64,000 bases of DNA from positions 557,001 through 621,000 of the forward strand of contig NZ_SSYA01000001.1 of the NCBI RefSeq assembly GCF_004917065.1, read 5' to 3'. Shown here piece after piece: positions 1 to 64,000 of this stretch. This DNA comes from Geomonas ferrireducens (GTDB lineage: Bacteria > Desulfobacterota > Desulfuromonadia > Geobacterales > Geobacteraceae). Each line of letters begins with the position of its first letter. Within the stretch, counting starts at the first letter, position 1. The position numbers and the translations under genes are program-made. Under the pieces are notes generated by a model. The model had not been told where the DNA came from. It made no database searches and saw only the letters and a list, made by a program, of their open reading frames with translations.

Positions 1-204
1 GTCCACCGGGCGCCCCTTCAGGTAGTTTCGCGCCGCCAGAGGCGTCCAGGCCGCCCCGTTCAACTGGTTCGAGGCGATGGCGACCGGCAGGGGAAACCCG
101 AGCGCGAGCCAGACCGGCGTGGTCAGCATGGCCGACCCCGCCCCGCTCATCGAGCTCAGCAGCGAGGCAAGAAAGGCAACCGAAAGGATGATAAAAAAAC
201 GCAT
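1..204 (-). CDS. TauE/SafE family permease, N-terminal part (runs off left edge)
   Basis: The first 68 codons of a gene that continues past the left edge of the window. The start ATG at 204 is preceded by a GGGAGGGG ribosome site. A hydrophobic N-terminal helix is followed by a Ser/Gly-rich turn (SSMSGAGSAMLTTP) and then by NQLNGAAWTPLAARNYLKG. Such Gly-rich re-entrant turns are typical of the first repeat of TauE/SafE (sulfite exporter / DUF81) membrane permeases. Those proteins move small anions, sulfonates or organosulfur compounds across the inner membrane. The substrate cannot be told from this fragment. Confidence 0.7.
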   Translation of the reverse strand, partial: MRFFIILSVAFLASLLSSMSGAGSAMLTTPVWLALGFPLPVAIASNQLNGAAWTPLAARNYLKGRPVD

Positions 205-347
205 GAGCCCCTCCCTGAGGCAGCTCCTTTCTACCCCATCCGCCGGCAACATTCAATGTCAAAGGGCGCTGGAAGTATCTCACGACATCCGTCTCTCACG
301 GCGGTTCTGTTATTACTTTGCTTTTTCCGCCCACTCAGTCGTGCGCT

Positions 348-376
348 TTGACTCAAAACGTGATAATTTTTGTAAA
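348..376 (+). promoter_or_regulatory. Putative sigma-70 promoter of the AsmA/DUF748 gene
   Basis: TTGACT at 348-353, a 17-bp spacer and TGTAAA at 371-376. Transcription would begin near 383, so the in-frame ATG at 318 lies upstream of the transcript. This supports the GTG start at 414. Confidence 0.4.
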
Positions 377-413
377 AGCCTTCCCCAACTCCACGCGTTG
401 CAGCGAGGTTCTT

Positions 414-3400
414 GTGTCACGCAAAAAATATATTCTCATAACATCTGCAGTCCTTGTCTTCCTGCTCTTGTTCATGGTAGCCATCCTTCCCACCATTGTC
501 AGGATCAAAGCAGTGGAGGCTCTGCAAGAGAGCACCGGACGCAAGGCACACATCGAATCGGTGCGCTTCAACCCCTTCACGTTGACTGCCACGGTTGAGG
601 GTTTTGCCATCGCGGAGAAAGAGGGACACCCCTTCATCGCTTTCCGGCGCCTTCAGGCGTCCCTGTCGCCGTCATCCCTTTTCAGAAGGGCCCTCATCCT
701 CTCCGAAGTCACCCTCGACACCCCGACGGTGAACTTGGTGCGCAACGCGCCGAACCGCTTCAATTTCACCGACATCCTGGAAAGACAACCGAAGAAGAAA
801 GAGGAAAAGCAAAGCGCACTGCGCTTCTCGCTCAACAACATCAGCATCAGGAACGGATCGATCGACTTCGACGACCGCATCGTCGGCGGCGGGAGAAAAC
901 ATACGGTCCGGGCGCTGAACGTCGACATCCCCTTCATCAGCAACAGCCCCTACCTCGCCGATAAATACGTCGACCCGCGCATCTCGGCGCAGGTGGACGG
1001 CGCCCCCTTCACCTTCGCGGGAAAACTGAAGCCGCTCAGCAAGTCGCTGGAGACTTCTGTTCACGTGGGACTCAAGCGACTCGACCTGCCGCAGTACCTG
1101 GCCTATGCACCGGTGAAGCCCCCGGTCGACCTCACCTCCGGCAAGCTCACCGTCGACCTCGACATCGCCTACCGCATCTCGGCCGACAAAAAACCGGAAC
1201 TGCTACTCAAAGGAACGAGCAGGCTCGACGCCGTCAGCATCGACCTTCCGGGTAAGAAGCCGCTCGCACGCGTCCCTGCGCTGGAGGTGAAAGCCGCCTC
1301 CCTCGAGGTGCTGGCCAAGAAGTTCCACTTCGACGCGATAACGGCCGAGGGGCTCGAACTCTTCGTCGAGCGGGACCGCCAAGGGGCATGGATGTTCTCC
1401 CGGCTCGCTCCGTCCGCGCCGGAAGGTGACAAACCGAAAGCGGCCGAACCTGCCGAAAAAACCGAGGTAGTGCTTACTTCCCTTGCGGTGTCCAACGCGA
1501 CGGTTCACTTCCGGGACGAGCTCCCCAAGGGGGGCTTCAACACCAACATCTCCGAGATAAACCTCGCCGCTAAAAACTTCAGCACCGCTCCGGGGGCCCA
1601 GGCCGCGTACCAACTCTCCCTCAAAGCGGACGGAGAAGCCGCGCTGAAAACCGAGGGGACCTTCTCCGCTTCCCCCGTCGCAATCACATCGTCCATCACC
1701 CTCACTGGACTCAAAATCCAGCGCATCGGGCCTTACCTCAGCCCCTACCTCACCGCGCCGCTTCAGGGGACGCTCGGCCTGACCACGGAACTCGGCTACC
1801 GGGCCGAGGAGGGGTTATCGCTCAACAAGGGGGATATCTCCGTCGCCGGTCTTTCCACCCGCTACGGAAAGGAAGGGCTCGACCTGGCCCTTTTGCAGGT
1901 ATCCGGAACAAGCTTCCGCCAAAAGGAGAACCGCCTCGAGATAGGCGACATCCGCCTGGCGCAAGGAAGCATCTCCCTTTCAAAGGAAGCGGACGGGAAG
2001 CTCTCCATAATGTCGCTCTTCCCGGCGCCATCCGCCCCAGCCCCCGCGTCCAAGCCGAAAAAGGCCAAGGCTGAACCGAAGGGAAGGCCGTTTTCCTATG
2101 TGGTGAAACAGACAAGGCTTGAGAAAATCAACGTCTCCTTTACCGACAAGACCTTCGAGGAGCCGCCCCGCTTCACGCTGCGCAACGCGAACCTGACCCT
2201 CGGAAACCTGCAGGGGCCGAAGTTCCAGCCGTCTCCCCTGCGCTTTTCCACCACCTACGGCAAGGGCGCCACGCTTAGGACGAACGGCACCCTCATGCCG
2301 GTTCCCTTCCGCTATCGTGGGAGCATCGGCATCAGCAGGCTGCCGATCAGCGACTTCGAGCCTTACTTCCCCGAGAGCTTCAACTTCTCGGTCATCGGCG
2401 GGAACCTCGATACGTCGGTCGACCTCGATCTCGCCCTCAAGGACGGCAAGGCGGTGGGGAGCTTCCGAGGTAACGCCGGGGTGCGCGACTTCCACAGTAT
2501 CGACCTCACCGGCGACCAGGACCTCCTCAAGTGGGAGAGCCTGCAGTTCGACGCCTTCCAGGGTACCTTCGCGCCATTCACTCTGAGCATCCGCGAGGTC
2601 GCGCTGAACGACGTCTATTCTCGCATCATCATCAGAAAGGACGGCACCCTCAACCTGCAGGACTTGGTCCGGAAGGAGCCGGAAGCGCAGACGGCAGCTC
2701 CGGCGGCACCCACAGCACAGGCAGCCCCAGCGGCTCCCGCGGCACAGGCGGTTCCGGCTGCACTACCGGCGGCCGCACCCGGCGCCGTTGCAGCGCCTCC
2801 CGCGAGCCAGCGCCAGATCTCGGTAGGGAGCGTGACGATTCAAAACGGCACGCTCGCCTTCACGGACAACCACCTCCCCCAGACCTTCAACAGCACCTTC
2901 TACAACCTGGGGGGGAGGGTGAGCGGGCTCACTTCGGAAGCCTCCAAGTTCGCCGACGTGGACCTGCGCGGTAACCTGGAAAACCATTCGCCCATGCAGA
3001 TCTCCGGGAGGCTCAACCCGCTGCGGGACGACCTCTTCGTCGACCTGAAGATCTCTTTCCGCGACATCGAGCTCGCCCCGGCCACCCCCTACTCCGGCAC
3101 CTACCTGGGCTACGCCATCGACAAGGGAAAGCTGTTTCTCGATCTCAAGTACCTCATCGAGAGAAAGCAGCTCACCTCCGAGAACAAGGTCTTCATCGAC
3201 CAGTTCACCTTCGGGAAGAAGGTGGACAGCGACCAGGCGACCAGTCTGCCGGTAAGGCTCGCCATCGCGCTTTTAAAGGACCGCAACGGCGAGATCCACC
3301 TGGACCTCCCGGTCACCGGACGGACCGACGATCCCCAGTTCAGCGTCTGGCGTCTGATCGGCCAGGTGCTGAAGAACCTGTTGGTAAAAGCAGCCACCTC

Positions 3401-4016
3401 CCCCTTTGCCCTGCTCTCTTCGCTTGGCGGCGGCGGGCAGGATTTCAGCATGGTGAGCTTCGAGGCGGGCTCCAGCGCGCTATCAGCGAACGAGGCGAAG
3501 AAACTGACGCAGCTGGCCAAGGTGGTCGCCGACCGTCCCGCACTCAAACTGGAGATAAAAGGGTTCGTCGACAAGGGGAGGGACCCGGAGGGATATCGGC
3601 AGGAACTCCTGGCGCGGAAGGTGCGCAACGAGAAGTTCCTCTTCCTGGTGAAGGAACAGCAGGTCAAAGAAGGAGAGAACAGCGAGACGGTGCAGGTGAC
3701 GCCGGAGGAGTACAGTAAATTCCTGAAGGCGGTCTACAAGAAGGAGAAATTCCCGAAACCGCGTAACGCCCTCGGCATGGTGAAGGACCTGCCGGACAAC
3801 GAGATGAAGAAGCTGATCATCGCCAACACCGTGGTCGGCGAGAACGAACTGCAGTCGCTCGCACGTGAGCGCGCGGCAGCGGTAGTCGATTACCTGGTGG
3901 CCAAGGGGGGGCTTCCGGCTGAGAAGCTCTTCCAGGGGAGCGGGGATATCTACAAGGCCCCCGAGAAGGAATCGGCGACCAGCAGCCGCGTCGAGTTCAA
4001 CGCCATCGCACGGTGA
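414..4016 (+). CDS. AsmA-like DUF748 envelope protein with OmpA-like C-terminus
   Basis: A 1200-residue protein. One N-terminal membrane helix (about residues 5-25) is followed by a very long periplasmic part rich in beta-strand-like repeats. These resemble AsmA/YhdP/TamB-type DUF748 proteins, which bridge the periplasm and are linked to lipid or outer-membrane-protein transport. An Ala/Pro-rich linker lies around residues 760-805. The C-terminal ~190 residues (SFEAGSSALSANEAKKL and later RERAAAVVDYLVAKGGLP) resemble an OmpA-type peptidoglycan-binding domain, as is common in DUF748 proteins. The GTG start at 414 was chosen because GCGAGG precedes it and a promoter overlaps the upstream ATG at 318. 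The family call is firm; the exact cargo is unknown. Confidence 0.85.
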   Translation: MSRKKYILITSAVLVFLLLFMVAILPTIVRIKAVEALQESTGRKAHIESVRFNPFTLTATVEGFAIAEKEGHPFIAFRRLQASLSPSSLFRRALILSEVTLDTPTVNLVRNAPNRFNFTDILERQPKKKEEKQSALRFSLNNISIRNGSIDFDDRIVGGGRKHTVRALNVDIPFISNSPYLADKYVDPRISAQVDGAPFTFAGKLKPLSKSLETSVHVGLKRLDLPQYLAYAPVKPPVDLTSGKLTVDLDIAYRISADKKPELLLKGTSRLDAVSIDLPGKKPLARVPALEVKAASLEVLAKKFHFDAITAEGLELFVERDRQGAWMFSRLAPSAPEGDKPKAAEPAEKTEVVLTSLAVSNATVHFRDELPKGGFNTNISEINLAAKNFSTAPGAQAAYQLSLKADGEAALKTEGTFSASPVAITSSITLTGLKIQRIGPYLSPYLTAPLQGTLGLTTELGYRAEEGLSLNKGDISVAGLSTRYGKEGLDLALLQVSGTSFRQKENRLEIGDIRLAQGSISLSKEADGKLSIMSLFPAPSAPAPASKPKKAKAEPKGRPFSYVVKQTRLEKINVSFTDKTFEEPPRFTLRNANLTLGNLQGPKFQPSPLRFSTTYGKGATLRTNGTLMPVPFRYRGSIGISRLPISDFEPYFPESFNFSVIGGNLDTSVDLDLALKDGKAVGSFRGNAGVRDFHSIDLTGDQDLLKWESLQFDAFQGTFAPFTLSIREVALNDVYSRIIIRKDGTLNLQDLVRKEPEAQTAAPAAPTAQAAPAAPAAQAVPAALPAAAPGAVAAPPASQRQISVGSVTIQNGTLAFTDNHLPQTFNSTFYNLGGRVSGLTSEASKFADVDLRGNLENHSPMQISGRLNPLRDDLFVDLKISFRDIELAPATPYSGTYLGYAIDKGKLFLDLKYLIERKQLTSENKVFIDQFTFGKKVDSDQATSLPVRLAIALLKDRNGEIHLDLPVTGRTDDPQFSVWRLIGQVLKNLLVKAATSPFALLSSLGGGGQDFSMVSFEAGSSALSANEAKKLTQLAKVVADRPALKLEIKGFVDKGRDPEGYRQELLARKVRNEKFLFLVKEQQVKEGENSETVQVTPEEYSKFLKAVYKKEKFPKPRNALGMVKDLPDNEMKKLIIANTVVGENELQSLARERAAAVVDYLVAKGGLPAEKLFQGSGDIYKAPEKESATSSRVEFNAIAR

Positions 4017-4060
4017 CCCCGCCGGTACGTGCCAGCTCTTCCGCCCAGACTTCCACAATC

Positions 4061-4098
4061 TCCTCTCCCCTTGGGAGAGGGTCAGGGTGAGGGGGGAC
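4061..4098. repeat. Short palindromic intergenic repeat (CTCTCCC...GGGAGAG type)
   Basis: A perfect small hairpin, CCTCTCCC-CTT-GGGAGAGG, followed by GTCAGGGTGAGGGGGG. This kind of G/C palindrome recurs in many proteobacterial intergenic regions. It lies between two convergent genes and may help end transcription, but there is no T run. Confidence 0.5.
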
Positions 4099-4111
4099 GG
4101 TTCGGCCCATG

Positions 4112-4279
4112 CTACTTCCTCTTCTTCTTTTTCTTCGTGAATCTTCTTCCTTGATGGGCGGGATGGTCTTGTTGCTGGGCGTGGCTCTCTTCCTCGCCCC
4201 CCTTCATCATCATCAACGGAATCAGTACCAGAGCAAAGACAGCCAGAATAGCCGCTACTGCGATGAGCGGTGTGGACAT
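4112..4279 (-). CDS. Small single-pass membrane protein, 55 aa
   Basis: Starts at the ATG at 4279, behind a good ribosome site (GGAGGGAGCT). The protein has one hydrophobic helix (about residues 4-24, PLIAVAAILAVFALVLIPLM) and then a charged tail ending in RRFTKKKKKRK. A longer upstream reading exists, but it lacks a ribosome site. No family was recognised. The Lys/Arg tail suggests a cytoplasmic C-terminus or contact with nucleic acid or lipid. It converges with the DUF748 gene. Confidence 0.6.
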   Translation of the reverse strand: MSTPLIAVAAILAVFALVLIPLMMMKGGEEESHAQQQDHPAHQGRRFTKKKKKRK

Positions 4280-4446
4280 AGCTCCCTCCAATTCAAACTC
4301 TTCCAAGACATATTCAAGGTTCCCGCACTGGTCCAGGGATGTTACCACTCCCCGCTCCAATGAGTTTTAGGCAACGCAGCATAACATGCGCCCCCAACCT
4401 TTATCAATTCAAATGTAGTTCATGAGCCGCGCTCCCGCGCTACGCA

Positions 4447-4474
4447 TGGACAACCAGGGTCGCGCCGATATAAT
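4447..4474 (+). promoter_or_regulatory. Sigma-70 promoter of the sugar dehydrogenase gene
   Basis: TGGACA at 4447-4452, a 16-bp spacer, and a consensus TATAAT at 4469-4474. The start codon is 47 bp downstream. Confidence 0.55.
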
Positions 4475-4521
4475 TTGCCAGTTTTCCATGCCCTTTCCGC
4501 AGATTACGCCGGAGGTGCCCC

Positions 4522-5661
4522 ATGCTCAGTTGGAAGAACCACGCCATCCGCTTCCTCTTCTGCTTCACCCTTACCGCCCTCCCCTCTCCCGCTTGCGCCG
4601 CCGATGCCTGGTTCCCTGCGAGGATAACCCTGACGCCGGTGGTAAAGGGGCTCCGGCAGCCGACGGCGATCGTCAGCGCCAAAGACGGCAGCAAGAGGCT
4701 TTTCGTACTCGAGCAGGAAGGGAAGATCCGGATCGTCAAAAACGGCAAGCTGCTCCAGAGGCCCTTTCTCGACATCGACTCACTGGTGAAGTCCGGCGGC
4801 GAGCAGGGCCTTCTGGGTCTCGCCTTCCCCCCGGAATTCGCCTCGAAAAAGACCTTCTTCGTCAACTACACCAACCGGACCGGCATCGGGAACACGGTGG
4901 TGGCGAGCTTCAAGGCGAGCAAAGGCGCTGACACGGCCGATCCCGGCAGCCGCAGGGAGATCCTGACCATCAAGCAGCCGTACGCGAACCACAACGGCGG
5001 CCAGCTCGCCTTCGGCCCGGACGGACTCCTCTACGTCGGCACCGGAGACGGCGGCAGCGGCGGCGATCCGCACGGCAACGGCCAGCGGCTCGACACCCTG
5101 CTCGGAAAGATCCTGCGCATCGAGGTGGCTTCCGGCGCTGCCCCCTACCGTCTACCGAAAAATCCCTTCGGCAACGAGATCTGGGCCTACGGTCTGCGCA
5201 ACCCCTGGCGCTTCTCTTTCGACCGTGGCACCGGTGATCTATACATAGCCGACGTGGGACAGGATGAAGTTGAGGAGATCAACTTCCAGCCTGCGGGCTC
5301 CGGTGCCGGTGCGAACTACGGCTGGAACATCATGGAAGGGGACCGCTGCTTCCGCGAACCCAAGTGCAAGAAGAGCGGCCTCACCATGCCGGTCGCGGTC
5401 TACCGTCACGGCAAGGGGGATTGCTCCGTTACCGGCGGCTACGTCTACCGCGGCAGGATAAAGGGGCTGCAAGGCATCTACTTCTACGGGGATTTCTGCA
5501 GCGGCCGTATCTGGGGGCTACGCAGGATCGGTACGAAATGGGAGACCAAACTTCTGGCCGACACGCCTTACGCCATCTCGACCTTCGGCGAGGACGATGA
5601 TGGCGAACTCTACCTCGCCGATTACGGCAGCGGGACCATCTACAGGGTCGGGGTTCGCTGA
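4522..5661 (+). CDS. Secreted PQQ-dependent sugar dehydrogenase (GSDH/YliI family)
   Basis: 379 residues with a Sec signal peptide (about 1-26, cleavage near ACA-ADA). The rest is the six-bladed beta-propeller of soluble aldose/glucose-sorbosone dehydrogenases. Diagnostic stretches are GEQGLLGLAFPPEF, YANHNGGQLAFGPDGLLYVG, GDGGSGGDPHGNGQ, YGLRNPWRFSFD and ADVGQDEVEEIN, which carry the PQQ/Ca-binding and catalytic His region. The enzyme would oxidise aldoses in the periplasm and pass electrons to an acceptor. The ATG follows GGAGGTGCCCC. No pqq synthesis genes are nearby, so the cofactor source is unknown. Confidence 0.85.
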   Translation: MLSWKNHAIRFLFCFTLTALPSPACAADAWFPARITLTPVVKGLRQPTAIVSAKDGSKRLFVLEQEGKIRIVKNGKLLQRPFLDIDSLVKSGGEQGLLGLAFPPEFASKKTFFVNYTNRTGIGNTVVASFKASKGADTADPGSRREILTIKQPYANHNGGQLAFGPDGLLYVGTGDGGSGGDPHGNGQRLDTLLGKILRIEVASGAAPYRLPKNPFGNEIWAYGLRNPWRFSFDRGTGDLYIADVGQDEVEEINFQPAGSGAGANYGWNIMEGDRCFREPKCKKSGLTMPVAVYRHGKGDCSVTGGYVYRGRIKGLQGIYFYGDFCSGRIWGLRRIGTKWETKLLADTPYAISTFGEDDDGELYLADYGSGTIYRVGVR

Positions 5662-5683
5662 TCGCTGAGCAGTCAATTTCCTG

Positions 5684-5711
5684 TTGATCAAAGGTTATAT
5701 CAGGTTATAAT
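5684..5711 (+). promoter_or_regulatory. Promoter with direct-repeat operator for the toxin-antitoxin pair
   Basis: TTGATC at 5684-5689, a 16-bp spacer and a perfect TATAAT at 5706-5711. Two copies of AGGTTATA (5692-5699 and 5702-5709) lie one helical turn apart within it, which suits autoregulation by the HTH antitoxin. The -10 box overlaps the first possible ATG (5710). Confidence 0.5.
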
Positions 5712-5715
5712 GGTC

Positions 5716-5970
5716 ATGGAAGTCGTCTGGCAACCAAAGGCTGTGAAACAGCTCAAAAAGATCGGCGACCGCTCTGTGCAGCAGAGGATAGTCTTGGCTG
5801 CCCGGAGTCTCGTAGATCTTTCTTCCTGTCCAAACGTCAAGCAACTTGTCGGTCACAAGTACACTCACAGGATGCGGGTAGGAGACTGGCGCGTACTACT
5901 TAACGTGCAGGAGGAAATCGACATCGTCAGTATAGAGGAGATCAAAAAACGCGATGAGCGAACCTACTGA
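5716..5970 (+). CDS. higB: RelE/HigB-family toxin, type II toxin-antitoxin system
   Basis: An 84-residue basic protein with the HigB/RelE fold pattern: an N-terminal WQPKAVKQLKKI helix, then KQLVGHKYTHRMRVGDWRVLLNV and a C-terminal IDIVSIEEIKKRDE strand and tail. Such toxins cleave mRNA, usually at the ribosome. The first ATG (5710) overlaps the -10 box, so the second ATG (5716) is preferred. It lies at or next to the expected transcription start, so the message may be leaderless. The gene overlaps the antitoxin gene by 17 bp; toxin-first order is the HigBA arrangement. Assignment to HigB rather than another RelE clade is by similarity of order and length. Confidence 0.75.
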   Translation: MEVVWQPKAVKQLKKIGDRSVQQRIVLAARSLVDLSSCPNVKQLVGHKYTHRMRVGDWRVLLNVQEEIDIVSIEEIKKRDERTY

Positions 5971-6301
5971 ATATCAAATCATAGAGCATGAAGGTCAACC
6001 AGCTTTTGTGCTGGTGCCATGGGAAGAGTTCCAGCGCATCCGCCGTATGCTGGCAGCTGAGAAAGCCCAGGCCTCAGGAATCCCCCAGTCCGTTGTCGAA
6101 GCTCACGTGCTGCACGACATGTCTCTGATAAGGGCTTGGCGGGAAGAACTGGGCTTGAAGCAGGAGGACCTCGCAAAGCGACTGAATGTATCGCAAGCCG
6201 CCGTTGCGAAGTTCGAGCATCCCACCGCACGCCCACGGCTGGCAACTCTTAGAAAGATAGCCGCTGCGCTGGGGATCTCATTGGAACAACTGCATATTTG
6301 A
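5954..6301 (+). CDS. higA: XRE-family antitoxin (HigA-like)
   Basis: 115 residues. The N-terminal ~50 (IIEHEGQPAFVLVPWEEFQRI) look like a RelB/Phd-style toxin-binding segment. The C-terminal part is a classic XRE helix-turn-helix (LGLKQEDLAKRLNVSQAAVA through PRLATLRKIAAALGISLEQL, about residues 62-114). It should neutralise the toxin encoded just upstream and repress the shared promoter, probably at the paired AGGTTATA sites. The start ATG lies inside the toxin gene, which implies coupled translation. Confidence 0.8.
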   Translation: MSEPTEYQIIEHEGQPAFVLVPWEEFQRIRRMLAAEKAQASGIPQSVVEAHVLHDMSLIRAWREELGLKQEDLAKRLNVSQAAVAKFEHPTARPRLATLRKIAAALGISLEQLHI

Positions 6302-6323
6302 ACCATCGTTCTTGGAGTTACAA

Positions 6324-7220
6324 ATGTCCTTGCGCAGCCTTCGCATCCTCGCAGCAGTCGCCGGCAAAGGGAGTTTCGCCGCCGCCGCGGAACAGATGGG
6401 ATTGACCCAGTCAGCCGTCAGCCTCCAGATCAGGAACCTGGAGGAGGAGTTCGGCGTGCAGCTCTTCGAGCGGACCGGACGCAGCCCCAAACTCAACATG
6501 AACGGCAAACTGGTCGTGGAGCGGGTCCGCGAGATCCTCGACATCTACGACGGGATCAAGGCGGACCTCTCGCCATCGGGCACCATCAAGGGGGTGCTGA
6601 CGCTGGGGGCGGTCCCCACCGTGCTCACCGGCCCTCTACCGGCGGTACTCGGGCGGCTGCGTAAAACACACGAGGAGATGCAGGTGCGCCTGGTCTCGAG
6701 CCTGTCGGCAGAGCTCGTGCGCCAGGTCGAAGAGGGGGATCTCGATGCGGCGCTCACCACCGAGCCCCCCTTCGCCATCCCGCCGCACTGCCGGTGGCAG
6801 GCGTACGACGAGGAGCCTTTCTTCGTGGTCGCCCCGCAGGGTGCTGCCGCCGCCACGGTACAGGAACTCTTCGAGACATACCCCTTCGTCCGCTTCGACA
6901 AAACCGCGTGGGCCGGGGCCCTCGTGGACGCCCATTTGCTGGCGCAGGGGATAAAGCCGCGCGAGGTGATGGAGTTCGACTCCCTGGAGGCGGCGATCAG
7001 CCTTGTGGAGCAGGGGCTCGGCATCGCCGTCGTGCCGTTGAACCGTCAGCGCCTCGAGAAGGCGCAGGGGCATTTCAGCCTCGCCCCGTTCGGCACCCCG
7101 CAGTTGACCAGGCGGGTCGGGATGTACCAGAAACTACGTCACCCGCGCCTGGCGCTCACACAACTGGTGCTGGACGAGCTCCAAGTGGAGTGCCAATCCT
7201 CAAGAAATACTCAAGCCTAA
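6324..7220 (+). CDS. LysR-family transcriptional regulator
   Basis: 298 residues. An N-terminal winged helix-turn-helix (LRILAAVAGKGSFAAAAEQM, then LTQSAVSLQIRNLEEEFGVQ, residues 4-63) is followed by the usual two-lobed effector-binding domain (GVLTLGAVPTVLTGPLP onward). The ATG at 6324 was chosen over a TTG four codons upstream because GGAG sits eight bases before it. The AEC-type carrier gene follows in the same direction after 72 bp, so that carrier is a possible target. The ligand is unknown. Confidence 0.85.
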   Translation: MSLRSLRILAAVAGKGSFAAAAEQMGLTQSAVSLQIRNLEEEFGVQLFERTGRSPKLNMNGKLVVERVREILDIYDGIKADLSPSGTIKGVLTLGAVPTVLTGPLPAVLGRLRKTHEEMQVRLVSSLSAELVRQVEEGDLDAALTTEPPFAIPPHCRWQAYDEEPFFVVAPQGAAAATVQELFETYPFVRFDKTAWAGALVDAHLLAQGIKPREVMEFDSLEAAISLVEQGLGIAVVPLNRQRLEKAQGHFSLAPFGTPQLTRRVGMYQKLRHPRLALTQLVLDELQVECQSSRNTQA

Positions 7221-7292
7221 CGCAAGAATTATCAACTTTTGCCAAACAATCACCCATGTTATTCTCACCATACCGAAGTAAAGGAGAGTAAC

Positions 7293-8213
7293 GTGGCAAC
7301 CATCATCAACGCCCTCACACCGGTTCTCTCGCTGATCCTCGTCGGCTTCCTGATCAGGCGCAGCGAGTTTCTCCCCTCCTCGTTCTGGCCCTCCGCCGAA
7401 AGGCTCACCTATTTCCTGCTCATGCCCGCCGCCCTCATCCACAGCCTGGCGGGGAAGAAGATCGGGACGCTACCCTGGCTCAACATCCTGCTCACCGTCG
7501 AGGGGGTCATCGTCGCGAGCGCCCTCCTCGTCGTTCTCCTTGGAGCCGCCAACCGGCGCATGGGAGGGGGCGTCTTCACGTCGCTTTTCCAGGGAGGGGT
7601 GCGTTTCAATACCTTCGTCGCCCTGGCGCTCGCCGAGAGCCTGTTCGGCAAGGACGGTCTCTTCCTCGCGGCCCTCGGCGCCGGCTTCATGATCGTGCTC
7701 ATCAACGTGCTCTGCGTCTCGGCCTTCTCGCTCACCGTCAGCAGCAGCGCCGGCATCGATTTCAAAAGGCTCGGACGGGATCTGACACGAAACCCGCTCA
7801 TCATCGCGTGCGTCGCAGGTATCGCGCTCAACGCCTCTGGACTCAAGCTCCCCACCGCGCTGGACGGGACCCTTCTTTTGGCCGGAAAGGCGGCCTTCCC
7901 GCTCGGGCTCATGGCCGTAGGCGCCGCCTACCGCGCCGGGAACCTCGCGCTGCACTGGCAGCCGCTCGTCGCAAGCTGCACCGTACAATTCCTCTGTAAG
8001 CCGTTGGTCGCCTGGCAGCTCGCCTCGGCGACCGGCCTGTCCGGTACCGCCGCAGGGGTCGTGCTGCTTCTTTTCAGCGTCCCCACCTCACCGGCCTCCT
8101 ACATACTCTCGCGGCAGATGGGTGGCGACCATGACAGCATGGCGGCCATCATCACCGCCCAGACCTGCCTCTCCTTCCTAACGCTCCCGCTCACCATCTG
8201 GATACTCACTTAG
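7293..8213 (+). CDS. AEC-family (auxin efflux carrier-like) transporter
   Basis: 306 residues with about ten hydrophobic helices in two repeats (ALTPVLSLILVGFLIRRSEF at the start; AGVVLLLFSVPTSPASYILS near the end), as in AEC/malonate-malate permease proteins. It is expected to move small organic acids across the inner membrane. The GTG at 7293 has AAGGAG seven bases upstream; an in-frame TTG 54 bp earlier lacks a ribosome site. It follows the LysR gene and may be co-transcribed. Confidence 0.8.
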   Translation: MATIINALTPVLSLILVGFLIRRSEFLPSSFWPSAERLTYFLLMPAALIHSLAGKKIGTLPWLNILLTVEGVIVASALLVVLLGAANRRMGGGVFTSLFQGGVRFNTFVALALAESLFGKDGLFLAALGAGFMIVLINVLCVSAFSLTVSSSAGIDFKRLGRDLTRNPLIIACVAGIALNASGLKLPTALDGTLLLAGKAAFPLGLMAVGAAYRAGNLALHWQPLVASCTVQFLCKPLVAWQLASATGLSGTAAGVVLLLFSVPTSPASYILSRQMGGDHDSMAAIITAQTCLSFLTLPLTIWILT

Positions 8214-8249
8214 CCCCTCTAGAAGTCCGTGGTCGTGGTAATAAATGTG

Positions 8250-8278
8250 TTGCAACTGAGGCGCTTCCGGGTTATGCA
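8250..8278 (+). promoter_or_regulatory. Possible sigma-70 promoter of the methyltransferase gene
   Basis: TTGCAA at 8250-8255, a 17-bp spacer and TATGCA at 8273-8278, 30 bp ahead of the start codon. Confidence 0.35.
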
Positions 8279-8307
8279 CCCATGATCGAGAAGCGAGAGG
8301 TACCAAG

Positions 8308-8928
8308 ATGGACATCTACAATGAGCACTGCCTGCCACACCTCACCAACTGCGTCTGCGGCATGAAGCCGCTGGCACGTCAGCGGGCGCTGATCGTCCCT
8401 CAGGCGCAAGGCGACGTCCTGGAAGTGGGGATGGGAACGGCGCTGAACCTGCCGTTTTACGACAAAGAGAAGGTGAGTCGCGTCTGGGGTCTGGAGCCGT
8501 CCCCGGGGATGCGCAGGGCGGCGGCGGAAAACGTTAAGCGTAGCGGAATTCAGGTGGAGTGGCTGGATCTGCCGGCGGCGCGGATCCCGCTTGGTGACGC
8601 GACCGTAGACACGGTACTGCTCACTTTCACCCTGTGCAGTATCGCGGACTGGCAGGGAGCACTGGCCGAAATGCGGCGCGTGCTCAAGGCTCAGGGGAGG
8701 CTCTTGTTCTGCGAACACGGCGCGGCGCCGGACGCATCGATCTTTAAGTGGCAGAAGCGGATCACACCATGGTGGAAACACGCGGCCGGGGGATGCCACC
8801 TGGACCGCCCCATCCCGACGCTTCTCAAGACCGGCGGCTTCGGCATCCTGGAGATGGACGAGGATTATATGGGTGGCGTGCCCAGGATTGCGGGGTACAC
8901 CTATCGCGGCAGCGCCGCGAAGCGCTGA
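8308..8928 (+). CDS. Class I SAM-dependent methyltransferase (UbiE/METTL7-like)
   Basis: 206 residues with a Rossmann methyltransferase core: motif I DVLEVGMGTALNLPFY (about residues 33-48), an acidic SAM-ribose residue in VWGLEPSPGM, and the motif IV region DTVLLTFTLCSIADW. RRVLKAQGRLLFCEHG follows, as in ubiquinone/phospholipid-type methyltransferases. The ATG follows GCGAGAGGTACCAAG. The substrate cannot be assigned. It is convergent with the downstream kinase gene. Confidence 0.75.
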   Translation: MDIYNEHCLPHLTNCVCGMKPLARQRALIVPQAQGDVLEVGMGTALNLPFYDKEKVSRVWGLEPSPGMRRAAAENVKRSGIQVEWLDLPAARIPLGDATVDTVLLTFTLCSIADWQGALAEMRRVLKAQGRLLFCEHGAAPDASIFKWQKRITPWWKHAAGGCHLDRPIPTLLKTGGFGILEMDEDYMGGVPRIAGYTYRGSAAKR

Positions 8929-8952
8929 ACAAAGCAAGGGGAACCGCCTGTC

Positions 8953-11900
8953 TCAGATATCGGCTCTTCCCTTGTTGTGAACAAGCTGGAGCTTTCGGCT
9001 CAGATCGGTTAGGCGATAGGGTTTCTGGATGAATCCCGTCAGGCCCCACCCGGTGAACCTCTGGGTGATTTCCTGTTCGCTGAAGCCGCTGGAGAGAAGG
9101 ACCTGTACCCCCGGATCGAGGGAGCGCAGCACGCGCAGCGCCTGCTCCCCGTCCATATGCGGCATGGTGAGGTCAAGGATGACGCACGCGATGTCGTCCT
9201 TTTGCCGTTGGAAGATATCTATGGCGGCCGCCCCGTCCTCCGCAGTCAACACGCGGTAGCCGAGGGTTTCCAGCATCTCCGTCCCGAGACTGCGGATGGT
9301 CTCTTCGTCATCCACCAGAAGAACGGTCCCGGTGCCGGTCGGCGCAGTGAGTGTTTCCTGCGCTTGCGGCTGCGGCCGCGCTTCTCCCGCGACAGCCGGG
9401 ATGAAGACGGTGAAGGTTGACCCTTCGCCCGGCGTGCTGCGCACTTGTATGGTCCCTTTATGGCCGCGCACGATGCCGAGGACCGCCGCCATCCCGAGGC
9501 CGCGCCCGGTGAACTTGGTGGTGAAAAAGGGATCGAATATCCTCGCGACGGTCTCAGGGTCCATGCCGCAACCGTTGTCGGAAACCTCGAGATAGACGTA
9601 CTCCCCCTCCTGGAGTCTGTCGTTTAGCCACAGCTGCGAGAGCGTTACCGCGTCGCACCGCCGCGCGCCGGTCCTGATCGAGATGACGCCGCTGTTGTCG
9701 CCGATCGCTTCGGAGGCGTTGATGACGAGGTTCATGACCACCTGGCGGACCTGCGTCGCATCGACTTCCACCAGGGGGAGATCCTCGGCGAGCTCAAGGT
9801 GCACCTCCACCTTCTTCGAAATCGAGACATCCAGCATGTGCCTCATTTCCTCGACGAGAGTGTTGACGTTGACCTCCTCGATGAGAAAGCTCCCCTTGCC
9901 GGAATACGCCAGCATCTGCTGGGCCAGGTCGGCCGCCCGCTGCGACGATTTTTCTATGTTCTGCAGGTTTCCCCGTATGGGAGATTCCTGTGGGAGCCTG
10001 AGCAGAGCCAGTTCCGCGTTCCCCATGATCGCCATCAGGATGTTGTTGAAGTCGTGGGCGATCCCCCCCGCCAGGACCCCCAGGCTCTCCAGTTTCTGGA
10101 CATGCAGCATCTGGGCTTCCATCTTTTTCTTGTCATCGGTCAGCCGCCTTTCATCGGTCACATCACGTCCGACCACGAGGAGATGCTTCTTCTCCTTGAT
10201 CATGAGCCGGGAAAGCACGTACGACATGGCGATGTCCTTGCCGAAGCTCGTATGCAGCTCCACCTCGTGAACACGCGCGATACCGTCGCCGAGAACCGTT
10301 TCGGCCGCCTCCAACAAACCGCTTTCCCGCCAGGACTGCAAGGAGCGGAAGTTCTGCTGCTGCATCTGCTCCACGTCACCGCCCGCGATATCCGCAGTCG
10401 CCTGGTTCAGCAGGATACATTTGCCGGATTCACCGTCAAAGATGCGGATCCCCATGGGCGAGTACTGCAGGAGCGATTCGAAGAGCAGTAAGGTCTCCTG
10501 GCGCTGCTCCTCGCTCTTCATCTGCTCGGTGATGTCCCTGGTGATGCCGAGCAGCGACACGATCTCTCCGCGGTCGTCGCGGAAGGGGACCGCATGGGTG
10601 TCGAGCCAGACGCGCCTTCCTTTAAGCCCCGAGGTCTGAAAAACCAGGTTGCCGGGGATGCCACGGAACACGTTACGGGTCAGCTCCTTGAAAGGCTCTT
10701 TGAATTCAGGGGTGATCCTGTCAAAAACGCACTTCCCCTGTACCTGCGCAAAAGAGTCGGCATCTATCATGTTCAGACCCGCGCGGTTCATCATCTGCAG
10801 GCGCCCCTCCGAGTCGAGCATCTTTACGCATTCGGGTTCCGTCTCGATGATGGTGTTCATGAAGGCCTCGCTGCGCGCGAGCGCGTCCTCCCTGGCACGC
10901 AGCTGTTCCGCCATGAAGTCGAAGGTGCGGGCGAGCCCGCCAAGCTCCCCCCCATGCACCAGGTCGGATACCTTCATACCCGTCTCCCCATCGGCCAGCC
11001 GCCTGGAGGCTTCCTCGAGGATCTTGATGCGGTCGCCCAGACAGCGCTTGCCGATGAAGATGGCCGCGAGGCACGCAAGGAGCAGAAACGACGACAGCAA
11101 AGTCATGCTGTAGGCAAGCGAGCGGTCTGCGTTACGCGTGGCCGCCTCGATCGGTATTCCGGCGGTGACGTACATGTAAGGGGTGTTTTCGCCGGGAAGC
11201 CAAAGCTTGAGGTAGGAGATGATGCGCTTGTCCCCCTGGAGCCCGACTCTGATGTGGGTCCCACGGTCGGGGCCCTCCTGGAGTTTCTTGAAGGCATCTG
11301 CGGGGTAGGGTTTGCCGAGGTAGTGTTCCGGGTCTATCCCCCTGGCGAGAATGACCCCCTTGTGGTCCAGTATCACGAAGCTGGTCCCTACCGGCAGGTG
11401 CATCTGCTGCAGCAGGGACCGGTAGTTCTCGATATTGAGGGTGACGCTGATGACGCCGACCACCGCCCCTTTCTCGTCCTTGAGCGGGTAGCCGAGGTTG
11501 AAGATGGGCCTCGTCGTGATCCTGCTTACCACGTACTCGCCCGAGGAAAGTCTGCCACTGGCCAAGGCAGCTCTGAAAAAGCGGCGGTCTGAGGTGATCA
11601 GTTGCTGGCGCATCGGCATAGCGGTTGCCCAGACCCGTCCCTGCCGATCCGCAACGATGATGTTGCCGTACATCGGGTTCAACTTGCGCAGCTCTTTTAG
11701 GATCGGCTCCACCCGAGCCGCGTCACGCGCCTTTACCTCGGGGAGTTGCGCCAGCGAGGTCATGAGTTGCTCAGCCGCCACCACGAGGTTTCGCTGTTCG
11801 GCCCCGATCCTTTCGGTAACGCGCAGCGTCTCCTTCCCGGCATCGTCTATCATGGCGTTGCGGAACTGTATCCCGGAGTAAATGATGACGCCCGCAGCCG

Positions 11901-11967
11901 GCAGGGCTACGACGAAGGTGATAAGCAGCAGCAGGAAACGGGTGGAAAGTGTGGAAGAACGAGTCAT
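8953..11967 (-). CDS. Hybrid sensor histidine kinase: Cache-HAMP-PAS-PAS-HisKA-HATPase-REC
   Basis: 1004 residues. An N-terminal membrane helix (about 10-33), a periplasmic dCache sensor (about 35-280), a second membrane helix (about 285-305) and HAMP (about 306-360) come first. Two PAS domains follow (about 365-480 and 490-610), then HisKA with SLGVLAGGIAHDFNNILMAI (phospho-His), HATPase_c (VSDNGCGMDPE, GRGLGMAAVLGIV), and a C-terminal receiver (VLLVDDEE, phospho-Asp in VILDLTMPHMDG). It should sense a small extracellular molecule and relay phosphate. No cognate response regulator is adjacent, so the output is unknown. The ATG is preceded by GAGAGAAG. Confidence 0.88.
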   Translation of the reverse strand: MTRSSTLSTRFLLLLITFVVALPAAGVIIYSGIQFRNAMIDDAGKETLRVTERIGAEQRNLVVAAEQLMTSLAQLPEVKARDAARVEPILKELRKLNPMYGNIIVADRQGRVWATAMPMRQQLITSDRRFFRAALASGRLSSGEYVVSRITTRPIFNLGYPLKDEKGAVVGVISVTLNIENYRSLLQQMHLPVGTSFVILDHKGVILARGIDPEHYLGKPYPADAFKKLQEGPDRGTHIRVGLQGDKRIISYLKLWLPGENTPYMYVTAGIPIEAATRNADRSLAYSMTLLSSFLLLACLAAIFIGKRCLGDRIKILEEASRRLADGETGMKVSDLVHGGELGGLARTFDFMAEQLRAREDALARSEAFMNTIIETEPECVKMLDSEGRLQMMNRAGLNMIDADSFAQVQGKCVFDRITPEFKEPFKELTRNVFRGIPGNLVFQTSGLKGRRVWLDTHAVPFRDDRGEIVSLLGITRDITEQMKSEEQRQETLLLFESLLQYSPMGIRIFDGESGKCILLNQATADIAGGDVEQMQQQNFRSLQSWRESGLLEAAETVLGDGIARVHEVELHTSFGKDIAMSYVLSRLMIKEKKHLLVVGRDVTDERRLTDDKKKMEAQMLHVQKLESLGVLAGGIAHDFNNILMAIMGNAELALLRLPQESPIRGNLQNIEKSSQRAADLAQQMLAYSGKGSFLIEEVNVNTLVEEMRHMLDVSISKKVEVHLELAEDLPLVEVDATQVRQVVMNLVINASEAIGDNSGVISIRTGARRCDAVTLSQLWLNDRLQEGEYVYLEVSDNGCGMDPETVARIFDPFFTTKFTGRGLGMAAVLGIVRGHKGTIQVRSTPGEGSTFTVFIPAVAGEARPQPQAQETLTAPTGTGTVLLVDDEETIRSLGTEMLETLGYRVLTAEDGAAAIDIFQRQKDDIACVILDLTMPHMDGEQALRVLRSLDPGVQVLLSSGFSEQEITQRFTGWGLTGFIQKPYRLTDLSRKLQLVHNKGRADI

Positions 11968-11993
11968 GTGACTTCTCTCGGCGCACAGTGGTT

Positions 11994-12023
11994 ACTATAA
12001 ACATCGGCCAAATGCTGTGTCAG
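11994..12023 (-). promoter_or_regulatory. Likely sigma-70 promoter of the hybrid kinase gene
   Basis: Read on the minus strand: CTGACA (12023-12018), an 18-bp spacer, TATAGT (11999-11994). The start codon is 27 bp downstream. Confidence 0.45.
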
Positions 12024-12198
12024 CTTAGCAGAAATTGCCTGGCTGCTGAACGTGACAATCCGAACATAGGATTGCCAGTTATCACATCTTCACGCTTTTG
12101 AGCAATTAGAGCCGTTGTGCCTACAGCACCAGAGGATTTGCCAGTGGCCAAGTCTTCACTAAAGACTTGAAGTGTAGCCGAAGATTAAGGGGGCTATT
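12024..12198. other. Intergenic stretch with one perfect hairpin
   Basis: No gene was seen. CAAGTCTT (12149-12156) pairs exactly with AAGACTTG (12162-12169) across a 5-nt loop. There is no T run, so a terminator role is uncertain. Confidence 0.35.
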
Positions 12199-12492
12199 TT
12201 ATCTAGTAACCGCGCGCGAGGGGCTCGACTTGCCGCGGGGATATCCTGTCTGTGCAACCAACCTGGCACCGCCCGCTTCCAATTTCTCCGCGATACCCTT
12301 CTCCTCCTTCGCCTTGTCCGTCCAACCTTTCATCGCATAGGCCTCGGCCAGGTTGTAGTGGTAGTCCGCATCGTAACGGTTCGCTCGCAGTCCAACCATC
12401 GCCCGAACGGACCACTCGAGCCTTTTTCCCCGAGCGGATACGCAGTTCCCGGCATGGGGTACCCCGTTAAAAGGCACCCAAATATATGGCAA
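12199..12492 (-). pseudogene. Decayed fragment of a TPR-repeat protein
   Basis: An open reading of 97 codons contains one clear TPR unit (RYDADYHYNLAEAYAMKGWT, then DKAKEEKGIAEKLEAGG, about residues 39-75). The flanking residues look non-homologous: the N-terminal 30 and the Ser/Arg-rich C-terminus. No ribosome site precedes the first ATG. The best reading is a relic of a larger TPR protein; a real short TPR peptide is the alternative. Confidence 0.4.
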
Positions 12493-12580
12493 ATGTGATT
12501 AAGTGTAAATTAAATTTGCGCTATGAGCTGCGGTGAGGGGTGACATAAAATCTGCGTGTCACTGAAGAGATGTGGATTGT

Positions 12581-13387
12581 TCATAAATGAGCTGGAGAAA
12601 CCATCGCCTGAAAGGGCTCTGATCTTCGGTCTATGCGAGTACTGCTCGCGGATGGCGGCTCTGCTGGGCCGAAGGGGCGCAACCTCCGATACTCCTCCCT
12701 GGCTTTTTTTACCTGCCTCATCACGCTCGCCGAACGCAGGGTGAAAACGGTGTCCATCGGTACCCCCCCGCTTTCCAGCACCTTGGCCGTCCAGGTGTTG
12801 CAGGTATTGGTGATGAGGTAATACCCTTCGGCCTTGAAAAACCTGTCTTCGCCGTGCGGTCCCGCCTTCAGGGGGTAGGGGCGTTGTCCCGCGTCGAATT
12901 GGAAACTGGTCCGCAACTTATCCTTCAAGTGTTTCAACCCGGCTTCCGAAAGCTTGAGTTCGACCACGTCGCCTCCTCGGTACTGCTCAGGCGGGGCGGC
13001 GGGCATGGAGAATACGTGCATGACGCTAGGATTTCTCCAGAACACCGCCTTCAAGAAGATGGTGGGGGTCACTTTGTCGGCCTGGTAGAAGTCCGCCTCC
13101 CCCCAGCCGAACTCGTAGTAGCGCCCCGGGCGAAGATATTCCCTCACGAACCCAAGCTCGCTCCCCAGGTCCTCGTTTGACAGCGCGATCCCCGCGTGCC
13201 ATCCGTGTGCTATCACGTATATCGAGCGTTCCTCGCCTCTCGTCGCCGGCAGGTAGTTCCATTTCTTGCCTGCGGCGCATCCGGCTAACGCCGACACAAG
13301 CAGAACAAGCAGCATGAGCAGCCATTTTCGCCCTATCTCCCCGCGAAGCCTGGCAAGCACCGCTTGCATGCCCCCTCGCTTTTCCAT
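12581..13387 (-). CDS. DUF2459 family lipoprotein
   Basis: 268 residues. The N-terminus has a basic segment, a hydrophobic helix and a lipobox (LLVSALAGC, Cys at about residue 37), so it is probably lipid-anchored. The remainder matches DUF2459 (TIGR02117-type, once noted near urease genes): IYVIAHGWHAGIAL, YYEFGWGEADFYQA, and NTCNTWTAKVLESGGVP with conserved His and Cys that look like a papain/NlpC-like active pair. A polar C-terminal tail of ~30 residues exceeds the usual domain. The ATG at 13387 has GGAGGTCCAC ahead of it and was preferred to one four codons upstream. It follows the riboswitch-linked DUF4388 gene by 75 bp and may share its transcript. Confidence 0.75.
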   Translation of the reverse strand: MEKRGGMQAVLARLRGEIGRKWLLMLLVLLVSALAGCAAGKKWNYLPATRGEERSIYVIAHGWHAGIALSNEDLGSELGFVREYLRPGRYYEFGWGEADFYQADKVTPTIFLKAVFWRNPSVMHVFSMPAAPPEQYRGGDVVELKLSEAGLKHLKDKLRTSFQFDAGQRPYPLKAGPHGEDRFFKAEGYYLITNTCNTWTAKVLESGGVPMDTVFTLRSASVMRQVKKAREEYRRLRPFGPAEPPSASSTRIDRRSEPFQAMVSPAHL

Positions 13388-13462
13388 GTGGACCTCCAAG
13401 AGCTCCCGTGCCCCGGAGATCTTACCAAGTCACCCCCATCCGTCAAAGCAGACGTACTACCA

Positions 13463-14695
13463 TCACCGCGTCCCCGCTTTCTTGAAGACACCATGTCGCA
13501 GTTCAGTGATCATCCTAAAGAAGTTCCTGTTCTGCCTTTCCCTCCGATTGGTTACAGCTACAGGTATCGGGTAAACCTTTCTCAGCTCGCGCAACATCCA
13601 CTCGCTCCGGAGGCAGAGCAGAAGCCCGGCGAAGGGGGCAGACAACAAGGCGGTCCCGAAGATGAGACCGACGACGCCGACGGCGTAATAGGAAAGGGCT
13701 GCGTGACTGGAGGCGAGGTTCACCCACTGGAGGAACTCAACGACTTCGTAGATTACCGCGACCGTGATACCGGACCAGGCCCCTTCAACCAACCGACGCA
13801 AGCCTCCCTTCTTGAGCTTCCAGAACTGGTAGGCGGCCCAGAGCAGATGGATGCCGGCGATGGTGACGGTCCACGGTATGAAGCCCAGATCGAAGAACAC
13901 GGACAGTTTGGACACCGGGACCAGATACGGCTCCGACATTACCGCCTGCCAGTCCTTACCGTAATAGTTCATGAGCCCGGTGCCTCCATAGAGAAGAGCT
14001 GCCGCACCGACCGCCATCACGAGCCAGGCGGTTATCTCAACTATCTCCGGTGGAGGTGCTCCTTCTTCCAAGGTCAGAGACGGCGGTTCTGGTGTTGCCG
14101 GGATAGCTGAGGACTCTATGGGAGGATTGCCATAACCCTTTGGCGCGGCGAGGTCCTCCCGCTCTTCGACCAGTTCGCCGCGGTGTCTTTTTTCGTCGAG
14201 GATCCGCGAACCCTCCATGGCAAGAAACTGCGGATTGAGCCCCTGCAACAGCAGAAACTGCCCCGGATCCAGCTTTACGGCGACTCCTTCCGTCACCTCC
14301 TGCATCTCGAACTCGAAAGTTCCCTTGGTCCAGGCGAAGAGGGAGTAGACCACCTTCTCGATCTGGTCGCGCACCACGTTCTCGATCGCGTCGGCGCTCA
14401 CCCCGAAGCGCTCGACCATGATGGTGCCGAGAAGCCGCCGGTACCCTTCATCCGCCTGTGCGCTCAGAGCGAGGTTGAGGGTGCTTCGGTCGATGACGCC
14501 CCTGCGGATCAGCAGCTCGCCCATGTTCTGTCGAAACACGGTTGAACTCGCCCTGGTGACGTAGCCATTCTGGAAAATGATGCTGGCCTCGCGCCCCAGG
14601 CTTTTCAGTGACAGCACGCCGGACTTTCGGCTCAAGCTGACGATCTGCATGATCTCGCCGAGTCCCAGATCGTCGATGTTGCCAACAAGACTCAT
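13463..14695 (-). CDS. DUF4388 (PatA-like N-terminal) protein with C-terminal membrane domain
   Basis: 410 residues. Residues 1-~175 form a DUF4388 domain (GEIMQIVSLSRKSGVLSLKS, IIFQNGYVTRASS, ELLIRRGVID), found at the N-terminus of PatA-type response regulators and gliding or signalling proteins in this phylum. After a Pro-rich linker come about four membrane helices (about residues 225-380). The combination of a DUF4388 sensor/scaffold with a membrane anchor is unusual, and no enzymatic motif is visible. It lies 37 bp after the lipoprotein gene, whose leader carries the cGAMP-type riboswitch, so it is probably controlled by it. Confidence 0.75.
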   Translation of the reverse strand: MSLVGNIDDLGLGEIMQIVSLSRKSGVLSLKSLGREASIIFQNGYVTRASSTVFRQNMGELLIRRGVIDRSTLNLALSAQADEGYRRLLGTIMVERFGVSADAIENVVRDQIEKVVYSLFAWTKGTFEFEMQEVTEGVAVKLDPGQFLLLQGLNPQFLAMEGSRILDEKRHRGELVEEREDLAAPKGYGNPPIESSAIPATPEPPSLTLEEGAPPPEIVEITAWLVMAVGAAALLYGGTGLMNYYGKDWQAVMSEPYLVPVSKLSVFFDLGFIPWTVTIAGIHLLWAAYQFWKLKKGGLRRLVEGAWSGITVAVIYEVVEFLQWVNLASSHAALSYYAVGVVGLIFGTALLSAPFAGLLLCLRSEWMLRELRKVYPIPVAVTNRRERQNRNFFRMITELRHGVFKKAGTR

Positions 14696-14732
14696 GGTTG
14701 TAGCCTTTCATGCCCCAGACTCACATAGGGGA

Positions 14733-14927
14733 TCATTTTTTAATTTCGTTGATCACGTTGTTCAGTTTGGCTCCTGCTTTGTCAATTTCCTTGCCGGCTT
14801 TTTCTACGGACTTGTCGATCTCCTTCCCCGCGCGCTCCGCCGGCCCCTCTTTTTTGCAGCCGGTAACGCCGGCGATCATGCTGCCCAATACAAGCGCTGC
14901 GACCATAACTTTGCTCAATTTCGTCAT
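14733..14927 (-). CDS. Small lipoprotein controlled by the cGAMP-type riboswitch
   Basis: 64 residues. A signal sequence with lipobox VLGSMIAGVTGC (Cys24) is followed by a charged amphipathic repeat (two copies of AGKEIDKSVEK-like heptads) that probably forms a short coiled coil. This resembles entericidin-like or Lpp-like small envelope lipoproteins, but no exact family was recognised. The ATG at 14927 has GAGGTGTCCT upstream. It is the first gene after the riboswitch and its terminator, so expression should depend on the ligand. Confidence 0.75.
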   Translation of the reverse strand: MTKLSKVMVAALVLGSMIAGVTGCKKEGPAERAGKEIDKSVEKAGKEIDKAGAKLNNVINEIKK

Positions 14928-14971
14928 AGGACACCTCATAGATGGTTGTATCGTTCTCGAGCGTGAGACAT

Positions 14972-15019
14972 AAAAAAAGCCGGGGCCGGAATATCTTGAG
15001 ATATTTCGGCGACCCGGCT
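14972..15019 (-). terminator. Riboswitch expression platform: intrinsic terminator
   Basis: On the minus strand the 3' part of the aptamer (AGCCGGG, 15019-15013, continuing into GAAATATC) can pair with GATATTCCGG...CCCCGGCT, followed by T7 (14978-14972). The terminator therefore competes with the folded aptamer for AGCCGGG. This predicts antitermination when ligand is bound (an ON switch). Confidence 0.7.
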
Positions 15020-15083
15020 GTCTCGATGAGACCCTGTAGGCTTTCCGTCCCATCCTCGCGGATGGTTTAGTATTGTCGTTATC
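15001..15083 (-). promoter_or_regulatory. GEMM-I riboswitch, cGAMP-type (GEMM-Ib)
   Basis: The minus-strand leader carries the GEMM-I signature in order: ACAATACTAAACC, a hairpin ATCCGCGAGGAT, GGGACGGAAAGCC, a variable hairpin GGGTCTCATCGAGACAGCC, and GGGTCGCCGAAATAT. The canonical cyclic di-GMP class has G at the base-specific position 20 (CAGGGCAAACC in the Vibrio Vc2 aptamer). Here the aligned stretch is CAATACTAAACC, giving A at that place, as in the Geobacter aptamers selective for 3',3'-cGAMP. The alignment was made by eye and ligand choice is inferred from this base. It sits directly upstream of the small lipoprotein gene. Confidence 0.85.
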
Positions 15084-15111
15084 CGGCTTTAATTGTGTTG
15101 GCTTGCGGCGC

Positions 15112-15140
15112 ACGATAGCCCAAGCAGCCTGCTTCGTCAA
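15112..15140 (-). promoter_or_regulatory. Sigma-70 promoter of the riboswitch operon
   Basis: Minus strand: TTGACG (15140-15135), a 17-bp spacer, TATCGT (15117-15112). Transcription would start near 15105, about 20 bp before the aptamer. Confidence 0.6.
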
Positions 15141-15283
15141 GAGTAAACGATGAGAACCTTGTATCAAGAAGTCCAAAGGCTGTTCTTTACCTTTTCACCA
15201 TCCTGATGCAACAATTCCCGCAGTTCCCCCTCTCCCCACAGTCGTCGCGCTGCTGCGCGTCACGCTCCCCACGCTCACCCCTA

Positions 15284-15312
15284 TTGACTTACGAAAAACT
15301 TACGAGTATTCT
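15284..15312 (+). promoter_or_regulatory. lexA promoter with candidate LexA operator
   Basis: TTGACT (15284-15289), a 17-bp spacer and TATTCT (15307-15312). The spacer holds a direct repeat of ACTTACGA (15287-15294 and 15298-15305) with an 11-bp period. A direct repeat one turn apart between the promoter boxes is a plausible autoregulatory site, comparable in geometry to the direct-repeat LexA box of Alphaproteobacteria. It is not the operator published for G. sulfurreducens. Confidence 0.5.
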
Positions 15313-15357
15313 CGCTTTCCTGATCGGGCAGGAAAGAAGGATGCGGTGGAGGTGGAA

Positions 15358-16068
15358 ATGACGCCTAAACAGAAGAGGGTTCTTGATTTCATTCTGGGCT
15401 TCGTCGAGGAGCACGGCTTCCAGCCCTCACAGATGGAGATCGCGCAGGGGTGCGGCTTTGAGTCGCTTGGGACGGTGCAGCATTACCTCCGCATCCTGGA
15501 GCGGCACGGACTCCTTGCACGACAGTCGAATGCGAAAAGGGGGCTGCAGTTGACGGCAAATCCCCCAGGCTCCCCCTTCGCAAAAGGGGGAACGCTTATG
15601 ACACCCCCCCTCGCACAGGAAGGGGCTGTTCCCGCAGGGTCTTTTGCGCAGGGAGGGAATGTAACGTTCCTGGAACTGCCGCTGGTGGGGATCGTGGCGG
15701 CGGGTAAGCCGGTGCACGCTTTCGAACTCGCCGACGCCATCGAGGTCCCCTCCGCCATGGCGGGACCGGGGAACGTGGTCTACGAGGTGCGCGGGGATTC
15801 CATGGTGGAGATGGGGATCATGGACGGCGATTACGTGGCGGTGCACCCCCAGTCGGTCGCCGAAAACGGGCAGACGGTGATCGCCGAGGTGAACGGCTCG
15901 ATCACCATCAAGAAGTATCAGCGCAAGGGAAACATTATCCAGCTCCTGCCGGCGAATGCGGCGATGAGCCCGATCACGGTGACGGAGGAGGACGAGTTTC
16001 ACATCAGGGGCATCCTGGTGGGCTCGATGAGGTTTTATCGCAAGTGGACCGGGAAATCCTCCACATAA
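15358..16068 (+). CDS. lexA: LexA repressor with unusual linker insertion
   Basis: 236 residues. An N-terminal winged helix (MTPKQKRVLDFILGFVEEHG, with recognition region ESLGTVQHYLRILERHG) precedes a C-terminal S24 self-cleaving domain: cleavage site Ala115-Gly116 in GIVAAGKPV, nucleophile Ser148 in RGDSMVEMGIMDGD, and general base Lys185 in ITIKKY. It represses SOS genes until RecA filaments stimulate its autocleavage. Residues ~68-100 (NPPGSPFAKGG...) are extra for the family. They are encoded by a copy of a dispersed palindromic repeat that stays in frame. The ATG at 15358 has GGAGG six bases upstream. The gene overlaps imuB by 25 bp. Confidence 0.92.
   Translation: MTPKQKRVLDFILGFVEEHGFQPSQMEIAQGCGFESLGTVQHYLRILERHGLLARQSNAKRGLQLTANPPGSPFAKGGTLMTPPLAQEGAVPAGSFAQGGNVTFLELPLVGIVAAGKPVHAFELADAIEVPSAMAGPGNVVYEVRGDSMVEMGIMDGDYVAVHPQSVAENGQTVIAEVNGSITIKKYQRKGNIIQLLPANAAMSPITVTEEDEFHIRGILVGSMRFYRKWTGKSST
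15556..15598 (+). repeat. Dispersed CCCCCTTCGCAAAGGGGG repeat, copy inside lexA
   Basis: This is the same element found in four intergenic sites of this window: AAATCCCCC, then a palindromic CCCCCTTCGCAAAAGGGGG core, then AACGC. Here it lies within the coding sequence and encodes NPPGSPFAKGGT. The next ~55 bases (CCCCCCTCGCACAGGAAGGGG and on) may be a second, degraded copy. Confidence 0.75.
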
Positions 16069-17294
16069 CGGTTCCGGCCTTCCCCATCGCGCTCGCGCGG
16101 GTGGTGCACGCACACCTGCGCGGCCGACCGGTGGCGGTGGCTCCGCTAAACTCGGAGCGGGCGCTTTTACAGTGCATCTCTGCCGAGGCGGCGGCGGAAG
16201 GGGTGCACGTGGGGACGCCGATATACCATGCACGCAGGTCCTGTCCCTCGCTCATCGTCATCGCCCCCGATCCGTACCTGATGGCGAAAGGGAGCCATGC
16301 TCTCACGGAGCTTTCGGCTGAATTCACCCCGATCGTGGAACCGGGTGCCGGACGCGTTTTCCTCGACGTCACCGCCTCGCGTCGGCTTTTCGGACCGGCA
16401 CGCGACGTGGCGGCGCGCCTTGAGAAGTCGATTTCCGCAGGGCTCGGCCTAGAGGCGATGGCCGGTGCGGGCGGGAACAAGATGGTTTCGCGGGTGGCCG
16501 CGGATGTCATGCAGGAGCCCGGCGTCTATGACGTCTTCCACGGCGCCGAAAAAAGCTTCCTCGCCCCCTTCCCTGTGTCGGTGCTTCCAGGCGTCGGGGA
16601 ATCGCGGCAGACGCTTCTTTTCCAGGACCTGAACCTGCAGCGGGTCGAGCATGTGGCGGCGCTGTCGGTACCGCAGTTGCGGTTGGCCGTGGGAGCATTC
16701 GCTCCGTTGTTGCACGACCGGGCCTGCGGCATCGACCGCTCTCCGGTTCAACCGCCGCGGCTTTCAACGGAGATCGTCGAGGAGGGGCTTCTCGATCAGG
16801 AGGAGAACGACGACGCGGTCCTGCTCTCGGAACTATTGCGGCTCGTGGAGGGTTGCGGGCTGAGGCTAAGGCAGCTCAACAAGGGGGCGCGCAAGATCAT
16901 GCTTTCGGTGATGTACGCAGACGGGGTGACGCAGCAAGGTAAGAAGCTCCTTCCGTCGGCCACCGCTCTCGACTTGGCGCTTATGGCTGCGGCGGAGGAG
17001 CTTTTCTTCTCCACATGCAAGAGACGGCAAAGGGTGAAGGGGCTGCGTCTCTCCTGCGACCAGGTGGCCGGGGAGGCGGGGCAGATGGATCTCTTCGCGC
17101 CTGCGGCTGCCGAGGTATCGAGAAGGGAGAACGACCTGCAGGAGACGCTGGACTTATTGCGGGAAAAGCACGGCAAGAACGCGGTGCGCTGGGGCAAGGG
17201 GCTCGCGGCGCGCCGGGAAGTCACCGTCGCCAGCGAGGCGCCCCCGCTTTGGGACCCGGAGCAGAACAGATATATGACTGTTACCAGGAATTAA
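16044..17294 (+). CDS. imuB: ImuB-like Y-family polymerase homologue, catalytic residues missing
   Basis: 416 residues with the fold pattern of DinB/UmuC polymerases. The metal-binding acidic residues are replaced: the HVDMD motif of DinB is HITVP here (residues 7-11), and the SLDEAYLDVT motif is GAGRVFLDVT. ImuB proteins are exactly such inactive Y-family members. They recruit DnaE2 to the sliding clamp in the SOS mutasome. A helix-hairpin-helix lies near VSVLPGVGESRQTLLF; a possible clamp-binding motif is QMDLFAP in the C-terminal part. It starts with GTG at 16044 inside the end of lexA and precedes dnaE2. No imuA (RecA-like) gene is present between them. Confidence 0.82.
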   Translation: MDREILHITVPAFPIALARVVHAHLRGRPVAVAPLNSERALLQCISAEAAAEGVHVGTPIYHARRSCPSLIVIAPDPYLMAKGSHALTELSAEFTPIVEPGAGRVFLDVTASRRLFGPARDVAARLEKSISAGLGLEAMAGAGGNKMVSRVAADVMQEPGVYDVFHGAEKSFLAPFPVSVLPGVGESRQTLLFQDLNLQRVEHVAALSVPQLRLAVGAFAPLLHDRACGIDRSPVQPPRLSTEIVEEGLLDQEENDDAVLLSELLRLVEGCGLRLRQLNKGARKIMLSVMYADGVTQQGKKLLPSATALDLALMAAAEELFFSTCKRRQRVKGLRLSCDQVAGEAGQMDLFAPAAAEVSRRENDLQETLDLLREKHGKNAVRWGKGLAARREVTVASEAPPLWDPEQNRYMTVTRN

Positions 17295-17401
17295 ACTCTT
17301 TCCGTTGACTGGGATAAACGGGACTCATGGGATAACTGTGAAGGCTGGGACTTCTGGTATCCCCTTTTCCCCCTCCATCACTGTCACTTTCATGGTCTCA
17401 G

Positions 17402-20400
17402 ATGTTCGTCCATCTCCACGTACATAGTTCCCTATCCCCCGGTTGGGGAGTGCTCGCTCCGGAGGCGATTTGCGCCGAGGCGGCGCGCCTTGGCTTCGAT
17501 ACTCTCGCCATCACCGACAGAAACGGTCTCTACGGCGTGCCGCGCTTCCTGGACGCGGCACGGGAGGCGGGGATCGCCCCGATCATCGGAACGGAGGCGG
17601 TGACGGAGCAAAACCGCGCGTTGCTGCTTGCCTCGGACCAAGAGGGTTACGCCAACATCTCACGGCTTCTCTCCGACCTCCACTGCGAAAAGGGCTTCGA
17701 CCTCTGCGGGGCGCTCACCCGTTACCGACGCGGGGTCGTCATCCTGAGCGACGACGCTCGCCTTCTCTCTAAACTGAAAGCGGCTTCCGCGGACCGGCTC
17801 TTCGTGGAGCTGTCGCCGGGGCACGACATGCACCGGGCGCTCGCGCTGTCGCGTGATCTCGGTCTGCCGCCGGTGGCTACGGCACGGGCGCTTGTACGCG
17901 CCCCACACCTCGAAGTGCAGTCCCCTGCGCGGGGCGGGGCGGATCTGTGCGACTTCCATCTGCACCGCGTACTACGGGCCATCCACCTCAACACGAAACT
18001 CTCAAGACTCACGCCGGACCTGACCGGCTCCGCATCGGACGCGCTATACGGCGCGACGCAGATGGCAGACTTCTTCCCGCACTGCCCGCACGCGCTGGAA
18101 AACTCGGCCCGCATCGCCGCCATGTGCCGCAGGGAGTGGGATTTCTCGACGACCATCTTCCCCGCCTTCCGGGAACTCAATAACGACGACGCCTTCGCGA
18201 CCCTGAAGTCCCGCGCCCGCACCGGTGCCGTCTGGCGCTACGGCGTGATAGACGAAAAGGTAGAGGCCCGGCTCGGAAAGGAGCTCGCCATCATCCGGGA
18301 CAAGGGGTTTGCGCACTACTTCCTCGTCGTCGAGGAGATCACCAAACAGTCCCAGCGCACCTGCGGACGCGGCAGCGCGGCGGCTTCTCTCGTCGCTTAC
18401 TGCCTCGGCATCACCCACGTCGACCCGATCCGGCACAACCTCTTCTTCGAACGCTTCCTGAACGAGGGGCGCAGCGATCCCCCGGACATCGACGTCGACT
18501 TCCCGTGGGACGAGCGCGATGCGATCCTCGATTTCGCCTTCGCCCGTTACGGGGCGCGGCGCGCGGCGATGGTGGCGAACCAGGTGGGTTTCAAGGGGAG
18601 ATCGGCGCTGCGCGAGGTGGCGAAGGTCTACGGCCTGCCGGACTGCGAGATCAAGGAGATGACCGAGCGCGTCTCCGGCTTCTGGCGGCCGGAACAGACG
18701 GCGGCGGCCATGTCGGAGCACCCGCTCTTCCAGGGGGAGAGCCTATCTCCGGACTGGCTGGAGATCGTGGCGACGGCAAGGAGGCTGAACGGGCAGTTGC
18801 GCCATCTCTCACTGCACTGCGGCGGGCTCGTCATCGTCCCGGACGAGATACGCCGGTACGTCCCGGTGGAGATCTCACACAAGGGGCTGCCGGTCATCCA
18901 GTGGGAGAAGGACCAAGCCGAGGATGCGGGGCTCGTCAAAATCGACATACTCGGGAACCGCTCGCTCGCCGTGATCCGCGACGCGATGGCGGCGGTGAAG
19001 GAACAGACTGGAGTCGAGATTGACTACGCGAGCTGGCGTCCGCTCGAGGACGAGCGCACCCGGAGCCTCATGCGGCGCGGCCTCACCATCGGCTGTTTCT
19101 ACCTCGAATCCCCCTCGGTGCGCCTTCTGCTGCGCAAGATATGGAGTTCCACGGCGCCGCCGGAGACCTTCGACGCCGACCTCTTCGAGGTGCTGGTGCA
19201 GGCGTCGTCCATCATAAGGCCCGCGGCGAACAGCTTCATCCAGGAGTACGTGTCGCGCATGCAGGGGAAAAAGTGGGAGCATCTGCACCCGCTTCTTGAG
19301 GGGGTCCTCGGGGAGACGCTCGGCATCGCCATCTACCAGGAGCAGATCACCCAGATCGCCATGGAGCTCGCCGGTTTTTCCGCCAGCGAAGGTGACCAGT
19401 TGCGCAAGGTGATCACGAAAAAGCACAAGGAGAAGAGGCTCGCCGACTTCCGTGCGAAATTCGTCGCAGGCGGAACGGAGCGGGGCGTCTCCGCCCCGGT
19501 CCTCGCGGCGATCTGGGAGCAGATCCTCTCCTTCGCCGGCTACTCGTTCTGCAAGCCGCATTCGGCGAGCTACGCCCTTTTGAGCGCCAAGGCCGCCTAC
19601 ATGAAGGCGAACCATCCGGCCCAGTTCATGGCGGCGGTGATCTCCAACCAGGGGGGATACTACTCCCCCTTCGCCTACATCTCGGAAGGGCGCCGCCTGG
19701 GGCTCGCCATCCTGCCGCCGGACATCAACGAGAGCGAGTACCACTACCTGGGCAAGGAAAAGACGCTACGCATCGGCCTAATGCAGATCGACGGGCTCAC
19801 CCGGGAAGGGGCAAAACGGCTCTTCAAGGAGCGGCGGGATGGGGGGTGCTACGCCTCCTTCGCCGATTTCCTGCGCCGAAGCGGCGTGCAGCGCGCCGAT
19901 GCCGAGCGGCTCGTGAAGGCGGGATGCTTCGATGCGCTGGAAGGGGTGGAAAGGCGGCCTGCCCTTCTCTGGGAGCTGCTCCATTTCCAACAGCAGGACG
20001 CGGCGCTTCTCTTCGAACATAAGACGGCGCTCCCGAAGGCTCCTCCCTACGATGCGGAGACGGTGCTGCGGCAGGAGGTGGAGGCGCTCGGCTTTCTCGC
20101 CTCCCGGCACCCCCTTTCCCTCTATAAGGCGCAGTGGCAGCGGCACCGTCCCATCAGGGCGGCGGAACTCATCAAGCATTCGGGAAAATGGGTGACCATG
20201 GTGGGGTGGTGGATCACGACGAAGATGGTGGAGGACAAGCACGGGCGTCCCATGGAGTTCGTCTCCTTCGAGGACGTCACCGCCATCTTTGACGCGACCT
20301 TCTTCCCCGACGTCTACGCCCGTTTTTGCCGCAAACTTTCGCAGCGGCGCCCTTATCTCCTGAAGGGAGTTGTGGAGGAGGAGTTCGGGGTGGCGACGCT

Positions 20401-20440
20401 AAGGGTGAAGTGGGTTGGCTTCCTGGGGGAAAACGGCTAG
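17402..20440 (+). CDS. dnaE2: Error-prone DNA polymerase DnaE2 (C-family)
   Basis: 1012 residues: a PHP domain (FVHLHVHSSLS start, about 1-250), then the C-family palm/fingers with catalytic Asp in DPPDIDVDFPWDERD (about residues 359-373) and KIDILG (about 515). A tandem helix-hairpin-helix region and a C-terminal OB fold (KWVTMVGWWITTKMVEDKHG) follow. It is shorter than replicative DnaE1 (~1150 residues) and matches the DnaE2 class that copies past lesions with ImuB. There is no clear ribosome site before the ATG at 17402. The 107-bp gap after imuB suggests the same transcript. Its stop codon overlaps that of the convergent kinase gene. Confidence 0.9.
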   Translation: MFVHLHVHSSLSPGWGVLAPEAICAEAARLGFDTLAITDRNGLYGVPRFLDAAREAGIAPIIGTEAVTEQNRALLLASDQEGYANISRLLSDLHCEKGFDLCGALTRYRRGVVILSDDARLLSKLKAASADRLFVELSPGHDMHRALALSRDLGLPPVATARALVRAPHLEVQSPARGGADLCDFHLHRVLRAIHLNTKLSRLTPDLTGSASDALYGATQMADFFPHCPHALENSARIAAMCRREWDFSTTIFPAFRELNNDDAFATLKSRARTGAVWRYGVIDEKVEARLGKELAIIRDKGFAHYFLVVEEITKQSQRTCGRGSAAASLVAYCLGITHVDPIRHNLFFERFLNEGRSDPPDIDVDFPWDERDAILDFAFARYGARRAAMVANQVGFKGRSALREVAKVYGLPDCEIKEMTERVSGFWRPEQTAAAMSEHPLFQGESLSPDWLEIVATARRLNGQLRHLSLHCGGLVIVPDEIRRYVPVEISHKGLPVIQWEKDQAEDAGLVKIDILGNRSLAVIRDAMAAVKEQTGVEIDYASWRPLEDERTRSLMRRGLTIGCFYLESPSVRLLLRKIWSSTAPPETFDADLFEVLVQASSIIRPAANSFIQEYVSRMQGKKWEHLHPLLEGVLGETLGIAIYQEQITQIAMELAGFSASEGDQLRKVITKKHKEKRLADFRAKFVAGGTERGVSAPVLAAIWEQILSFAGYSFCKPHSASYALLSAKAAYMKANHPAQFMAAVISNQGGYYSPFAYISEGRRLGLAILPPDINESEYHYLGKEKTLRIGLMQIDGLTREGAKRLFKERRDGGCYASFADFLRRSGVQRADAERLVKAGCFDALEGVERRPALLWELLHFQQQDAALLFEHKTALPKAPPYDAETVLRQEVEALGFLASRHPLSLYKAQWQRHRPIRAAELIKHSGKWVTMVGWWITTKMVEDKHGRPMEFVSFEDVTAIFDATFFPDVYARFCRKLSQRRPYLLKGVVEEEFGVATLRVKWVGFLGENG

Positions 20441-22542
20441 AGCGCTGCGGGCTGGTCGGCGACGTCGATCCCCGCGGGAATGCCCCCTATGAGCGGCAGC
20501 AGGATCGTGAAGGTGGTCCCTTCGCCCGGCTTGCTGTCGACGACCAGATAGCCGTCGTGCTGCTTCACGATGCCGTACACGATGGCAAGCCCGAGCCCGC
20601 TCCCCTTCCCCACCTCCTTGGTGGTGAAGAAGGGCTCGAGCACGTGGGATTTCGTCACCTCGTCCATGCCGACCCCGGTATCGGTCACCGTTATCACGGC
20701 GTACGACCCGATGACGCCGAAGCCGTGCTCGTACACCCATTCCTCGGTGATCTCCATGGAACCGGTGCTGATGGTGAGGGTTCCCCCTTCGGGCATGGCA
20801 TCGCGGGCGTTGTTGGCGAGATTGGTGAACAACTGGTCGATCTGGCTCGAGTCGGCGACCACTGCCAGCGTCGCGTCGCAGAGCTCGAAATTGAGGCGGA
20901 TCTTGTTGGTGACCAGGCGGATTAGCAGCTTGCGCACGTTTTCCACCACCTGGTTCAGGTTGACCGGCTCGGGATGGTTGACCTGTTTGCGGCTGAAGGC
21001 GAGGAGCCCCTGGGTGAGCGAGGCGGCCTTCTCTGCGGCGCTCATCACCTGTTCCAGGAAGGGCTGGACGTCATTGTCCTCAGCCAGTTTCATCTGCGCT
21101 AGGGCGACAAACCCCATCATGCCGGTAAGCAGGTTGTTGAAGTCGTGGGCGATACCGCCGGCCAGCACCCCGACCGATTCCATCTTCTGCGACTGCCGGA
21201 TCTGCTCCGCCATGCGTTGCTCGCGCTCCAGATAGATGGCGTTGCGCAGGCTCATGCCGATGACCGGGGCAATGCCGGTCAGAAGGCTCAGGTCGCTGTG
21301 CGTGAGCGGGCGCTTCGACGTGTTGTTGTCCACGGCGATGATTCCCAGCGACTCCCCTTCGCAGACGATGGGACAGCAGATGAAGGATTCCGCCTCCATC
21401 TCCCGGGACAAGGCCACGCTCTGCTCGGAATGTAGGTGCTCCAGTTCGGAGAAGTCCCCGACGAACTTGCTTTCCTTGTCCCGGAAGGCAGTCACGAAGA
21501 CCCCTTGTGAGCCGGGAGAGGTGAGATCGAATGACTTGTTGAGCAGCGCCTCGAGTTGCTTGTCGCTATAGCCGAACCCGGTGCTGAACCTAAGACGCGA
21601 CTTGCGGTCGTCGGCAAGCATGATGACGCCGCGGTCATAGCAAAGCCGCTTTTCGATTACCCCGATGACGTTGCGCAGCACCTCGTCGGTGCGGGTCTGC
21701 CGGCTCAAGGCCTGACCTACCTCGTTGACCATCCGGGCGTTGTTGTAGTTCATCCCGATCTGGTCGATGGTCCGCTCGGTCGATTCCTTCACGTTCGCCA
21801 GGGTGACCAGGATTTCCTGCTTCTCGAGCCGCTCCGCGACGTAAGAGGCGGCGAGGGCGGAGATGGCGATCCCCGCCAGCACCTCGGGCAGGTGCCCGAT
21901 CCCGAAGCGATGCTGCAGCAGCGCGTAAACCGCGAGGCCGAGCGGAATCATGATGTTCCTCGCGCGGCGTATGGTCGCGAATCTCGTCTTCTTCCAGGTC
22001 ACCACGTAACGGCAGCAGCTCCCACCATTGAAGATACATTCCGGATGCTCGACCTGGGGAATGTCGTAGTCGAACATGGTGACGATCGCCTCGAAGAAAC
22101 CGATGCGGTTTTCGCACTGGTACGGCTTCTCTTGCACCCCCTCGTACGGGGTGACCGTGATCTCCGCCTTGTTTTCCGCGATCTTGCGTCCGACGAACCG
22201 GGAGGAACGGGTGAAGTGACTCGCGCATTTCCCTGCGGCGAGGAGCGTGTTGCCGGGACCGATGAGCCCGAGGGTGTACTTGGCGCTCGCGCTGAGTGCC
22301 TCCTTGGAGGTCGCAAAGCGGCCACCTTCCCTGGCGATGTCGGTACCGACCAGTTGCGTCATCCTGGCATGGAAACGGTCCACCTGAGTCTGGGTGAGCC
22401 AGTGACCTTCATCACTCAGTTCGTATGCTGTGATGCCCGCGTAGCACAGGATGTCGCGCACGTCGACGCCGGGATATTTCTTCTTCAGCAGCGTCACGAA
22501 GATGCTGATGATCTTGCTGTTGTAGAGGGGCTGTTCGCTCAT
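20437..22542 (-). CDS. Sensor histidine kinase with V4R-like input, two membrane helices and GAF
   Basis: 701 residues. The N-terminal ~190 resemble V4R-type ligand domains, ending in HPECIFNGGSCCRYVVTWKK with clustered Cys. Two membrane helices (about 200-250) follow, then a coiled region, a GAF domain (about 285-450), HisKA (SVGVLAGGIAHDFNNLLTGM) and HATPase_c (VTDTGVGMDE, GKGSGLGLAIVYGIV). The ATG at 22542 was chosen because AGGAG lies upstream, though at a long 12-nt spacing; an ATG 19 codons earlier has no such site. There is no receiver domain and no regulator beside it. The ligand is unknown. Confidence 0.75.
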   Translation of the reverse strand: MSEQPLYNSKIISIFVTLLKKKYPGVDVRDILCYAGITAYELSDEGHWLTQTQVDRFHARMTQLVGTDIAREGGRFATSKEALSASAKYTLGLIGPGNTLLAAGKCASHFTRSSRFVGRKIAENKAEITVTPYEGVQEKPYQCENRIGFFEAIVTMFDYDIPQVEHPECIFNGGSCCRYVVTWKKTRFATIRRARNIMIPLGLAVYALLQHRFGIGHLPEVLAGIAISALAASYVAERLEKQEILVTLANVKESTERTIDQIGMNYNNARMVNEVGQALSRQTRTDEVLRNVIGVIEKRLCYDRGVIMLADDRKSRLRFSTGFGYSDKQLEALLNKSFDLTSPGSQGVFVTAFRDKESKFVGDFSELEHLHSEQSVALSREMEAESFICCPIVCEGESLGIIAVDNNTSKRPLTHSDLSLLTGIAPVIGMSLRNAIYLEREQRMAEQIRQSQKMESVGVLAGGIAHDFNNLLTGMMGFVALAQMKLAEDNDVQPFLEQVMSAAEKAASLTQGLLAFSRKQVNHPEPVNLNQVVENVRKLLIRLVTNKIRLNFELCDATLAVVADSSQIDQLFTNLANNARDAMPEGGTLTISTGSMEITEEWVYEHGFGVIGSYAVITVTDTGVGMDEVTKSHVLEPFFTTKEVGKGSGLGLAIVYGIVKQHDGYLVVDSKPGEGTTFTILLPLIGGIPAGIDVADQPAAL

Positions 22543-22733
22543 TGACTGCAAATACTCCTGGTCGGACGGGTCCTGCACCACGCATCGGGGATATGCCATT
22601 CTCGCTTCATCGGATAAGACAGGGAATCCTTAAGGATAAAGTGGGCAGGCGGGGATAAAAGACCGCGCGAACGTTCATCTGTGAATTCCGCGGTGGTCGG
22701 AAAAATGGGTCCACGAAGCGTAGCAGGTGCCCA

Positions 22734-22773
22734 CGCGCTTCCCCCTTTGCGAAGGGGGGACGGAGGGGATTTA
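22734..22773 (-). repeat. Dispersed palindromic repeat, copy 2 (inverted)
   Basis: CGCGCTTCCCCCTTTGCGAA followed by GGGGGGACGGAGGGGATTTA. It is the reverse orientation of the element at 22881. Confidence 0.7.
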
Positions 22774-22880
22774 CTTTTGTTCCTCAGCTCCCGTTGGTTG
22801 AACAGGTTCCAGAACTTGCATTCTACCTGGACGAGAAGTGCGCAATCGTTGTCAGCAGGTGCTGGTATGGTCAGACCAAG

Positions 22881-22925
22881 GCAAATCCCCCCTGCCCCCC
22901 TTCGCAAAGGGGGGAACGCTTGGGC
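22881..22925 (+). repeat. Dispersed palindromic repeat, copy 3
   Basis: GCAAATCCCCCCTGCCCCCC then TTCGCAAAGGGGGGAACGCT. With the inverted copy at 22734 it could form a long cruciform or hairpin. Confidence 0.7.
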
Positions 22926-22974
22926 TTGTGCAGCGCGCGGGGAGCTGCAATTCCCTCCGAGCGGATTTGCCGGA

Positions 22975-23010
22975 CGAAAAAGGCCCGGCTCCCTTTCGGG
23001 GGCCGGGCCT
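22975..23010 (-). terminator. Terminator of the dcw cluster (after ftsZ)
   Basis: Minus strand: AGGCCCGGCCCCC-GAAA-GGGAGCCGGGCCT followed by TTTTCG. It lies 23 bp after the ftsZ stop codon and is a strong GC stem. Confidence 0.85.
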
Positions 23011-23033
23011 CGTTGCCTTGGCTGCGTCTGAAG

Positions 23034-24188
23034 CTAGTCTACGGACTTCCTGAGGAAGGTCGGGATGTCGTACTGGTCCTCGTCGTCCATCATGAAGGAG
23101 CGCTGCTGCCTGACGGTCTCGCGCTGATGCTTCTCGCGGATGAAGGTCGGGATCTCACGGTTGATCTCGGGCTGCGGCTTCACGAGCGAGCTCACGTTCT
23201 TCATCTCGTGGCGCCCCTTGTCGAGGTCGAAACGGTCGCCGAAACCGGTGGCGATCGCGGTGACCTTAATGGTCTCGCCCAGGGTCTCGTCGATGACAAG
23301 ACCGACGATGATGTTGGCATCCTCGTGCACTTTCTCGTGGATCACCTTGCTGGCCGCGTCGAACTCGTCCATGGTCATGGCGGAGGAGCCGGAGATGTTG
23401 ACCAGGACGCCTTTAGCGCCAGAGATGTCGATGTCTTCAAGCAGGGGGCTGGAGATCGCCTTGAGGGCTGCGTCGACGGCGCGGTTCTCGCCGTTGCCGA
23501 GGCCGATGCCCATCATGGCCATGCCGCGCTCGCTCATGATCGACTTCACGTCGGCGAAGTCGACGTTGATCAGACCGGACTGGGTGATCAGGTCGGAGAT
23601 GCCCTGCACCGCCTGACGCAGCACATCGTCGGAAGGCTTGAACGCGTCGAGGATGGACATGGACTTGCCGGCAAGGCCGAGGAGCCTGTCGTTGGGGATT
23701 ACGATCAGGGAGTCGACATGTTTCTTCAGTTCTTTGATGCCGTCCTCGCCCTTGGCGAGACGCTGACGACCTTCGCGGGTGAACGGCTTGGTCACGACGC
23801 CCACGGTGAGCGCGCCCTGCTCGCGGGCGATCTCAGCGATGATCGGGGCTGCACCGGTGCCGGTGCCGCCGCCCATGCCCGCGGCGACGAAGATCATGTC
23901 CGCGCCTTTGAGGGCCTCGGTCACCTTATCCTTATCCTCGAGGGCGGCCTCACGGCCGACGTTCGGGTTCGCCCCGGCCCCGAGCCCCTTGGTGAGCTGG
24001 GTGCCGATCTGTATCTTAACCGGCGCCTTGGACATCCTGAGCGCCTGGGCATCGGTATTGGCAACGATGAAGTCGACCCCGGTGACGCCCACTGCCATCA
24101 TGGTGTTGACTGCGTTCCCGCCGGAACCACCAACGCCTATCACCTTTATCTTCGCACTCTGGTCGATGCTTTCATCGAATTGAAACAT
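23034..24188 (-). CDS. ftsZ: Cell division GTPase FtsZ
   Basis: 384 residues. Tubulin-like GTPase that polymerises into the Z ring. GTP-binding glycine loop [12 protein letters not shown] (about 17-28), tubulin signature [10 protein letters not shown] (about 105-114) and T7 synergy loop [11 protein letters not shown] are all present. A flexible linker leads to the conserved C-terminal FtsA/ZipA-binding peptide YDIPTFLRK. The ribosome site is GGGGGGTAGTTC. It is the last gene of the dcw cluster and is separated from ftsA by 110 bp with a hairpin, so a separate ftsZ promoter is likely. Confidence 0.97.
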
Positions 24189-24272
24189 GAACTACCCCCC
24201 TTAGTAGCGCGCCCCCCGGCGGCGTTAAAATATTAGGCCGTTTTATACTACGTTTATGTAGAGAATGGAAGC

Positions 24273-24298
24273 CCAAAAGCACTACATATAGTGCTTTT
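24273..24298 (-). terminator. Hairpin between ftsA and ftsZ
   Basis: A perfect 10-bp stem, AAAAGCACTA-TATG-TAGTGCTTTT on the minus strand, begins at the ftsA stop codon. It is A/T flanked and may attenuate read-through into ftsZ; it could equally act as a processing or stability stem. Confidence 0.55.
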
Positions 24299-25537
24299 TT
24301 AGAAGAATTCTCCGAACCAGTCCTTCATCCTGCGGCTCACCCTGCGGAACACGGTCTCGTCGCTTTGCTGGGTCGGGAACTCGTGTACCCCGACGTTCTT
24401 GGAACCGTAGACGACAAGGCCTACACCGGTCGCGTAAACGGGCGAATTGACGACATCTGTGAGACCGCCGATCCGCTGCGGCAGGCCGCGGCGCACCGGG
24501 AGGTTGAAGATCTGCTCGGCCAACTCCGGCATCCCCTCGAGGATGGTGGAGCCGCCGGTGATGACGACGCCCGAGGCGATCATGTCCTCAAGGCCGCTCT
24601 TAACGATCTCGCGGTTCACCAGGGTGAAGATCTCCTCGACGCGGGGTTCGAGGATCTCGCACAGAAGCTGCCGGGAGAGGATGCGCGGTTTTCTGCCGCC
24701 CACACTCGGCACCTCGATGGTCTCGTCCTTGCCGACCATGGAGGAGAGGCAGCAGCCGTACTTCTGCTTGATGCGCTCGGCCTCGGCCATCGGGGTCCTG
24801 AGACCTACCGCGATGTCGTTGGTCAGGTGGTTGCCGCCAAGGGAGAGCACCGAGGTGTGCTTGATGGCGCCGTCCACGAAGATGGCGATGTCGGTGGTGC
24901 CGCCGCCGATGTCGACGAGAGCTACGCCGAGCTCCTTCTCGTCCGCGGAAAGGACCGCCTCGGAGGAGGAGAGCTGTTCGAGGACGATGTCGGCAACCTC
25001 AAGACCTGCGCGGTTACAGGACTTGACGATGTTCTGCGCGCTCGCCACGGCGCCGGTTACGATATGCACCTTCGCCTCGAGCCTGACGCCGCTCATTCCG
25101 AGCGGTTCGCGGATGCCATCCTGGTCGTCGATGATGAATTCCTGGGGGAGGATGTGGATCACTTCGCGGTCCATCGGGATGGCGATCGCCTTGGCGGCCT
25201 CGATCACGCGCTTCACGTCCTCGGGAGAGACCTCGCGGTTCTTGATGGCGATGACACCCTGGGAGTTGAACCCCTTGATGTGCCCGCCTGCGATACCGGC
25301 GTAGACCGACTTGATCTCGCAACCCGCCATGAGCTCCGCCTCTTCGATCGCCTTCTTGATGGCGGAGACGGTGCTCTCGATGTTGATCACGACGCCTTTT
25401 CTCAGCCCCTTGGAAGGACTGGTACCGATGCCGACGATGTCGATGCCGTCTTCGGTGACGTTCCCGACGATGGCGCAGATCTTGGTTGTGCCTATGTCGA
25501 GGCCTACGATCAGGTTATCCCTTCTTGTTGCAGACAT
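24299..25537 (-). CDS. ftsA: Cell division protein FtsA
   Basis: 412 residues. Actin-like ATPase that tethers FtsZ to the membrane. Phosphate-1 motif VGLDIGTTKICAIVGNV (about 10-28), the 1C domain (INIESTVSAIKKAIEEAE), phosphate-2 LVDIGGGTTDIAIFVDG, adenosine motif VVITGGSTILEGM, and a C-terminal amphipathic helix (RRVSRRMKDWFGEFF) for membrane attachment. The start is preceded by GGGGGGGAGC. It follows ftsQ closely (15 bp). Confidence 0.96.
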   Translation of the reverse strand: MSATRRDNLIVGLDIGTTKICAIVGNVTEDGIDIVGIGTSPSKGLRKGVVINIESTVSAIKKAIEEAELMAGCEIKSVYAGIAGGHIKGFNSQGVIAIKNREVSPEDVKRVIEAAKAIAIPMDREVIHILPQEFIIDDQDGIREPLGMSGVRLEAKVHIVTGAVASAQNIVKSCNRAGLEVADIVLEQLSSSEAVLSADEKELGVALVDIGGGTTDIAIFVDGAIKHTSVLSLGGNHLTNDIAVGLRTPMAEAERIKQKYGCCLSSMVGKDETIEVPSVGGRKPRILSRQLLCEILEPRVEEIFTLVNREIVKSGLEDMIASGVVITGGSTILEGMPELAEQIFNLPVRRGLPQRIGGLTDVVNSPVYATGVGLVVYGSKNVGVHEFPTQQSDETVFRRVSRRMKDWFGEFF

Positions 25538-25552
25538 GCTCCCCCCCTTTTC

Positions 25553-26377
25553 CTACACTTTTTTAACTATGATTTTGTCTATGTAATCGAGGTCTATGTA
25601 ATCCAAAGCCTGCATCTGCGTTTTCAGGTCGCCGTAGATGCGGGACAGGCGCGCCAGCTTGTCACCGAACTCGCCATTGCCGAGTTTCACAGGGATCCCC
25701 CCCTGCATGGTGAAGAGGGTGAATCCGTACCCCCTGCTGTAATGGATCTCCGAGATGTCGGCGAGGCTGAAGACGCTGCCGGATTTGAGCGTCCCGATGA
25801 GCTGCAGCGCGCTTTTGAGCGCCTCCTGGGTCCCCTTCGGGTCCTGAGCCAGTTCTTCCTCGGTAATCCCGGTTATGAGCGGGTAGTCGAGCCGGTCACC
25901 CTCCGTCAGCGATTTGAAGAGAACGCCCTTGTCGTCCAGGTAATAGAGGCAGCCGACGTTCGCCACCGCGACCGGTGTTCTCTCGGCAACGGTGATCGAG
26001 AGGGTGTGCGGGAAGTAGCGGCGCACCTGGATCTGCTCCAGCCAGGGGTTCTTCCCGAGGCGGGCCATGACCGTCTTGAGGTCGAGCCCGAGCATCGAGT
26101 CGCCTGGGCGGATCCCGGCCAAGGTGATGAGCTCGTCCCGGCTCACCCTCTTAAGCGGTGAGACCTCGATCGTTTCGAGACGCAGGAGCGTGGTGCGGGA
26201 TACCACCCCATAGGCCTTCCAGCCACCGAAGCCAACGACCGCGCAGACGGCCGAAGCGCCGATCCCCCTGGAGAGCCATTTGAGGATGGGAGTCCAGTTG
26301 ATCGGCTTGCGCTGTTTGGGCGGTTTCTTGACCCTGTTGTTGGGTATCCGCTGTTTTTTGGTATGAAGATCGCGCAT
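25553..26377 (-). CDS. ftsQ: Cell division protein FtsQ/DivIB
   Basis: 274 residues: a basic cytoplasmic N-terminus, one membrane helix (about 38-57), a POTRA domain beginning LRLETIEVSPLKRVSRDELI, then the FtsQ beta domain (VAERTPVAVANVGCLYYLDD). It links FtsB/FtsL to the other divisome proteins. The reading frame is open further upstream through a dispersed repeat. The ATG at 26377 (MRDLHTKKQ) gives the normal FtsQ length; the ribosome site is weak. A repeat and 116 bp separate it from ddl. Confidence 0.93.
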   Translation of the reverse strand: MRDLHTKKQRIPNNRVKKPPKQRKPINWTPILKWLSRGIGASAVCAVVGFGGWKAYGVVSRTTLLRLETIEVSPLKRVSRDELITLAGIRPGDSMLGLDLKTVMARLGKNPWLEQIQVRRYFPHTLSITVAERTPVAVANVGCLYYLDDKGVLFKSLTEGDRLDYPLITGITEEELAQDPKGTQEALKSALQLIGTLKSGSVFSLADISEIHYSRGYGFTLFTMQGGIPVKLGNGEFGDKLARLSRIYGDLKTQMQALDYIDLDYIDKIIVKKV

Positions 26378-26441
26378 GGCACAATTACCGTTCGAATTTA
26401 ATTTCAATGCACTGCATAGCAACGGTTTGACTGACTGGTTT

Positions 26442-26480
26442 AAATCCCCCCTCGCCCCCCTTCGCAAAGGGGGGTAAAGG
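26442..26480 (+). repeat. Dispersed palindromic repeat, copy 4 (ddl-ftsQ gap)
   Basis: AAATCCCCCCTCGCCCCCCT followed by TCGCAAAGGGGGGTAAAGGC, the same family as the copy inside lexA. Confidence 0.7.
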
Positions 26481-26493
26481 CAGCACTTTCCTT

Positions 26494-27411
26494 CTAAATC
26501 TTGAGCGACGCGGCGAGCAGGATGCGCGTCACCAATTGGTCGAAATCGATCCCGGAGCCGCGTGCGATCTCCGGCAAAAGGCTCAGGTCGGTCATCCCCG
26601 GCAGGGTGTTGACCTCGAGGAGATAGCACTCGCCCTGCTCGTTGACCAGGAAGTCAACGCGGCTGTAGCAGTCGCACCCGAGAGCGGCGTGCGCCTTCTC
26701 TCCTTCCTTCAGAACCGCCTGGTACACGTTCTCCGGCAGGCGTGCGGGGAGGATGTGCTCGGCGCCGCCGTCGGTGTATTTAGCCTCGTAGTCGTAGAAC
26801 TCGTTTTTCGGAACGATCTCGATGGCGCCCATGGCACGGCCGTCCAGGATGCCGACCTGGACTTCCTTGCCGCTTATGAACGCTTCGATCAGGATCTCGG
26901 AGTCGTAGCGGAAGGCCTCTTCCAGCGCCTTCTCCATCTGCCCTGGCTCTTTCACGATGCTGACGCCGACCGACGACCCTTCCTTGGAGGGCTTCACCAC
27001 GACCGGAAGCGGGTTCTCGAGCTTCAGCTCCTCGCCGCGGCGCAGTACTTGGTACGGAGCAAGCTTGAGCCCCGCCGCTGCGAACATCACCTTGGCCGCG
27101 ACCTTGTCGATGGCCAGCGCCGAGGCGAGCACGCCGGAGCCGGTGTAGGGAACGCCCATCAGTTCGAGGAGCCCCTGGACCGAGCCGTCCTCTCCGAAGC
27201 GGCCATGCAGGGCGATGAAGGCCCGCTCCACCTTCTCCTCGGCGAGGCGCTGGGCGAGGTCGCGCCCGACGTCGATGCCGACGGCGTCATAACCCTGGCG
27301 CTGCAGGGAGGCGAGAACGGCCTTGCCGCTGTTGAGGGACACCTCGCGCTCGGCGGAAAGCCCCCCCAGCAGCACGGCGATCTTTTTGGTTTTCAGCTCA
27401 TCTATGGTCAT
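26494..27411 (-). CDS. ddl: D-alanine--D-alanine ligase
   Basis: 305 residues. ATP-grasp enzyme that joins two D-Ala for the peptidoglycan stem. Landmarks: [17 protein letters not shown] at the N-terminus, [13 protein letters not shown] (ATP loop), [14 protein letters not shown], and the C-terminal metal and substrate motif [18 protein letters not shown]. It lies 24 bp after murB in the dcw order. Full length, no oddities. Confidence 0.96.
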
Positions 27412-27435
27412 GCTCTGATTCCTTTTTCCTGTTCA

Positions 27436-28341
27436 CTACCCTTCGCCGACGATCCTCACTTCTTCCTCGAGCTCGACGCCGCTCTCCTCCTTGACCCGGT
27501 GCTTTATGAAAGCGGCCAGAGTGAGAAAGTCGGCGGCCCGGGCGTCGCCGCGGTTCACCAGGAAGTTCGTGTGTACTTCGGAGACCTGTGCTCCCCCTAC
27601 CGTCTTGCCGCGCAGCCCCGCCTGATCGATGAGACGCCAGGCGCTTTCGCCGGGAGGGTTCTTGAAGAAGGAGCCCGCGTTGGGAAAGCCGACGCGCTGT
27701 CCGCCGCGCTTCGCGTTGTACTCCTGCATGCGGGCCTCGATCAGGCGGCGCTCTTCCGGCTCCAGCCTGAGCCTCGCCCCGAGGACGATCTCACCCGGCT
27801 CCAGCTTCAGGAAGCGGTAGCCGTACCTCACCTCGCTCCCTTTTCTCACCAGGACCTCGCCGCCGCGCATCGTGGTCAGGTACTCGACCCGCAGGAAGGT
27901 CTCGCTGCCGTGTGCACCGGCGTTCATGGTGAGCGCACCGCCGAAACTCCCGGGGATGCCGCAAAGAAACTCGATTCCTCCCAGGCAGTTCTCCGCAGCG
28001 AAGCGGGTAAGGGCCTGGTTGGTGACGCCGGCACCCGCATCGAGTCGGGCTCCGGGCATCTGGGTCATGGTGTCGAGGCGTTTCAGGGAGATGACACACC
28101 CCCTTATGCCCCCGTCGCGCACGAGCAGGTTGTAACCGCCGCCAACCACCATGGAAGGGATCCCAAGTCCCTGGAGCGCCTCCACTGCCGTTTTCAGATC
28201 ATCCTGATCGGCGGGCTCTAGGAAGAGGTCGGCCGGTCCGCCCACCCTGAGCGAGCTGTGGCGGGACATCGGCTCGTCCCACAGGGCGCCGCCTCGGACC
28301 CTTTCCGCCACCCGCTCCAGATCGGCGCGCGACCAGGTCAC
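27436..28341 (-). CDS. murB: UDP-N-acetylenolpyruvoylglucosamine reductase MurB
   Basis: 301 residues, type II MurB (no extra C-terminal loop). FAD-binding PCMH-type fold: [52 protein letters not shown]. Proton-donor Ser lies in [14 protein letters not shown]. It makes UDP-MurNAc. It overlaps murC by 4 bp (ATGA), which indicates translational coupling. Confidence 0.96.
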
Positions 28342-29723
28342 TTGTCCCCCGTTGCCTTCAGACGCTCCAGCATCGCCTCACCTATCTGCCAGACGTTGCC
28401 GGCGCCCAAGGTGAGCAGAATGTCGCCCGGTGCGAGGACGCCTTCCAAGTGCGTACAGAGCTTGTCGCGATCCGAGATCCAGGTGACGTCCTTCTGGCCG
28501 TGACGCCTCACGCGCGCTGCAAGCGCCTCGGCGGTCACCCCCTCTATCGGGGCCTCGCCGGCAGCGTAGATGTCGGTGAGGATCAGGACGTCGGCATCGT
28601 GGAACGCCTTGACGAAGTCCTCGAAGAGCTCCTTCGTGCGCGAGTAGCGGTGCGGCTGGAATACGACCACCAGACGGTTCTCCGCAAAGCCTGCCTTGGC
28701 CGCGGCGAGCGTAGCTCGGATCTCGGTCGGGTGATGGCCGTAGTCGTCGACCACCTTGATTGAGTTCACCTCGCCCTTGAGCGAGAAGCGGCGCCCGACC
28801 CCACCGAAGGCCTTGAACCCTTCCTGAATGGTCTCGAACGGGATGTCCAGTTCCATGGCGACCGCGATGGATGCGAGCGCGTTCAGCACGTTGTGCGCGC
28901 CGGGCATCGAATAGGTGATCTCCCCGAGCCTCACCCCCTTGTGGTGTGCCACGAAGCTCGTGGAGAACCCGGAGAGGCGGACGTCGGTGGCGCGGAAATC
29001 GGCCTGGGCCGACAGGCCGTAGCTCGTGAAGCGTTTCTTCACGCGCGGCAGGACGTCGGCGATGTTGCCGTTATCGAGGCAGAGGACCGCGAGCCCGTAG
29101 AAGGGGATCTTGTTGATGAACTCGACGAAGGTGTCCTTGATCTCCTCGATGCCGCTGTAGAAGTCGAGGTGATCGGCGTCGATGTTGGTGACGACGGCGA
29201 TGGTCGGGGAGAGGAGCAGGAAGGAGCCGTCGGACTCGTCCGCCTCGGCGACCAGGAACTGTCCCTGCCCGAGGCGCGCGTTGCTACCGAGCGAGTTGAG
29301 CCTGCCGCCGATCACCATGGTCGGGTCGATCCCCCCCTTGGAGAGGAGCGTCGCCACCATCGAGGTGGTGGTGGTCTTGCCGTGGGTGCCGGCCACTGCG
29401 ATGCCGTACTTCATGCGCATCAGCTCCGCGAGCATCTCCGCGCGGGGGATGACCGGGATCAGTTTGAGGTGCGCCTCGATTACCTCGGGGTTGTCCTCGT
29501 GCACCGCGCTCGAGATGACCACGACGTCCGCCTGGGCCACGTTCTCGGCCGCATGGCCGATGAAGATCTCGCCGCCAAGGCTCTCAAGGCGCTGCGTCGT
29601 GTCCGAGCTTCTCAGGTCGGAGCCGGAGACCTTGTAACCCAGGTTCAAGAGCACCTCGGCGATGCCGCTCATGCCGATGCCGCCGATGCCGACGAAATGT
29701 ATCCTCTCTATCTTTCCGTACAC
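28338..29723 (-). CDS. murC: UDP-N-acetylmuramate--L-alanine ligase MurC
   Basis: 461 residues. Mur ligase that adds L-Ala. Rossmann start [20 protein letters not shown] (about 8-28), ATP P-loop [11 protein letters not shown], central [14 protein letters not shown], and C-terminal [18 protein letters not shown]. Upstream lies a 180-bp gap that holds an inverted pair of heptamer repeats. Confidence 0.96.
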
Positions 29724-29740
29724 AGAAACTCCTTAAGGCC

Positions 29741-29900
29741 GTTCAACGTTCAGCGTTCAACGTTCGCCTTATTCATTTGCTTCGTTCGGCCGCCTGCTGA
29801 CGGCCTGATCTTAACCTGGTCATTTAAAGTGATGCCGCTTCGACATCCTTTGCCGGAGGGACATCCAGTCTCGAACGTTGAACGCAGAACGCTGAACGGG
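29741..29900. repeat. Inverted pair of heptamer arrays, element 1 (murG-murC gap)
   Basis: Left array GTTCAAC-GTTCAGC (29741-29754) then GTTCAAC-GTTCGCC (29755-29768). Right array GAACGTT-GAACGCA (29873-29886) then GAACGCT-GAACGGG (29887-29900), which is its near reverse complement. About 105 bp of unrelated sequence lies between. The right array ends 2 bp from the murG stop codon. Confidence 0.75.
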
Positions 29901-29902
29901 TT

Positions 29903-30982
29903 CTAGCCTCTCCCCGTCATGGCCGCGACGATCGCCTGGGCGGCGTCTAACTGTGCCAGGGAGCGGGCGTTCTTCTCCAGCTCGGCCACCTTTTCCGGGT
30001 GCTCCATGAGATCGCTTATCTCGGCGGCGAGCCGCTCGCCGGAAAGGTCCTCTTCGACGATCATGCGCCCGGCGCCTTTGTGCACCAGCGACTCGGCGTT
30101 CTTCCTCTGGTGGTCATCGGCTGCGTACGGGTATGGGATGAAAACGCACCCCTTGCCGCAGGCGGTCACCTCGGCGATGGTGGTGGCCCCGGCCCGGCAG
30201 ATGACCAGGTCGGCGGCACCGTAGGCCGCGGACATGTTGTCGATGAAGGAGAGTACCTGCGCCTGGACGCCCTGGCCCTGGTACCCCTCGCGCACCCGCG
30301 CGACGTCCTTGTCTCCGGTCTGGTGCGTGATGCGCAGCTTGTGCTTCACCGACTCGAGGAAGGGAAGCGCCTCCAGCATGGCGCTGTTGATCCGCTGCGC
30401 TCCCGCGCTGCCGCCGAAAACGAGGATGCTGAACACGTTGCCGGCCTCGCGCTCCCGCTGCTCCTGAAAGCCCCAGAGGATCTCCTTGCGGATCGGGTTG
30501 CCGGTCATCTGGGTGATCCCCTTCGGGAAGAACCCGGCCGCCTCCTCCATGGAGATGAAGATGCCGTCCACTACGCGACTCAGAACCTTGTTGGTGAGCC
30601 CCGGAAACGCGTTTTGCTCGTGGATGAAACGCCTGATCCCCATCCCCTTAGCGGCGAGAAGGATCGGGGCCGACGCGTAACCTCCCACCCCCAGCACCAG
30701 ATCGGGGCGGAACTCCTTCAGGATCTTTCTGGACTGCGAGTAGCCGTAGAGCAGGCGCCCGGCGCTCATGAGCTTCTTGACGGTCCCCATCCCCTTCATG
30801 CCGCTTGCGGAGATGAGCTCCAGTTTGTAGCCTAGCTTCGGCAGAAGGCGCGCCTCGATGCCGCGCTCGGTCCCGACGAAGAGGACCTCGTTCTCCGGAC
30901 TGCGGGAGAGGAATTCCTCTGCCACCGCTATCCCCGGGAAGAGATGCCCCCCGGTGCCGCCTCCTGCAATGATCAGCCTCAT
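29903..30982 (-). CDS. murG: Lipid II glycosyltransferase MurG
   Basis: 359 residues. Adds GlcNAc to lipid I on the inner face of the membrane. GT-B fold with N-terminal loop IIAGGGTGGHLFPGIAVAEE, second loop LVFGGSAGAQRINSAMLEAL, and donor-site ICRAGATTIAEVTACGKGCV with FIPYPYAADDHQRKNAESL. The start overlaps the ftsW stop by 4 bp. Confidence 0.96.
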   Translation of the reverse strand: MRLIIAGGGTGGHLFPGIAVAEEFLSRSPENEVLFVGTERGIEARLLPKLGYKLELISASGMKGMGTVKKLMSAGRLLYGYSQSRKILKEFRPDLVLGVGGYASAPILLAAKGMGIRRFIHEQNAFPGLTNKVLSRVVDGIFISMEEAAGFFPKGITQMTGNPIRKEILWGFQEQREREAGNVFSILVFGGSAGAQRINSAMLEALPFLESVKHKLRITHQTGDKDVARVREGYQGQGVQAQVLSFIDNMSAAYGAADLVICRAGATTIAEVTACGKGCVFIPYPYAADDHQRKNAESLVHKGAGRMIVEEDLSGERLAAEISDLMEHPEKVAELEKNARSLAQLDAAQAIVAAMTGRG

Positions 30983-32082
30983 ACCGTCCCCCTTGTCCTG
31001 GTGGAAACGTTAAGGAGAACGCCGACCGCGCAGAGCGTGATGATCAGCGAACTGCCGCCGTAACTTAAAAACGGCAGCGCAATCCCCTTGGTCGGGAGAA
31101 GGCCGGTAACGACTGCCATGTTGATGAACGCCTCAAGTCCCAAAAGCACCGAGATGCCGAAGGCGAGAAAACGCCCGAAGCTGTCTTCGGCGGCGATGGC
31201 TACCCGAATGCTTCTTTGCACCAGCAAAAGGAACATCGACGCGATCACGATCACGCCGATGAACCCCATCTCCTCGCCGAGCACGGAAAGGATGAAGTCG
31301 GTGTGCGCCTCGGGAAGGTAGAAGAGTTTTTGTTTTCCTTCGCCGAGCCCCTGCCCGAAGAAGCCGCCGGTGCCGAGGGCGAGCCAGCTCTGGATGATCT
31401 GGAAGCCGGCGTCGGTCGGGTCCTGCCAGGGGTCGAGAAAGGCGGTGATGCGCCGCATCCGGTACGCCTTGGTGAAGACGAGGTAGCAGACGCCGGGAAG
31501 TGCTACGAGCCCCATCCCGAGGATGTACTGCACCTTGGTTCCCGCGGCGAAGAGCATCATGATGGCGACCGCGAACATGGTGAGCGCGGCACCCATGTCG
31601 TGCTGCGCGAGCAGTACCACGATGAACATCCCCAGGATCAGCATGTAGGGAAGAAAACCGGCAGCGAACTGCTTCAGCTTGTCCTGGCGCTTCTCCAGCG
31701 AGTACGCCATGTACATGATGAGCGCCACCTTGGCGAGCTCCGAGGGCTGGAAGTTGAAACCCGGAAGCCGGATCCAGCGCGACGCACCCTTGGCGGTGCC
31801 GCCGATCCCCGGCACGAACACCAGAAGGAGAAGCACGAAGGTGCCGAGAAAGAGCGGCACGGCGTACTTCTTCCAGACGTGGTAGTCGACGTGCATGGCG
31901 AGCCCCATGCCGATGAAGCCGATCAGCGCGTAGAGGGACTGCCTTTTCAGGAAGAAGAAGCCGTCGTGAAACCTCTTGGCCGCCATAACGGAAGACGCGG
32001 AGTAGACCATGACCACACCGAAACAGGTGAGGATCACCGCCATCATAAGCACGATCATGTCGTACCCCTCCAGCTTCTTCAC
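30979..32082 (-). CDS. ftsW: SEDS peptidoglycan polymerase FtsW
   Basis: 367 residues with about ten membrane helices. SEDS signatures: [20 protein letters not shown], the catalytic-loop Asp region [37 protein letters not shown] and [12 protein letters not shown]. It works with FtsI in septal wall synthesis. Overlaps both neighbours (murD and murG) by 4 bp. Confidence 0.96.
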
Positions 32083-33443
32083 GCCCCGGACTCCTCCTTT
32101 TTAGCCGCGCGTACCGCCGCTTTGAAGCGTTCGGCGCGCTCCTCGTAATTCTTGAACATGTCGAAACTGGAACAGGCGGGCGAGAAGAGCACCACGCCGC
32201 CGGGCTCGGTCAGCCTGTGCGCCATGTCCACCGCCTCCTCCAGGGTATCGGCGAAGCGGGTGTCGGTCAGGTGGCCGAGCGCTTCCTTCATACGCTCCTT
32301 CGCCTCGCCGATCAGCACCAGGTGGCTGACCCGCTCCGAGACGAGCTTCGCGAGCGGCTCGTAGGAGCCTCCCTTGTCCTTGCCGCCGGCGATCAGGGTG
32401 ATGCCGGAGTCGAAGCTCTCAAGCGACTTCACGACGCTCCCGACGTTGGTTCCCTTGCTGTCCTCGTAGTAGGCGACGCCGTTCACTTCCTCGACGAACT
32501 CCATGCGGTGCGGCAGCCCCTTGAAGTTCTTCACGGTCTGGTAGGCGCAGTCGCCGTCGCAGCGCATGAGGAGCGTTGAGGCCATGGCCGCCATGATGTT
32601 GTCGAGGTTGTGCACACCCTTCAGGCGGAACCCTTCGGTGCCGAAGCGGAGCACCTTGCCGTTGTGGGCGAAGGTGATGAAGCCGTCGCGGTAGCTGATC
32701 CCTTCCTCGAGTTCGTGGAAGCGGCTCATCGGGAAGAGTTTCGCCTTCAGTTTCCCGGCGCATGCCGCGACCAGCGGGTCGTCCATGTTCAGGACGGCAT
32801 AGTCGTCGGCGCCCTGGTTCTCGAAGATGCGCAGCTTCGCGTCGATGTACTCCTGGAAGCTGTGATAGCGGTCCAGGTGGTCTTCGGTCAGGTTCAAAAG
32901 GACGGCGACGTGCGGGCGGAAGCTCTCGATCCCCTCGAGTTGGAAGGAGGAGAGTTCGACCACGACGCGATCCACTTCGGCGCCGCTCATGGCAAGTTCG
33001 ATGAGCGGGTTGCCGATGTTCCCACCGACGAAGGTGTCGAAGCCGCACCCCTTGAAGATCTCGCCGGTCAGCGTGGTCGTGGTGGTCTTGCCGTTGGTCC
33101 CGGTGATGGCGACCATCGGGGCCTTGATGAACCAGGAGGCGAGCTCCACCTCGGAGACCACGCGGCGCCTCTGGGCACGTGCCATCTCGAGCGGCTTGAT
33201 GTCCATCGGGACGCCGGGGGAGACGACAACCAGGTCGGCCATCAGGAAGCTGTAGGGGATGTGACGCCCGAGCTCCAGGCAAAGATCGAGGTCGGCGAGC
33301 TCGGCGAGGACGTCTTTCAAGGCCTCGTCGTCGCGCATGTCGGTGATGGTCACCTGCGCCCCGGCCTCGGCCAGGAAACGGGTCACGGCGACACCGGTCT
33401 TCGCGAGACCTACCACCAGTATTTTCTTGTCCTTTAAATCCAT
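32079..33443 (-). CDS. murD: UDP-N-acetylmuramoylalanine--D-glutamate ligase MurD
   Basis: 454 residues. Mur ligase adding D-Glu. N-terminal [21 protein letters not shown]-loop [38 protein letters not shown], and C-terminal [20 protein letters not shown]. The ATG at 33443 follows AAGAAGGACAT; the upstream open part runs through a dispersed repeat and is not coding. Confidence 0.95.
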
Positions 33444-33467
33444 ATGTCCTTCTTTATCTCCGGAAAC

Positions 33468-33508
33468 CAAATCCCCCCTGTCCCCCCTTCGCAAAGGGGG
33501 GAACGCGA
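33468..33508 (+). repeat. Dispersed palindromic repeat, copy 5 (mraY-murD gap)
   Basis: AAATCCCCCCTGTCCCCCCT then TCGCAAAGGGGGGAACGCGA, immediately before the murD ribosome site region. Confidence 0.7.
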
Positions 33509-33576
33509 GGGCCGGTGCATTCCTTCGTTGTTATTTTTCTACGTTCCTCAGAACTCTTCGAAGAACGCGGTCGCGG

Positions 33577-34653
33577 CTAGCGCATCTTCAGGGTCGAGAT
33601 GGCGACCAGCGCGAGGATGATGGTGATGATCCAGAACCTGACGATGATCTTCGGCTCGGCGACCCCCTTCAGCTCGAAGTGGTGGTGTATCGGGGCCATC
33701 CGGAAGATCCTCTTGCCGCGGTACTTGTACGACCCCACCTGGAAGATGACCGACAGCGCCTCTACCACGAAGACCCCCCCGACGATGACGAGGAGGATCT
33801 CCTGCTTCGTGAGGACGGCCAGGGTGCCGAGCGCGCCGCCCAGGGAGAGCGAGCCCACATCCCCCATGAAGACCTCGGCGGGATAGGCGTTGTACCAAAG
33901 GAAGCCAAGCCCCGCGCCTACCATTGCGCCGCAAAGAACGGCGAGTTCCCCTGCCCCCGGCACGTACGGGATCTGCAGGTAGCCGGAAAGCCGCGCGTTA
34001 CCCGCGATGTAGCAGAAGAGGAGATAGGTGGCCGCGTTGATTGCGACTGGACCGATGGCAAGGCCGTCGAGTCCGTCGGTCAGGTTCACCGCATTACTCG
34101 CACCGACGATGACCAGGGTGACGAAAGGGATGTACAGGATGCCCAGTTCCGGGTGAAGCCTCTTGAAGAACGGGAAGTAGACTTCGGTGGAGAACCCGGG
34201 GAGGTAGTAGAGGAAGATGCCGACGCCGCCTGCGAGGATCACCTGCCAGAACATCTTCTGGCGCGGCGACAGCCCTTTCGGGTTTTTCTCGACGACCTTC
34301 TTGTAGTCGTCGACGAAGCCGAGCACGCCGTAGCCGCCCAGGATCAGCAGGGTGAGCCAGATGAAGATGTTGGTGAGGTCGGCCCACAACAGCGTCGGGA
34401 CGACGATACAGACGAGGATCAACACCCCGCCCATGGTGGGGGTCCCCTGCTTCTTCAGGTGCGACTCGGGACCGTCGGTGCGGATCACCTGGCGCGCCTG
34501 CAGCCCTTCGAGTTTTCTGACCACCCAAGGCCCCACGATGAAGGAAAGCACCAGCGCGGTGATCATGGCGTAGATGGTGCGGAAGGTCAGGTATTTAAAA
34601 ACGTTGAAAAGCTTGTAGTCCGTGGCGAGCGGATACAGCAGATGGTAAAGCAT
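33577..34653 (-). CDS. mraY: Phospho-N-acetylmuramoyl-pentapeptide transferase MraY
   Basis: 358 residues with ten membrane helices. Forms lipid I from undecaprenyl phosphate. Family motifs: [21 protein letters not shown] (Mg-binding Asp pair), [15 protein letters not shown] and the [11 protein letters not shown] loop near the C-terminus. Its ATG overlaps the murF stop by one base (TGATG). Confidence 0.97.
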
Positions 34654-36062
34654 CAGTCATGCCCCCCTTGCGTCGTGGGTGCCAGCGCCTGTTTTACCGC
34701 TGCCGCCACCTTTTCCATCTTCATACCGCGGCTCCCCTTGAAAAGGACGCAGTCGCCGGGCTCGAGCCAGCTGAGAAGCTCCCCGGCAATTTCCTCGTGG
34801 CTTTGCGCATGCACGATGCGCTCGGCCGGGAGACCGGCCTCGAGGGCACCCTTCTTGATCTCGGCGGCAAGCTCGCCCAGCAGATAAAGGCGCTCCACTG
34901 CCGCCGCGGCCTTGGCGCCCAACTCGCGATGCGCCGCCTCGGTGCCGAGCCCAAGTTCCAGCATGTCGCCCAGCACTGCGGCGCACCGTCCCCCCGCAGC
35001 CAGCTCATGCAGAGTGGTGAGTGCCGCCGCCATGGAGGCGGGGTTCGCGTTGTAGCTGTCGTCGATCAAGGTGACGCCGGCCACATCCTCGAGCTGGAAA
35101 CGCTTGTCGTAGGGGGTGAACTCCTCGAGCCCCCGGCAGATCACCTCGCCCGGGACGCCGAGCGCGTGCGCCGCAGCGGCCGCGGCAAGCGCGTTGTAGA
35201 TGTTGTGGCGACCGAAGGCCTTCAGGGTCACCGGCAGCTCCGCGTCGGGGAGCCTCAGGGTGAAGCTTTCCCCAAACTTCCCGAGGCTCTTGATCTCGGC
35301 GGAGGAGACCTCCGCCCCCCTGAGGCCGAAGGTGAGCCGGGTGACGTTGAGATGGGTCGGGCAGGCAGAGACGAGGGGATCGTCGACGTTGTACACCGCG
35401 ACGCTACCGGGCTTCAAACGCTGGAAAAGCTCACCCTTGGCCTTCGCCACCCCCTCGACGCTCCCCAGGGTCTCCAGGTGCGCGGGGAAGGCGTTGGTGA
35501 TGATCCCCACCTGCGGGTCGGCGATCTCGGCCAGGCGGTCGATCTCGCCGAACTCGCTCATGCCGATCTCGACCACGGCCCAGCGTTCACGGCCGGTCAA
35601 GCGGAACAGGGTGAGCGGAAGGCCGATCAGGTTGTTCAGGTTCCCCTCGGTCCTAAGGCCAGGGCCGGTCTGGGCGAGGATGCGGGCGAGCATCTCCTTG
35701 GTGGTCGTCTTGCCGTTACTGCCGGTAACCGCGACCACCTTGAGATCAAAGCGGCGCCGGTGAAAGGCTGCCATGTCGCCCAGGGCGCGCAGGGTGTCCT
35801 TGACGGCAACCGCGCTGCAACCGGCGGGAAGCGGGTGGGCGGCAAGCCACGCCTCGGAGGCGAGGAAAGCGGTGACGCCGCGGGCGGCGGCGGGATTTAT
35901 GAAGTCATGACCGTCGAAGCGCTCTCCTACGAGCGGCACGAACAGTTCCCCGGGAGCGACCTTGCGCGAGTCAGTGGAGACGGAGGAGACGTCCATGCCC
36001 CCCTCCCCGATCAGCCTGCCGCCGGTTGCCTCGGCTATTTCATACAGCGTGAATATCGACAT
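34653..36062 (-). CDS. murF: UDP-MurNAc-tripeptide--D-alanyl-D-alanine ligase MurF
   Basis: 469 residues. Adds D-Ala-D-Ala. N-terminal substrate domain ([20 protein letters not shown]), P-loop [21 protein letters not shown] and [16 protein letters not shown]. The ATG at 36062 ([12 protein letters not shown]) follows CAGGATCCGG and gives the normal length; a much longer upstream reading has no ribosome site. A 168-bp gap separates it from murE, with no clear element in it. Confidence 0.95.
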
Positions 36063-36230
36063 CCGGATCCTGGTTTCCTTTTGCTGCCGGGCGTCATGCG
36101 CCCTTGATTCGCCCCTTTTCCAATGGTCCTCAGAGCTTACGCTTCCTGCACCGCGAACTGCTTTCCCTGGCGCGGGAAAACGACTAATGTGCCGCAAAAT
36201 AAGGGAAAAGGGAACCTTTTTTTGCTCCTG

Positions 36231-37748
36231 CTACTTCCTGAGCCGCAGTGCAGCTGCGGCCTCCTCCCGGTCGTCGAAGTGGAACTTTTCCGTCCCGACG
36301 ATCTGGTAATCCTCGTGCCCCTTGCCGGCCAGAAGAACGATGTCGCCGGGGTTTGCCGCGAGGATCGCGGCGCGCACCGCGGTGCGCCTGGATTCGATGG
36401 TGGCAAACCCCTTCTCGCGGAAGCCCCCCTCCAACTCCTCGAGGCTGTACTCCTTAAGGTGCAAAGGCGTGATCCCGGCCCTCACGTCGACGAGGATGGC
36501 CGCCGGGTCCTCGGTGCGCGGGTTGTCCGAGGTGACTACGGCCAAGTCGCTATAGCGTGCCGCGATCTCCCCCATCACCGGGCGCTTCCCCTTGTCGCGG
36601 TCGCCGCCGCATCCGAAGATGGTGATGATCCGGTCCGTCTTCAGTTCCGAGATGGTGGAAAGGACGTTCTCCAGGGCGTCGCCGGTGTGGGCGTAATCGA
36701 CGAGCACGATGATCCCCTGATCGTTGGGGACCCGCTCGAGGCGCCCAGGCACCTTCTTGTGTGCGCGAATTCCCGCCTCGATCGCTTCTTTCGGGATGCC
36801 AAGGGCAAGACCCGCCCCGACCGCGCCCAGGATGTTGTACAGGTTGAAGCGCCCCAGGAGGTCGGACTCGATGTTGATCTCTCCCACCGGCGACTGGAGG
36901 CGACAGCGGATGCCGTGCACCGAAAAATCCACCTCGGCAACGGAGAGGTCGGCCGGGCCGTTCACCGAGTAGGTAAGGACCGGCGCGGTCGCCTCGGCGG
37001 CGATCCTGGGACCATAGGGGTCGTCCAGGTTCACCACGGCGCGCCTGAGCGGCTTGTGCGCGCTCGGGGCGAGGAGGTCTGTGAAGAGGCGCAGCTTGCT
37101 TTTGTAGTAGGACTCCATGTCGAGGTGGTAGTCCAGGTGGTCGCGGGTCAGGTTGGTGAAGATGGCGACGTCGAAGATGCAGCCGTCGGCGCGGTGCTGC
37201 TCCAGCGAATGGGAAGAGACCTCCATCACCGCCCCCTTCGCCCCCTGGTCCACCAGGTCGCGCAGGATCTTTTGCAGGTCGACCGACTCCGGCGTGGTGT
37301 TCGGTGCCGGGATGTCGGTCGCGCCGAAGCGGTAGCTGATGGTGCCGAGGACGGCCGCAGGGATCCCCGCCTCAGCCATGATCCCTTCCACGAGGTAGGT
37401 AGTGGTGGTCTTGCCGTTGGTGCCGGTGATGCCGACGACCGGGATGCCCCCGGTCGGGGTACCGTAGAAAATCGCGGCCATGAGGCTCATGGCGCGGCGG
37501 GCATCCGGGACCTCGACGCACACGACCCCGGCAACGGCGCAGGGGCGGTCCGCAATTATTGCGACCGCCCCCCCTTTTACAGCGGCTTCCACGAACTCCG
37601 TCCCGTCGCTCTTCACCCCGCGCAGGGCGAAGAAGGCGGCGCCCGGCGCCACCTGTCGCGAGTCGTAGCAAAGCGACGTTATCTCCATGGCGTCGTCCCC
37701 GGTCACCTTGGCTCCCGGAACACAGGCCAGCAATTCTTTCAGTTTCAT
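36231..37748 (-). CDS. murE: UDP-MurNAc-L-Ala-D-Glu--meso-DAP ligase MurE
   Basis: 505 residues. P-loop [18 protein letters not shown]. The substrate motif is DNPR (TSDNPRTEDPAAIL), the form that selects meso-diaminopimelate rather than lysine, as expected for a Gram-negative wall. YAHTGDALENVLSTI and LAGKGHEDYQ are also conserved. It lies 13 bp after ftsI. Confidence 0.96.
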   Translation of the reverse strand: MKLKELLACVPGAKVTGDDAMEITSLCYDSRQVAPGAAFFALRGVKSDGTEFVEAAVKGGAVAIIADRPCAVAGVVCVEVPDARRAMSLMAAIFYGTPTGGIPVVGITGTNGKTTTTYLVEGIMAEAGIPAAVLGTISYRFGATDIPAPNTTPESVDLQKILRDLVDQGAKGAVMEVSSHSLEQHRADGCIFDVAIFTNLTRDHLDYHLDMESYYKSKLRLFTDLLAPSAHKPLRRAVVNLDDPYGPRIAAEATAPVLTYSVNGPADLSVAEVDFSVHGIRCRLQSPVGEINIESDLLGRFNLYNILGAVGAGLALGIPKEAIEAGIRAHKKVPGRLERVPNDQGIIVLVDYAHTGDALENVLSTISELKTDRIITIFGCGGDRDKGKRPVMGEIAARYSDLAVVTSDNPRTEDPAAILVDVRAGITPLHLKEYSLEELEGGFREKGFATIESRRTAVRAAILAANPGDIVLLAGKGHEDYQIVGTEKFHFDDREEAAAALRLRK

Positions 37749-37761
37749 GCTCCCCCCATGG

Positions 37762-39726
37762 TCAGGCCGACGGCACGAAGCGCACCCAGACCTGATCCTG
37801 CGTGGTGATGCGGGCGCCCGGTGGCGGGTTCTGCTCCACCGCCCGGCCGCTTCCCTGCAATTTTACGTTGAGTCCGCGCTGCTCCATCACCCTGAGCACC
37901 TGCCGCATGCTCATGCCGCGGAAGTTCGGCATGGCCCCGGCGTCCCCCCCCTCGATGGCGCCACCCTCCACCGCGGCCTGCTCCACCTGCGGGGACATCT
38001 TCTCGGGCACCGTCGCCGGCTTCTTCTTCACGTTCTTGTCCGGCGGGACGTTCAGGTAGCAGAGGGTCTGCTGCGCGATGGCGCTGAAAGCCGGAGCGGC
38101 GACCACACCGCCGTACACGTTGGCGGTCGGCTCGTCCACCATCACCATGATGGCCAGACGGGGTTTGTCCACCGGAACGAACCCTATGAAGGAGCCGATG
38201 CGCTTTTTTGCCGAGTAGCTGCGCCCTTCCACCTTCTGTGCCGTACCGGTCTTCCCCGCGACACGGTAGCCGTCCACCGCGGCACCGGTACCGGTCCCCC
38301 CCTCGGCGACGACGCCTTCCAGCATGCCGGCCACGGTTTTCGCCGTCGCGGGCGAGATCACCCTTCTTTTCAACTGCGGACCGAACTGCTGCAGCACGAC
38401 ACCCTCGTCGTCCACGATCCGGTCCACGAGGTACGGCTTCATGAGGTTGCCGCCGTTAGCCACCGCGGATACCGCCGCGGTCAGCTGCAATGCCGTTGCC
38501 GTCACCCCCTGACCGAAGGAGATGGTGGCGAGGTCGATGCCGTACCACTTGTCCTGCGGCCGGAGCATCCCCGACACCTCCCCCGGGAGGTCGACGCTGC
38601 TCTTCTCGCCGAACCCGAAACCGGTGAGCGCGGTGAACAGGCGCTGCGAGCCGAGCCTCTGGCCGATCTTGGCGGCGCCGATGTTGCTCGAGTATTTAAG
38701 GACCTGCGACACGTTCAGCGCGCCGTACTTGTGCGTGTCGTGGATGGTCCTGCCGTACATGTTGCAGGAGCCGTTCTCGCAATTGAAACTGTCGCCGGGC
38801 CTGATCACCCCCGCCTCGAGGGCTGCCGCCACCAGGAAGATCTTGAAGGTCGACCCGGGCTCGAAGCTGTCCGCGATGGCGCGGTTGCGGACCGACTCGT
38901 GGGTCAGTGCCGCGATGTTGTTCGGGTTGAAGGTGGGGTAGTTGGCCATGGCCAGGATGCGCCCCGTGTCCGGTTCCATGACGATCGCGATTCCGGCCTT
39001 GGCGCCGTTTTTCTCGATTGTCTTGACGAGTTCCTTCTCCGCTATGTACTGGATGTTCTTGTCCAGGGTGAGGACTACGTTGCTCCCTTTGGAGCCGCTT
39101 TTCCCCTCGCTCCCCTTCTTGAGGGCGATGTCCCGGCCGAGCGCGTCGCGTTCGGTGACGAGGAAGCCGGTGTTACCTAGGATGACGTTGTCGTACTTCT
39201 TCTCGATCCCTTCCAGGCCGGCCGGGTCGACACCGGTGAAGCCTATCACATGGGCTGCCACCCCTGAGTTCGGGTAGAAGCGCCGGTTCTCCTTTACGAA
39301 GCCGACCCCGTCGAGCTCGAGCTCCCTCACCTTCTTCGCCTGTTCCGGGGCCATGCGGCGCGCGATCCAGACGAAGTTCTTGGCACCTTTCAGCTTCGCC
39401 TCGAGCTCGCCCCTGTCGCACCCGAGGACACTTGCCAACTGCGCCGCCGCCTCCGGGATATTCTCCATGTTGCGGGTCTCGGCGTAGCAGGAGTCCATCT
39501 CTATGGAGACGGCGAAGGGGGCGTTGTTGCGGTCGTAGATGCCGCCCCGGCTCGGGGTGAGCGCCACGATCCTCTGGTGCTGCTTCTCGGCAAGCTTCAC
39601 CAGGCGGTCGTTGTTCAAAACCTGCAGGTAGAAGGCGCGTCCTGCAGCGATGATGAAAACGATCACGAACAGCAGGGCCACGAAACGCATGCGGACCCTT
39701 GCCCATTTCTCCCGCTTCTCGATCAC
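37762..39726 (-). CDS. ftsI: Septal transpeptidase FtsI/PBP3 with C-terminal PASTA domain
   Basis: 654 residues: one membrane helix (about 13-32), dimerisation/pedestal domain, and transpeptidase with SxxK (GSTFKIF), SxN (SSN in KYSSNIGAAKI) and KTG (AGKTGTAQK). One PASTA domain at the end (MPNFRGMSMRQVLRVMEQRG) is a SpoVD-like feature. It cross-links septal peptidoglycan with FtsW. Overlaps ftsL by 4 bp. Confidence 0.95.
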   Translation of the reverse strand: MIEKREKWARVRMRFVALLFVIVFIIAAGRAFYLQVLNNDRLVKLAEKQHQRIVALTPSRGGIYDRNNAPFAVSIEMDSCYAETRNMENIPEAAAQLASVLGCDRGELEAKLKGAKNFVWIARRMAPEQAKKVRELELDGVGFVKENRRFYPNSGVAAHVIGFTGVDPAGLEGIEKKYDNVILGNTGFLVTERDALGRDIALKKGSEGKSGSKGSNVVLTLDKNIQYIAEKELVKTIEKNGAKAGIAIVMEPDTGRILAMANYPTFNPNNIAALTHESVRNRAIADSFEPGSTFKIFLVAAALEAGVIRPGDSFNCENGSCNMYGRTIHDTHKYGALNVSQVLKYSSNIGAAKIGQRLGSQRLFTALTGFGFGEKSSVDLPGEVSGMLRPQDKWYGIDLATISFGQGVTATALQLTAAVSAVANGGNLMKPYLVDRIVDDEGVVLQQFGPQLKRRVISPATAKTVAGMLEGVVAEGGTGTGAAVDGYRVAGKTGTAQKVEGRSYSAKKRIGSFIGFVPVDKPRLAIMVMVDEPTANVYGGVVAAPAFSAIAQQTLCYLNVPPDKNVKKKPATVPEKMSPQVEQAAVEGGAIEGGDAGAMPNFRGMSMRQVLRVMEQRGLNVKLQGSGRAVEQNPPPGARITTQDQVWVRFVPSA

Positions 39727-40058
39727 TTGACCAGGACCACCTGCTGGTCGTTGGGGAGCGCCATACCGAGCTCACCCTTGGCGAGCGCCTCGATGCGGGC
39801 CGGCGCCTTAAGCGAGGCGACCTCGACCCTCAGACGCTTGTTCTCCTGCTGCTGTTCCCTGAACTGCCGGTTCGCCTCCCCGATCCTCAGGTTCAGGTCG
39901 ATCACCTCTACCCTGGACCAGACGTGGAAGATGGAAACCAGGGTAAGCAGGACCATGACCCCCGTGAGGTAACGGAAGCTGATCCAGTTTTCCCTTACCG
40001 CAACCCCGGGACGTGCCGGTGCGGCGACTTTGCCGTAGGCGACTTTGCTCTGTGCCAT
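39723..40058 (-). CDS. ftsL: Cell division protein FtsL
   Basis: 111 residues: short cytoplasmic part, one membrane helix (about 31-50), then a leucine-zipper-like coiled coil (RIGEANRQFREQQQENKRLR) and GELGMALPNDQQVVLVK. Forms the FtsQLB complex. Position between rsmH and ftsI supports the call, since FtsL sequences diverge strongly. Confidence 0.9.
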   Translation of the reverse strand: MAQSKVAYGKVAAPARPGVAVRENWISFRYLTGVMVLLTLVSIFHVWSRVEVIDLNLRIGEANRQFREQQQENKRLRVEVASLKAPARIEALAKGELGMALPNDQQVVLVK

Positions 40059-40074
40059 AGATCTACCCTCTTCT

Positions 40075-41013
40075 TTAAATCTTCTCGATGCCTCTAAGGC
40101 GTGCGCTGCGGGACCGCGGGTTCGCCTTCAGTTCCTCGTCCCCCGCCTTGATAGCCTTTTTGCTCAGCAGCCGGTACTGCGGTGTGCGGCTGCAGATGCA
40201 GATCGGGAGCTCCTTCGGGCAGGTGCAACCGGCACTCGCGCCCCGGAACGCTTCCTTGACGATGCGGTCCTCCAGCGAATGGAAGGAGATCACCGCACCG
40301 CGTCCACCCTTTTTCAGGAGCCTCAAAAGGTCGGCAAGGCCGTCCTCAAGGCTCTTCAACTCCTCGTTCACCGCGATGCGCAGCCCCTGGAAGGTCCTCG
40401 TCGCCGGGTGCAGCCGTTCCTCCCACTTCGCCTTCGGGATGGCCCCCTTGATGATGTCGACCAACTGCAGCGTGGTCTCGATCGGGTTCTCCTCGCGTGC
40501 CTTCACGATGAAGGAGGCGATCCGCTTCGCCCAGCGCTCCTCGCCGTACTCGGCGATGATGCGGTTCAGCTCCCCCTCGGGGAGGGTGTTCACCAGGTCC
40601 GCCGCGCTCGGGCCGGAGCTGCGGTCCATGCGCATGTCAAGCGGGGCGTCGGTCTGGAAGCTGAAACCACGCTCGTCCTTGTCGAGCTGATGGCTGGAGA
40701 CCCCGAGGTCGAGCACGAAACCGTCGATGGCATCCACCCCGATCTCGGCCAGGGTGGCGGCGATGGAGGAGAAGTTCCTCTGGAAGATGCTGACCCGGTC
40801 GCCGAACTGGGAGAGGCGCTCCCTGGCCACCGCGATCGCCTCGGCGTCCCGGTCGAAGCCGATGAGCCTCCCCTCCGGGGAGCTCGCGGTGAGGATGAGT
40901 CCGGCGTGGCCTGCGCCACCGAGGGTCCCGTCCACGTACACCCCCCCGGTTTTCGGTTCGAGGAGCCCGAGCACCTCCTCCGGGAGGACCGATATGTGAT
41001 GAAAATCCGGCAT
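40075..41013 (-). CDS. rsmH: 16S rRNA (cytosine(1402)-N4)-methyltransferase RsmH
   Basis: 312 residues. N-terminal [16 protein letters not shown]-binding [31 protein letters not shown], and the C-terminal [12 protein letters not shown]. Modifies the ribosomal P-site region of 16S rRNA. Directly follows mraZ with no gap. Confidence 0.96.
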
Positions 41014-41496
41014 CTAGAGGCCGAGCTCCGCGAGCGCGGCCGAATCGACCGGGAAGTTCTGTTCGTCCTTCGCGCACACCTGTGCCCAGACGGACTGGCT
41101 GTAGATGTCGACCTTGTTCTGCATGCCGACGAAGTGAAGTTCGCGCTCCAACTGCGCGGTCTTTCTCAGGTCGTTGGGAACCAGGATGCGCCCGAGCTTG
41201 TCCGCGGTGCATTCGACCGCCGGGACCAGGATGGTGCGGCGCACAGCGGCGAGCGCCTCGACGGAGAGCCCGAGGCCGGCCCCGTTTTTGAGCCGCTCCT
41301 CAAGGGCGAGGAATTCGCGGTAGGGGTAGATGGTCAGTCCGTAGCACACCTGCCCCTCGCCGAGTCGAACCGGGCTCGACTTGGTGAGGAAAAAGCGCTC
41401 GTCGCCGAAGGCCTCCACCAGAACCTCGCGGAATTTCGCGGGAATGCTGGTGCGCCCCTTGGCGTCGATGGTTGTGTCGAACTTTCCTCTGAACAT
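41014..41496 (-). CDS. mraZ: Transcriptional regulator MraZ
   Basis: 160 residues with two SpoVT/AbrB-type half-domains (DAKGRTSIPAKFRE about 8-21, DKLGRILVPNDLRK about 90-105). It forms rings that bind direct repeats ahead of the dcw operon and represses its own promoter. The ATG at 41496 (MFRGKFDTTIDAKGR) follows GGGGAAACC; an ATG eight codons upstream falls among its own binding repeats and was not used. Confidence 0.95.
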   Translation of the reverse strand: MFRGKFDTTIDAKGRTSIPAKFREVLVEAFGDERFFLTKSSPVRLGEGQVCYGLTIYPYREFLALEERLKNGAGLGLSVEALAAVRRTILVPAVECTADKLGRILVPNDLRKTAQLERELHFVGMQNKVDIYSQSVWAQVCAKDEQNFPVDSAALAELGL

Positions 41497-41506
41497 GGTT
41501 TCCCCG

Positions 41507-41543
41507 GCACTTGTTGCCACTTTATACCACTACATACCACTTT
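41507..41543 (-). promoter_or_regulatory. MraZ box: phased GTGG direct repeats
   Basis: Minus strand: AAAGTGG, GTAGTGG, AAAGTGG and a weaker CAAGTGC, each 10 bp from the next (CCAC on the plus strand at 41537, 41527, 41517). This matches the known direct-repeat spacing of MraZ targets. It lies between the promoter and the mraZ start, overlapping the first transcribed bases. Confidence 0.75.
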
Positions 41544-41552
41544 CGTGCACGA

Positions 41553-41581
41553 ACTATACGGGAGGCAAGGACCTATGTCAA
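41553..41581 (-). promoter_or_regulatory. Main promoter of the dcw cluster
   Basis: Minus strand: perfect TTGACA (41581-41576), a 17-bp spacer, TATAGT (41558-41553). Transcription starts near 41546, next to the MraZ repeats. Confidence 0.8.
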
Positions 41582-41643
41582 GGCAAAATTAGAGACAAAT
41601 AGGGAATTTTTGGGAGGTTTTCCGATGGTTTAACGGGTGGGGT

Positions 41644-41675
41644 AAGAAGTGGTGGGAAGAAGTGGTAAGAAGTCG
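41644..41675 (+). repeat. Three AAGAAGTGG-like direct repeats upstream of the dcw promoter
   Basis: AAGAAGTGG at 41644-41652 and 41657-41665, and AAGAAGTCG at 41667-41675. They carry the same GTGG core as the MraZ box but on the opposite strand. Confidence 0.5.
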
Positions 41676-41730
41676 GCGTGAACCCGGTTCCATTAAAGGG
41701 CGTACGGAAGAGACGGAGGGAGAAACGCAT

Positions 41731-41757
41731 CGGGCGGGGCCGTTATGGCCCCGCCCG
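41731..41757 (-). terminator. GC hairpin after the 109-aa gene
   Basis: Perfect stem CGGGCGGGGCC-ATAAC-GGCCCCGCCCG on the minus strand, 13 bp past the stop codon. The following T content is poor (GATGCGTTTC), so it is probably a moderate terminator. Confidence 0.6.
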
Positions 41758-41770
41758 GAATGGTGCGGCA

Positions 41771-42100
41771 TTACTGGTTCTTTTTCCTGTCGAAGAGGGA
41801 GACCACGTTCCCCTTTTTCTCGCCCCCCCCCTTTTCCACGGGGTCGAGCGGTTTTTCCGGAGGCTCCGGGGAGACGATTTTTTCAAGCATGATCGGCGTA
41901 CCGGACATGGTGAAGGGGGCGCCGTTCACCTGGCTTTCGTCGAGTATCCAGGTGTAGACCTGGAGCGGCACGGTGAGCACCAGGAGTTTCACCTGCCACC
42001 ACCCCGGTTTGACGTCCTGGACGATGTCTTCGATGCGCGCGTAAAAGGCCGGCTTGTTCTCGATGTGCGCGAGCACGATGTCGTTGATGGTTGTCGCCAT
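41771..42100 (-). CDS. Conserved hypothetical protein, 109 aa
   Basis: No family recognised. The first ~70 residues are likely folded (INDIVLAHIENKPAFYARIE then KPGWWQVKLLVLTVPLQVYT) and the rest is a polar Pro/Lys/Gly tail. AAGGAGAAGAA precedes the ATG. It follows the YkgJ-type gene by 18 bp, so the two are probably co-transcribed. Confidence 0.7.
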   Translation of the reverse strand: MATTINDIVLAHIENKPAFYARIEDIVQDVKPGWWQVKLLVLTVPLQVYTWILDESQVNGAPFTMSGTPIMLEKIVSPEPPEKPLDPVEKGGGEKKGNVVSLFDRKKNQ

Positions 42101-42118
42101 TTCTTCTCCTTCTCTTGG

Positions 42119-42613
42119 CTAAAGCAGAGGGCCGTCCATGCTCCGTGTCGGGAACAGGGAACGGATCTCCGTGTAGAGTTTTTTGAGTTCCCGCTCCATG
42201 CCGTAGAAGCGGGCAACCTCCTCCTGCGACAGCCGTTCCTCGATCAGGTCGCAGTTGAAGGTGATGCAGTTGAAGGGGCGGTATCCCGCCGGGATCAGGC
42301 ACTGTCCCTCGCCCAGGAAGGGGCATAGGCCGTTTTCGAAGCGCGGAGCGAAGAGGGGGCGCTTCGTGGCGAGGTAGACGAGGAGGTCGGCGGCGCCGAA
42401 GTGGTACCTGCCGCTGACGCAGCAGGCCCCGCCGCATCCGGCGCAGGAGCCGGCGGCGTCGACCTGGGCGACGATTCTCTGCATCGCCTCCTTGTGTGCC
42501 ACCATGCCGCGGGCGAGCCCCTTCATGGTCTTGCGTTCGGCGTCGGGGAGGCGCTCGAAGGCCGCCGTCACGCTACCTACCCTCTCCTGCCACTCATCGT
42601 TCCAGCAGCTCAC
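42119..42613 (-). CDS. YkgJ-family cysteine cluster protein
   Basis: 164 residues. Cysteine cluster CAGCGGACC (about residues 57-65) with later CPF, CLI and FNCITFNCD cysteines: the pattern of the YkgJ/UPF0153 zinc- or iron-binding family. The function of the family is not established. GTG start behind GAGGTTCAAG. Confidence 0.75.
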   Translation of the reverse strand: MSCWNDEWQERVGSVTAAFERLPDAERKTMKGLARGMVAHKEAMQRIVAQVDAAGSCAGCGGACCVSGRYHFGAADLLVYLATKRPLFAPRFENGLCPFLGEGQCLIPAGYRPFNCITFNCDLIEERLSQEEVARFYGMERELKKLYTEIRSLFPTRSMDGPLL

Positions 42614-42637
42614 CTTGAACCTCTTCCCCTGAATATA

Positions 42638-42667
42638 AAAAAAGCCGTCCGACGGTGCGGAAGGCCC
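42638..42667 (-). terminator. Terminator downstream of rnpB
   Basis: Minus strand: GCCTTCC / GGACGGC stem (one mismatch) followed by T7. It lies between rnpB with its heptamer element and the YkgJ gene. Confidence 0.55.
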
Positions 42668-42685
42668 TGCTTCTTTAACTGAATG

Positions 42686-42838
42686 TTCTACGTTCTAGGT
42701 TCTACGTTCTAGGTTCTACGTTCTACGTTCTACGTTTTCACCTCTAGGTCCACGCACCGCAAAAATGGCATCAACACAAGGAGCAAGCCCGATGTCGTTG
42801 GTTTTCACGTAGAACGTAGAACGCTGAACGTAGAACGT
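42686..42838. repeat. Inverted pair of heptamer arrays, element 2 (3' of rnpB)
   Basis: Left: about seven units of GTTCTAC/GTTCTAG from 42686. Right: ACGTAGAACGTAGAACGCTG then AACGTAGAACGT (42807-42838), its reverse complement. The two arrays can form a stem of about 30 bp with a ~70-nt loop. Confidence 0.7.
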
Positions 42839-42853
42839 TTTTTAGGTTTTTTT

Positions 42854-43279
42854 GGCCGGAGCAGCCCGTAAGCCGGGTTCTGTTCCCGCAACCGGTTACC
42901 CGGAGACGGGCGATGGTCATTCATCTAGGAGCACCGTTGCCGGCGCCCTCAAGCAACCAACCCGGAAGCACGGACGGGCCGCCCTTAACGCTTCCCTATT
43001 TGGTCTTGCTCCTGGTGGGGTTTACCTGGCATCCGACGTCGCCGCCGAACCCGGTGAGCTCTTACCTCACCCTTTCACCCTTACCCCCCTTCGCCAAGGC
43101 TTCGGGGGGCTAGCCCCCTTAAGCTATGGTTTCAGATGGCGGACTTCTCTCTGTGGCACTATCCCTGGGGTTGCCCCCGCTGGACGTTATCCAGCACCAT
43201 GCCCTGTGGAGCCCGGACTTTCCTCCCTCCACCTTCGCCGAAGCTACGGTGGACAGCGGCCATCTGGTCTGCTCCGGCC
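42854..43279 (-). ncRNA. rnpB: RNase P RNA (type A)
   Basis: The ends pair exactly: 5' GGCCGGAGCAG with 3' CTGCTCCGGCC (P1). The hallmark GAGGAAAGTCCGGGCTCC lies near the 5' end and GAACCCGGCTTACGGGCTGC near the 3' end. At about 426 nt it is longer than a typical type A RNA. Two palindromic segments (43084-43109 and 43228-43253) seem to extend helices. It is the catalytic part of the enzyme that matures tRNA 5' ends. Confidence 0.95.
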
Positions 43280-43293
43280 AAAATCTTTATTCC

Positions 43294-43423
43294 GTTCAAC
43301 GTTCTGCGTTCAACGTTCGCCGGACTCTCCCCCTTGATCATCACTTGGGTGACGACGCCGCGCCTCCCCCGACGAACAAGGTACAGATCCCCATCGAACG
43401 TTGAACGTTGAACGCCGAACGGG
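43294..43423. repeat. Inverted pair of heptamer arrays, element 3 (5' of rnpB)
   Basis: Left GTTCAAC-GTTCTGC (43294-43307) then GTTCAAC-GTTCGCC (43308-43321). Right GAACGTT-GAACGTT (43396-43409) then GAACGCC-GAACGGG (43410-43423). It ends 3 bp from the stop codon of the zinc-ribbon gene, the same placement as element 1. The left array lies 15-42 bp upstream of the rnpB 5' end and so occupies its promoter region. Confidence 0.75.
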
Positions 43424-43426
43424 TTT

Positions 43427-44143
43427 CTAGTCCTGCACTTCCTGCTTCATGATGAGGATGCGCTGGCAGTGCGGACAGGTGATGACGTCGTCAGCACGGA
43501 ACAGGGTGTTGTAGAGCTGCGGCGGAAGATGCATGTTGCACCCCATGCAGTTACCTTCCTTGGCCTCAACCACGGCCACACCCTTGCGCTGGTCGCGCAG
43601 CTTGCTGTAACGCTTCATCACGTTCGCCGGGAGTACCTTCACGGTCGCCTCGCGGACGACTACGTCCTTGGAGATGCCCCCCTCGAGCGCCTCGACCTTC
43701 TGCTGCAGCTCAGCCTGCTGTGTGGCGACGTTCCCCTCCAGCTCGACCAGTTCGGCCTCGCGCTTGGTTATCTCACCGTTTGTCTCGTCGATGGCGTTGA
43801 TCTTCTGAAGGATCTGCTCTTCGAGCTCGGTGATCTGCTTTTTAGCGGTGGAGATTTCCTTGGAGACCGCCTGGTACTCCTTCTGCGTCTTGATCTCCTT
43901 GAGGTGCGTCTCGGAACGGGTGATGTTCTCGTTCTCGGAGGCAAGGTTGGCGTCGAGCGCCCCCTTCTCCTCCTCAAGCGCCTGTACCTCCTCGCGCTTG
44001 GCTGCGATCTTCTCGCGTGCCTCGGCCAGCTTCGCCTCAAGGGCCTGCGCCTCGCTCAAAAGCTGGGCCTTCTCCCCGTCCAGCCCGTCGATCCTCAGGT
44101 CGATCTCCTGCAGTTCGTATAACGCCTTCAGTTTGTTACGCAA
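43427..44143 (-). CDS. Coiled-coil protein with C4 zinc ribbon (CdsZ/DUF164-like)
   Basis: 238 residues: a long antiparallel coiled coil (about 10-165) followed by a zinc ribbon with CMGC and CPHC (residues ~195-230). This architecture is the widespread bacterial C4-type zinc ribbon family; the cellular role is uncertain, with proposals around nucleic acids. A TTG start at 44143 is proposed because GGGGAGG sits just upstream; another TTG five codons earlier overlaps that site. Confidence 0.8.
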   Translation of the reverse strand: MRNKLKALYELQEIDLRIDGLDGEKAQLLSEAQALEAKLAEAREKIAAKREEVQALEEEKGALDANLASENENITRSETHLKEIKTQKEYQAVSKEISTAKKQITELEEQILQKINAIDETNGEITKREAELVELEGNVATQQAELQQKVEALEGGISKDVVVREATVKVLPANVMKRYSKLRDQRKGVAVVEAKEGNCMGCNMHLPPQLYNTLFRADDVITCPHCQRILIMKQEVQD

Positions 44144-44189
44144 ATTCCGCCTCCCCAACTACCTTTTTATGTGCTAAAGAGCGACGCCT

Positions 44190-45308
44190 TCAGTAAAACG
44201 CGAAAGGCTCCCGCTCTCCTTGGTACTCGATTACCTCTGCCTCCAGGCGACGCGCGGCAAGCGCCCCCCTCAACTGCGCGGCAAATCCCTCGACCATGAT
44301 CCGCTCGGTGGCGAAATGTCCCGCGTCGAGCAGCGCCACGCCGAGCGCCTCGGCCTCGCGCGCCTCGTGATACTTGACGTCGCCGGTCACCAGGATGTCG
44401 GCTCCCTTGCGCGCCGCTTCGTGCAGCAGCGAAACGCCGGACCCGCCGCAGACGGCGACCTTCTTCACCTGCCGCCCGGCTTCCCCCACCAGGCGGACGC
44501 CGGCGGCGCCGAGACGCTCCCGCACGAAGCCCGCGAACACTCCCGCCTCAACCGGCTCGGGAAGGGTTCCGATGCGCCCAAGTCCCCGCGGCGCTCCCTG
44601 GTTCAGCACCGGATACAGGTCGTATGCCGGCTCCTCGTAGGGGTGCGCCTTCTTCAGCGCGGCCACGGCGGCGCTTATCTTATCCTTCATGATCAGGAAC
44701 TCGAGACGGCTCTCCGGCTCGACGTGTCCCGCCCCCACCTCCCCTACGTAGGGGTTCGCCCCGTCAAGCGGGGTGAAGCGCCCGGCCCCCTCGCTCTGGT
44801 ACGAGCAGTCGCGGTAGTTTCCGACAAGGGGCATGAACGGGGCAAGCGCCTGCAGCAGCTTATCCTCGAAACCTTTCGGCACGAACAGCACCATCTTCGC
44901 GTGCTCCTCGACTCCCGTGATCTTGAGCGGCTGCGCCCCTACGATGCCGAGACGGGCGGCGAGGAGATCGTTGACGCCCCCTTGGGCGATGTCGAGGTTC
45001 GTGTGCAGGGAGATGATGGAGAGGTCGTTCTTGAGGGCCAGCATGGTGAGACGACCGGTTTCGTCGGCCGCCGTGATCTTTTTCAGAGGGGAGAAGATGA
45101 AAGGGTGATGCGTGATGAGGAGCGGGCAGCGGGCTTCGATGGCTGCTTCGATGGCGGGGCGACCGGGATCCAGCGCCACCATGATCCGGGAAACCTGGGA
45201 GACCGGGTCCCCCAGCTGCAGGCCTACGTTGTCCCAGGATTCCGCGAAGTGCGCTGGAGCAATTTTGCCTGTAATTCCAACAAGATCTGAAACTTTCGGA
45301 GTTATCAT
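44190..45308 (-). CDS. NIF3-like dinuclear metal-centre protein
   Basis: 372 residues. Two halves of the NIF3/YbgI fold with the metal-binding HHPF motif (CPLLITHHPFIFSPLKK, about 60-76) and DAGHFATE near the C-terminus. A PII-like insertion lies between them (about 125-235), as in the longer members. Family proteins are annotated as GTP cyclohydrolase I type 2 homologues; the true reaction is not settled. ATG at 45308 with only a weak ribosome site; a terminator hairpin ends just upstream. Confidence 0.85.
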   Translation of the reverse strand: MITPKVSDLVGITGKIAPAHFAESWDNVGLQLGDPVSQVSRIMVALDPGRPAIEAAIEARCPLLITHHPFIFSPLKKITAADETGRLTMLALKNDLSIISLHTNLDIAQGGVNDLLAARLGIVGAQPLKITGVEEHAKMVLFVPKGFEDKLLQALAPFMPLVGNYRDCSYQSEGAGRFTPLDGANPYVGEVGAGHVEPESRLEFLIMKDKISAAVAALKKAHPYEEPAYDLYPVLNQGAPRGLGRIGTLPEPVEAGVFAGFVRERLGAAGVRLVGEAGRQVKKVAVCGGSGVSLLHEAARKGADILVTGDVKYHEAREAEALGVALLDAGHFATERIMVEGFAAQLRGALAARRLEAEVIEYQGEREPFAFY

Positions 45309-45315
45309 CGCGCTC

Positions 45316-45352
45316 AAAAGAAAAAGAGTGCAACCGCTTGGTGTGCACTCTT
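45316..45352 (-). terminator. Terminator of the tRNA-Met transcript, abutting the NIF3 start
   Basis: Minus strand: AAGAGTGCA-loop-TGCACTCTT then TTTCTTTTG. The U-rich tail ends about 8 bp before the NIF3 ATG. Confidence 0.7.
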
Positions 45353-45428
45353 TCTCCCCACTTGAAGTGTATTTTTTCGTCTGACCAGGTGCTTTAAGGG
45401 CATCCCCACATCATCCTAATTTGTAAGG

Positions 45429-45505
45429 TGGTGGGCCCACCAGGACTCGAACCTGGGACCGACCGGTTATGAGCCGGTAGCTCTAACCAACTGAGCTATA
45501 GGCCC
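45429..45505 (-). tRNA. tRNA with CAT anticodon, probably elongator tRNA-Met
   Basis: 77 nt on the minus strand with encoded CCA. Acceptor GGGCCTA/TGGGCCC, D arm GCTCAGTTGGTTAGAGC, anticodon arm ACCGG-CTCATAA-CCGGT, T arm CCAGG-TTCGAGT-CCTGG. A CAT anticodon could also be tRNA-Ile2 after lysidine modification. The body lacks initiator features, and elongator Met is preferred. Confidence 0.93.
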
Positions 45506-45520
45506 GAAAAGCGAAATTAA

Positions 45521-45549
45521 AACATATAGTAAAAGGATTAGCGTGTCAA
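45521..45549 (-). promoter_or_regulatory. tRNA promoter
   Basis: Minus strand: TTGACA (45549-45544), a 17-bp spacer, TATGTT (45526-45521), about 10-15 bp before the mature tRNA. It begins within 5 bp of the upstream gene's stop codon. Confidence 0.55.
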
Positions 45550-45553
45550 GCTT

Positions 45554-46705
45554 CTATTTTAATGACAGTGGGGCACTCCCCTCGTACATCTCATACTTTA
45601 GAAGCCGGCACTCGATCGGCCCGTTGTACAGCACCATCCGCCGCGATGCCTTGAGTCCGACCCCCTTGGCGAGGTCGAGGTTCCCGGTGAAGAGGTAGGC
45701 GGTGTACCCCTGGCAGCGTTTCTTCAGCGTGTCGCCGATCTCACGGTACAGGGGACGCAGCGCCTCCTGCTCGCCGAGCCTCTTGCCGTAGGGCGGGTTC
45801 ATGATCAGCACGCCCGGGCCGGGAGGGGGCGACAGCTCCGCCATGGGGAGCTGTCCCAGGGTGAGATGTTCGAGCACCCCGGCGCGCCGCGCGTTCTGGA
45901 TTGCCATGTTGACCGCGGAGTGGGAGAGGTCGCTCGCCTGGATCGGCGCCGGGAGCCGCTCCAGGATGCTGTTTTTCGCCTCGTCCACTATGGCGCGCCA
46001 GGCCGCACGGTCGAACCCCTGCCAACGCTCAAAACCGAAACGGCGGTTCAGCCCCGGCGGGATGCGGAGCGCCTTCATGGCCGCCTCGATGGCGATGGTG
46101 CCGGTCCCGCACATCGGATCGACGAACGGGGTGCTGCCGTCCCAGCCGGAGAGTTCGACGAGGGCGGCGGCCAGGTTCTCCTTCAGCGGCGCCTCGTGCC
46201 GATCCAGCCGGTAGCCGCGACGATCCAGCGGCTCCCCGGAAAGGTCGAGGCTCACCGTGCAGCGGTCCTTGAAAAGCCGGACGTTGACGCGCAGGTCGGG
46301 ATCCTTGGTGTCGACGCTTGGACGGCTGCCGAAGCTCTCCCTCTGCGCATCGACGATGGCGTCCTTGGTCTTCAGCGCCACGAACCCGGAGTGGGTCATC
46401 GTCGAGTCCCTGAGGTTGCAGTCGACGGCGAGGGTCTGGGCGGGGGTCAGGAAGCGTTCCCACGGGAGGGAGCGCACGCCGCGGTAGAGCTCCTCGGGTG
46501 TCTGGCAGGGGAATTCCGCCAGGGTCATGAGGACCCGGCTTGCCGTACGCAGCCAGAGGTTCGCCCGGTAGGCCCCCTCCATGCCGCCGCCGAAACTGAC
46601 GCCGCCGCTCTCGACACGCACATCGGGGAGACCCAGGCGGACGAGCTCGCCTCCTAGGGCTTCTTCAACCCCCTTCGCCGTAGTAGCGAAAAAAAAATGC
46701 TTCAT
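45554..46705 (-). CDS. THUMP-domain RNA methyltransferase (RlmL N-terminal-like)
   Basis: 383 residues. N-terminal ferredoxin-like/THUMP domain (FFFATTAKGVEEALGGELVR), then a Rossmann methyltransferase with FVDPMCGTGTIAIEAAM (motif I) and the N6/N2 base-methylation motif NPPYG (IMNPPYGKRLGEQ). Closest in pattern to YpsC/RlmL, which methylate guanine N2 of 23S rRNA; the exact site is inferred. The ATG at 46705 has AAAGGAG six bases ahead. The leader contains an unusual complementary element. Confidence 0.85.
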   Translation of the reverse strand: MKHFFFATTAKGVEEALGGELVRLGLPDVRVESGGVSFGGGMEGAYRANLWLRTASRVLMTLAEFPCQTPEELYRGVRSLPWERFLTPAQTLAVDCNLRDSTMTHSGFVALKTKDAIVDAQRESFGSRPSVDTKDPDLRVNVRLFKDRCTVSLDLSGEPLDRRGYRLDRHEAPLKENLAAALVELSGWDGSTPFVDPMCGTGTIAIEAAMKALRIPPGLNRRFGFERWQGFDRAAWRAIVDEAKNSILERLPAPIQASDLSHSAVNMAIQNARRAGVLEHLTLGQLPMAELSPPPGPGVLIMNPPYGKRLGEQEALRPLYREIGDTLKKRCQGYTAYLFTGNLDLAKGVGLKASRRMVLYNGPIECRLLKYEMYEGSAPLSLK

Positions 46706-46723
46706 CACCTGCTCCTTTAGAAA

Positions 46724-46798
46724 CGGTCGCCTGCCGCCATAATGAGAAACGGCGTGGCCTCGATCCGCGTGACGACCGCGGCGGCAGATCTTCTCATT
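46724..46798. other. Block-wise interleaved complementary element (possible pseudoknot)
   Basis: Three blocks are repeated in the same order as their own reverse complements: CGGTCG (46724-46729) with CGACCG (46773-46778), CTGCCGCC (46731-46738) with GGCGGCAG (46780-46787), and AATGAGAA (46741-46748) with TTCTCATT (46791-46798). The offset is a constant 49-50 nt. A small hairpin (CGTGG...CCGCG, 46753-46769) sits in the middle. On the minus strand it lies in the leader of the RNA methyltransferase gene. Confidence 0.6.
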
Positions 46799-46996
46799 GG
46801 GACTTTCCGGGCAACCACCTGCGGCGACGATGACCCCGCGCAAAATTAATTACCGTGAGAGGTTGCGTCACACAAAAATAATGATAAAAAATTAATTTCT
46901 TTAGTCGCGACCGTTCCTGCCGATGCGATCTTCATGAGCAGCGCGCAGAGCGCGCGACGCCCACCTTCCCGCTCACATGGGGACGTTCTCACCATC

Positions 46997-47011
46997 CGGC
47001 ACGGGACTTGC
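46997..47011 (+). promoter_or_regulatory. Candidate sigma-54 promoter of the GGDEF gene
   Basis: CGGCACGGGACTTGC: the GG at 46998-46999 and the GC at 47010-47011 lie at the required -24/-12 spacing, and GGCAC...TTGC agrees with the consensus. The start codon is 74 bp downstream. Confidence 0.5.
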
Positions 47012-47084
47012 CTTTGCGCCGCCATAGTTTACACTTCCAGGGTGCCCGGCGACCCAATCCCCTGTTTTATCGGAGAAAAAGGTT

Positions 47085-48374
47085 ATGAAGAGACTGCTCA
47101 GGGTCCTGATCGTAGAAGACGCACCGGACGACGCCCAGCTAATCGTGATACAGCTCGAGCAGGGAGGCTTCGACGTGCACTCCCGGCGCGTGGACAACGC
47201 GCAAGGACTCATCGAGGCCCTCGAGAGTGCGTCCTGGGACGTGGTCGTTTGCGACTACGTCATGCCCGGCTTTTCCGGGCTGCAGGCGCTGCAGATCCTC
47301 AAGGAAAAGGGCTCCGACATCCCCTTCCTGATGATCTCCGGGAAGGTCGGGGAGGAGGCCGCCGCTGCCGCCATCCGCGCCGGCGCCGACGACTTCGTGC
47401 TCAAGGGGAACCTGACCCGCCTGGTCCCGGCGGTGCAGCGCTCGATAGCGGAAGCGGCCCTGCGCCAGCAGAGCCGGCGTCACGAGGAGGAGCTGAAGGA
47501 GAAGCTGGACTTCATCCAGGTCCTCATCGATACCCTACCCACCCCGATCTTCTACAACGACCCCAACGGCCTCTACCTCGGCTGCAACAAGGCCTTCGAG
47601 GAGCAGATCGGCATCAAGCGGGGTGAAAACGTCAACAAGAGCATCTACGACATCCTCCCGCCGGACCTGGCCGCCCTGTACAACAGGGGCGAGGAGGCCG
47701 CCGAAGCAGGAAGCGGCCCGCGCAGCTTCGAAGGGACCATCACCTGCGCCGACGGCGAGCACCGGGACGTCATCTTCTACAGTGCAAGCTTCAAAAAGCC
47801 GGGAACCAGCTCCGGTGGTGTGGTCGGGGCGCTCCTCGACATCTCGGAAAGAAAACAGGCCGAGCTGAAGCTGCGTTACCTGAGCAGTCACGACATCCTG
47901 ACTGGCATCTACAACCGCGCCTATTTCGATGAAGAACTGGAGCGGCTGAAGAAAGGGAGGAAGTTCCCGGTGAGCATCGTCATGGCCGACGTCGACCGTC
48001 TCAAGGAGACCAACGACCAGCAGGGGCACGCGGCCGGGGACGAACTCCTGAAACACGCCGCCGAGGTGCTGAAAAACGCCTTCCGGCGCGAGGATGTGGT
48101 GGCGCGTGTTGGGGGCGACGAGTTCGCGGCCCTGCTCCCGAACACCGATGAGACGGCCCTGCGCGAGGCTATGGAGCGGCTCCAGCAGCAGCTGGCCCAG
48201 AGTAACGAAGGGCACGCTCCGCATCCGCTCAGCCTCTCCATTGGTGCTGCCACCGCACAAAACGGCGATGAACTCATGGCGTCATGGCGCCTCGCCGACC
48301 AGAGGATGTACCGCCAGAAAAAAGGGCGCAAAAATGGCGGTGCCGGCAACAAGCAGCACCAGTTGGTGGCCTGA
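47085..48374 (+). CDS. Response regulator diguanylate cyclase (REC-PAS-GGDEF)
   Basis: 429 residues. Receiver (about 5-125; acidic pocket E11-D12, phospho-Asp57 in VVVCDYVMPG), PAS (about 147-265), and a GGDEF domain (about 275-425) with intact GGDEF catalytic motif and an upstream inhibitory RxxD site (RREDVVARVGGDEF). The guanine-contact region reads ETNDQQGHAAGDELL. The Asp in GD, which is Ser in the cGAMP-making Hypr subclass, is kept. It should therefore make cyclic di-GMP when phosphorylated. No partner kinase is adjacent. Ribosome site AAAAAGG precedes the ATG. Confidence 0.9.
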   Translation: MKRLLRVLIVEDAPDDAQLIVIQLEQGGFDVHSRRVDNAQGLIEALESASWDVVVCDYVMPGFSGLQALQILKEKGSDIPFLMISGKVGEEAAAAAIRAGADDFVLKGNLTRLVPAVQRSIAEAALRQQSRRHEEELKEKLDFIQVLIDTLPTPIFYNDPNGLYLGCNKAFEEQIGIKRGENVNKSIYDILPPDLAALYNRGEEAAEAGSGPRSFEGTITCADGEHRDVIFYSASFKKPGTSSGGVVGALLDISERKQAELKLRYLSSHDILTGIYNRAYFDEELERLKKGRKFPVSIVMADVDRLKETNDQQGHAAGDELLKHAAEVLKNAFRREDVVARVGGDEFAALLPNTDETALREAMERLQQQLAQSNEGHAPHPLSLSIGAATAQNGDELMASWRLADQRMYRQKKGRKNGGAGNKQHQLVA

Positions 48375-48432
48375 GCCGGCGCCCAGAAACAGGGTGCGCC
48401 CTCCGCACGGAAGGCGCGCCTCATCTCCCTTC

Positions 48433-49221
48433 TTACTTCGCGTCCTTGAAGATGATCATGGGGAGCTCTTCGCCCCGGTCACCCTTACTCGACTTCCCTG
48501 CCCCCTTCGCCTCGCGCAGCCGCGCGGGGTACTCGGTGTCAAGACGTTTCTGTATCTCCTCCGCCTTCGCCGTATCTCCCGATTTCCGGTACGCCTGCTC
48601 GAGGTTGACCAAGGTGTCGGCCAGCCCCGGCTCTCCGGAGAAACGCTGCAGCGCCTCGTTGAGACGCTTGATCGCCGAGGCGTACTTCTTCGTCCTCACG
48701 TAGAAATTCCCGACGTAGTTCTCGTAGGCAAGCTGCTTCGCACGGCAGTCGGCCAGCTTCTCCTTGGCCTGCGGCACGTACTCGGAAGCGGGGTACTGGG
48801 CCAGGAACTCCTGGAAGTAGTGCACCGCGTTCTTCACGGCGGTCTGGTCGGTGTCGATCCCGGTGATCTCGTTGTAGTTGCTGAGGGCTAGCCGGAACAG
48901 CGCGTAGGGCGCCTTCTCGTTGCCGGGATGGAGCTTGCGGAAGTCTTCGTAGGCCGCGGCAGCCTCGATGAACGCGCCGTTTTCGAAGTGGGCGTCGGCG
49001 ATCTTCAGCTCGGCCTTTGCCGAAAGCTCGGGGGAGCTGTAGCTCTCCTTCACCTTCTTGAACTGGTTGATGGCCTCCTCGTAGTTGCGGGACGCGTAAG
49101 CGGTCTCCCCTTCCTTGAAGTAGGTCTCGGGCGTCTTCACCGGCGCCGGGGTCGAGGCGCAGGCACTGATCAGGGAGAGCGCGGCGAAAAGGCCCAGGTA
49201 ACGCAGGGAACGAGAGTGCAT
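48433..49221 (-). CDS. bamD: Outer membrane assembly lipoprotein BamD
   Basis: 262 residues. Lipoprotein signal with lipobox (SLISAC, Cys21). Then five TPR-like repeats (TYFKEGETAYASRNYEEAIN onward; YPASEYVPQAKEKLADCRAK) typical of BamD/ComL, an essential partner of BamA in inserting outer-membrane barrels. The C-terminus has an extra polar tail. Good ribosome site GGAGGAGACACC. Confidence 0.88.
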   Translation of the reverse strand: MHSRSLRYLGLFAALSLISACASTPAPVKTPETYFKEGETAYASRNYEEAINQFKKVKESYSSPELSAKAELKIADAHFENGAFIEAAAAYEDFRKLHPGNEKAPYALFRLALSNYNEITGIDTDQTAVKNAVHYFQEFLAQYPASEYVPQAKEKLADCRAKQLAYENYVGNFYVRTKKYASAIKRLNEALQRFSGEPGLADTLVNLEQAYRKSGDTAKAEEIQKRLDTEYPARLREAKGAGKSSKGDRGEELPMIIFKDAK

Positions 49222-49253
49222 GGTGTCTCCTCCGGTCGGTGAATTCGTGAAAG

Positions 49254-49280
49254 CCCCGCAGCCGTGGTCCGGCTGCGGGG
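49254..49280 (-). terminator. Terminator after typA
   Basis: CCCCGCAGCCG-GACCA-CGGCTGCGGGG stem followed by CTTTC on the minus strand, 9 bp past the stop codon. Confidence 0.7.
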
Positions 49281-49289
49281 GTGCTTGGA

Positions 49290-51095
<1,806 letters not shown>

Positions 51096-51131
51096 GTTTT
51101 ACTGCTCCTTTATCTTTGGCTCGTCACAAAT

Positions 51132-51165
51132 AAAAAGACGAGCAGAGAAGCCCGTCTTAAAAAAA
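51132..51165. terminator. Bidirectional terminator-like hairpin upstream of typA
   Basis: AAGACGAGC / GCCCGTCTT stem (one mismatch), with A and T runs on both sides. It would end the transcript of the TPR-like gene before typA. Confidence 0.65.
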
Positions 51166-51201
51166 CAGCCCAATATTGCATTTTTCGGATATCTTTACAA
51201 G

Positions 51202-51930
51202 CTATTTTCTGATGATACGGCGCCGGCCGCCCATGGCGGCCATCTGCTGTTTCTGGATCGCGGCCAGGCTCTCCAGGTGGAACTGAAGCCACATCTCGCC
51301 GTACCCCTTCATCTTCATCTTCTTACCTTCGCGCAGAAGCTCCAGGTTGAGCTTCAGGTTCTCGTCGCCGGGGAGCTTCGACAAGCCCTTGGCGGCGATC
51401 TCGCACGCCTTCACGTTCTCGCCGATCTCGTTCAAGCAGTAGGCGTAGAGGGCGTAGAGGAGCGACTCCTTGGGGGTCGCCATGATCGCCTTGTCGAAGG
51501 TCTCCTTCATCTTGTCGTGCTTGTTGCGCTTCATGTAGGTGACGCCGAGCATCCCCATGGTGACCCAGTTTTTGAAGAACCCTTTCTCCAGGTACGGGAA
51601 CGCGGTGGCGAACTCGCGGCGCACGAAGTAGACCATGCCGATGGAGGAGTTGATCTGGCTCTCCACGTAGATCTGCCACTTCGCGTAGCGCAGGGCGGAC
51701 TTCAGGTCGCGAATACCCTTCTCGAAGCGCTGCGCCTGGATATCCTTCATGGCCCCCTCCATGAGAACCTCGAGCTTTTTCGTCACGCTGCGGGCGATGA
51801 GGACGAAGCAGGCGGTGAAGACGATCATGGCGCCCAAAAGCGCGGCCCACCAGTACTGGAAGCCGGCGGCGAGGGAAACGATGAGGAAAACTGCGACAGC
51901 TGCGCCTGCGGAAATGAGAAGGTTGTACAT
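51202..51930 (-). CDS. Membrane protein with TPR-like repeats, unknown function
   Basis: 242 residues. Two N-terminal membrane helices (about 4-22 and 28-46), then helical TPR-like pairs ([40 protein letters not shown]). The C-terminal ~40 residues are Met/Lys/Arg-rich. The TPR region should face the cytoplasm. No specific family recognised. Confidence 0.7.
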
Positions 51931-51996
51931 CGGCTGATTTATCCTTTCGTGGTGCGGGTCAGGTGGTTGTAGGTGCTGCAGTGCGACGGACTGGGC

Positions 51997-53484
51997 CTAT
52001 CCCTCGTCCTTGGCCAGGCTCCCCTTCTTCTGGTACTTGGCCACGATGATGCGCTTGCCCGGCTTGAGGGCGACCCTGGTCTTCAGGTTGTTCCAGGCCG
52101 AGAGCAGGCGGGCCGTGACGTTGAACCTCCTGGCGAGCGAGGTCAGGGTGTCTCCCTTTTTCACGGTGTAGTACTTGTGGACTTCCTTCACCTCGGCCTT
52201 GAGCTCGGCCTTCGCCTCGGCCTTTACTTCAGCCTTAGCCTCGACATGGGGCGGCTTCGCGGCATGGGAGGCAACGTCGGCCGAGGCCAGCTGCACCGGC
52301 ACGGTCAGCACCTTGCCGTGCAACTTGAGTTTCTTCTTGCCCAGGTTGTTCAGCTCGGCGATGGCCTGCGGCGTGGTCTTGAAGCGTTTTGCTATGGAAT
52401 CCAGGGTGTCGCGCTTCTTCGCCCGGTACTGGACGTTCTTCACGCGCTCGACAAAGCGCTCCCCCTCGGGGATCTTGGCGTACGCCTCCTGGCAGGTGGC
52501 GCCGCTCCCCTTTGGGACCTTCAGAAGGTACCCCGGGTAGTCCGGCGGCGTGGTGCCGCGGCGCAGTTCCGGGTTCAGCTCCCGGAGGTTCTGCATCGGC
52601 ACGTTGCAGACCTTGGACATCACGTCGAGGTCGGTGCGCGTGGGGACGGAAACCTGGTCGAAGTCGATGGGGGGGAGATAGGCGACGTCGGCGAAACCGT
52701 ATTTCGCCGGCTCCTTGGCGATGATCGCGGCGGCCAGAAGCTTCGGCACGTAGTCCTTGGTCTCCCGGGCCAGGTAGCTCCCCTTGGAGATTTCCCAGAA
52801 GTCCCGGGTGTTGTACATGTTGATGGCGCGCAGGATCTTGTTCTCGCCCGCGTTGTACCCGGCTGCGGCGAGGTACCAGTCGTTGTTGAAGAGGGCGTAA
52901 AGTTCTTTCAGATAGAGCGCCGCGGCGACGGTCGCCTTCAGGGGGTCGCGCCTTTCGTCCATCCAGTAGTCGATGCGCAGGGAATAACGCTTGCCGGTGG
53001 CCGGCATGAACTGCCAGGGGCCCACCGCGGCCGCCACGGAGACCGCGTGCGGCAGGAAGCCGCTTTCGATCATGGCAAGGTAGACCAGGTCCTCGGGAAG
53101 CCCCTCCTTCTTGAGCACCGTCTTCATCATCGGGATGTAGCGCTCGCTCCTGGAAAGCCACTTGGCGAAGGCGCCCCGACCGGGTCCCTGGAAGTAACGG
53201 GTGAAATATTCGACCTTGGAATTGAAGGTAAGGGGGATGTCGGAATCCGGCAGCTCCATCTCGGGGAGCTTCAGCTCGAAGTCGTCCGGGTCATCGGTAA
53301 GATCGTCATCATCCTGGAAATCGGCGGCGGTGAGGCCGAGCCCCTTGGAAAGGGCGAGGTCGGCGGAGGCGAGTTGCTGCGTCTGAAGTTCCGCACGCCC
53401 GGAACCCGGCGCCGGTAGCGCGGGTGCCGCAAGGGCGGTGCAAGGCAACAAAAGTGCGAGTATGAGCAGGGTGACTTTAATCAT
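51997..53484 (-). CDS. mltD: Membrane-bound lytic murein transglycosylase MltD-like
   Basis: 495 residues. Sec signal peptide (about 1-19), a linker, then the SLT domain with catalytic Glu in MIESGFLPHAVSVAAAVGPW (about residues 140-160) and AAGYNAGENKI. Two LysM domains follow (YRAKKRDTLDSIAKRFKTTP and YYTVKKGDTLTSLARRFNVT), separated by an Ala/Lys/Glu-rich repeat (EAKAEVKAEAKAELKAEVKE). It cleaves peptidoglycan glycan strands. AAAGGTATTGA precedes the ATG. Confidence 0.9.
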   Translation of the reverse strand: MIKVTLLILALLLPCTALAAPALPAPGSGRAELQTQQLASADLALSKGLGLTAADFQDDDDLTDDPDDFELKLPEMELPDSDIPLTFNSKVEYFTRYFQGPGRGAFAKWLSRSERYIPMMKTVLKKEGLPEDLVYLAMIESGFLPHAVSVAAAVGPWQFMPATGKRYSLRIDYWMDERRDPLKATVAAALYLKELYALFNNDWYLAAAGYNAGENKILRAINMYNTRDFWEISKGSYLARETKDYVPKLLAAAIIAKEPAKYGFADVAYLPPIDFDQVSVPTRTDLDVMSKVCNVPMQNLRELNPELRRGTTPPDYPGYLLKVPKGSGATCQEAYAKIPEGERFVERVKNVQYRAKKRDTLDSIAKRFKTTPQAIAELNNLGKKKLKLHGKVLTVPVQLASADVASHAAKPPHVEAKAEVKAEAKAELKAEVKEVHKYYTVKKGDTLTSLARRFNVTARLLSAWNNLKTRVALKPGKRIIVAKYQKKGSLAKDEG

Positions 53485-53665
53485 TCAATACCTTTAGCTG
53501 GGGTAGCGGGCGTACGCACAGGTGCGCAGAATAGCGGAATTCTCCACACTTGTCAATCCAAAGGGCACCTTTGGCGGCTTTGCAGGAAGGGGCGCCCTCC
53601 CCGCCACTGCATATCGGGCCGGGGAGCCTAGTGTTTAGCGCGGCGGGATGAAGGCCGGGCAAACA

Positions 53666-53698
53666 AAAAGCCCCCCGTGTGATTACCGGGGGGCTTTT
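53666..53698. terminator. Strong terminator of the small peptide gene
   Basis: AAAAGCCCCCCG / CGGGGGGCTTTT stem-loop, T-flanked on both strands. It lies 25 bp after the stop codon of the 24-codon gene. Confidence 0.85.
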
Positions 53699-53722
53699 CC
53701 GTGTGCGATCCGCCCGCCGCTT

Positions 53723-53797
53723 TTACCCGGCGGGCCAACTAGGGCAGCCTTCCTTGCAGTGGGTCACCGGACGGATCATGTAGAAATTGGTCCACAT
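53723..53797 (-). CDS. Unannotated 24-residue Cys-containing peptide
   Basis: ATG at 53797, TAA at 53725-53723. The peptide begins MWTNFYMIRPVTH and continues CKEGCPSWPAG. Two Cys flank KEG (CxxxC), and the peptide is rich in aromatic residues and Pro. GGAG sits nine bases before the ATG. A strong sigma-70 promoter lies 67 bp upstream of the ATG and a strong terminator follows, so this is a compact transcription unit of about 190 nt. No family recognised. It could instead be a leader peptide for mltD, but the intervening terminator argues for a free-standing gene. Confidence 0.6.
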   Translation of the reverse strand: MWTNFYMIRPVTHCKEGCPSWPAG

Positions 53798-53863
53798 ATG
53801 CGTGATCTCCTTTTCCCTGTTGGATTTGCATCCCTCGCTGTGTGCATCCCGGAGGATGGCAAA

Positions 53864-53892
53864 AATATAATGGTGCCCCCCTCCCCTGTCAA
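53864..53892 (-). promoter_or_regulatory. Strong sigma-70 promoter of the small peptide gene
   Basis: Minus strand: perfect TTGACA (53892-53887), a 17-bp spacer, TATATT (53869-53864). Transcription starts near 53857, giving a leader of about 60 nt. Confidence 0.75.
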
Positions 53893-53900
53893 CCCGCCCC

Positions 53901-55037
53901 CTAGAGGGAGCGCCCCGACTTCTTCATGAGCCGAAGGAGGAAGCCGTCTTTCAAGGTGAGCGCGGCATGGGGGCAGAGTTCTCGGCAGCAGAAACAGCGG
54001 ATGCAGCGCTGGTAGTCAAAGCGCAGCCGTCCCCCCTGCACCCGGATCGCCTCCGGGGGGCACGCCTTGACGCAGATGCCGCAGAGTTCGCACTTCTCAG
54101 GCGCCACCTCGGGCCGCGAGGTGAACTGGTGACGCAGCCGGTTTTTCAAAAACCGGGGCAGGCCGAACTGGACGTCGGAGAGATGGGGAAGGCGCAAGGG
54201 GCGCGCGAGCGCAGTCGCGGGGTCCGCACCGGTGACGGCGACCTCCTCCCGCTTGGATCCCGGGAGCCCCATGTTGCGCGCGGCGCTCTCCAGGTAGAGG
54301 AGCTTCTTCGGGATCCCCGCAACCTCGGCGGCGACCTGGTCCACGGCCACCGCGTTGTCCCCCGCCATCAAAAGCCCCACCTCGCAGGGGTCCCCGCTAC
54401 CCGGCCCGTCCCCCTCCATCGCCACCACCGCGTCGACGATGTTCAGGTCCGGCTCGCGCAGCATATATACCTCGATAAGCATCCGCGCGAAGAGTTCCTT
54501 GTCCGCCCCCGCCTTCAGGTGCCAGGCCGCCTTCCGGGTCCCGACCACGGCGCCGAAAAGGTTCTTCACGCAGCAGGTCATGGTCATCATCTCGTGCGTC
54601 TTCAGCTTCGGGAGGTTGATCAGGCGGTCCGCTTCGAGGTAGGGGCGGGCGAGTTCGAACTCCCGGAAGGTCCCCGTTCCGCCGACCGTCGCGCTTTCCT
54701 CGAAGGGAACGAACTCCGCCCCGGTCTCCTCGATGACGCGCATCATGCCGGAGCGCTCGGCGACGCGCCTGCCGCTTCCCACGCCGGGTGAATCACCGAC
54801 GAGCGCGATGCCGCCTGCATGCTGCACGGCGAGGATGACGGCGCGCAGCACCTCGGGGTGGGTGGTGACCGCCGCCTCAGGGGGCTTCGCCGAGAGGAGG
54901 TTCGGCTTGATCAGTACCCGCTCGCCCGGCTTCACGTAACGCTCCATCCCCCCTAACGGTTCGAGCAGGCGCGCGAGTCCTTCTTCCACCTCTTCCCGTT
55001 CATACCGCGCCACCCTTTGCAGCGACACCTGGTACAT
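53901..55037 (-). CDS. DUF362 protein with C-terminal 2x[4Fe-4S] ferredoxin domain
   Basis: 378 residues. DUF362 core (about 35-270; [40 protein letters not shown]) followed by a bacterial ferredoxin domain with two CxxCxxCxxxCP clusters ([16 protein letters not shown] and [16 protein letters not shown], about 310-360). Proteins of this form are thought to be iron-sulfur redox proteins; the substrate is unknown. It is divergent from xerC. Confidence 0.82.
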
Positions 55038-55097
55038 GCCCCCTCCCCGTCAAAAGCTGTTGTAAAGTTCCACCGCACTGAGGTAGATTCCCATACC

Positions 55098-55976
55098 ATG
55101 AAACGGGCCATCGAGCAATTCTGCAGCTACCTCGAAAACGAGCGCAACGTCTCGCAGCACACCCTCGCCGCCTACCGAAGCGACCTCCACCAGTTCGCCC
55201 TTTTCCTAGATCCGCACGGCACCTTTTCCCTCGCGGAGGTGAATCACCTCGCCATCCGGCGCTACCTCGCCCATCTGCACAAGGGGCACGCGAAGAGTTC
55301 CATCGGCAGAAAGCTCTCCGCCATCAGGGCCCTCTTCCGTTACCTTTTGCGCGAGGGGCAGGTGGAGAAAAACCCCGCCGAGTTGGTCAGTACGCCGAAG
55401 AAGGAAAAGCGCCTCCCCTTTCACCTGAACATCGACCAGGTCGAGGCGCTCGTCGAGGCACCGCGCGGAGCGGACGTCCTCTCGCTCCGGGACCGTGCCG
55501 TACTGGAGACGCTCTACTCCTGCGGGCTCAGGGTGAGCGAACTCACCGGGATGAACGTCGGCGACCTGGACCTTCCCGGGGCGCTGGTACGGGTGCTGGG
55601 CAAGGGGGGGAAGGAGCGCATCGTGCCGGTCGGGTCCTGCGCCCGGGAAGCGCTCACCGCCTACCTCGAGGAGCGCGGCAACCCGCAACCTTCCGAGCCG
55701 CTCATCCTGAACGCCCGCGGCGGCCGTCTGACGAGAAGGAGCGTAGCGCGCATCGTCGACGCCCACATGCTGCTGATCGCCACCATGCGCAAGGTCTCCC
55801 CCCACACGCTGCGCCACACTTTCGCCACCCATCTCCTCGAAGGGGGCGCCGACCTGCGGGCGATCCAGGAGCTGTTAGGACACGCCTCGCTCTCCACCAC
55901 CCAAAAGTACACCCACGTCAGCATCGACAAGCTGATGGAGGTCTACGACAAGGCCCACCCGAAGGCACGCTCCTAG
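55098..55976 (+). CDS. xerC: Tyrosine recombinase XerC
   Basis: 292 residues. N-terminal SAM-like core-binding domain (about 1-95) and a catalytic domain with Arg145 (GLRVSEL), Lys172, His236 and Arg239 ([14 protein letters not shown]), His262 ([10 protein letters not shown]) and nucleophile Tyr271. The C-terminal [11 protein letters not shown] is XerC-like. It resolves chromosome dimers at dif with XerD. The start at 55098 fits family length; the ribosome site is weak (AGGT, 14 nt away). There is no sign of a mobile element around it. Confidence 0.88.
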
Positions 55977-55998
55977 TTTCTCGCCCCCCTCTACACAT

Positions 55999-56119
55999 CC
56001 CCCCAGCCCCCCAGCCCCCCAGCCCCCCAGCCGCCCAGCCGCCCACCGCCCAGCCGCCCCAGCCGCCCCAGCCGCCCCAGTCGGACTAGTCGGACTAGTC
56101 GGGCTTGGCGGGCTTGGCG
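55999..56119. repeat. Stacked short tandem repeats
   Basis: Successive arrays: CCCCAGC-type units, then CAGCCGCC units, then two AGTCGGACT units, then two CGGGCTTGG-like units. It fills the gap after xerC. Confidence 0.8.
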
Positions 56120-56126
56120 AACTAAT

Positions 56127-56159
56127 AAAAAAACGCCCCGCCGGTTTCCCGGCGGGGCG
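56127..56159 (-). terminator. Terminator of the CoA-transferase gene
   Basis: CGCCCCGCCGG-GAAA-CCGGCGGGGCG followed by T7 on the minus strand, 33 bp past the stop codon. Confidence 0.9.
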
Positions 56160-56191
56160 CTCTTGCTGCGGTAACGATCTGCCGCGGACTC

Positions 56192-57790
56192 TTAGTCCTC
56201 GCAGAGGTCGATCTTCACGTCCCAGTTCTTCAGCTTCATGGTGCCGTTCTTCTCGAGGTTGAGGTGCATCTTGAAGGCGCGATCCCAAAGCTGCGGCTCG
56301 TGGCCGACCTTCCTCGCGAGGCAATCCTTCTCGGCGATGTTGAGGTACTCGGTGAGCTGTGCCTTGTAATCCGGGTGGGCACACTTCTCGATGATGCGAC
56401 GGGCACGCTCTTTCGGAGCGAGGCCGCGCAGGTCGGCGAGACCCTGCTCGGTGATGACGCAGTCGAGGTCGTGCTCGGTGTGGTCGATGTGCGAGCAGTG
56501 CGGCACGACGCATGAGATACCGGTCGGGTCGGTCTTGCTCGGACGGGAAGACGGGGTGTGCATCATCTTCAGGAAGCCGTTCCTCAAGAAGTCGCCGGAG
56601 CCGCCCAGGCCGTTGATCATACGGGTACCGCCGACCAGGGTGGAGTTGGCGTGTGCGAAGATGTCGATCTCGACCGGGGTGTTCATGGCTATGCAACCCA
56701 GACGGCGGATCGGCTCAGGTGCGTTGGAGATCGAGAGCGGACGCAGGGTGATCTTGTCGAAGTACTTGTCCATGTTCTCGAAGAAGCGCGGGAAGCCCGG
56801 GCTGGCCGAGAGAGACAGCGAGCAGGAGGAGGCCGCGTCGAGCTTGCCGGAGTCGAACAGGTCAAGCATGGTGTCCTGGAGTACCTCGGTGTAGACGGTC
56901 AGGTTCTTGAAGGGGCCCTTGGCCAGGCCGCCGATGACGGCGTTGGCGATGGAGCCGACGCCCGACTGGATCGGGAGCAGGTTCTTCGGCAGACGGCCCG
57001 CCTTCACCTCGGTGGTGAAGAAGTCGATGATGTGGTTCGCGATCGCCTCGGAGGTGTCGTCCTGCTCGGCGAAGGCACGTCCCTGGTCACGCAGCTTGGA
57101 CTCGACCACGGCCACGACCTTGCTCGGATCGCAGGGGATCGAGGTGGAACCGATCCTCTCGCCGGCATGGGTGATGCCGAAGATCTGGCGGTTCGGCGGG
57201 GTGAGCGGGGTCAGGAGGTCATGGATGCCTTCGAAGGATGGCTGTCCGGTGTTCACCTCCAGGATGATCTTGTCGCAGATCATCAGGATCTCGGGGATGA
57301 CGCCGCAGGAAGAGGTCGGAACCAGGGAGCCGTCTTCCTTGATGGCGGAAACCTCGATGATGGCGAGGTCAAGCTTGCCGCTCTCGGAGTCCTTGGTGTA
57401 GAAGCCGTAGCCCAGGTCCTGTGCGAACAGGGAGAGGTGCTTGTCGCCCATGCGGATGCGGCCGGCGTTGATGCCCGCTGCGATGTTTTTGCCGGTCTGG
57501 TACGGCCAGCGGCGGTCGATCATGTCCAGAGTCGCCCAACGGTCTTCGGTTTCCGCACCGACGGAAGCGCCGATGAAGAGGTTGAACTTCAGCTTGCCCT
57601 GCAGGTTGTTCTTCTCTACGTGGTCAGCCAGGGCGATGGGCACCACTTTCGGGTAGCCTGCCGGGGTGAAGCCGGACCAGCCAAGGTTCATCCCGTTCTT
57701 GAAGAACTCAATGGTCTGCTCGGGAGCCATGACCTTGTTCAAAAGTTGTTTGCATTGTACCCGGTCTTGAAGTGTGCCGTACTCGGACAT
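56192..57790 (-). CDS. Succinyl-CoA:acetate CoA-transferase
   Basis: 532 residues of the acetyl-CoA hydrolase/transferase family. Motifs: LGWSGFTPAGYPKVVPIAL near the start, PIQSGVGSIANAVIGGL, INGLGGSGDFLRNGFL (CoA site) and CVITEQGLADLRGLAPKERA. In Geobacter such enzymes activate acetate with succinyl-CoA and so close the TCA cycle during acetate oxidation; this role is by family. The ATG at 57790 follows AGGAGGCAGAT. The transcript has a long leader (about 137 nt). Confidence 0.88.
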   Translation of the reverse strand: MSEYGTLQDRVQCKQLLNKVMAPEQTIEFFKNGMNLGWSGFTPAGYPKVVPIALADHVEKNNLQGKLKFNLFIGASVGAETEDRWATLDMIDRRWPYQTGKNIAAGINAGRIRMGDKHLSLFAQDLGYGFYTKDSESGKLDLAIIEVSAIKEDGSLVPTSSCGVIPEILMICDKIILEVNTGQPSFEGIHDLLTPLTPPNRQIFGITHAGERIGSTSIPCDPSKVVAVVESKLRDQGRAFAEQDDTSEAIANHIIDFFTTEVKAGRLPKNLLPIQSGVGSIANAVIGGLAKGPFKNLTVYTEVLQDTMLDLFDSGKLDAASSCSLSLSASPGFPRFFENMDKYFDKITLRPLSISNAPEPIRRLGCIAMNTPVEIDIFAHANSTLVGGTRMINGLGGSGDFLRNGFLKMMHTPSSRPSKTDPTGISCVVPHCSHIDHTEHDLDCVITEQGLADLRGLAPKERARRIIEKCAHPDYKAQLTEYLNIAEKDCLARKVGHEPQLWDRAFKMHLNLEKNGTMKLKNWDVKIDLCED

Positions 57791-57862
57791 ATCTGCCTCC
57801 TGTTTTGTTTTGTTGTCTACAACTAAATCAGCTGAATGCTGACAGATAACAAGGTGTTGCAA

Positions 57863-58363
57863 TCAAGTTCGCCACCGCGCAAGCTCCTTATCCAGCGGCG
57901 CTTTTGCCTTTTCCCCCGGAAAAGTAGAACCGGATTCTACTCAAGAGGGCCCAGCGAGTCAACTAAAAACCCGTATAACTCTATTTTAGATCTTCGAACG
58001 TTCGTTCGATCGATACGTACCCACAAGAAGCATTGTATACAGTATGCAATCTAATCTCAAGTTGCCGTTCACGTCAACAATAAAAAATCGTTTCGCCTCT
58101 GAAAGCACAACAAACACGGCGTATGACGGAGAGTTTGCCCGCGCCGTGGTCGATATTTGAAGAGTGACGCGACCTCAAGTCTTGACGCTGATTTCTCTTT
58201 CTATTCTGCCCACTAGGCTGAGTTGTGCGTTACGGCGGCAGCTATGGCGCAGGAAAAAGTAGAGGGTAGTCTCGCCATGAAAACGGGCTGCGAAGCGGGC
58301 AAAGCGATGGGAGGTAGCGGGAGCGCGTCTTACGCCAAAATAAAACAAACGAAGGGAGGTGTG
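57863..58363. other. Gene-free stretch between CoA-transferase and MCP genes
   Basis: It holds the CoA-transferase promoter and a palindromic CGAACGTTCG/CGATCGAT cluster (57995-58015). A CACGGCG...CGCCGTG inverted repeat lies near 58117-58146. A 60-codon frame at 58223 has no good ribosome site and no recognisable content, and is not called. Confidence 0.4.
57934..57962 (-). promoter_or_regulatory. Promoter of the CoA-transferase gene
   Basis: Minus strand: TTGACT (57962-57957), a 17-bp spacer, TAGAAT (57939-57934). Confidence 0.65.
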
Positions 58364-58403
58364 AAAAGCGACAGGCCGCCCCGATGCACCGGAGACGGCC
58401 TGT
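58364..58403 (-). terminator. Terminator of the MCP gene
   Basis: ACAGGCCG / CGGCCTGT stem with a 17-nt loop, then CGCTTTTC on the minus strand. Confidence 0.6.
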
Positions 58404-58431
58404 GAATGGAATCAAGGAGTGAGATTGGACC

Positions 58432-60513
58432 TTATTCGGCGCGGTAACCGATGCGCACGGCACCCCAATGGCGGTTGTTCAGGATGATGGGGGTCGAGAT
58501 GTCGTTCATGATCTCGCCGGTGTCCCTCATGTAGGTCTGCAGCAGGAACGGCTCGGTGTTCTGCGCCGCCTTGAGGCCGGTCTTGTCGTCGAAGATGCGC
58601 TTGGTCCGGTTGTTCACCTTGTCCACTTCCGCGTCCCCGGTGAGCGGCTTGGAGTAGCGCAGGTTGTGGCTCGCCACGTAGCCGTGGTCGTCCACGCAGA
58701 TGGCGAAGAAGATGGATTCCTTGCGGCCGAGGATCGCCTCCTGCACCGGCGAGATGTAACGATCGAAGAAGCCGTCGAACGCCGTGGCGAACTTCTGCGG
58801 TGTGGTGTTCGGTATCGGCTTGTAGTTACGGTCGAACAGGTCGGTCATGCTGATCCTCCCTGCGGCGACTCCCTCGCCGATGACCGCGATGAAGCTGTCC
58901 CTGAGTTCCGCCGCCATGCGCTTCATCTCGTCGTGCCTGTTGCCGACGCTGAATTTCCCTACCGTCGAGAAGATCTGTTCGGCAACACGGGTGAGCTCCG
59001 TGAACGCCTTGTCGCTCTCCAGCATGTCCTTGTGCACCGCCGACGCCGACCCTGAAACACCGTGGATCTTTTCGGCGATCTCGTTGGTGGTGGCGCTTTG
59101 CTCCTCGGTCGCCGAGGCGATCTGGTTGATGAGCTGCGCCGTCTCCCCGGCGAGCCCAAGGATCCGCTCCAGGCACTCCTTGGCTGCCATGGACTTCGCC
59201 ACCCCGTCCTCGACCCGCTCCTGTTCCTCGGCGATCGACCTTGCCGCCTCGCGGCTTTCGGACTGGATGTTTGTGATGATCTTGGCGATCTCCTTCGTCG
59301 ACGTTGCCGTCTTCTCCGAGAGCATCTTGACCTCGTCGGCGACCACCGCGAACCCGCGGCCATGTTCACCGGCCCGCGCCGCCTCTATGGCAGCGTTCAA
59401 CGCGAGGAGCTTGGTCTGGTCCGCGATGTCCTCGATGAGGTTTATGATGTCGCCGATCTGCGCGGAGGAGGCCTCCAGCCTCCCTACCGTGTCGAGGGTC
59501 TGGGTCACGTTCTCCCTCACGAGGACGATGGAGTTGCACGCCCCGTCCACGACGCCCATCCCCTGACTTGCCGCCTCGTCCACCTCGGAGGAGAAGCCTG
59601 CCGCCTGATGGGTGTTCCCGGCCACCACGTTTAGGGTCGCCGCCATCTCCTCCGTGGCGACCGCCACCGACTCCGAGCGGTCCTTCTGCTCGGCCGACGA
59701 CGCCACGGTGTTCCTGGCACGGCTCGAGACGTGGCAAAGCGAGATAGAGATGTGCTCGGCCAGTTCGTAAAGAACCGTGATCGTTTCGCGCAGTTTGTTG
59801 ACGAGGTGGTTTATGTGCCGGGCGAGGTCGCCGATCTCGTCGTTCGAACGGACCGGGATCTCCTTGGTGAGGTCCCCTTCCCCCTGGGCTATATCTTTCA
59901 GCTTGTCGGAGAAGAAGAGCAGGTCGCGCATGACTGTTTTCTGGAAGAAGACGTACATGCAGAGCATCATGCAGACGAAGAAGAGGCAGCCTGCGGCAAC
60001 CAGTATGGTGATCATCTTTATGGCGCTGCGGTAGCCGTCCTCGAGCGAGGAGGTGAGCTGCACCGCGCCGAGGTACTTGTCCCCCGCGTCGTGGCACTGC
60101 TTGCAGCGCTCTTCGTTACGGAGGGGAACCGCCATCCTCAGGGTGTGGATCCCCCCGGTCGACTCTCTGATTTCAACCGGCTTCCCGTCGGCGAGGCTTC
60201 GGGTGACGTCCTTGTTGATCGCTCCGGTCTCGGAATCCTTGCCGTCCTTGTCGAAGATCTTGATGTCGAAGCCGAAGTTCTGCTCCTTGGCGACCTTGGC
60301 GAGGTTCTTCACCGACTTCGCGTCGTCCTTCATCATGAAGGCCGAAATCTCGTCCACGATAACGGCGGACATGGTCCGGCTGTTCTTCTCCTGCAGCTTC
60401 ATGCTGGAGCTGTACTGGAGCCAGATCGCCAGGCAGCCGACAATGGTGATCCCTACCAGCAGGTTGATCCCAATGATCGCCAGAATCTTGTGTATTAGTT
60501 TGTTAGTGAACAT
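58432..60513 (-). CDS. Methyl-accepting chemotaxis protein with periplasmic c-type heme sensor
   Basis: 693 residues. Membrane helices at about 8-34 and 165-190 enclose a periplasmic domain with a CxxCH heme-binding motif (CKQCH, Cys137-Cys140-His141), as in the Geobacter heme-PAS chemoreceptors. HAMP (about 190-245) and the cytoplasmic signalling hairpin follow (tip region [20 protein letters not shown]). An additional C-terminal ~150-residue domain ([20 protein letters not shown]) looks like a second, cytoplasmic sensor. It probably senses redox state or a gas and steers motility. The ATG follows GGGAGGAGCA. Confidence 0.9.
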
Positions 60514-60555
60514 TGCTCCTCCCGGACAGAACAGCGTTCGCTGTCGGTGAGGATT

Positions 60556-60582
60556 CTATCGGACGATGATCACGGTACTTTA
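60556..60582 (-). promoter_or_regulatory. Sigma-28 (FliA) type promoter of the MCP gene
   Basis: Minus strand: TAAAGTAC (60582-60575), 11 bp, TCCGATAG (60563-60556). The consensus is TAAAGTTT-N11-GCCGATAA, so spacing is exact and 12 of 16 bases agree. Confidence 0.65.
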
Positions 60583-60743
60583 GGGTGCGTATTCAATATT
60601 ACTGATATTTAATATTCAAACTGAAGGTTCTCCAATGGTTTCTTTTTATGCGGCAAAAGGTTCGTCTGTTTGATTCAAGTCAAAACGACGGTAGGCTTGG
60701 GTATGCTAGTATGGCTGAAAGTCTTACTACCACGGAGGTCGAC

Positions 60744-61187
60744 ATGACACAGCTTGGCGATCAGGAACTGCACCGGCAGCTGGTTCAGAATTGCAACGAT
60801 GCAATCATATTTTCAGACAGGGAAGGGGTGATCAGGCTCTGGAACAAGGGAGCGGAGGAGATGCTCGGCTTCAGCGCTGAGGAAGCCATCGGGCAGTCGC
60901 TCGACATCTTCATCCCGGAGAACCAGCGCGCGCGGCATTGGGAGGGATATTTCCGGGTCATGGAAACCGGTTCCACGCGCTATGCGAAAGAGCTCCTGGC
61001 CGCCCCCGCGCTGCGCAAGGACGGCACCCGCATCTCGACCGAATTCTCCATGACCATCATCAGGGATGCCGAGGGGAATATCGCCGGAACCGTGGCGGTG
61101 ATGCGCGACGTATCGGCGCGATGGCAGAAGGAAAAGGCGCTCCGGGGGCGGCTCGCCGAGCTGGAAAAGGGGGCGACGCCGGCCTGA
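60744..61187 (+). CDS. Single-domain PAS protein
   Basis: 147 residues made of one PAS/PAC domain (NCNDAIIFSDREGVIRLWNK, GAEEMLGFSAEEAIGQSLDI, RKDGTRISTEFSMTIIRDAE) plus a short helical tail. There is no output domain, so it would act through a partner or by binding a small molecule. The ATG at 60744 has GGAGGTCGAC ahead; earlier in-frame ATGs have no ribosome site. Confidence 0.8.
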   Translation: MTQLGDQELHRQLVQNCNDAIIFSDREGVIRLWNKGAEEMLGFSAEEAIGQSLDIFIPENQRARHWEGYFRVMETGSTRYAKELLAAPALRKDGTRISTEFSMTIIRDAEGNIAGTVAVMRDVSARWQKEKALRGRLAELEKGATPA

Positions 61188-61201
61188 CGCTGCTTCGCAT
61201 G

Positions 61202-61232
61202 AAAAAGGGCGCCTGGACTCTTCCAGGCGCCC
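61202..61232 (-). terminator. Terminator of the bacterioferritin gene
   Basis: Perfect 11-bp stem GGGCGCCTGGA-AGAG-TCCAGGCGCCC followed by T5 on the minus strand, between convergent genes. Confidence 0.85.
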
Positions 61233-61260
61233 CCTCCCGCTGCGCTACCCCCGCGTGAAA

Positions 61261-61728
61261 TCATCCCACCTGATCCACCAGGTAGTTCTGCACCCCCATC
61301 TGGGCGATCTGGTCCAGTTGCGCCTCGATGTCGTCGATATGGCTCTCCTCTTGGTCCAGGATCGACTGCAGCAGTTCCCGCGTCCCGTTGTCGCCAAGCT
61401 CTACGGCGAGCTTGATGCTCTCGTTGTACCCGCGGATCGCCGTTTCCTCCAGGGCGTGGTCGAACTGGTGCATCTTCGGGATCTCGCCGCCGATGTGGAT
61501 CGGGTCGAGCCGGCTCACGATCGGCCGTCCCTCCAGAAAGAGGATCCTCTCGATCAGCTTCTCGGCATGCTTCATCTCGTTGATGGCGCGCTCACGGATC
61601 GCGGCATGGAGCCGCTTGTAGCCCCAGTTTTCGCACATCTCCGCGTGCACCATGTACTGGTTGGTGGCGGTGAGCTCCTCGGCCAGGCGCACGTTCAACT
61701 GTTCGATCACCCTTTCGTTCCCCTTCAT
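61261..61728 (-). CDS. bfr: Bacterioferritin
   Basis: 155 residues, standard length. Ferroxidase ligands E18, E51 and H54 and heme ligand Met52 (INEMKHAEKLIERILFLEG) are visible, plus the later LDQEESHIDDIEAQL. 24-mer iron store with heme at subunit interfaces. The ATG at 61728 has AGGAGGTCGTCT upstream. A palindrome upstream may be an iron-regulator site. Confidence 0.95.
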   Translation of the reverse strand: MKGNERVIEQLNVRLAEELTATNQYMVHAEMCENWGYKRLHAAIRERAINEMKHAEKLIERILFLEGRPIVSRLDPIHIGGEIPKMHQFDHALEETAIRGYNESIKLAVELGDNGTRELLQSILDQEESHIDDIEAQLDQIAQMGVQNYLVDQVG

Positions 61729-61805
61729 AGACGACCTCCTTTTTTGATGAGGCCCGGCTGACGCCGGGTCCGCTTCCTTCCGGCGGAAAGGCGCGCCGGC
61801 CACCA

Positions 61806-61823
61806 AATTAGTTTATCCTAATT
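61806..61823. promoter_or_regulatory. 18-bp palindrome upstream of bfr
   Basis: AATTAG-N6-CTAATT, 78 bp before the bfr start. Resembles a metalloregulator half-site pattern, but the regulator is not known. Confidence 0.4.
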
Positions 61824-61900
61824 CAAGCGACTGAGAGTATACCCGGCCTCGCGGCGTTGGCAATCTCCTGATGACGCACGGGAAAAGGGGAATGCGGCGC

Positions 61901-61937
61901 AAAAAAAGCGCCGGCCCCTCATGCAGGGACCGGCGCT
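61901..61937 (-). terminator. Terminator after uraA
   Basis: AGCGCCGGTCCCT / AGGGGCCGGCGCT stem followed by T7 on the minus strand. Confidence 0.9.
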
Positions 61938-61961
61938 CGCAGTTACACATTTTCCGGAAGC

Positions 61962-63239
61962 CTAGACCGCGGTCTCCGGCTCCTCCTCGTCGGCGTCGCC
62001 CCCCATGGGGACCGCCTCACCTTTCGGCAGGAGCAGGTTCAGCAGGATGGCCGCTATGCCGCAGAGGCTCACACCGTGCAGGTGCTGACCGGCCACATTG
62101 ATGGACAGCCCGCCGATGCCGAAGACCAGCACGAGCGAGACGATGATCAGGTTGCGCGGGCGGTGCATGTCGACTTGGGCGTGGATGAGGGTGTTGAGAC
62201 CGACCGAGGCGATGGAGCCGAACAACAGCATCATGATGCCCCCCATGACCGGTGCCGGGATCGACTGCAGGATGGCGTTGAACTTTCCGAAGAAGGCCAT
62301 CACGACGGCGAAGCCTGCGGCCCAGGTCATGATGACCGGGTTGTAGCAGCGGGTGATCATGACGGCGCCGGTAACCTCGGCGTAGGTGGTGACCGGGGGG
62401 CCGCCTACGAGGGCCGCGGTGCAGACCGCGAGGCCGTCGCCCAGCATGGTGCGGTGCAGGCCCGGCTTTACGGTGTAGTCCTTGCCGGTGACCGCGCCGA
62501 TGGCGACGATGTCTCCCACGTGCTCGATGGCTGGCGCGAGGGCGACCGGCACCATGAAGAGGACGGCGGACCAGTTCCACTGCGGCGTCACGAAGGTGGG
62601 GACCTGGATCCAGGGGGCCGCCGCGACCTTGGCGAAGTCGACGAGCCCCAGGAAGATGGAAAGGACGTACCCTACCGCTACGCCGGAGAGAACCGGCAGC
62701 AGCCGGAAGATACCGCGGGCGCGCACGGCGACGAGGGCGGTGGTGAGAAGCGAGACGCCTGCGACCAAGAGCGCAGTGTCATAGTCGACGAGAACGGCGC
62801 TGCCGTCGCCGGTCTTGCCCATGGCCATGTTGACCGCGACGTTGGCAAGGCCAAGGCCGATGATCATGATGATCGGGCCGACCACCACCGGCGGCATGAT
62901 GCGGTGGATGAATTCCGCGCCGCGCAGGTAAATGGCGGCCGAGAAAGCAAGATAGAGAAAGCCCGCGGCGAAGAGCCCACCCATGGTGGCGGGAAGCCCC
63001 CAGGTCTGCACGCTGTAGATGATCGGCGCGATGAAGGCGAAGGAAGAACCGAGGAAGATGGGGACCTCACGCCCGGTGCAGAGCTGGAAGATGATAGTGC
63101 CGACCCCGGCGCCCAGAAGCGCCATGCTGGGGTTGAGGCCGGTAAGGATCGGCACGAGCACCAGCGCGCCAAAGGCGACAAAAAGGATCTGCGCTCCGGA
63201 AAGCGCCTGGCGCCAGACCGGTTCTTTTACTTCGGACAT
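61962..63239 (-). CDS. uraA: Uracil permease UraA/NCS2 family
   Basis: 425 residues, about 14 membrane segments. NCS2 signatures: [40 protein letters not shown], and the transport motif with Glu in [20 protein letters not shown]. It brings uracil in by proton symport. It lies 64 bp after upp on the same strand, which is the usual salvage pairing. Confidence 0.93.
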
Positions 63240-63303
63240 GCAAAAACCTCACTTGGAATGGAAGATACGGAGGGGATACCCCCGCTCGATGACAGCAGGG
63301 GTG

Positions 63304-63933
63304 CTACTTGGTGCCGAAGATCTTGTCCCCGGCGTCGCCGAGCCCGGGGAGGATGTAGCCGTGCTCGTTCAGGCGCTCGTCGATGGCCGCCACGTAGATG
63401 TCGATCTCGGGGTACGCATCGGCGATCTTTTTCAGCCCCTCGGGTGCGGCGACGAGGCAGAGCACGCGGATCTGGAGGCAGCCGTTCTTCTTGAGCATCT
63501 CGATGGTCGCCGCCATCGAGCCGCCGGTGGCGAGCATCGGGTCGATGATGAGGGCGAGGCGCTCGTCGAGTTTAGTCACGAAGCGTTCGAAGTAGGTGTG
63601 CGCCTCCAGGGTTTCCTCGTTCCTGGCGAGTCCCACCACGCTCACCTTGGCGTTGGGGATCATGTCGAGCACGCCGTCCAGCATACCGATGCCGGCGCGC
63701 AGGATGGGGACCACGGTGACCTTCTTCCCCTTGATCTGCTGGATCTCGAACTTACTGCCGTCCCAACCGGTAATGGTCCGCGGCTCCAGCTGAAAGTCTC
63801 TCGTGGCCTCGTAGGCGAGCAGGCAGGCGATCTCGGAGGTGAGTTCCCGGAACTTCTTCGTGCTGATGCCGCTCTCGCGCATCAGGCCAATCTTGTGCTT
63901 CACCAGGGGGTGGTTTACTTCGTGGACGCTCAT
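63304..63933 (-). CDS. upp: Uracil phosphoribosyltransferase
   Basis: 209 residues, full length. PRPP-binding loop [21 protein letters not shown]-terminal [20 protein letters not shown], uracil site [17 protein letters not shown] at the C-terminus. Converts uracil and PRPP to UMP. The ATG follows GGGAGAGGCT. Confidence 0.97.
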
Positions 63934-63961
63934 AGCCTCTCCCGTCGAAAAATTTGGTCAT

Positions 63962-63990
63962 ACCATACCGGATTTTATCCATGCAAACAA
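63962..63990 (-). promoter_or_regulatory. Possible promoter of upp-uraA
   Basis: Minus strand: TTGTTT (63990-63985), a 17-bp spacer, TATGGT (63967-63962). Confidence 0.4.
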
Positions 63991-64000
63991 GCAGTTACGC

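Follow-up and report, generated by a model that had tools for sequence, protein, structure and literature searches.

A known class of RNA switches activates genes in response to the bacterial signal cGAMP. The very probable member described here is from Geomonas, a soil iron-reducing bacterium, and the described systems closest to it are from Geobacter. For the pilM GEMM-Ib switch of Geobacter metallireducens, the available text of PMC9262584 names C37-G66, U15-G38 and C75 as the cGAMP-contact positions and reports that aptamer and terminator exclude each other. The GSU1761 (pgcA) GEMM-Ib switch of G. sulfurreducens is described in the available parts of PMC6456294 and PMC8835794 as a GacA-dependent cGAMP ON switch that controls a cytochrome gene. 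A20 is named as the selectivity base in the available part of PMC6456294.

The leader of a small lipoprotein gene in Geomonas ferrireducens is read here from its sequence, with a probability of about 0.87, as a GEMM-Ib (3',3'-cGAMP-type) transcriptional ON riboswitch. By analogy with the published relatives, cGAMP is the probable ligand, and read-through would depend on it. Going by the published descriptions, in so far as these are available, the leader shares an A20 GEMM-I aptamer and a terminator with GSU1761, whereas its downstream genes, encoding a lipoprotein and a DUF4388 protein, differ from those of both pilM and GSU1761. The class and its mechanism have already been published, and this element is one of 10 A-type elements in its genome; the new details are a short P1 junction, first genes that differ between species, and an apparent DUF4388 chimera behind a riboswitch. 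The element would thus add a clean, well conserved member to the Geomonas cGAMP regulon, leaving knowledge of the riboswitch class unchanged.

Promoter and aptamer

Three Rfam families exceeded the cut-off in the window (the whole 64-kb stretch of DNA analysed), namely RNase P, one tRNA and the c-di-GMP-I (GEMM-I) aptamer. The last is encoded on the minus strand, where it is followed by a small ORF and a DUF4388 gene; a divergent cassette carries lexA-like, IMS polymerase and DNA polymerase III alpha-type genes. The features of the locus are as follows.

15112..15140, minus strand: sigma-70-like promoter from a promoter scan, with -35 box TTGACG (15140-15135), -10 box TATCGT (15117-15112) and a 17-bp spacer
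15083..15090, minus strand: AAAGCCGG, just 5' of P1 and complementary to CCGGCUUU of the terminator; possible extra antiterminator, from folding
15080..15083, minus strand: P1 5' strand GAUA, directly before ACGAC, from P1 pairing analysis
15005..15081, minus strand: GEMM-I (c-di-GMP-I, RF01051) aptamer core, comprising P2, GCGA tetraloop and P3, from the Rfam match
15071, minus strand: ligand-selectivity base A, at Rfam model position 11 in the RF01051 alignment
15009, minus strand: cytosine for Watson-Crick pairing with the ligand, the equivalent of pilM C75, paired with G14986 in the terminator on folding
15000..15003, minus strand: P1 3' strand UAUC, also in the upper stem of the terminator, from P1 pairing and the terminator fold
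14972..15019, minus strand: intrinsic terminator, from folding and sequence, with stem 15019-14978 and 7-T tract 14978-14972; its 5' arm is the aptamer AGCCGGG plus GCCG
14733..14927, minus strand: first gene after the riboswitch, from ORF reading, encoding a small lipoprotein of 64 aa with lipobox VTGC (by eye)
13463..14695, minus strand: second gene, from ORF and domain search, encoding a 410-aa protein with an N-terminal DUF4388 domain and a C-terminal hydrophobic region (by eye)

A preliminary description of this DNA had recognized GEMM-I along the length of the leader and proposed an Rfam covariance search as a check. This search agreed with it, matching RF01051 at 15081-15005 with 44.9 bits against a gathering threshold of 35 and covering all 87 model positions (1-87; E 1.5e-5, from a search of the 64-kb window with 4227 families). 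Within the 1-kb region, two promoter-like sites were found, the leader's own and that of the divergent gene, compared with 0.5 +/- 0.6 in shuffles. The orthologous promoter and leader are present in G. edaphica, G. oryzae and G. diazotrophica, and similar promoter boxes are readable in the orthologous leaders L016, L017, L018 and L088 (L numbers denote loci, G numbers genomes). Measured between the -35 box and the stop codon of the lipoprotein gene, the unit extends over 408 bp, close to the 400 bp first given for promoter, aptamer, terminator and gene. At 15284-15312 (plus strand), the promoter-like site of the divergent lexA-like gene overlaps a direct repeat CTTACGA, a possible operator.

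When folded alone, the aptamer region was no better than shuffles (MFE z -0.91; 34 of 200 as good), as might be seen in a decayed riboswitch whose terminator is constitutive and for which the ligand no longer matters. However, the pocket, P1 and terminator are kept in the orthologues of G. edaphica, G. oryzae, G. diazotrophica, G004 and G005, unlike the sequence just after the terminator, which differs among them, and such decay is highly improbable.

Ligand selectivity

Model position 11, which we take to be Vc2 position 20, carries A (A15071) here versus G in the Rfam consensus, so the marker of the GEMM-Ib subclass is present; this base, which the preliminary description had also read as A, is kept in the orthologues. 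The pilM contacts C37-G66, U15-G38 and C75, as named in the available text of PMC9262584, correspond, at a fixed shift of two, to C15047-G15018, U15069-G15046 and C15009, the same spacing as in pilM, and this correspondence is a check on the subclass that is independent of the Vc2 numbering. In the genome as a whole, 15 RF01051 elements exceed the cut-off, compared with none in the 14 control genomes. The selectivity position is A in 10 of them, this riboswitch included, and G in five (L001-L004 and L014), which belong to the same family RF01051 and differ from this riboswitch in carrying G, as in c-di-GMP binders. The column of C15009 is invariant in the alignment of all 15. One of the G elements, L014 (G000:C2:1369019-1369108, minus strand), resembles the A20 group in having C-G as the next P2 pair, and its P3 is longer.

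The P1 junction is one nucleotide short here, a form common to eight of 130 genus leaders, 120 of 130 having the usual length; owing to this difference, the affinity for the ligand may differ. It was also considered whether the same ON switch could respond mainly or equally to c-di-GMP, through the short junction or through other positions. In addition to the missing junction nucleotide, the G. sulfurreducens data leave room for this, because 13 GEMM-Ib elements are given, and 12 of 17 GEMM-I elements were shown to bind cGAMP, in the available part of PMC8835794, so that not every A20 element is proven. Nevertheless, this leader matches every pocket position that the available text names for the cGAMP aptamer of pilM, the P1 junction lies outside the selectivity position, and it is the A20G substitution that converts the Gmet_0970 aptamer to c-di-GMP (PMC6456294, available part). 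A c-di-GMP response of this kind is thus quite unlikely.

Terminator and proposed switching

The terminator stem (AGCCGGG..GCCG / CGGC..CCCGGCU, 15019-14978) was calculated at -24.7 kcal/mol with a z of -4.95, and none of 200 dinucleotide shuffles folded as well. The terminator was not listed by the motif scanner, probably because the scanner seeks only short stems with loops of 3-8. AGCCGGG, which the preliminary description had correctly placed in both the aptamer and the terminator 5' arm, lies inside this stem together with the pocket cytosine and the P1 3' strand UAUC, and aptamer and terminator are therefore mutually exclusive. The terminator 5' arm overlaps the aptamer pocket and the P1 3' strand, the hallmark of a pilM-type ON switch, and the arrangement is the same as that given for pilM in the available text of PMC9262584, where the terminator sequesters the ligand-pairing cytosine in a transcriptional ON logic. 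The distance from pocket C to terminator G is 27 in pilM (C75 to G102, PMC9262584, available text) versus 23 here (genus median 23, range 16-37). The shared strand, conserved in the orthologues, supports the ON logic predicted earlier.

In the proposed mechanism, RNA polymerase would start near 15105 and make the P2/P3 scaffold. With cGAMP bound, P1 (GAUA/UAUC) and the pocket cytosine 15009 would be held in the aptamer, the terminator would be blocked, and transcription would run into the lipoprotein and DUF4388 genes, which are presumably co-transcribed. Without ligand, AGCCGGG would be captured, together with the pocket cytosine and P1 3' strand, by the nascent CGGC..CCCGGCU; the resulting terminator hairpin would stop transcription at the T tract. 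In RNAfold calculations at full length, which contain no ligand term, the aptamer-enforced state was at -26.1 versus -42.4 kcal/mol for the terminator state. Since the aptamer state is far less stable at full length, the choice would have to be made during transcription, on the growing RNA.

A third state is conceivable, in which AAAGCCGG (15090-15083) pairs with CCGGCUUU of the terminator as a dedicated antiterminator, giving a three-way switch or a leaky leader. RNAfold of the 133-nt transcript prefers this pairing by 0.3 kcal/mol (-42.7 vs -42.4 for the terminator), and the same element and preference occur in G. edaphica and G. oryzae (L016 and L017). Strong upstream complementarity was also found elsewhere (L137/L138, L170/L174, L222 and L005/L155; p <=0.026), and eight of 42 leader families fell under the 10th percentile of the upstream-terminator swap test. 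However, the element is lost (AAAGUCAG) in L018, L087 and L088, and upstream-to-terminator complementarity is absent genus-wide (observed -10.83 vs swapped -10.79 kcal/mol, P 0.43, with an upstream window that cuts off the end of the AAAGCCGG element). Among swapped pairs, 4.8% have matches of at least seven bases, and the duplex energy of this leader is unremarkable (p 0.17, for a window without the last G of the AAAGCCGG element). A general role of AAAGCCGG as antiterminator, convincing in single folds, was rejected, as it has no genus-wide support and is lost in sister species. For this leader, a contribution of the element is unlikely but is retained as an alternative because a few unrelated leader families show strong upstream complementarity.

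Leaders across the genus

The ON riboswitch reading was compared with leaders across the genus, collected by a Hamming scan for aptamers similar to the Ib consensus; one search, with at least 150 matches, contributed 110 (30 + 80) of the 150 loci listed. Because the scan selects Ib-consensus-like aptamers, its count of 130 A versus 3 G is uninformative on frequencies. Similarly, matches of a model (R2) built from 10 elements to this leader family are not independent evidence, since this riboswitch is among the 10, whereas the RF01051 match is independent. The loci examined contained at least 130 distinct A20 leaders, and a downstream run of at least five T was found in 122 of the 130 examined. 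After three (L139, L140 and L168) had been set aside because their T run was apparently miscalled, 119 were folded, and the pocket cytosine was found to pair with G in the terminator in 115. The eight leaders without a run of five T were left out of terminator folding; interrupted T runs occur in L157, L160, L213 and L214, whereas no T run was seen in L009, L193, L206 and one leader in L207.

P1 pairs at all four positions in 114 of 122 leaders when two registers are tested, the types including GAUA/UAUC, GGUA/UGCC and GGUA/UACC. The family-mean pairing was 3.90, compared with 3.77 +/- 0.03 for swapped strands (P 0.0003), a null that is high because most leader families share GAUA/UAUC. Thresholds for P1, for terminator pairing of the P1 3' strand and for AGCCGGG pairing were all passed by 90 of 122 leaders; the present leader family is among the exceptions, its P1 being nearer to the core by one nucleotide than either register tested.

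Some other A20 elements differ in arrangement. L193 and L206 (in G008 and G014) are A20 GEMM-I aptamers for which no terminator was seen; in their fold, the aptamer UCGCC pairs with a GGCGA that overlaps the likely Shine-Dalgarno sequence of the next ATG, which suggests translational ON versions of the cGAMP switch. At L009 (G000:C2:867523-867599, minus strand), an A20 aptamer that lacks a recognizable terminator precedes the gene of a fibronectin-III protein. L005/L112 (G000:C2:174530-175702, minus strand) has an A20 riboswitch ahead of the gene for a PAS-GGDEF-EAL protein, a possible case of cGAMP control of c-di-GMP metabolism.

Which genes would the riboswitch control?

The DUF4388 gene starts 37 bp after the lipoprotein gene, and through the riboswitch cGAMP would be linked to the small lipoprotein and to a little-studied DUF4388 membrane protein. 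The lipoprotein gave no Pfam match at E 0.01. The codon differences of its gene are mostly in the third position (for example, 12, 4 and 23 at positions 1, 2 and 3), which fits a genuine gene. Close lipoprotein homologues (73-79% identity, one a partial match) with a riboswitch were found in G004, G005 (two tandem copies) and G006, and in L088 (G005:C62) the promoter, riboswitch and lipoprotein gene are duplicated in tandem. At the remoter lipoprotein-like genes L089-L093, L095 and L096, no riboswitch match was found within the stretches examined.

The 410-aa DUF4388 protein is present at full or nearly full length in only four of 19 genomes (in G006, residues 1-379), behind the riboswitch in all four. 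Its N-terminal half matches a longer paralogue in all 19 genomes (59-75% identity), and its C-terminal half matches a frame of about 300 aa in G008 and G014 (42-44%; the G008 frame with one stop). As the halves match separate frames, the protein looks like a recent chimera. No riboswitch match was found at 66 more distant loci (L019-L084, several with little flank because the contig soon ends) or at 26 loci with paralogues or partial relatives (L238-L263). The idea of an old, conserved riboswitch client was rejected for the DUF4388 gene, as, among the loci searched for it and its relatives, the (nearly) full-length chimera alone has the riboswitch, in four of 19 genomes.

The gene sets behind the leader vary. 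In G. edaphica and G. oryzae (L016 and L017), the riboswitch stands directly before the DUF4388 gene, with no lipoprotein gene between; both genes follow it in G. diazotrophica (L018), as here, and in G006; and G004 and G005 (in tandem duplicate) have the lipoprotein without the chimera. We tentatively suggest, at somewhat less than even odds, that promoter, cGAMP aptamer and terminator form a single cassette, moved or retained as a unit, and that the genes it recruits vary from one Geomonas species to another. If so, newly assembled genes could be brought into the cGAMP regulon by means of this portable cassette. This element is not treated in the available part of the one paper found to mention both Geomonas and riboswitch, and no literature joining DUF4388 with a riboswitch or cGAMP was among the matches listed, the first GEMM-Ib surveys, reportedly from 2015, lying outside that search.

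Hypr GGDEF proteins and a possible supply of cGAMP

The genome has 27 PF00990 matches. The Hypr residue, for which Ser348 is given as the marker in the available part of PMC6456294, was readable in 24 of them (all except L119, L121 and L122), being Asp in 21, Ser in two and Thr in one. The first Ser protein, L113 (GHLIGS, GGDEY), has a receiver (REC) and a GGDEF domain, and its best PDB match is 6d9m with 234.5 bits, the next scoring 146.2. The title of 6d9m names a fusion with 'response receiver sensor diguanylate cyclase, GAF domain-conta...', and we take it to be the Geobacter GacA GGDEF domain. The second, L123 (GYAKGS), has a GGDDF motif; Ser together with GGDDF is described for GSU1937 in the available part of PMC8835794. 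The genome thus encodes a GacA-like Hypr cyclase and a second Ser GGDEF protein, both candidate cGAMP synthases, and since these two Hypr-type GGDEF proteins occur together, the pathway is testable in one organism.

Two further GGDEF proteins were noted. In L118 (G000:C1:1881447-1881917), the Hypr position is occupied by Thr (GHLAGT) and not by Asp or Ser, and L117, a GGDEF domain protein, lies in the window itself at 47886-48335 on the plus strand.
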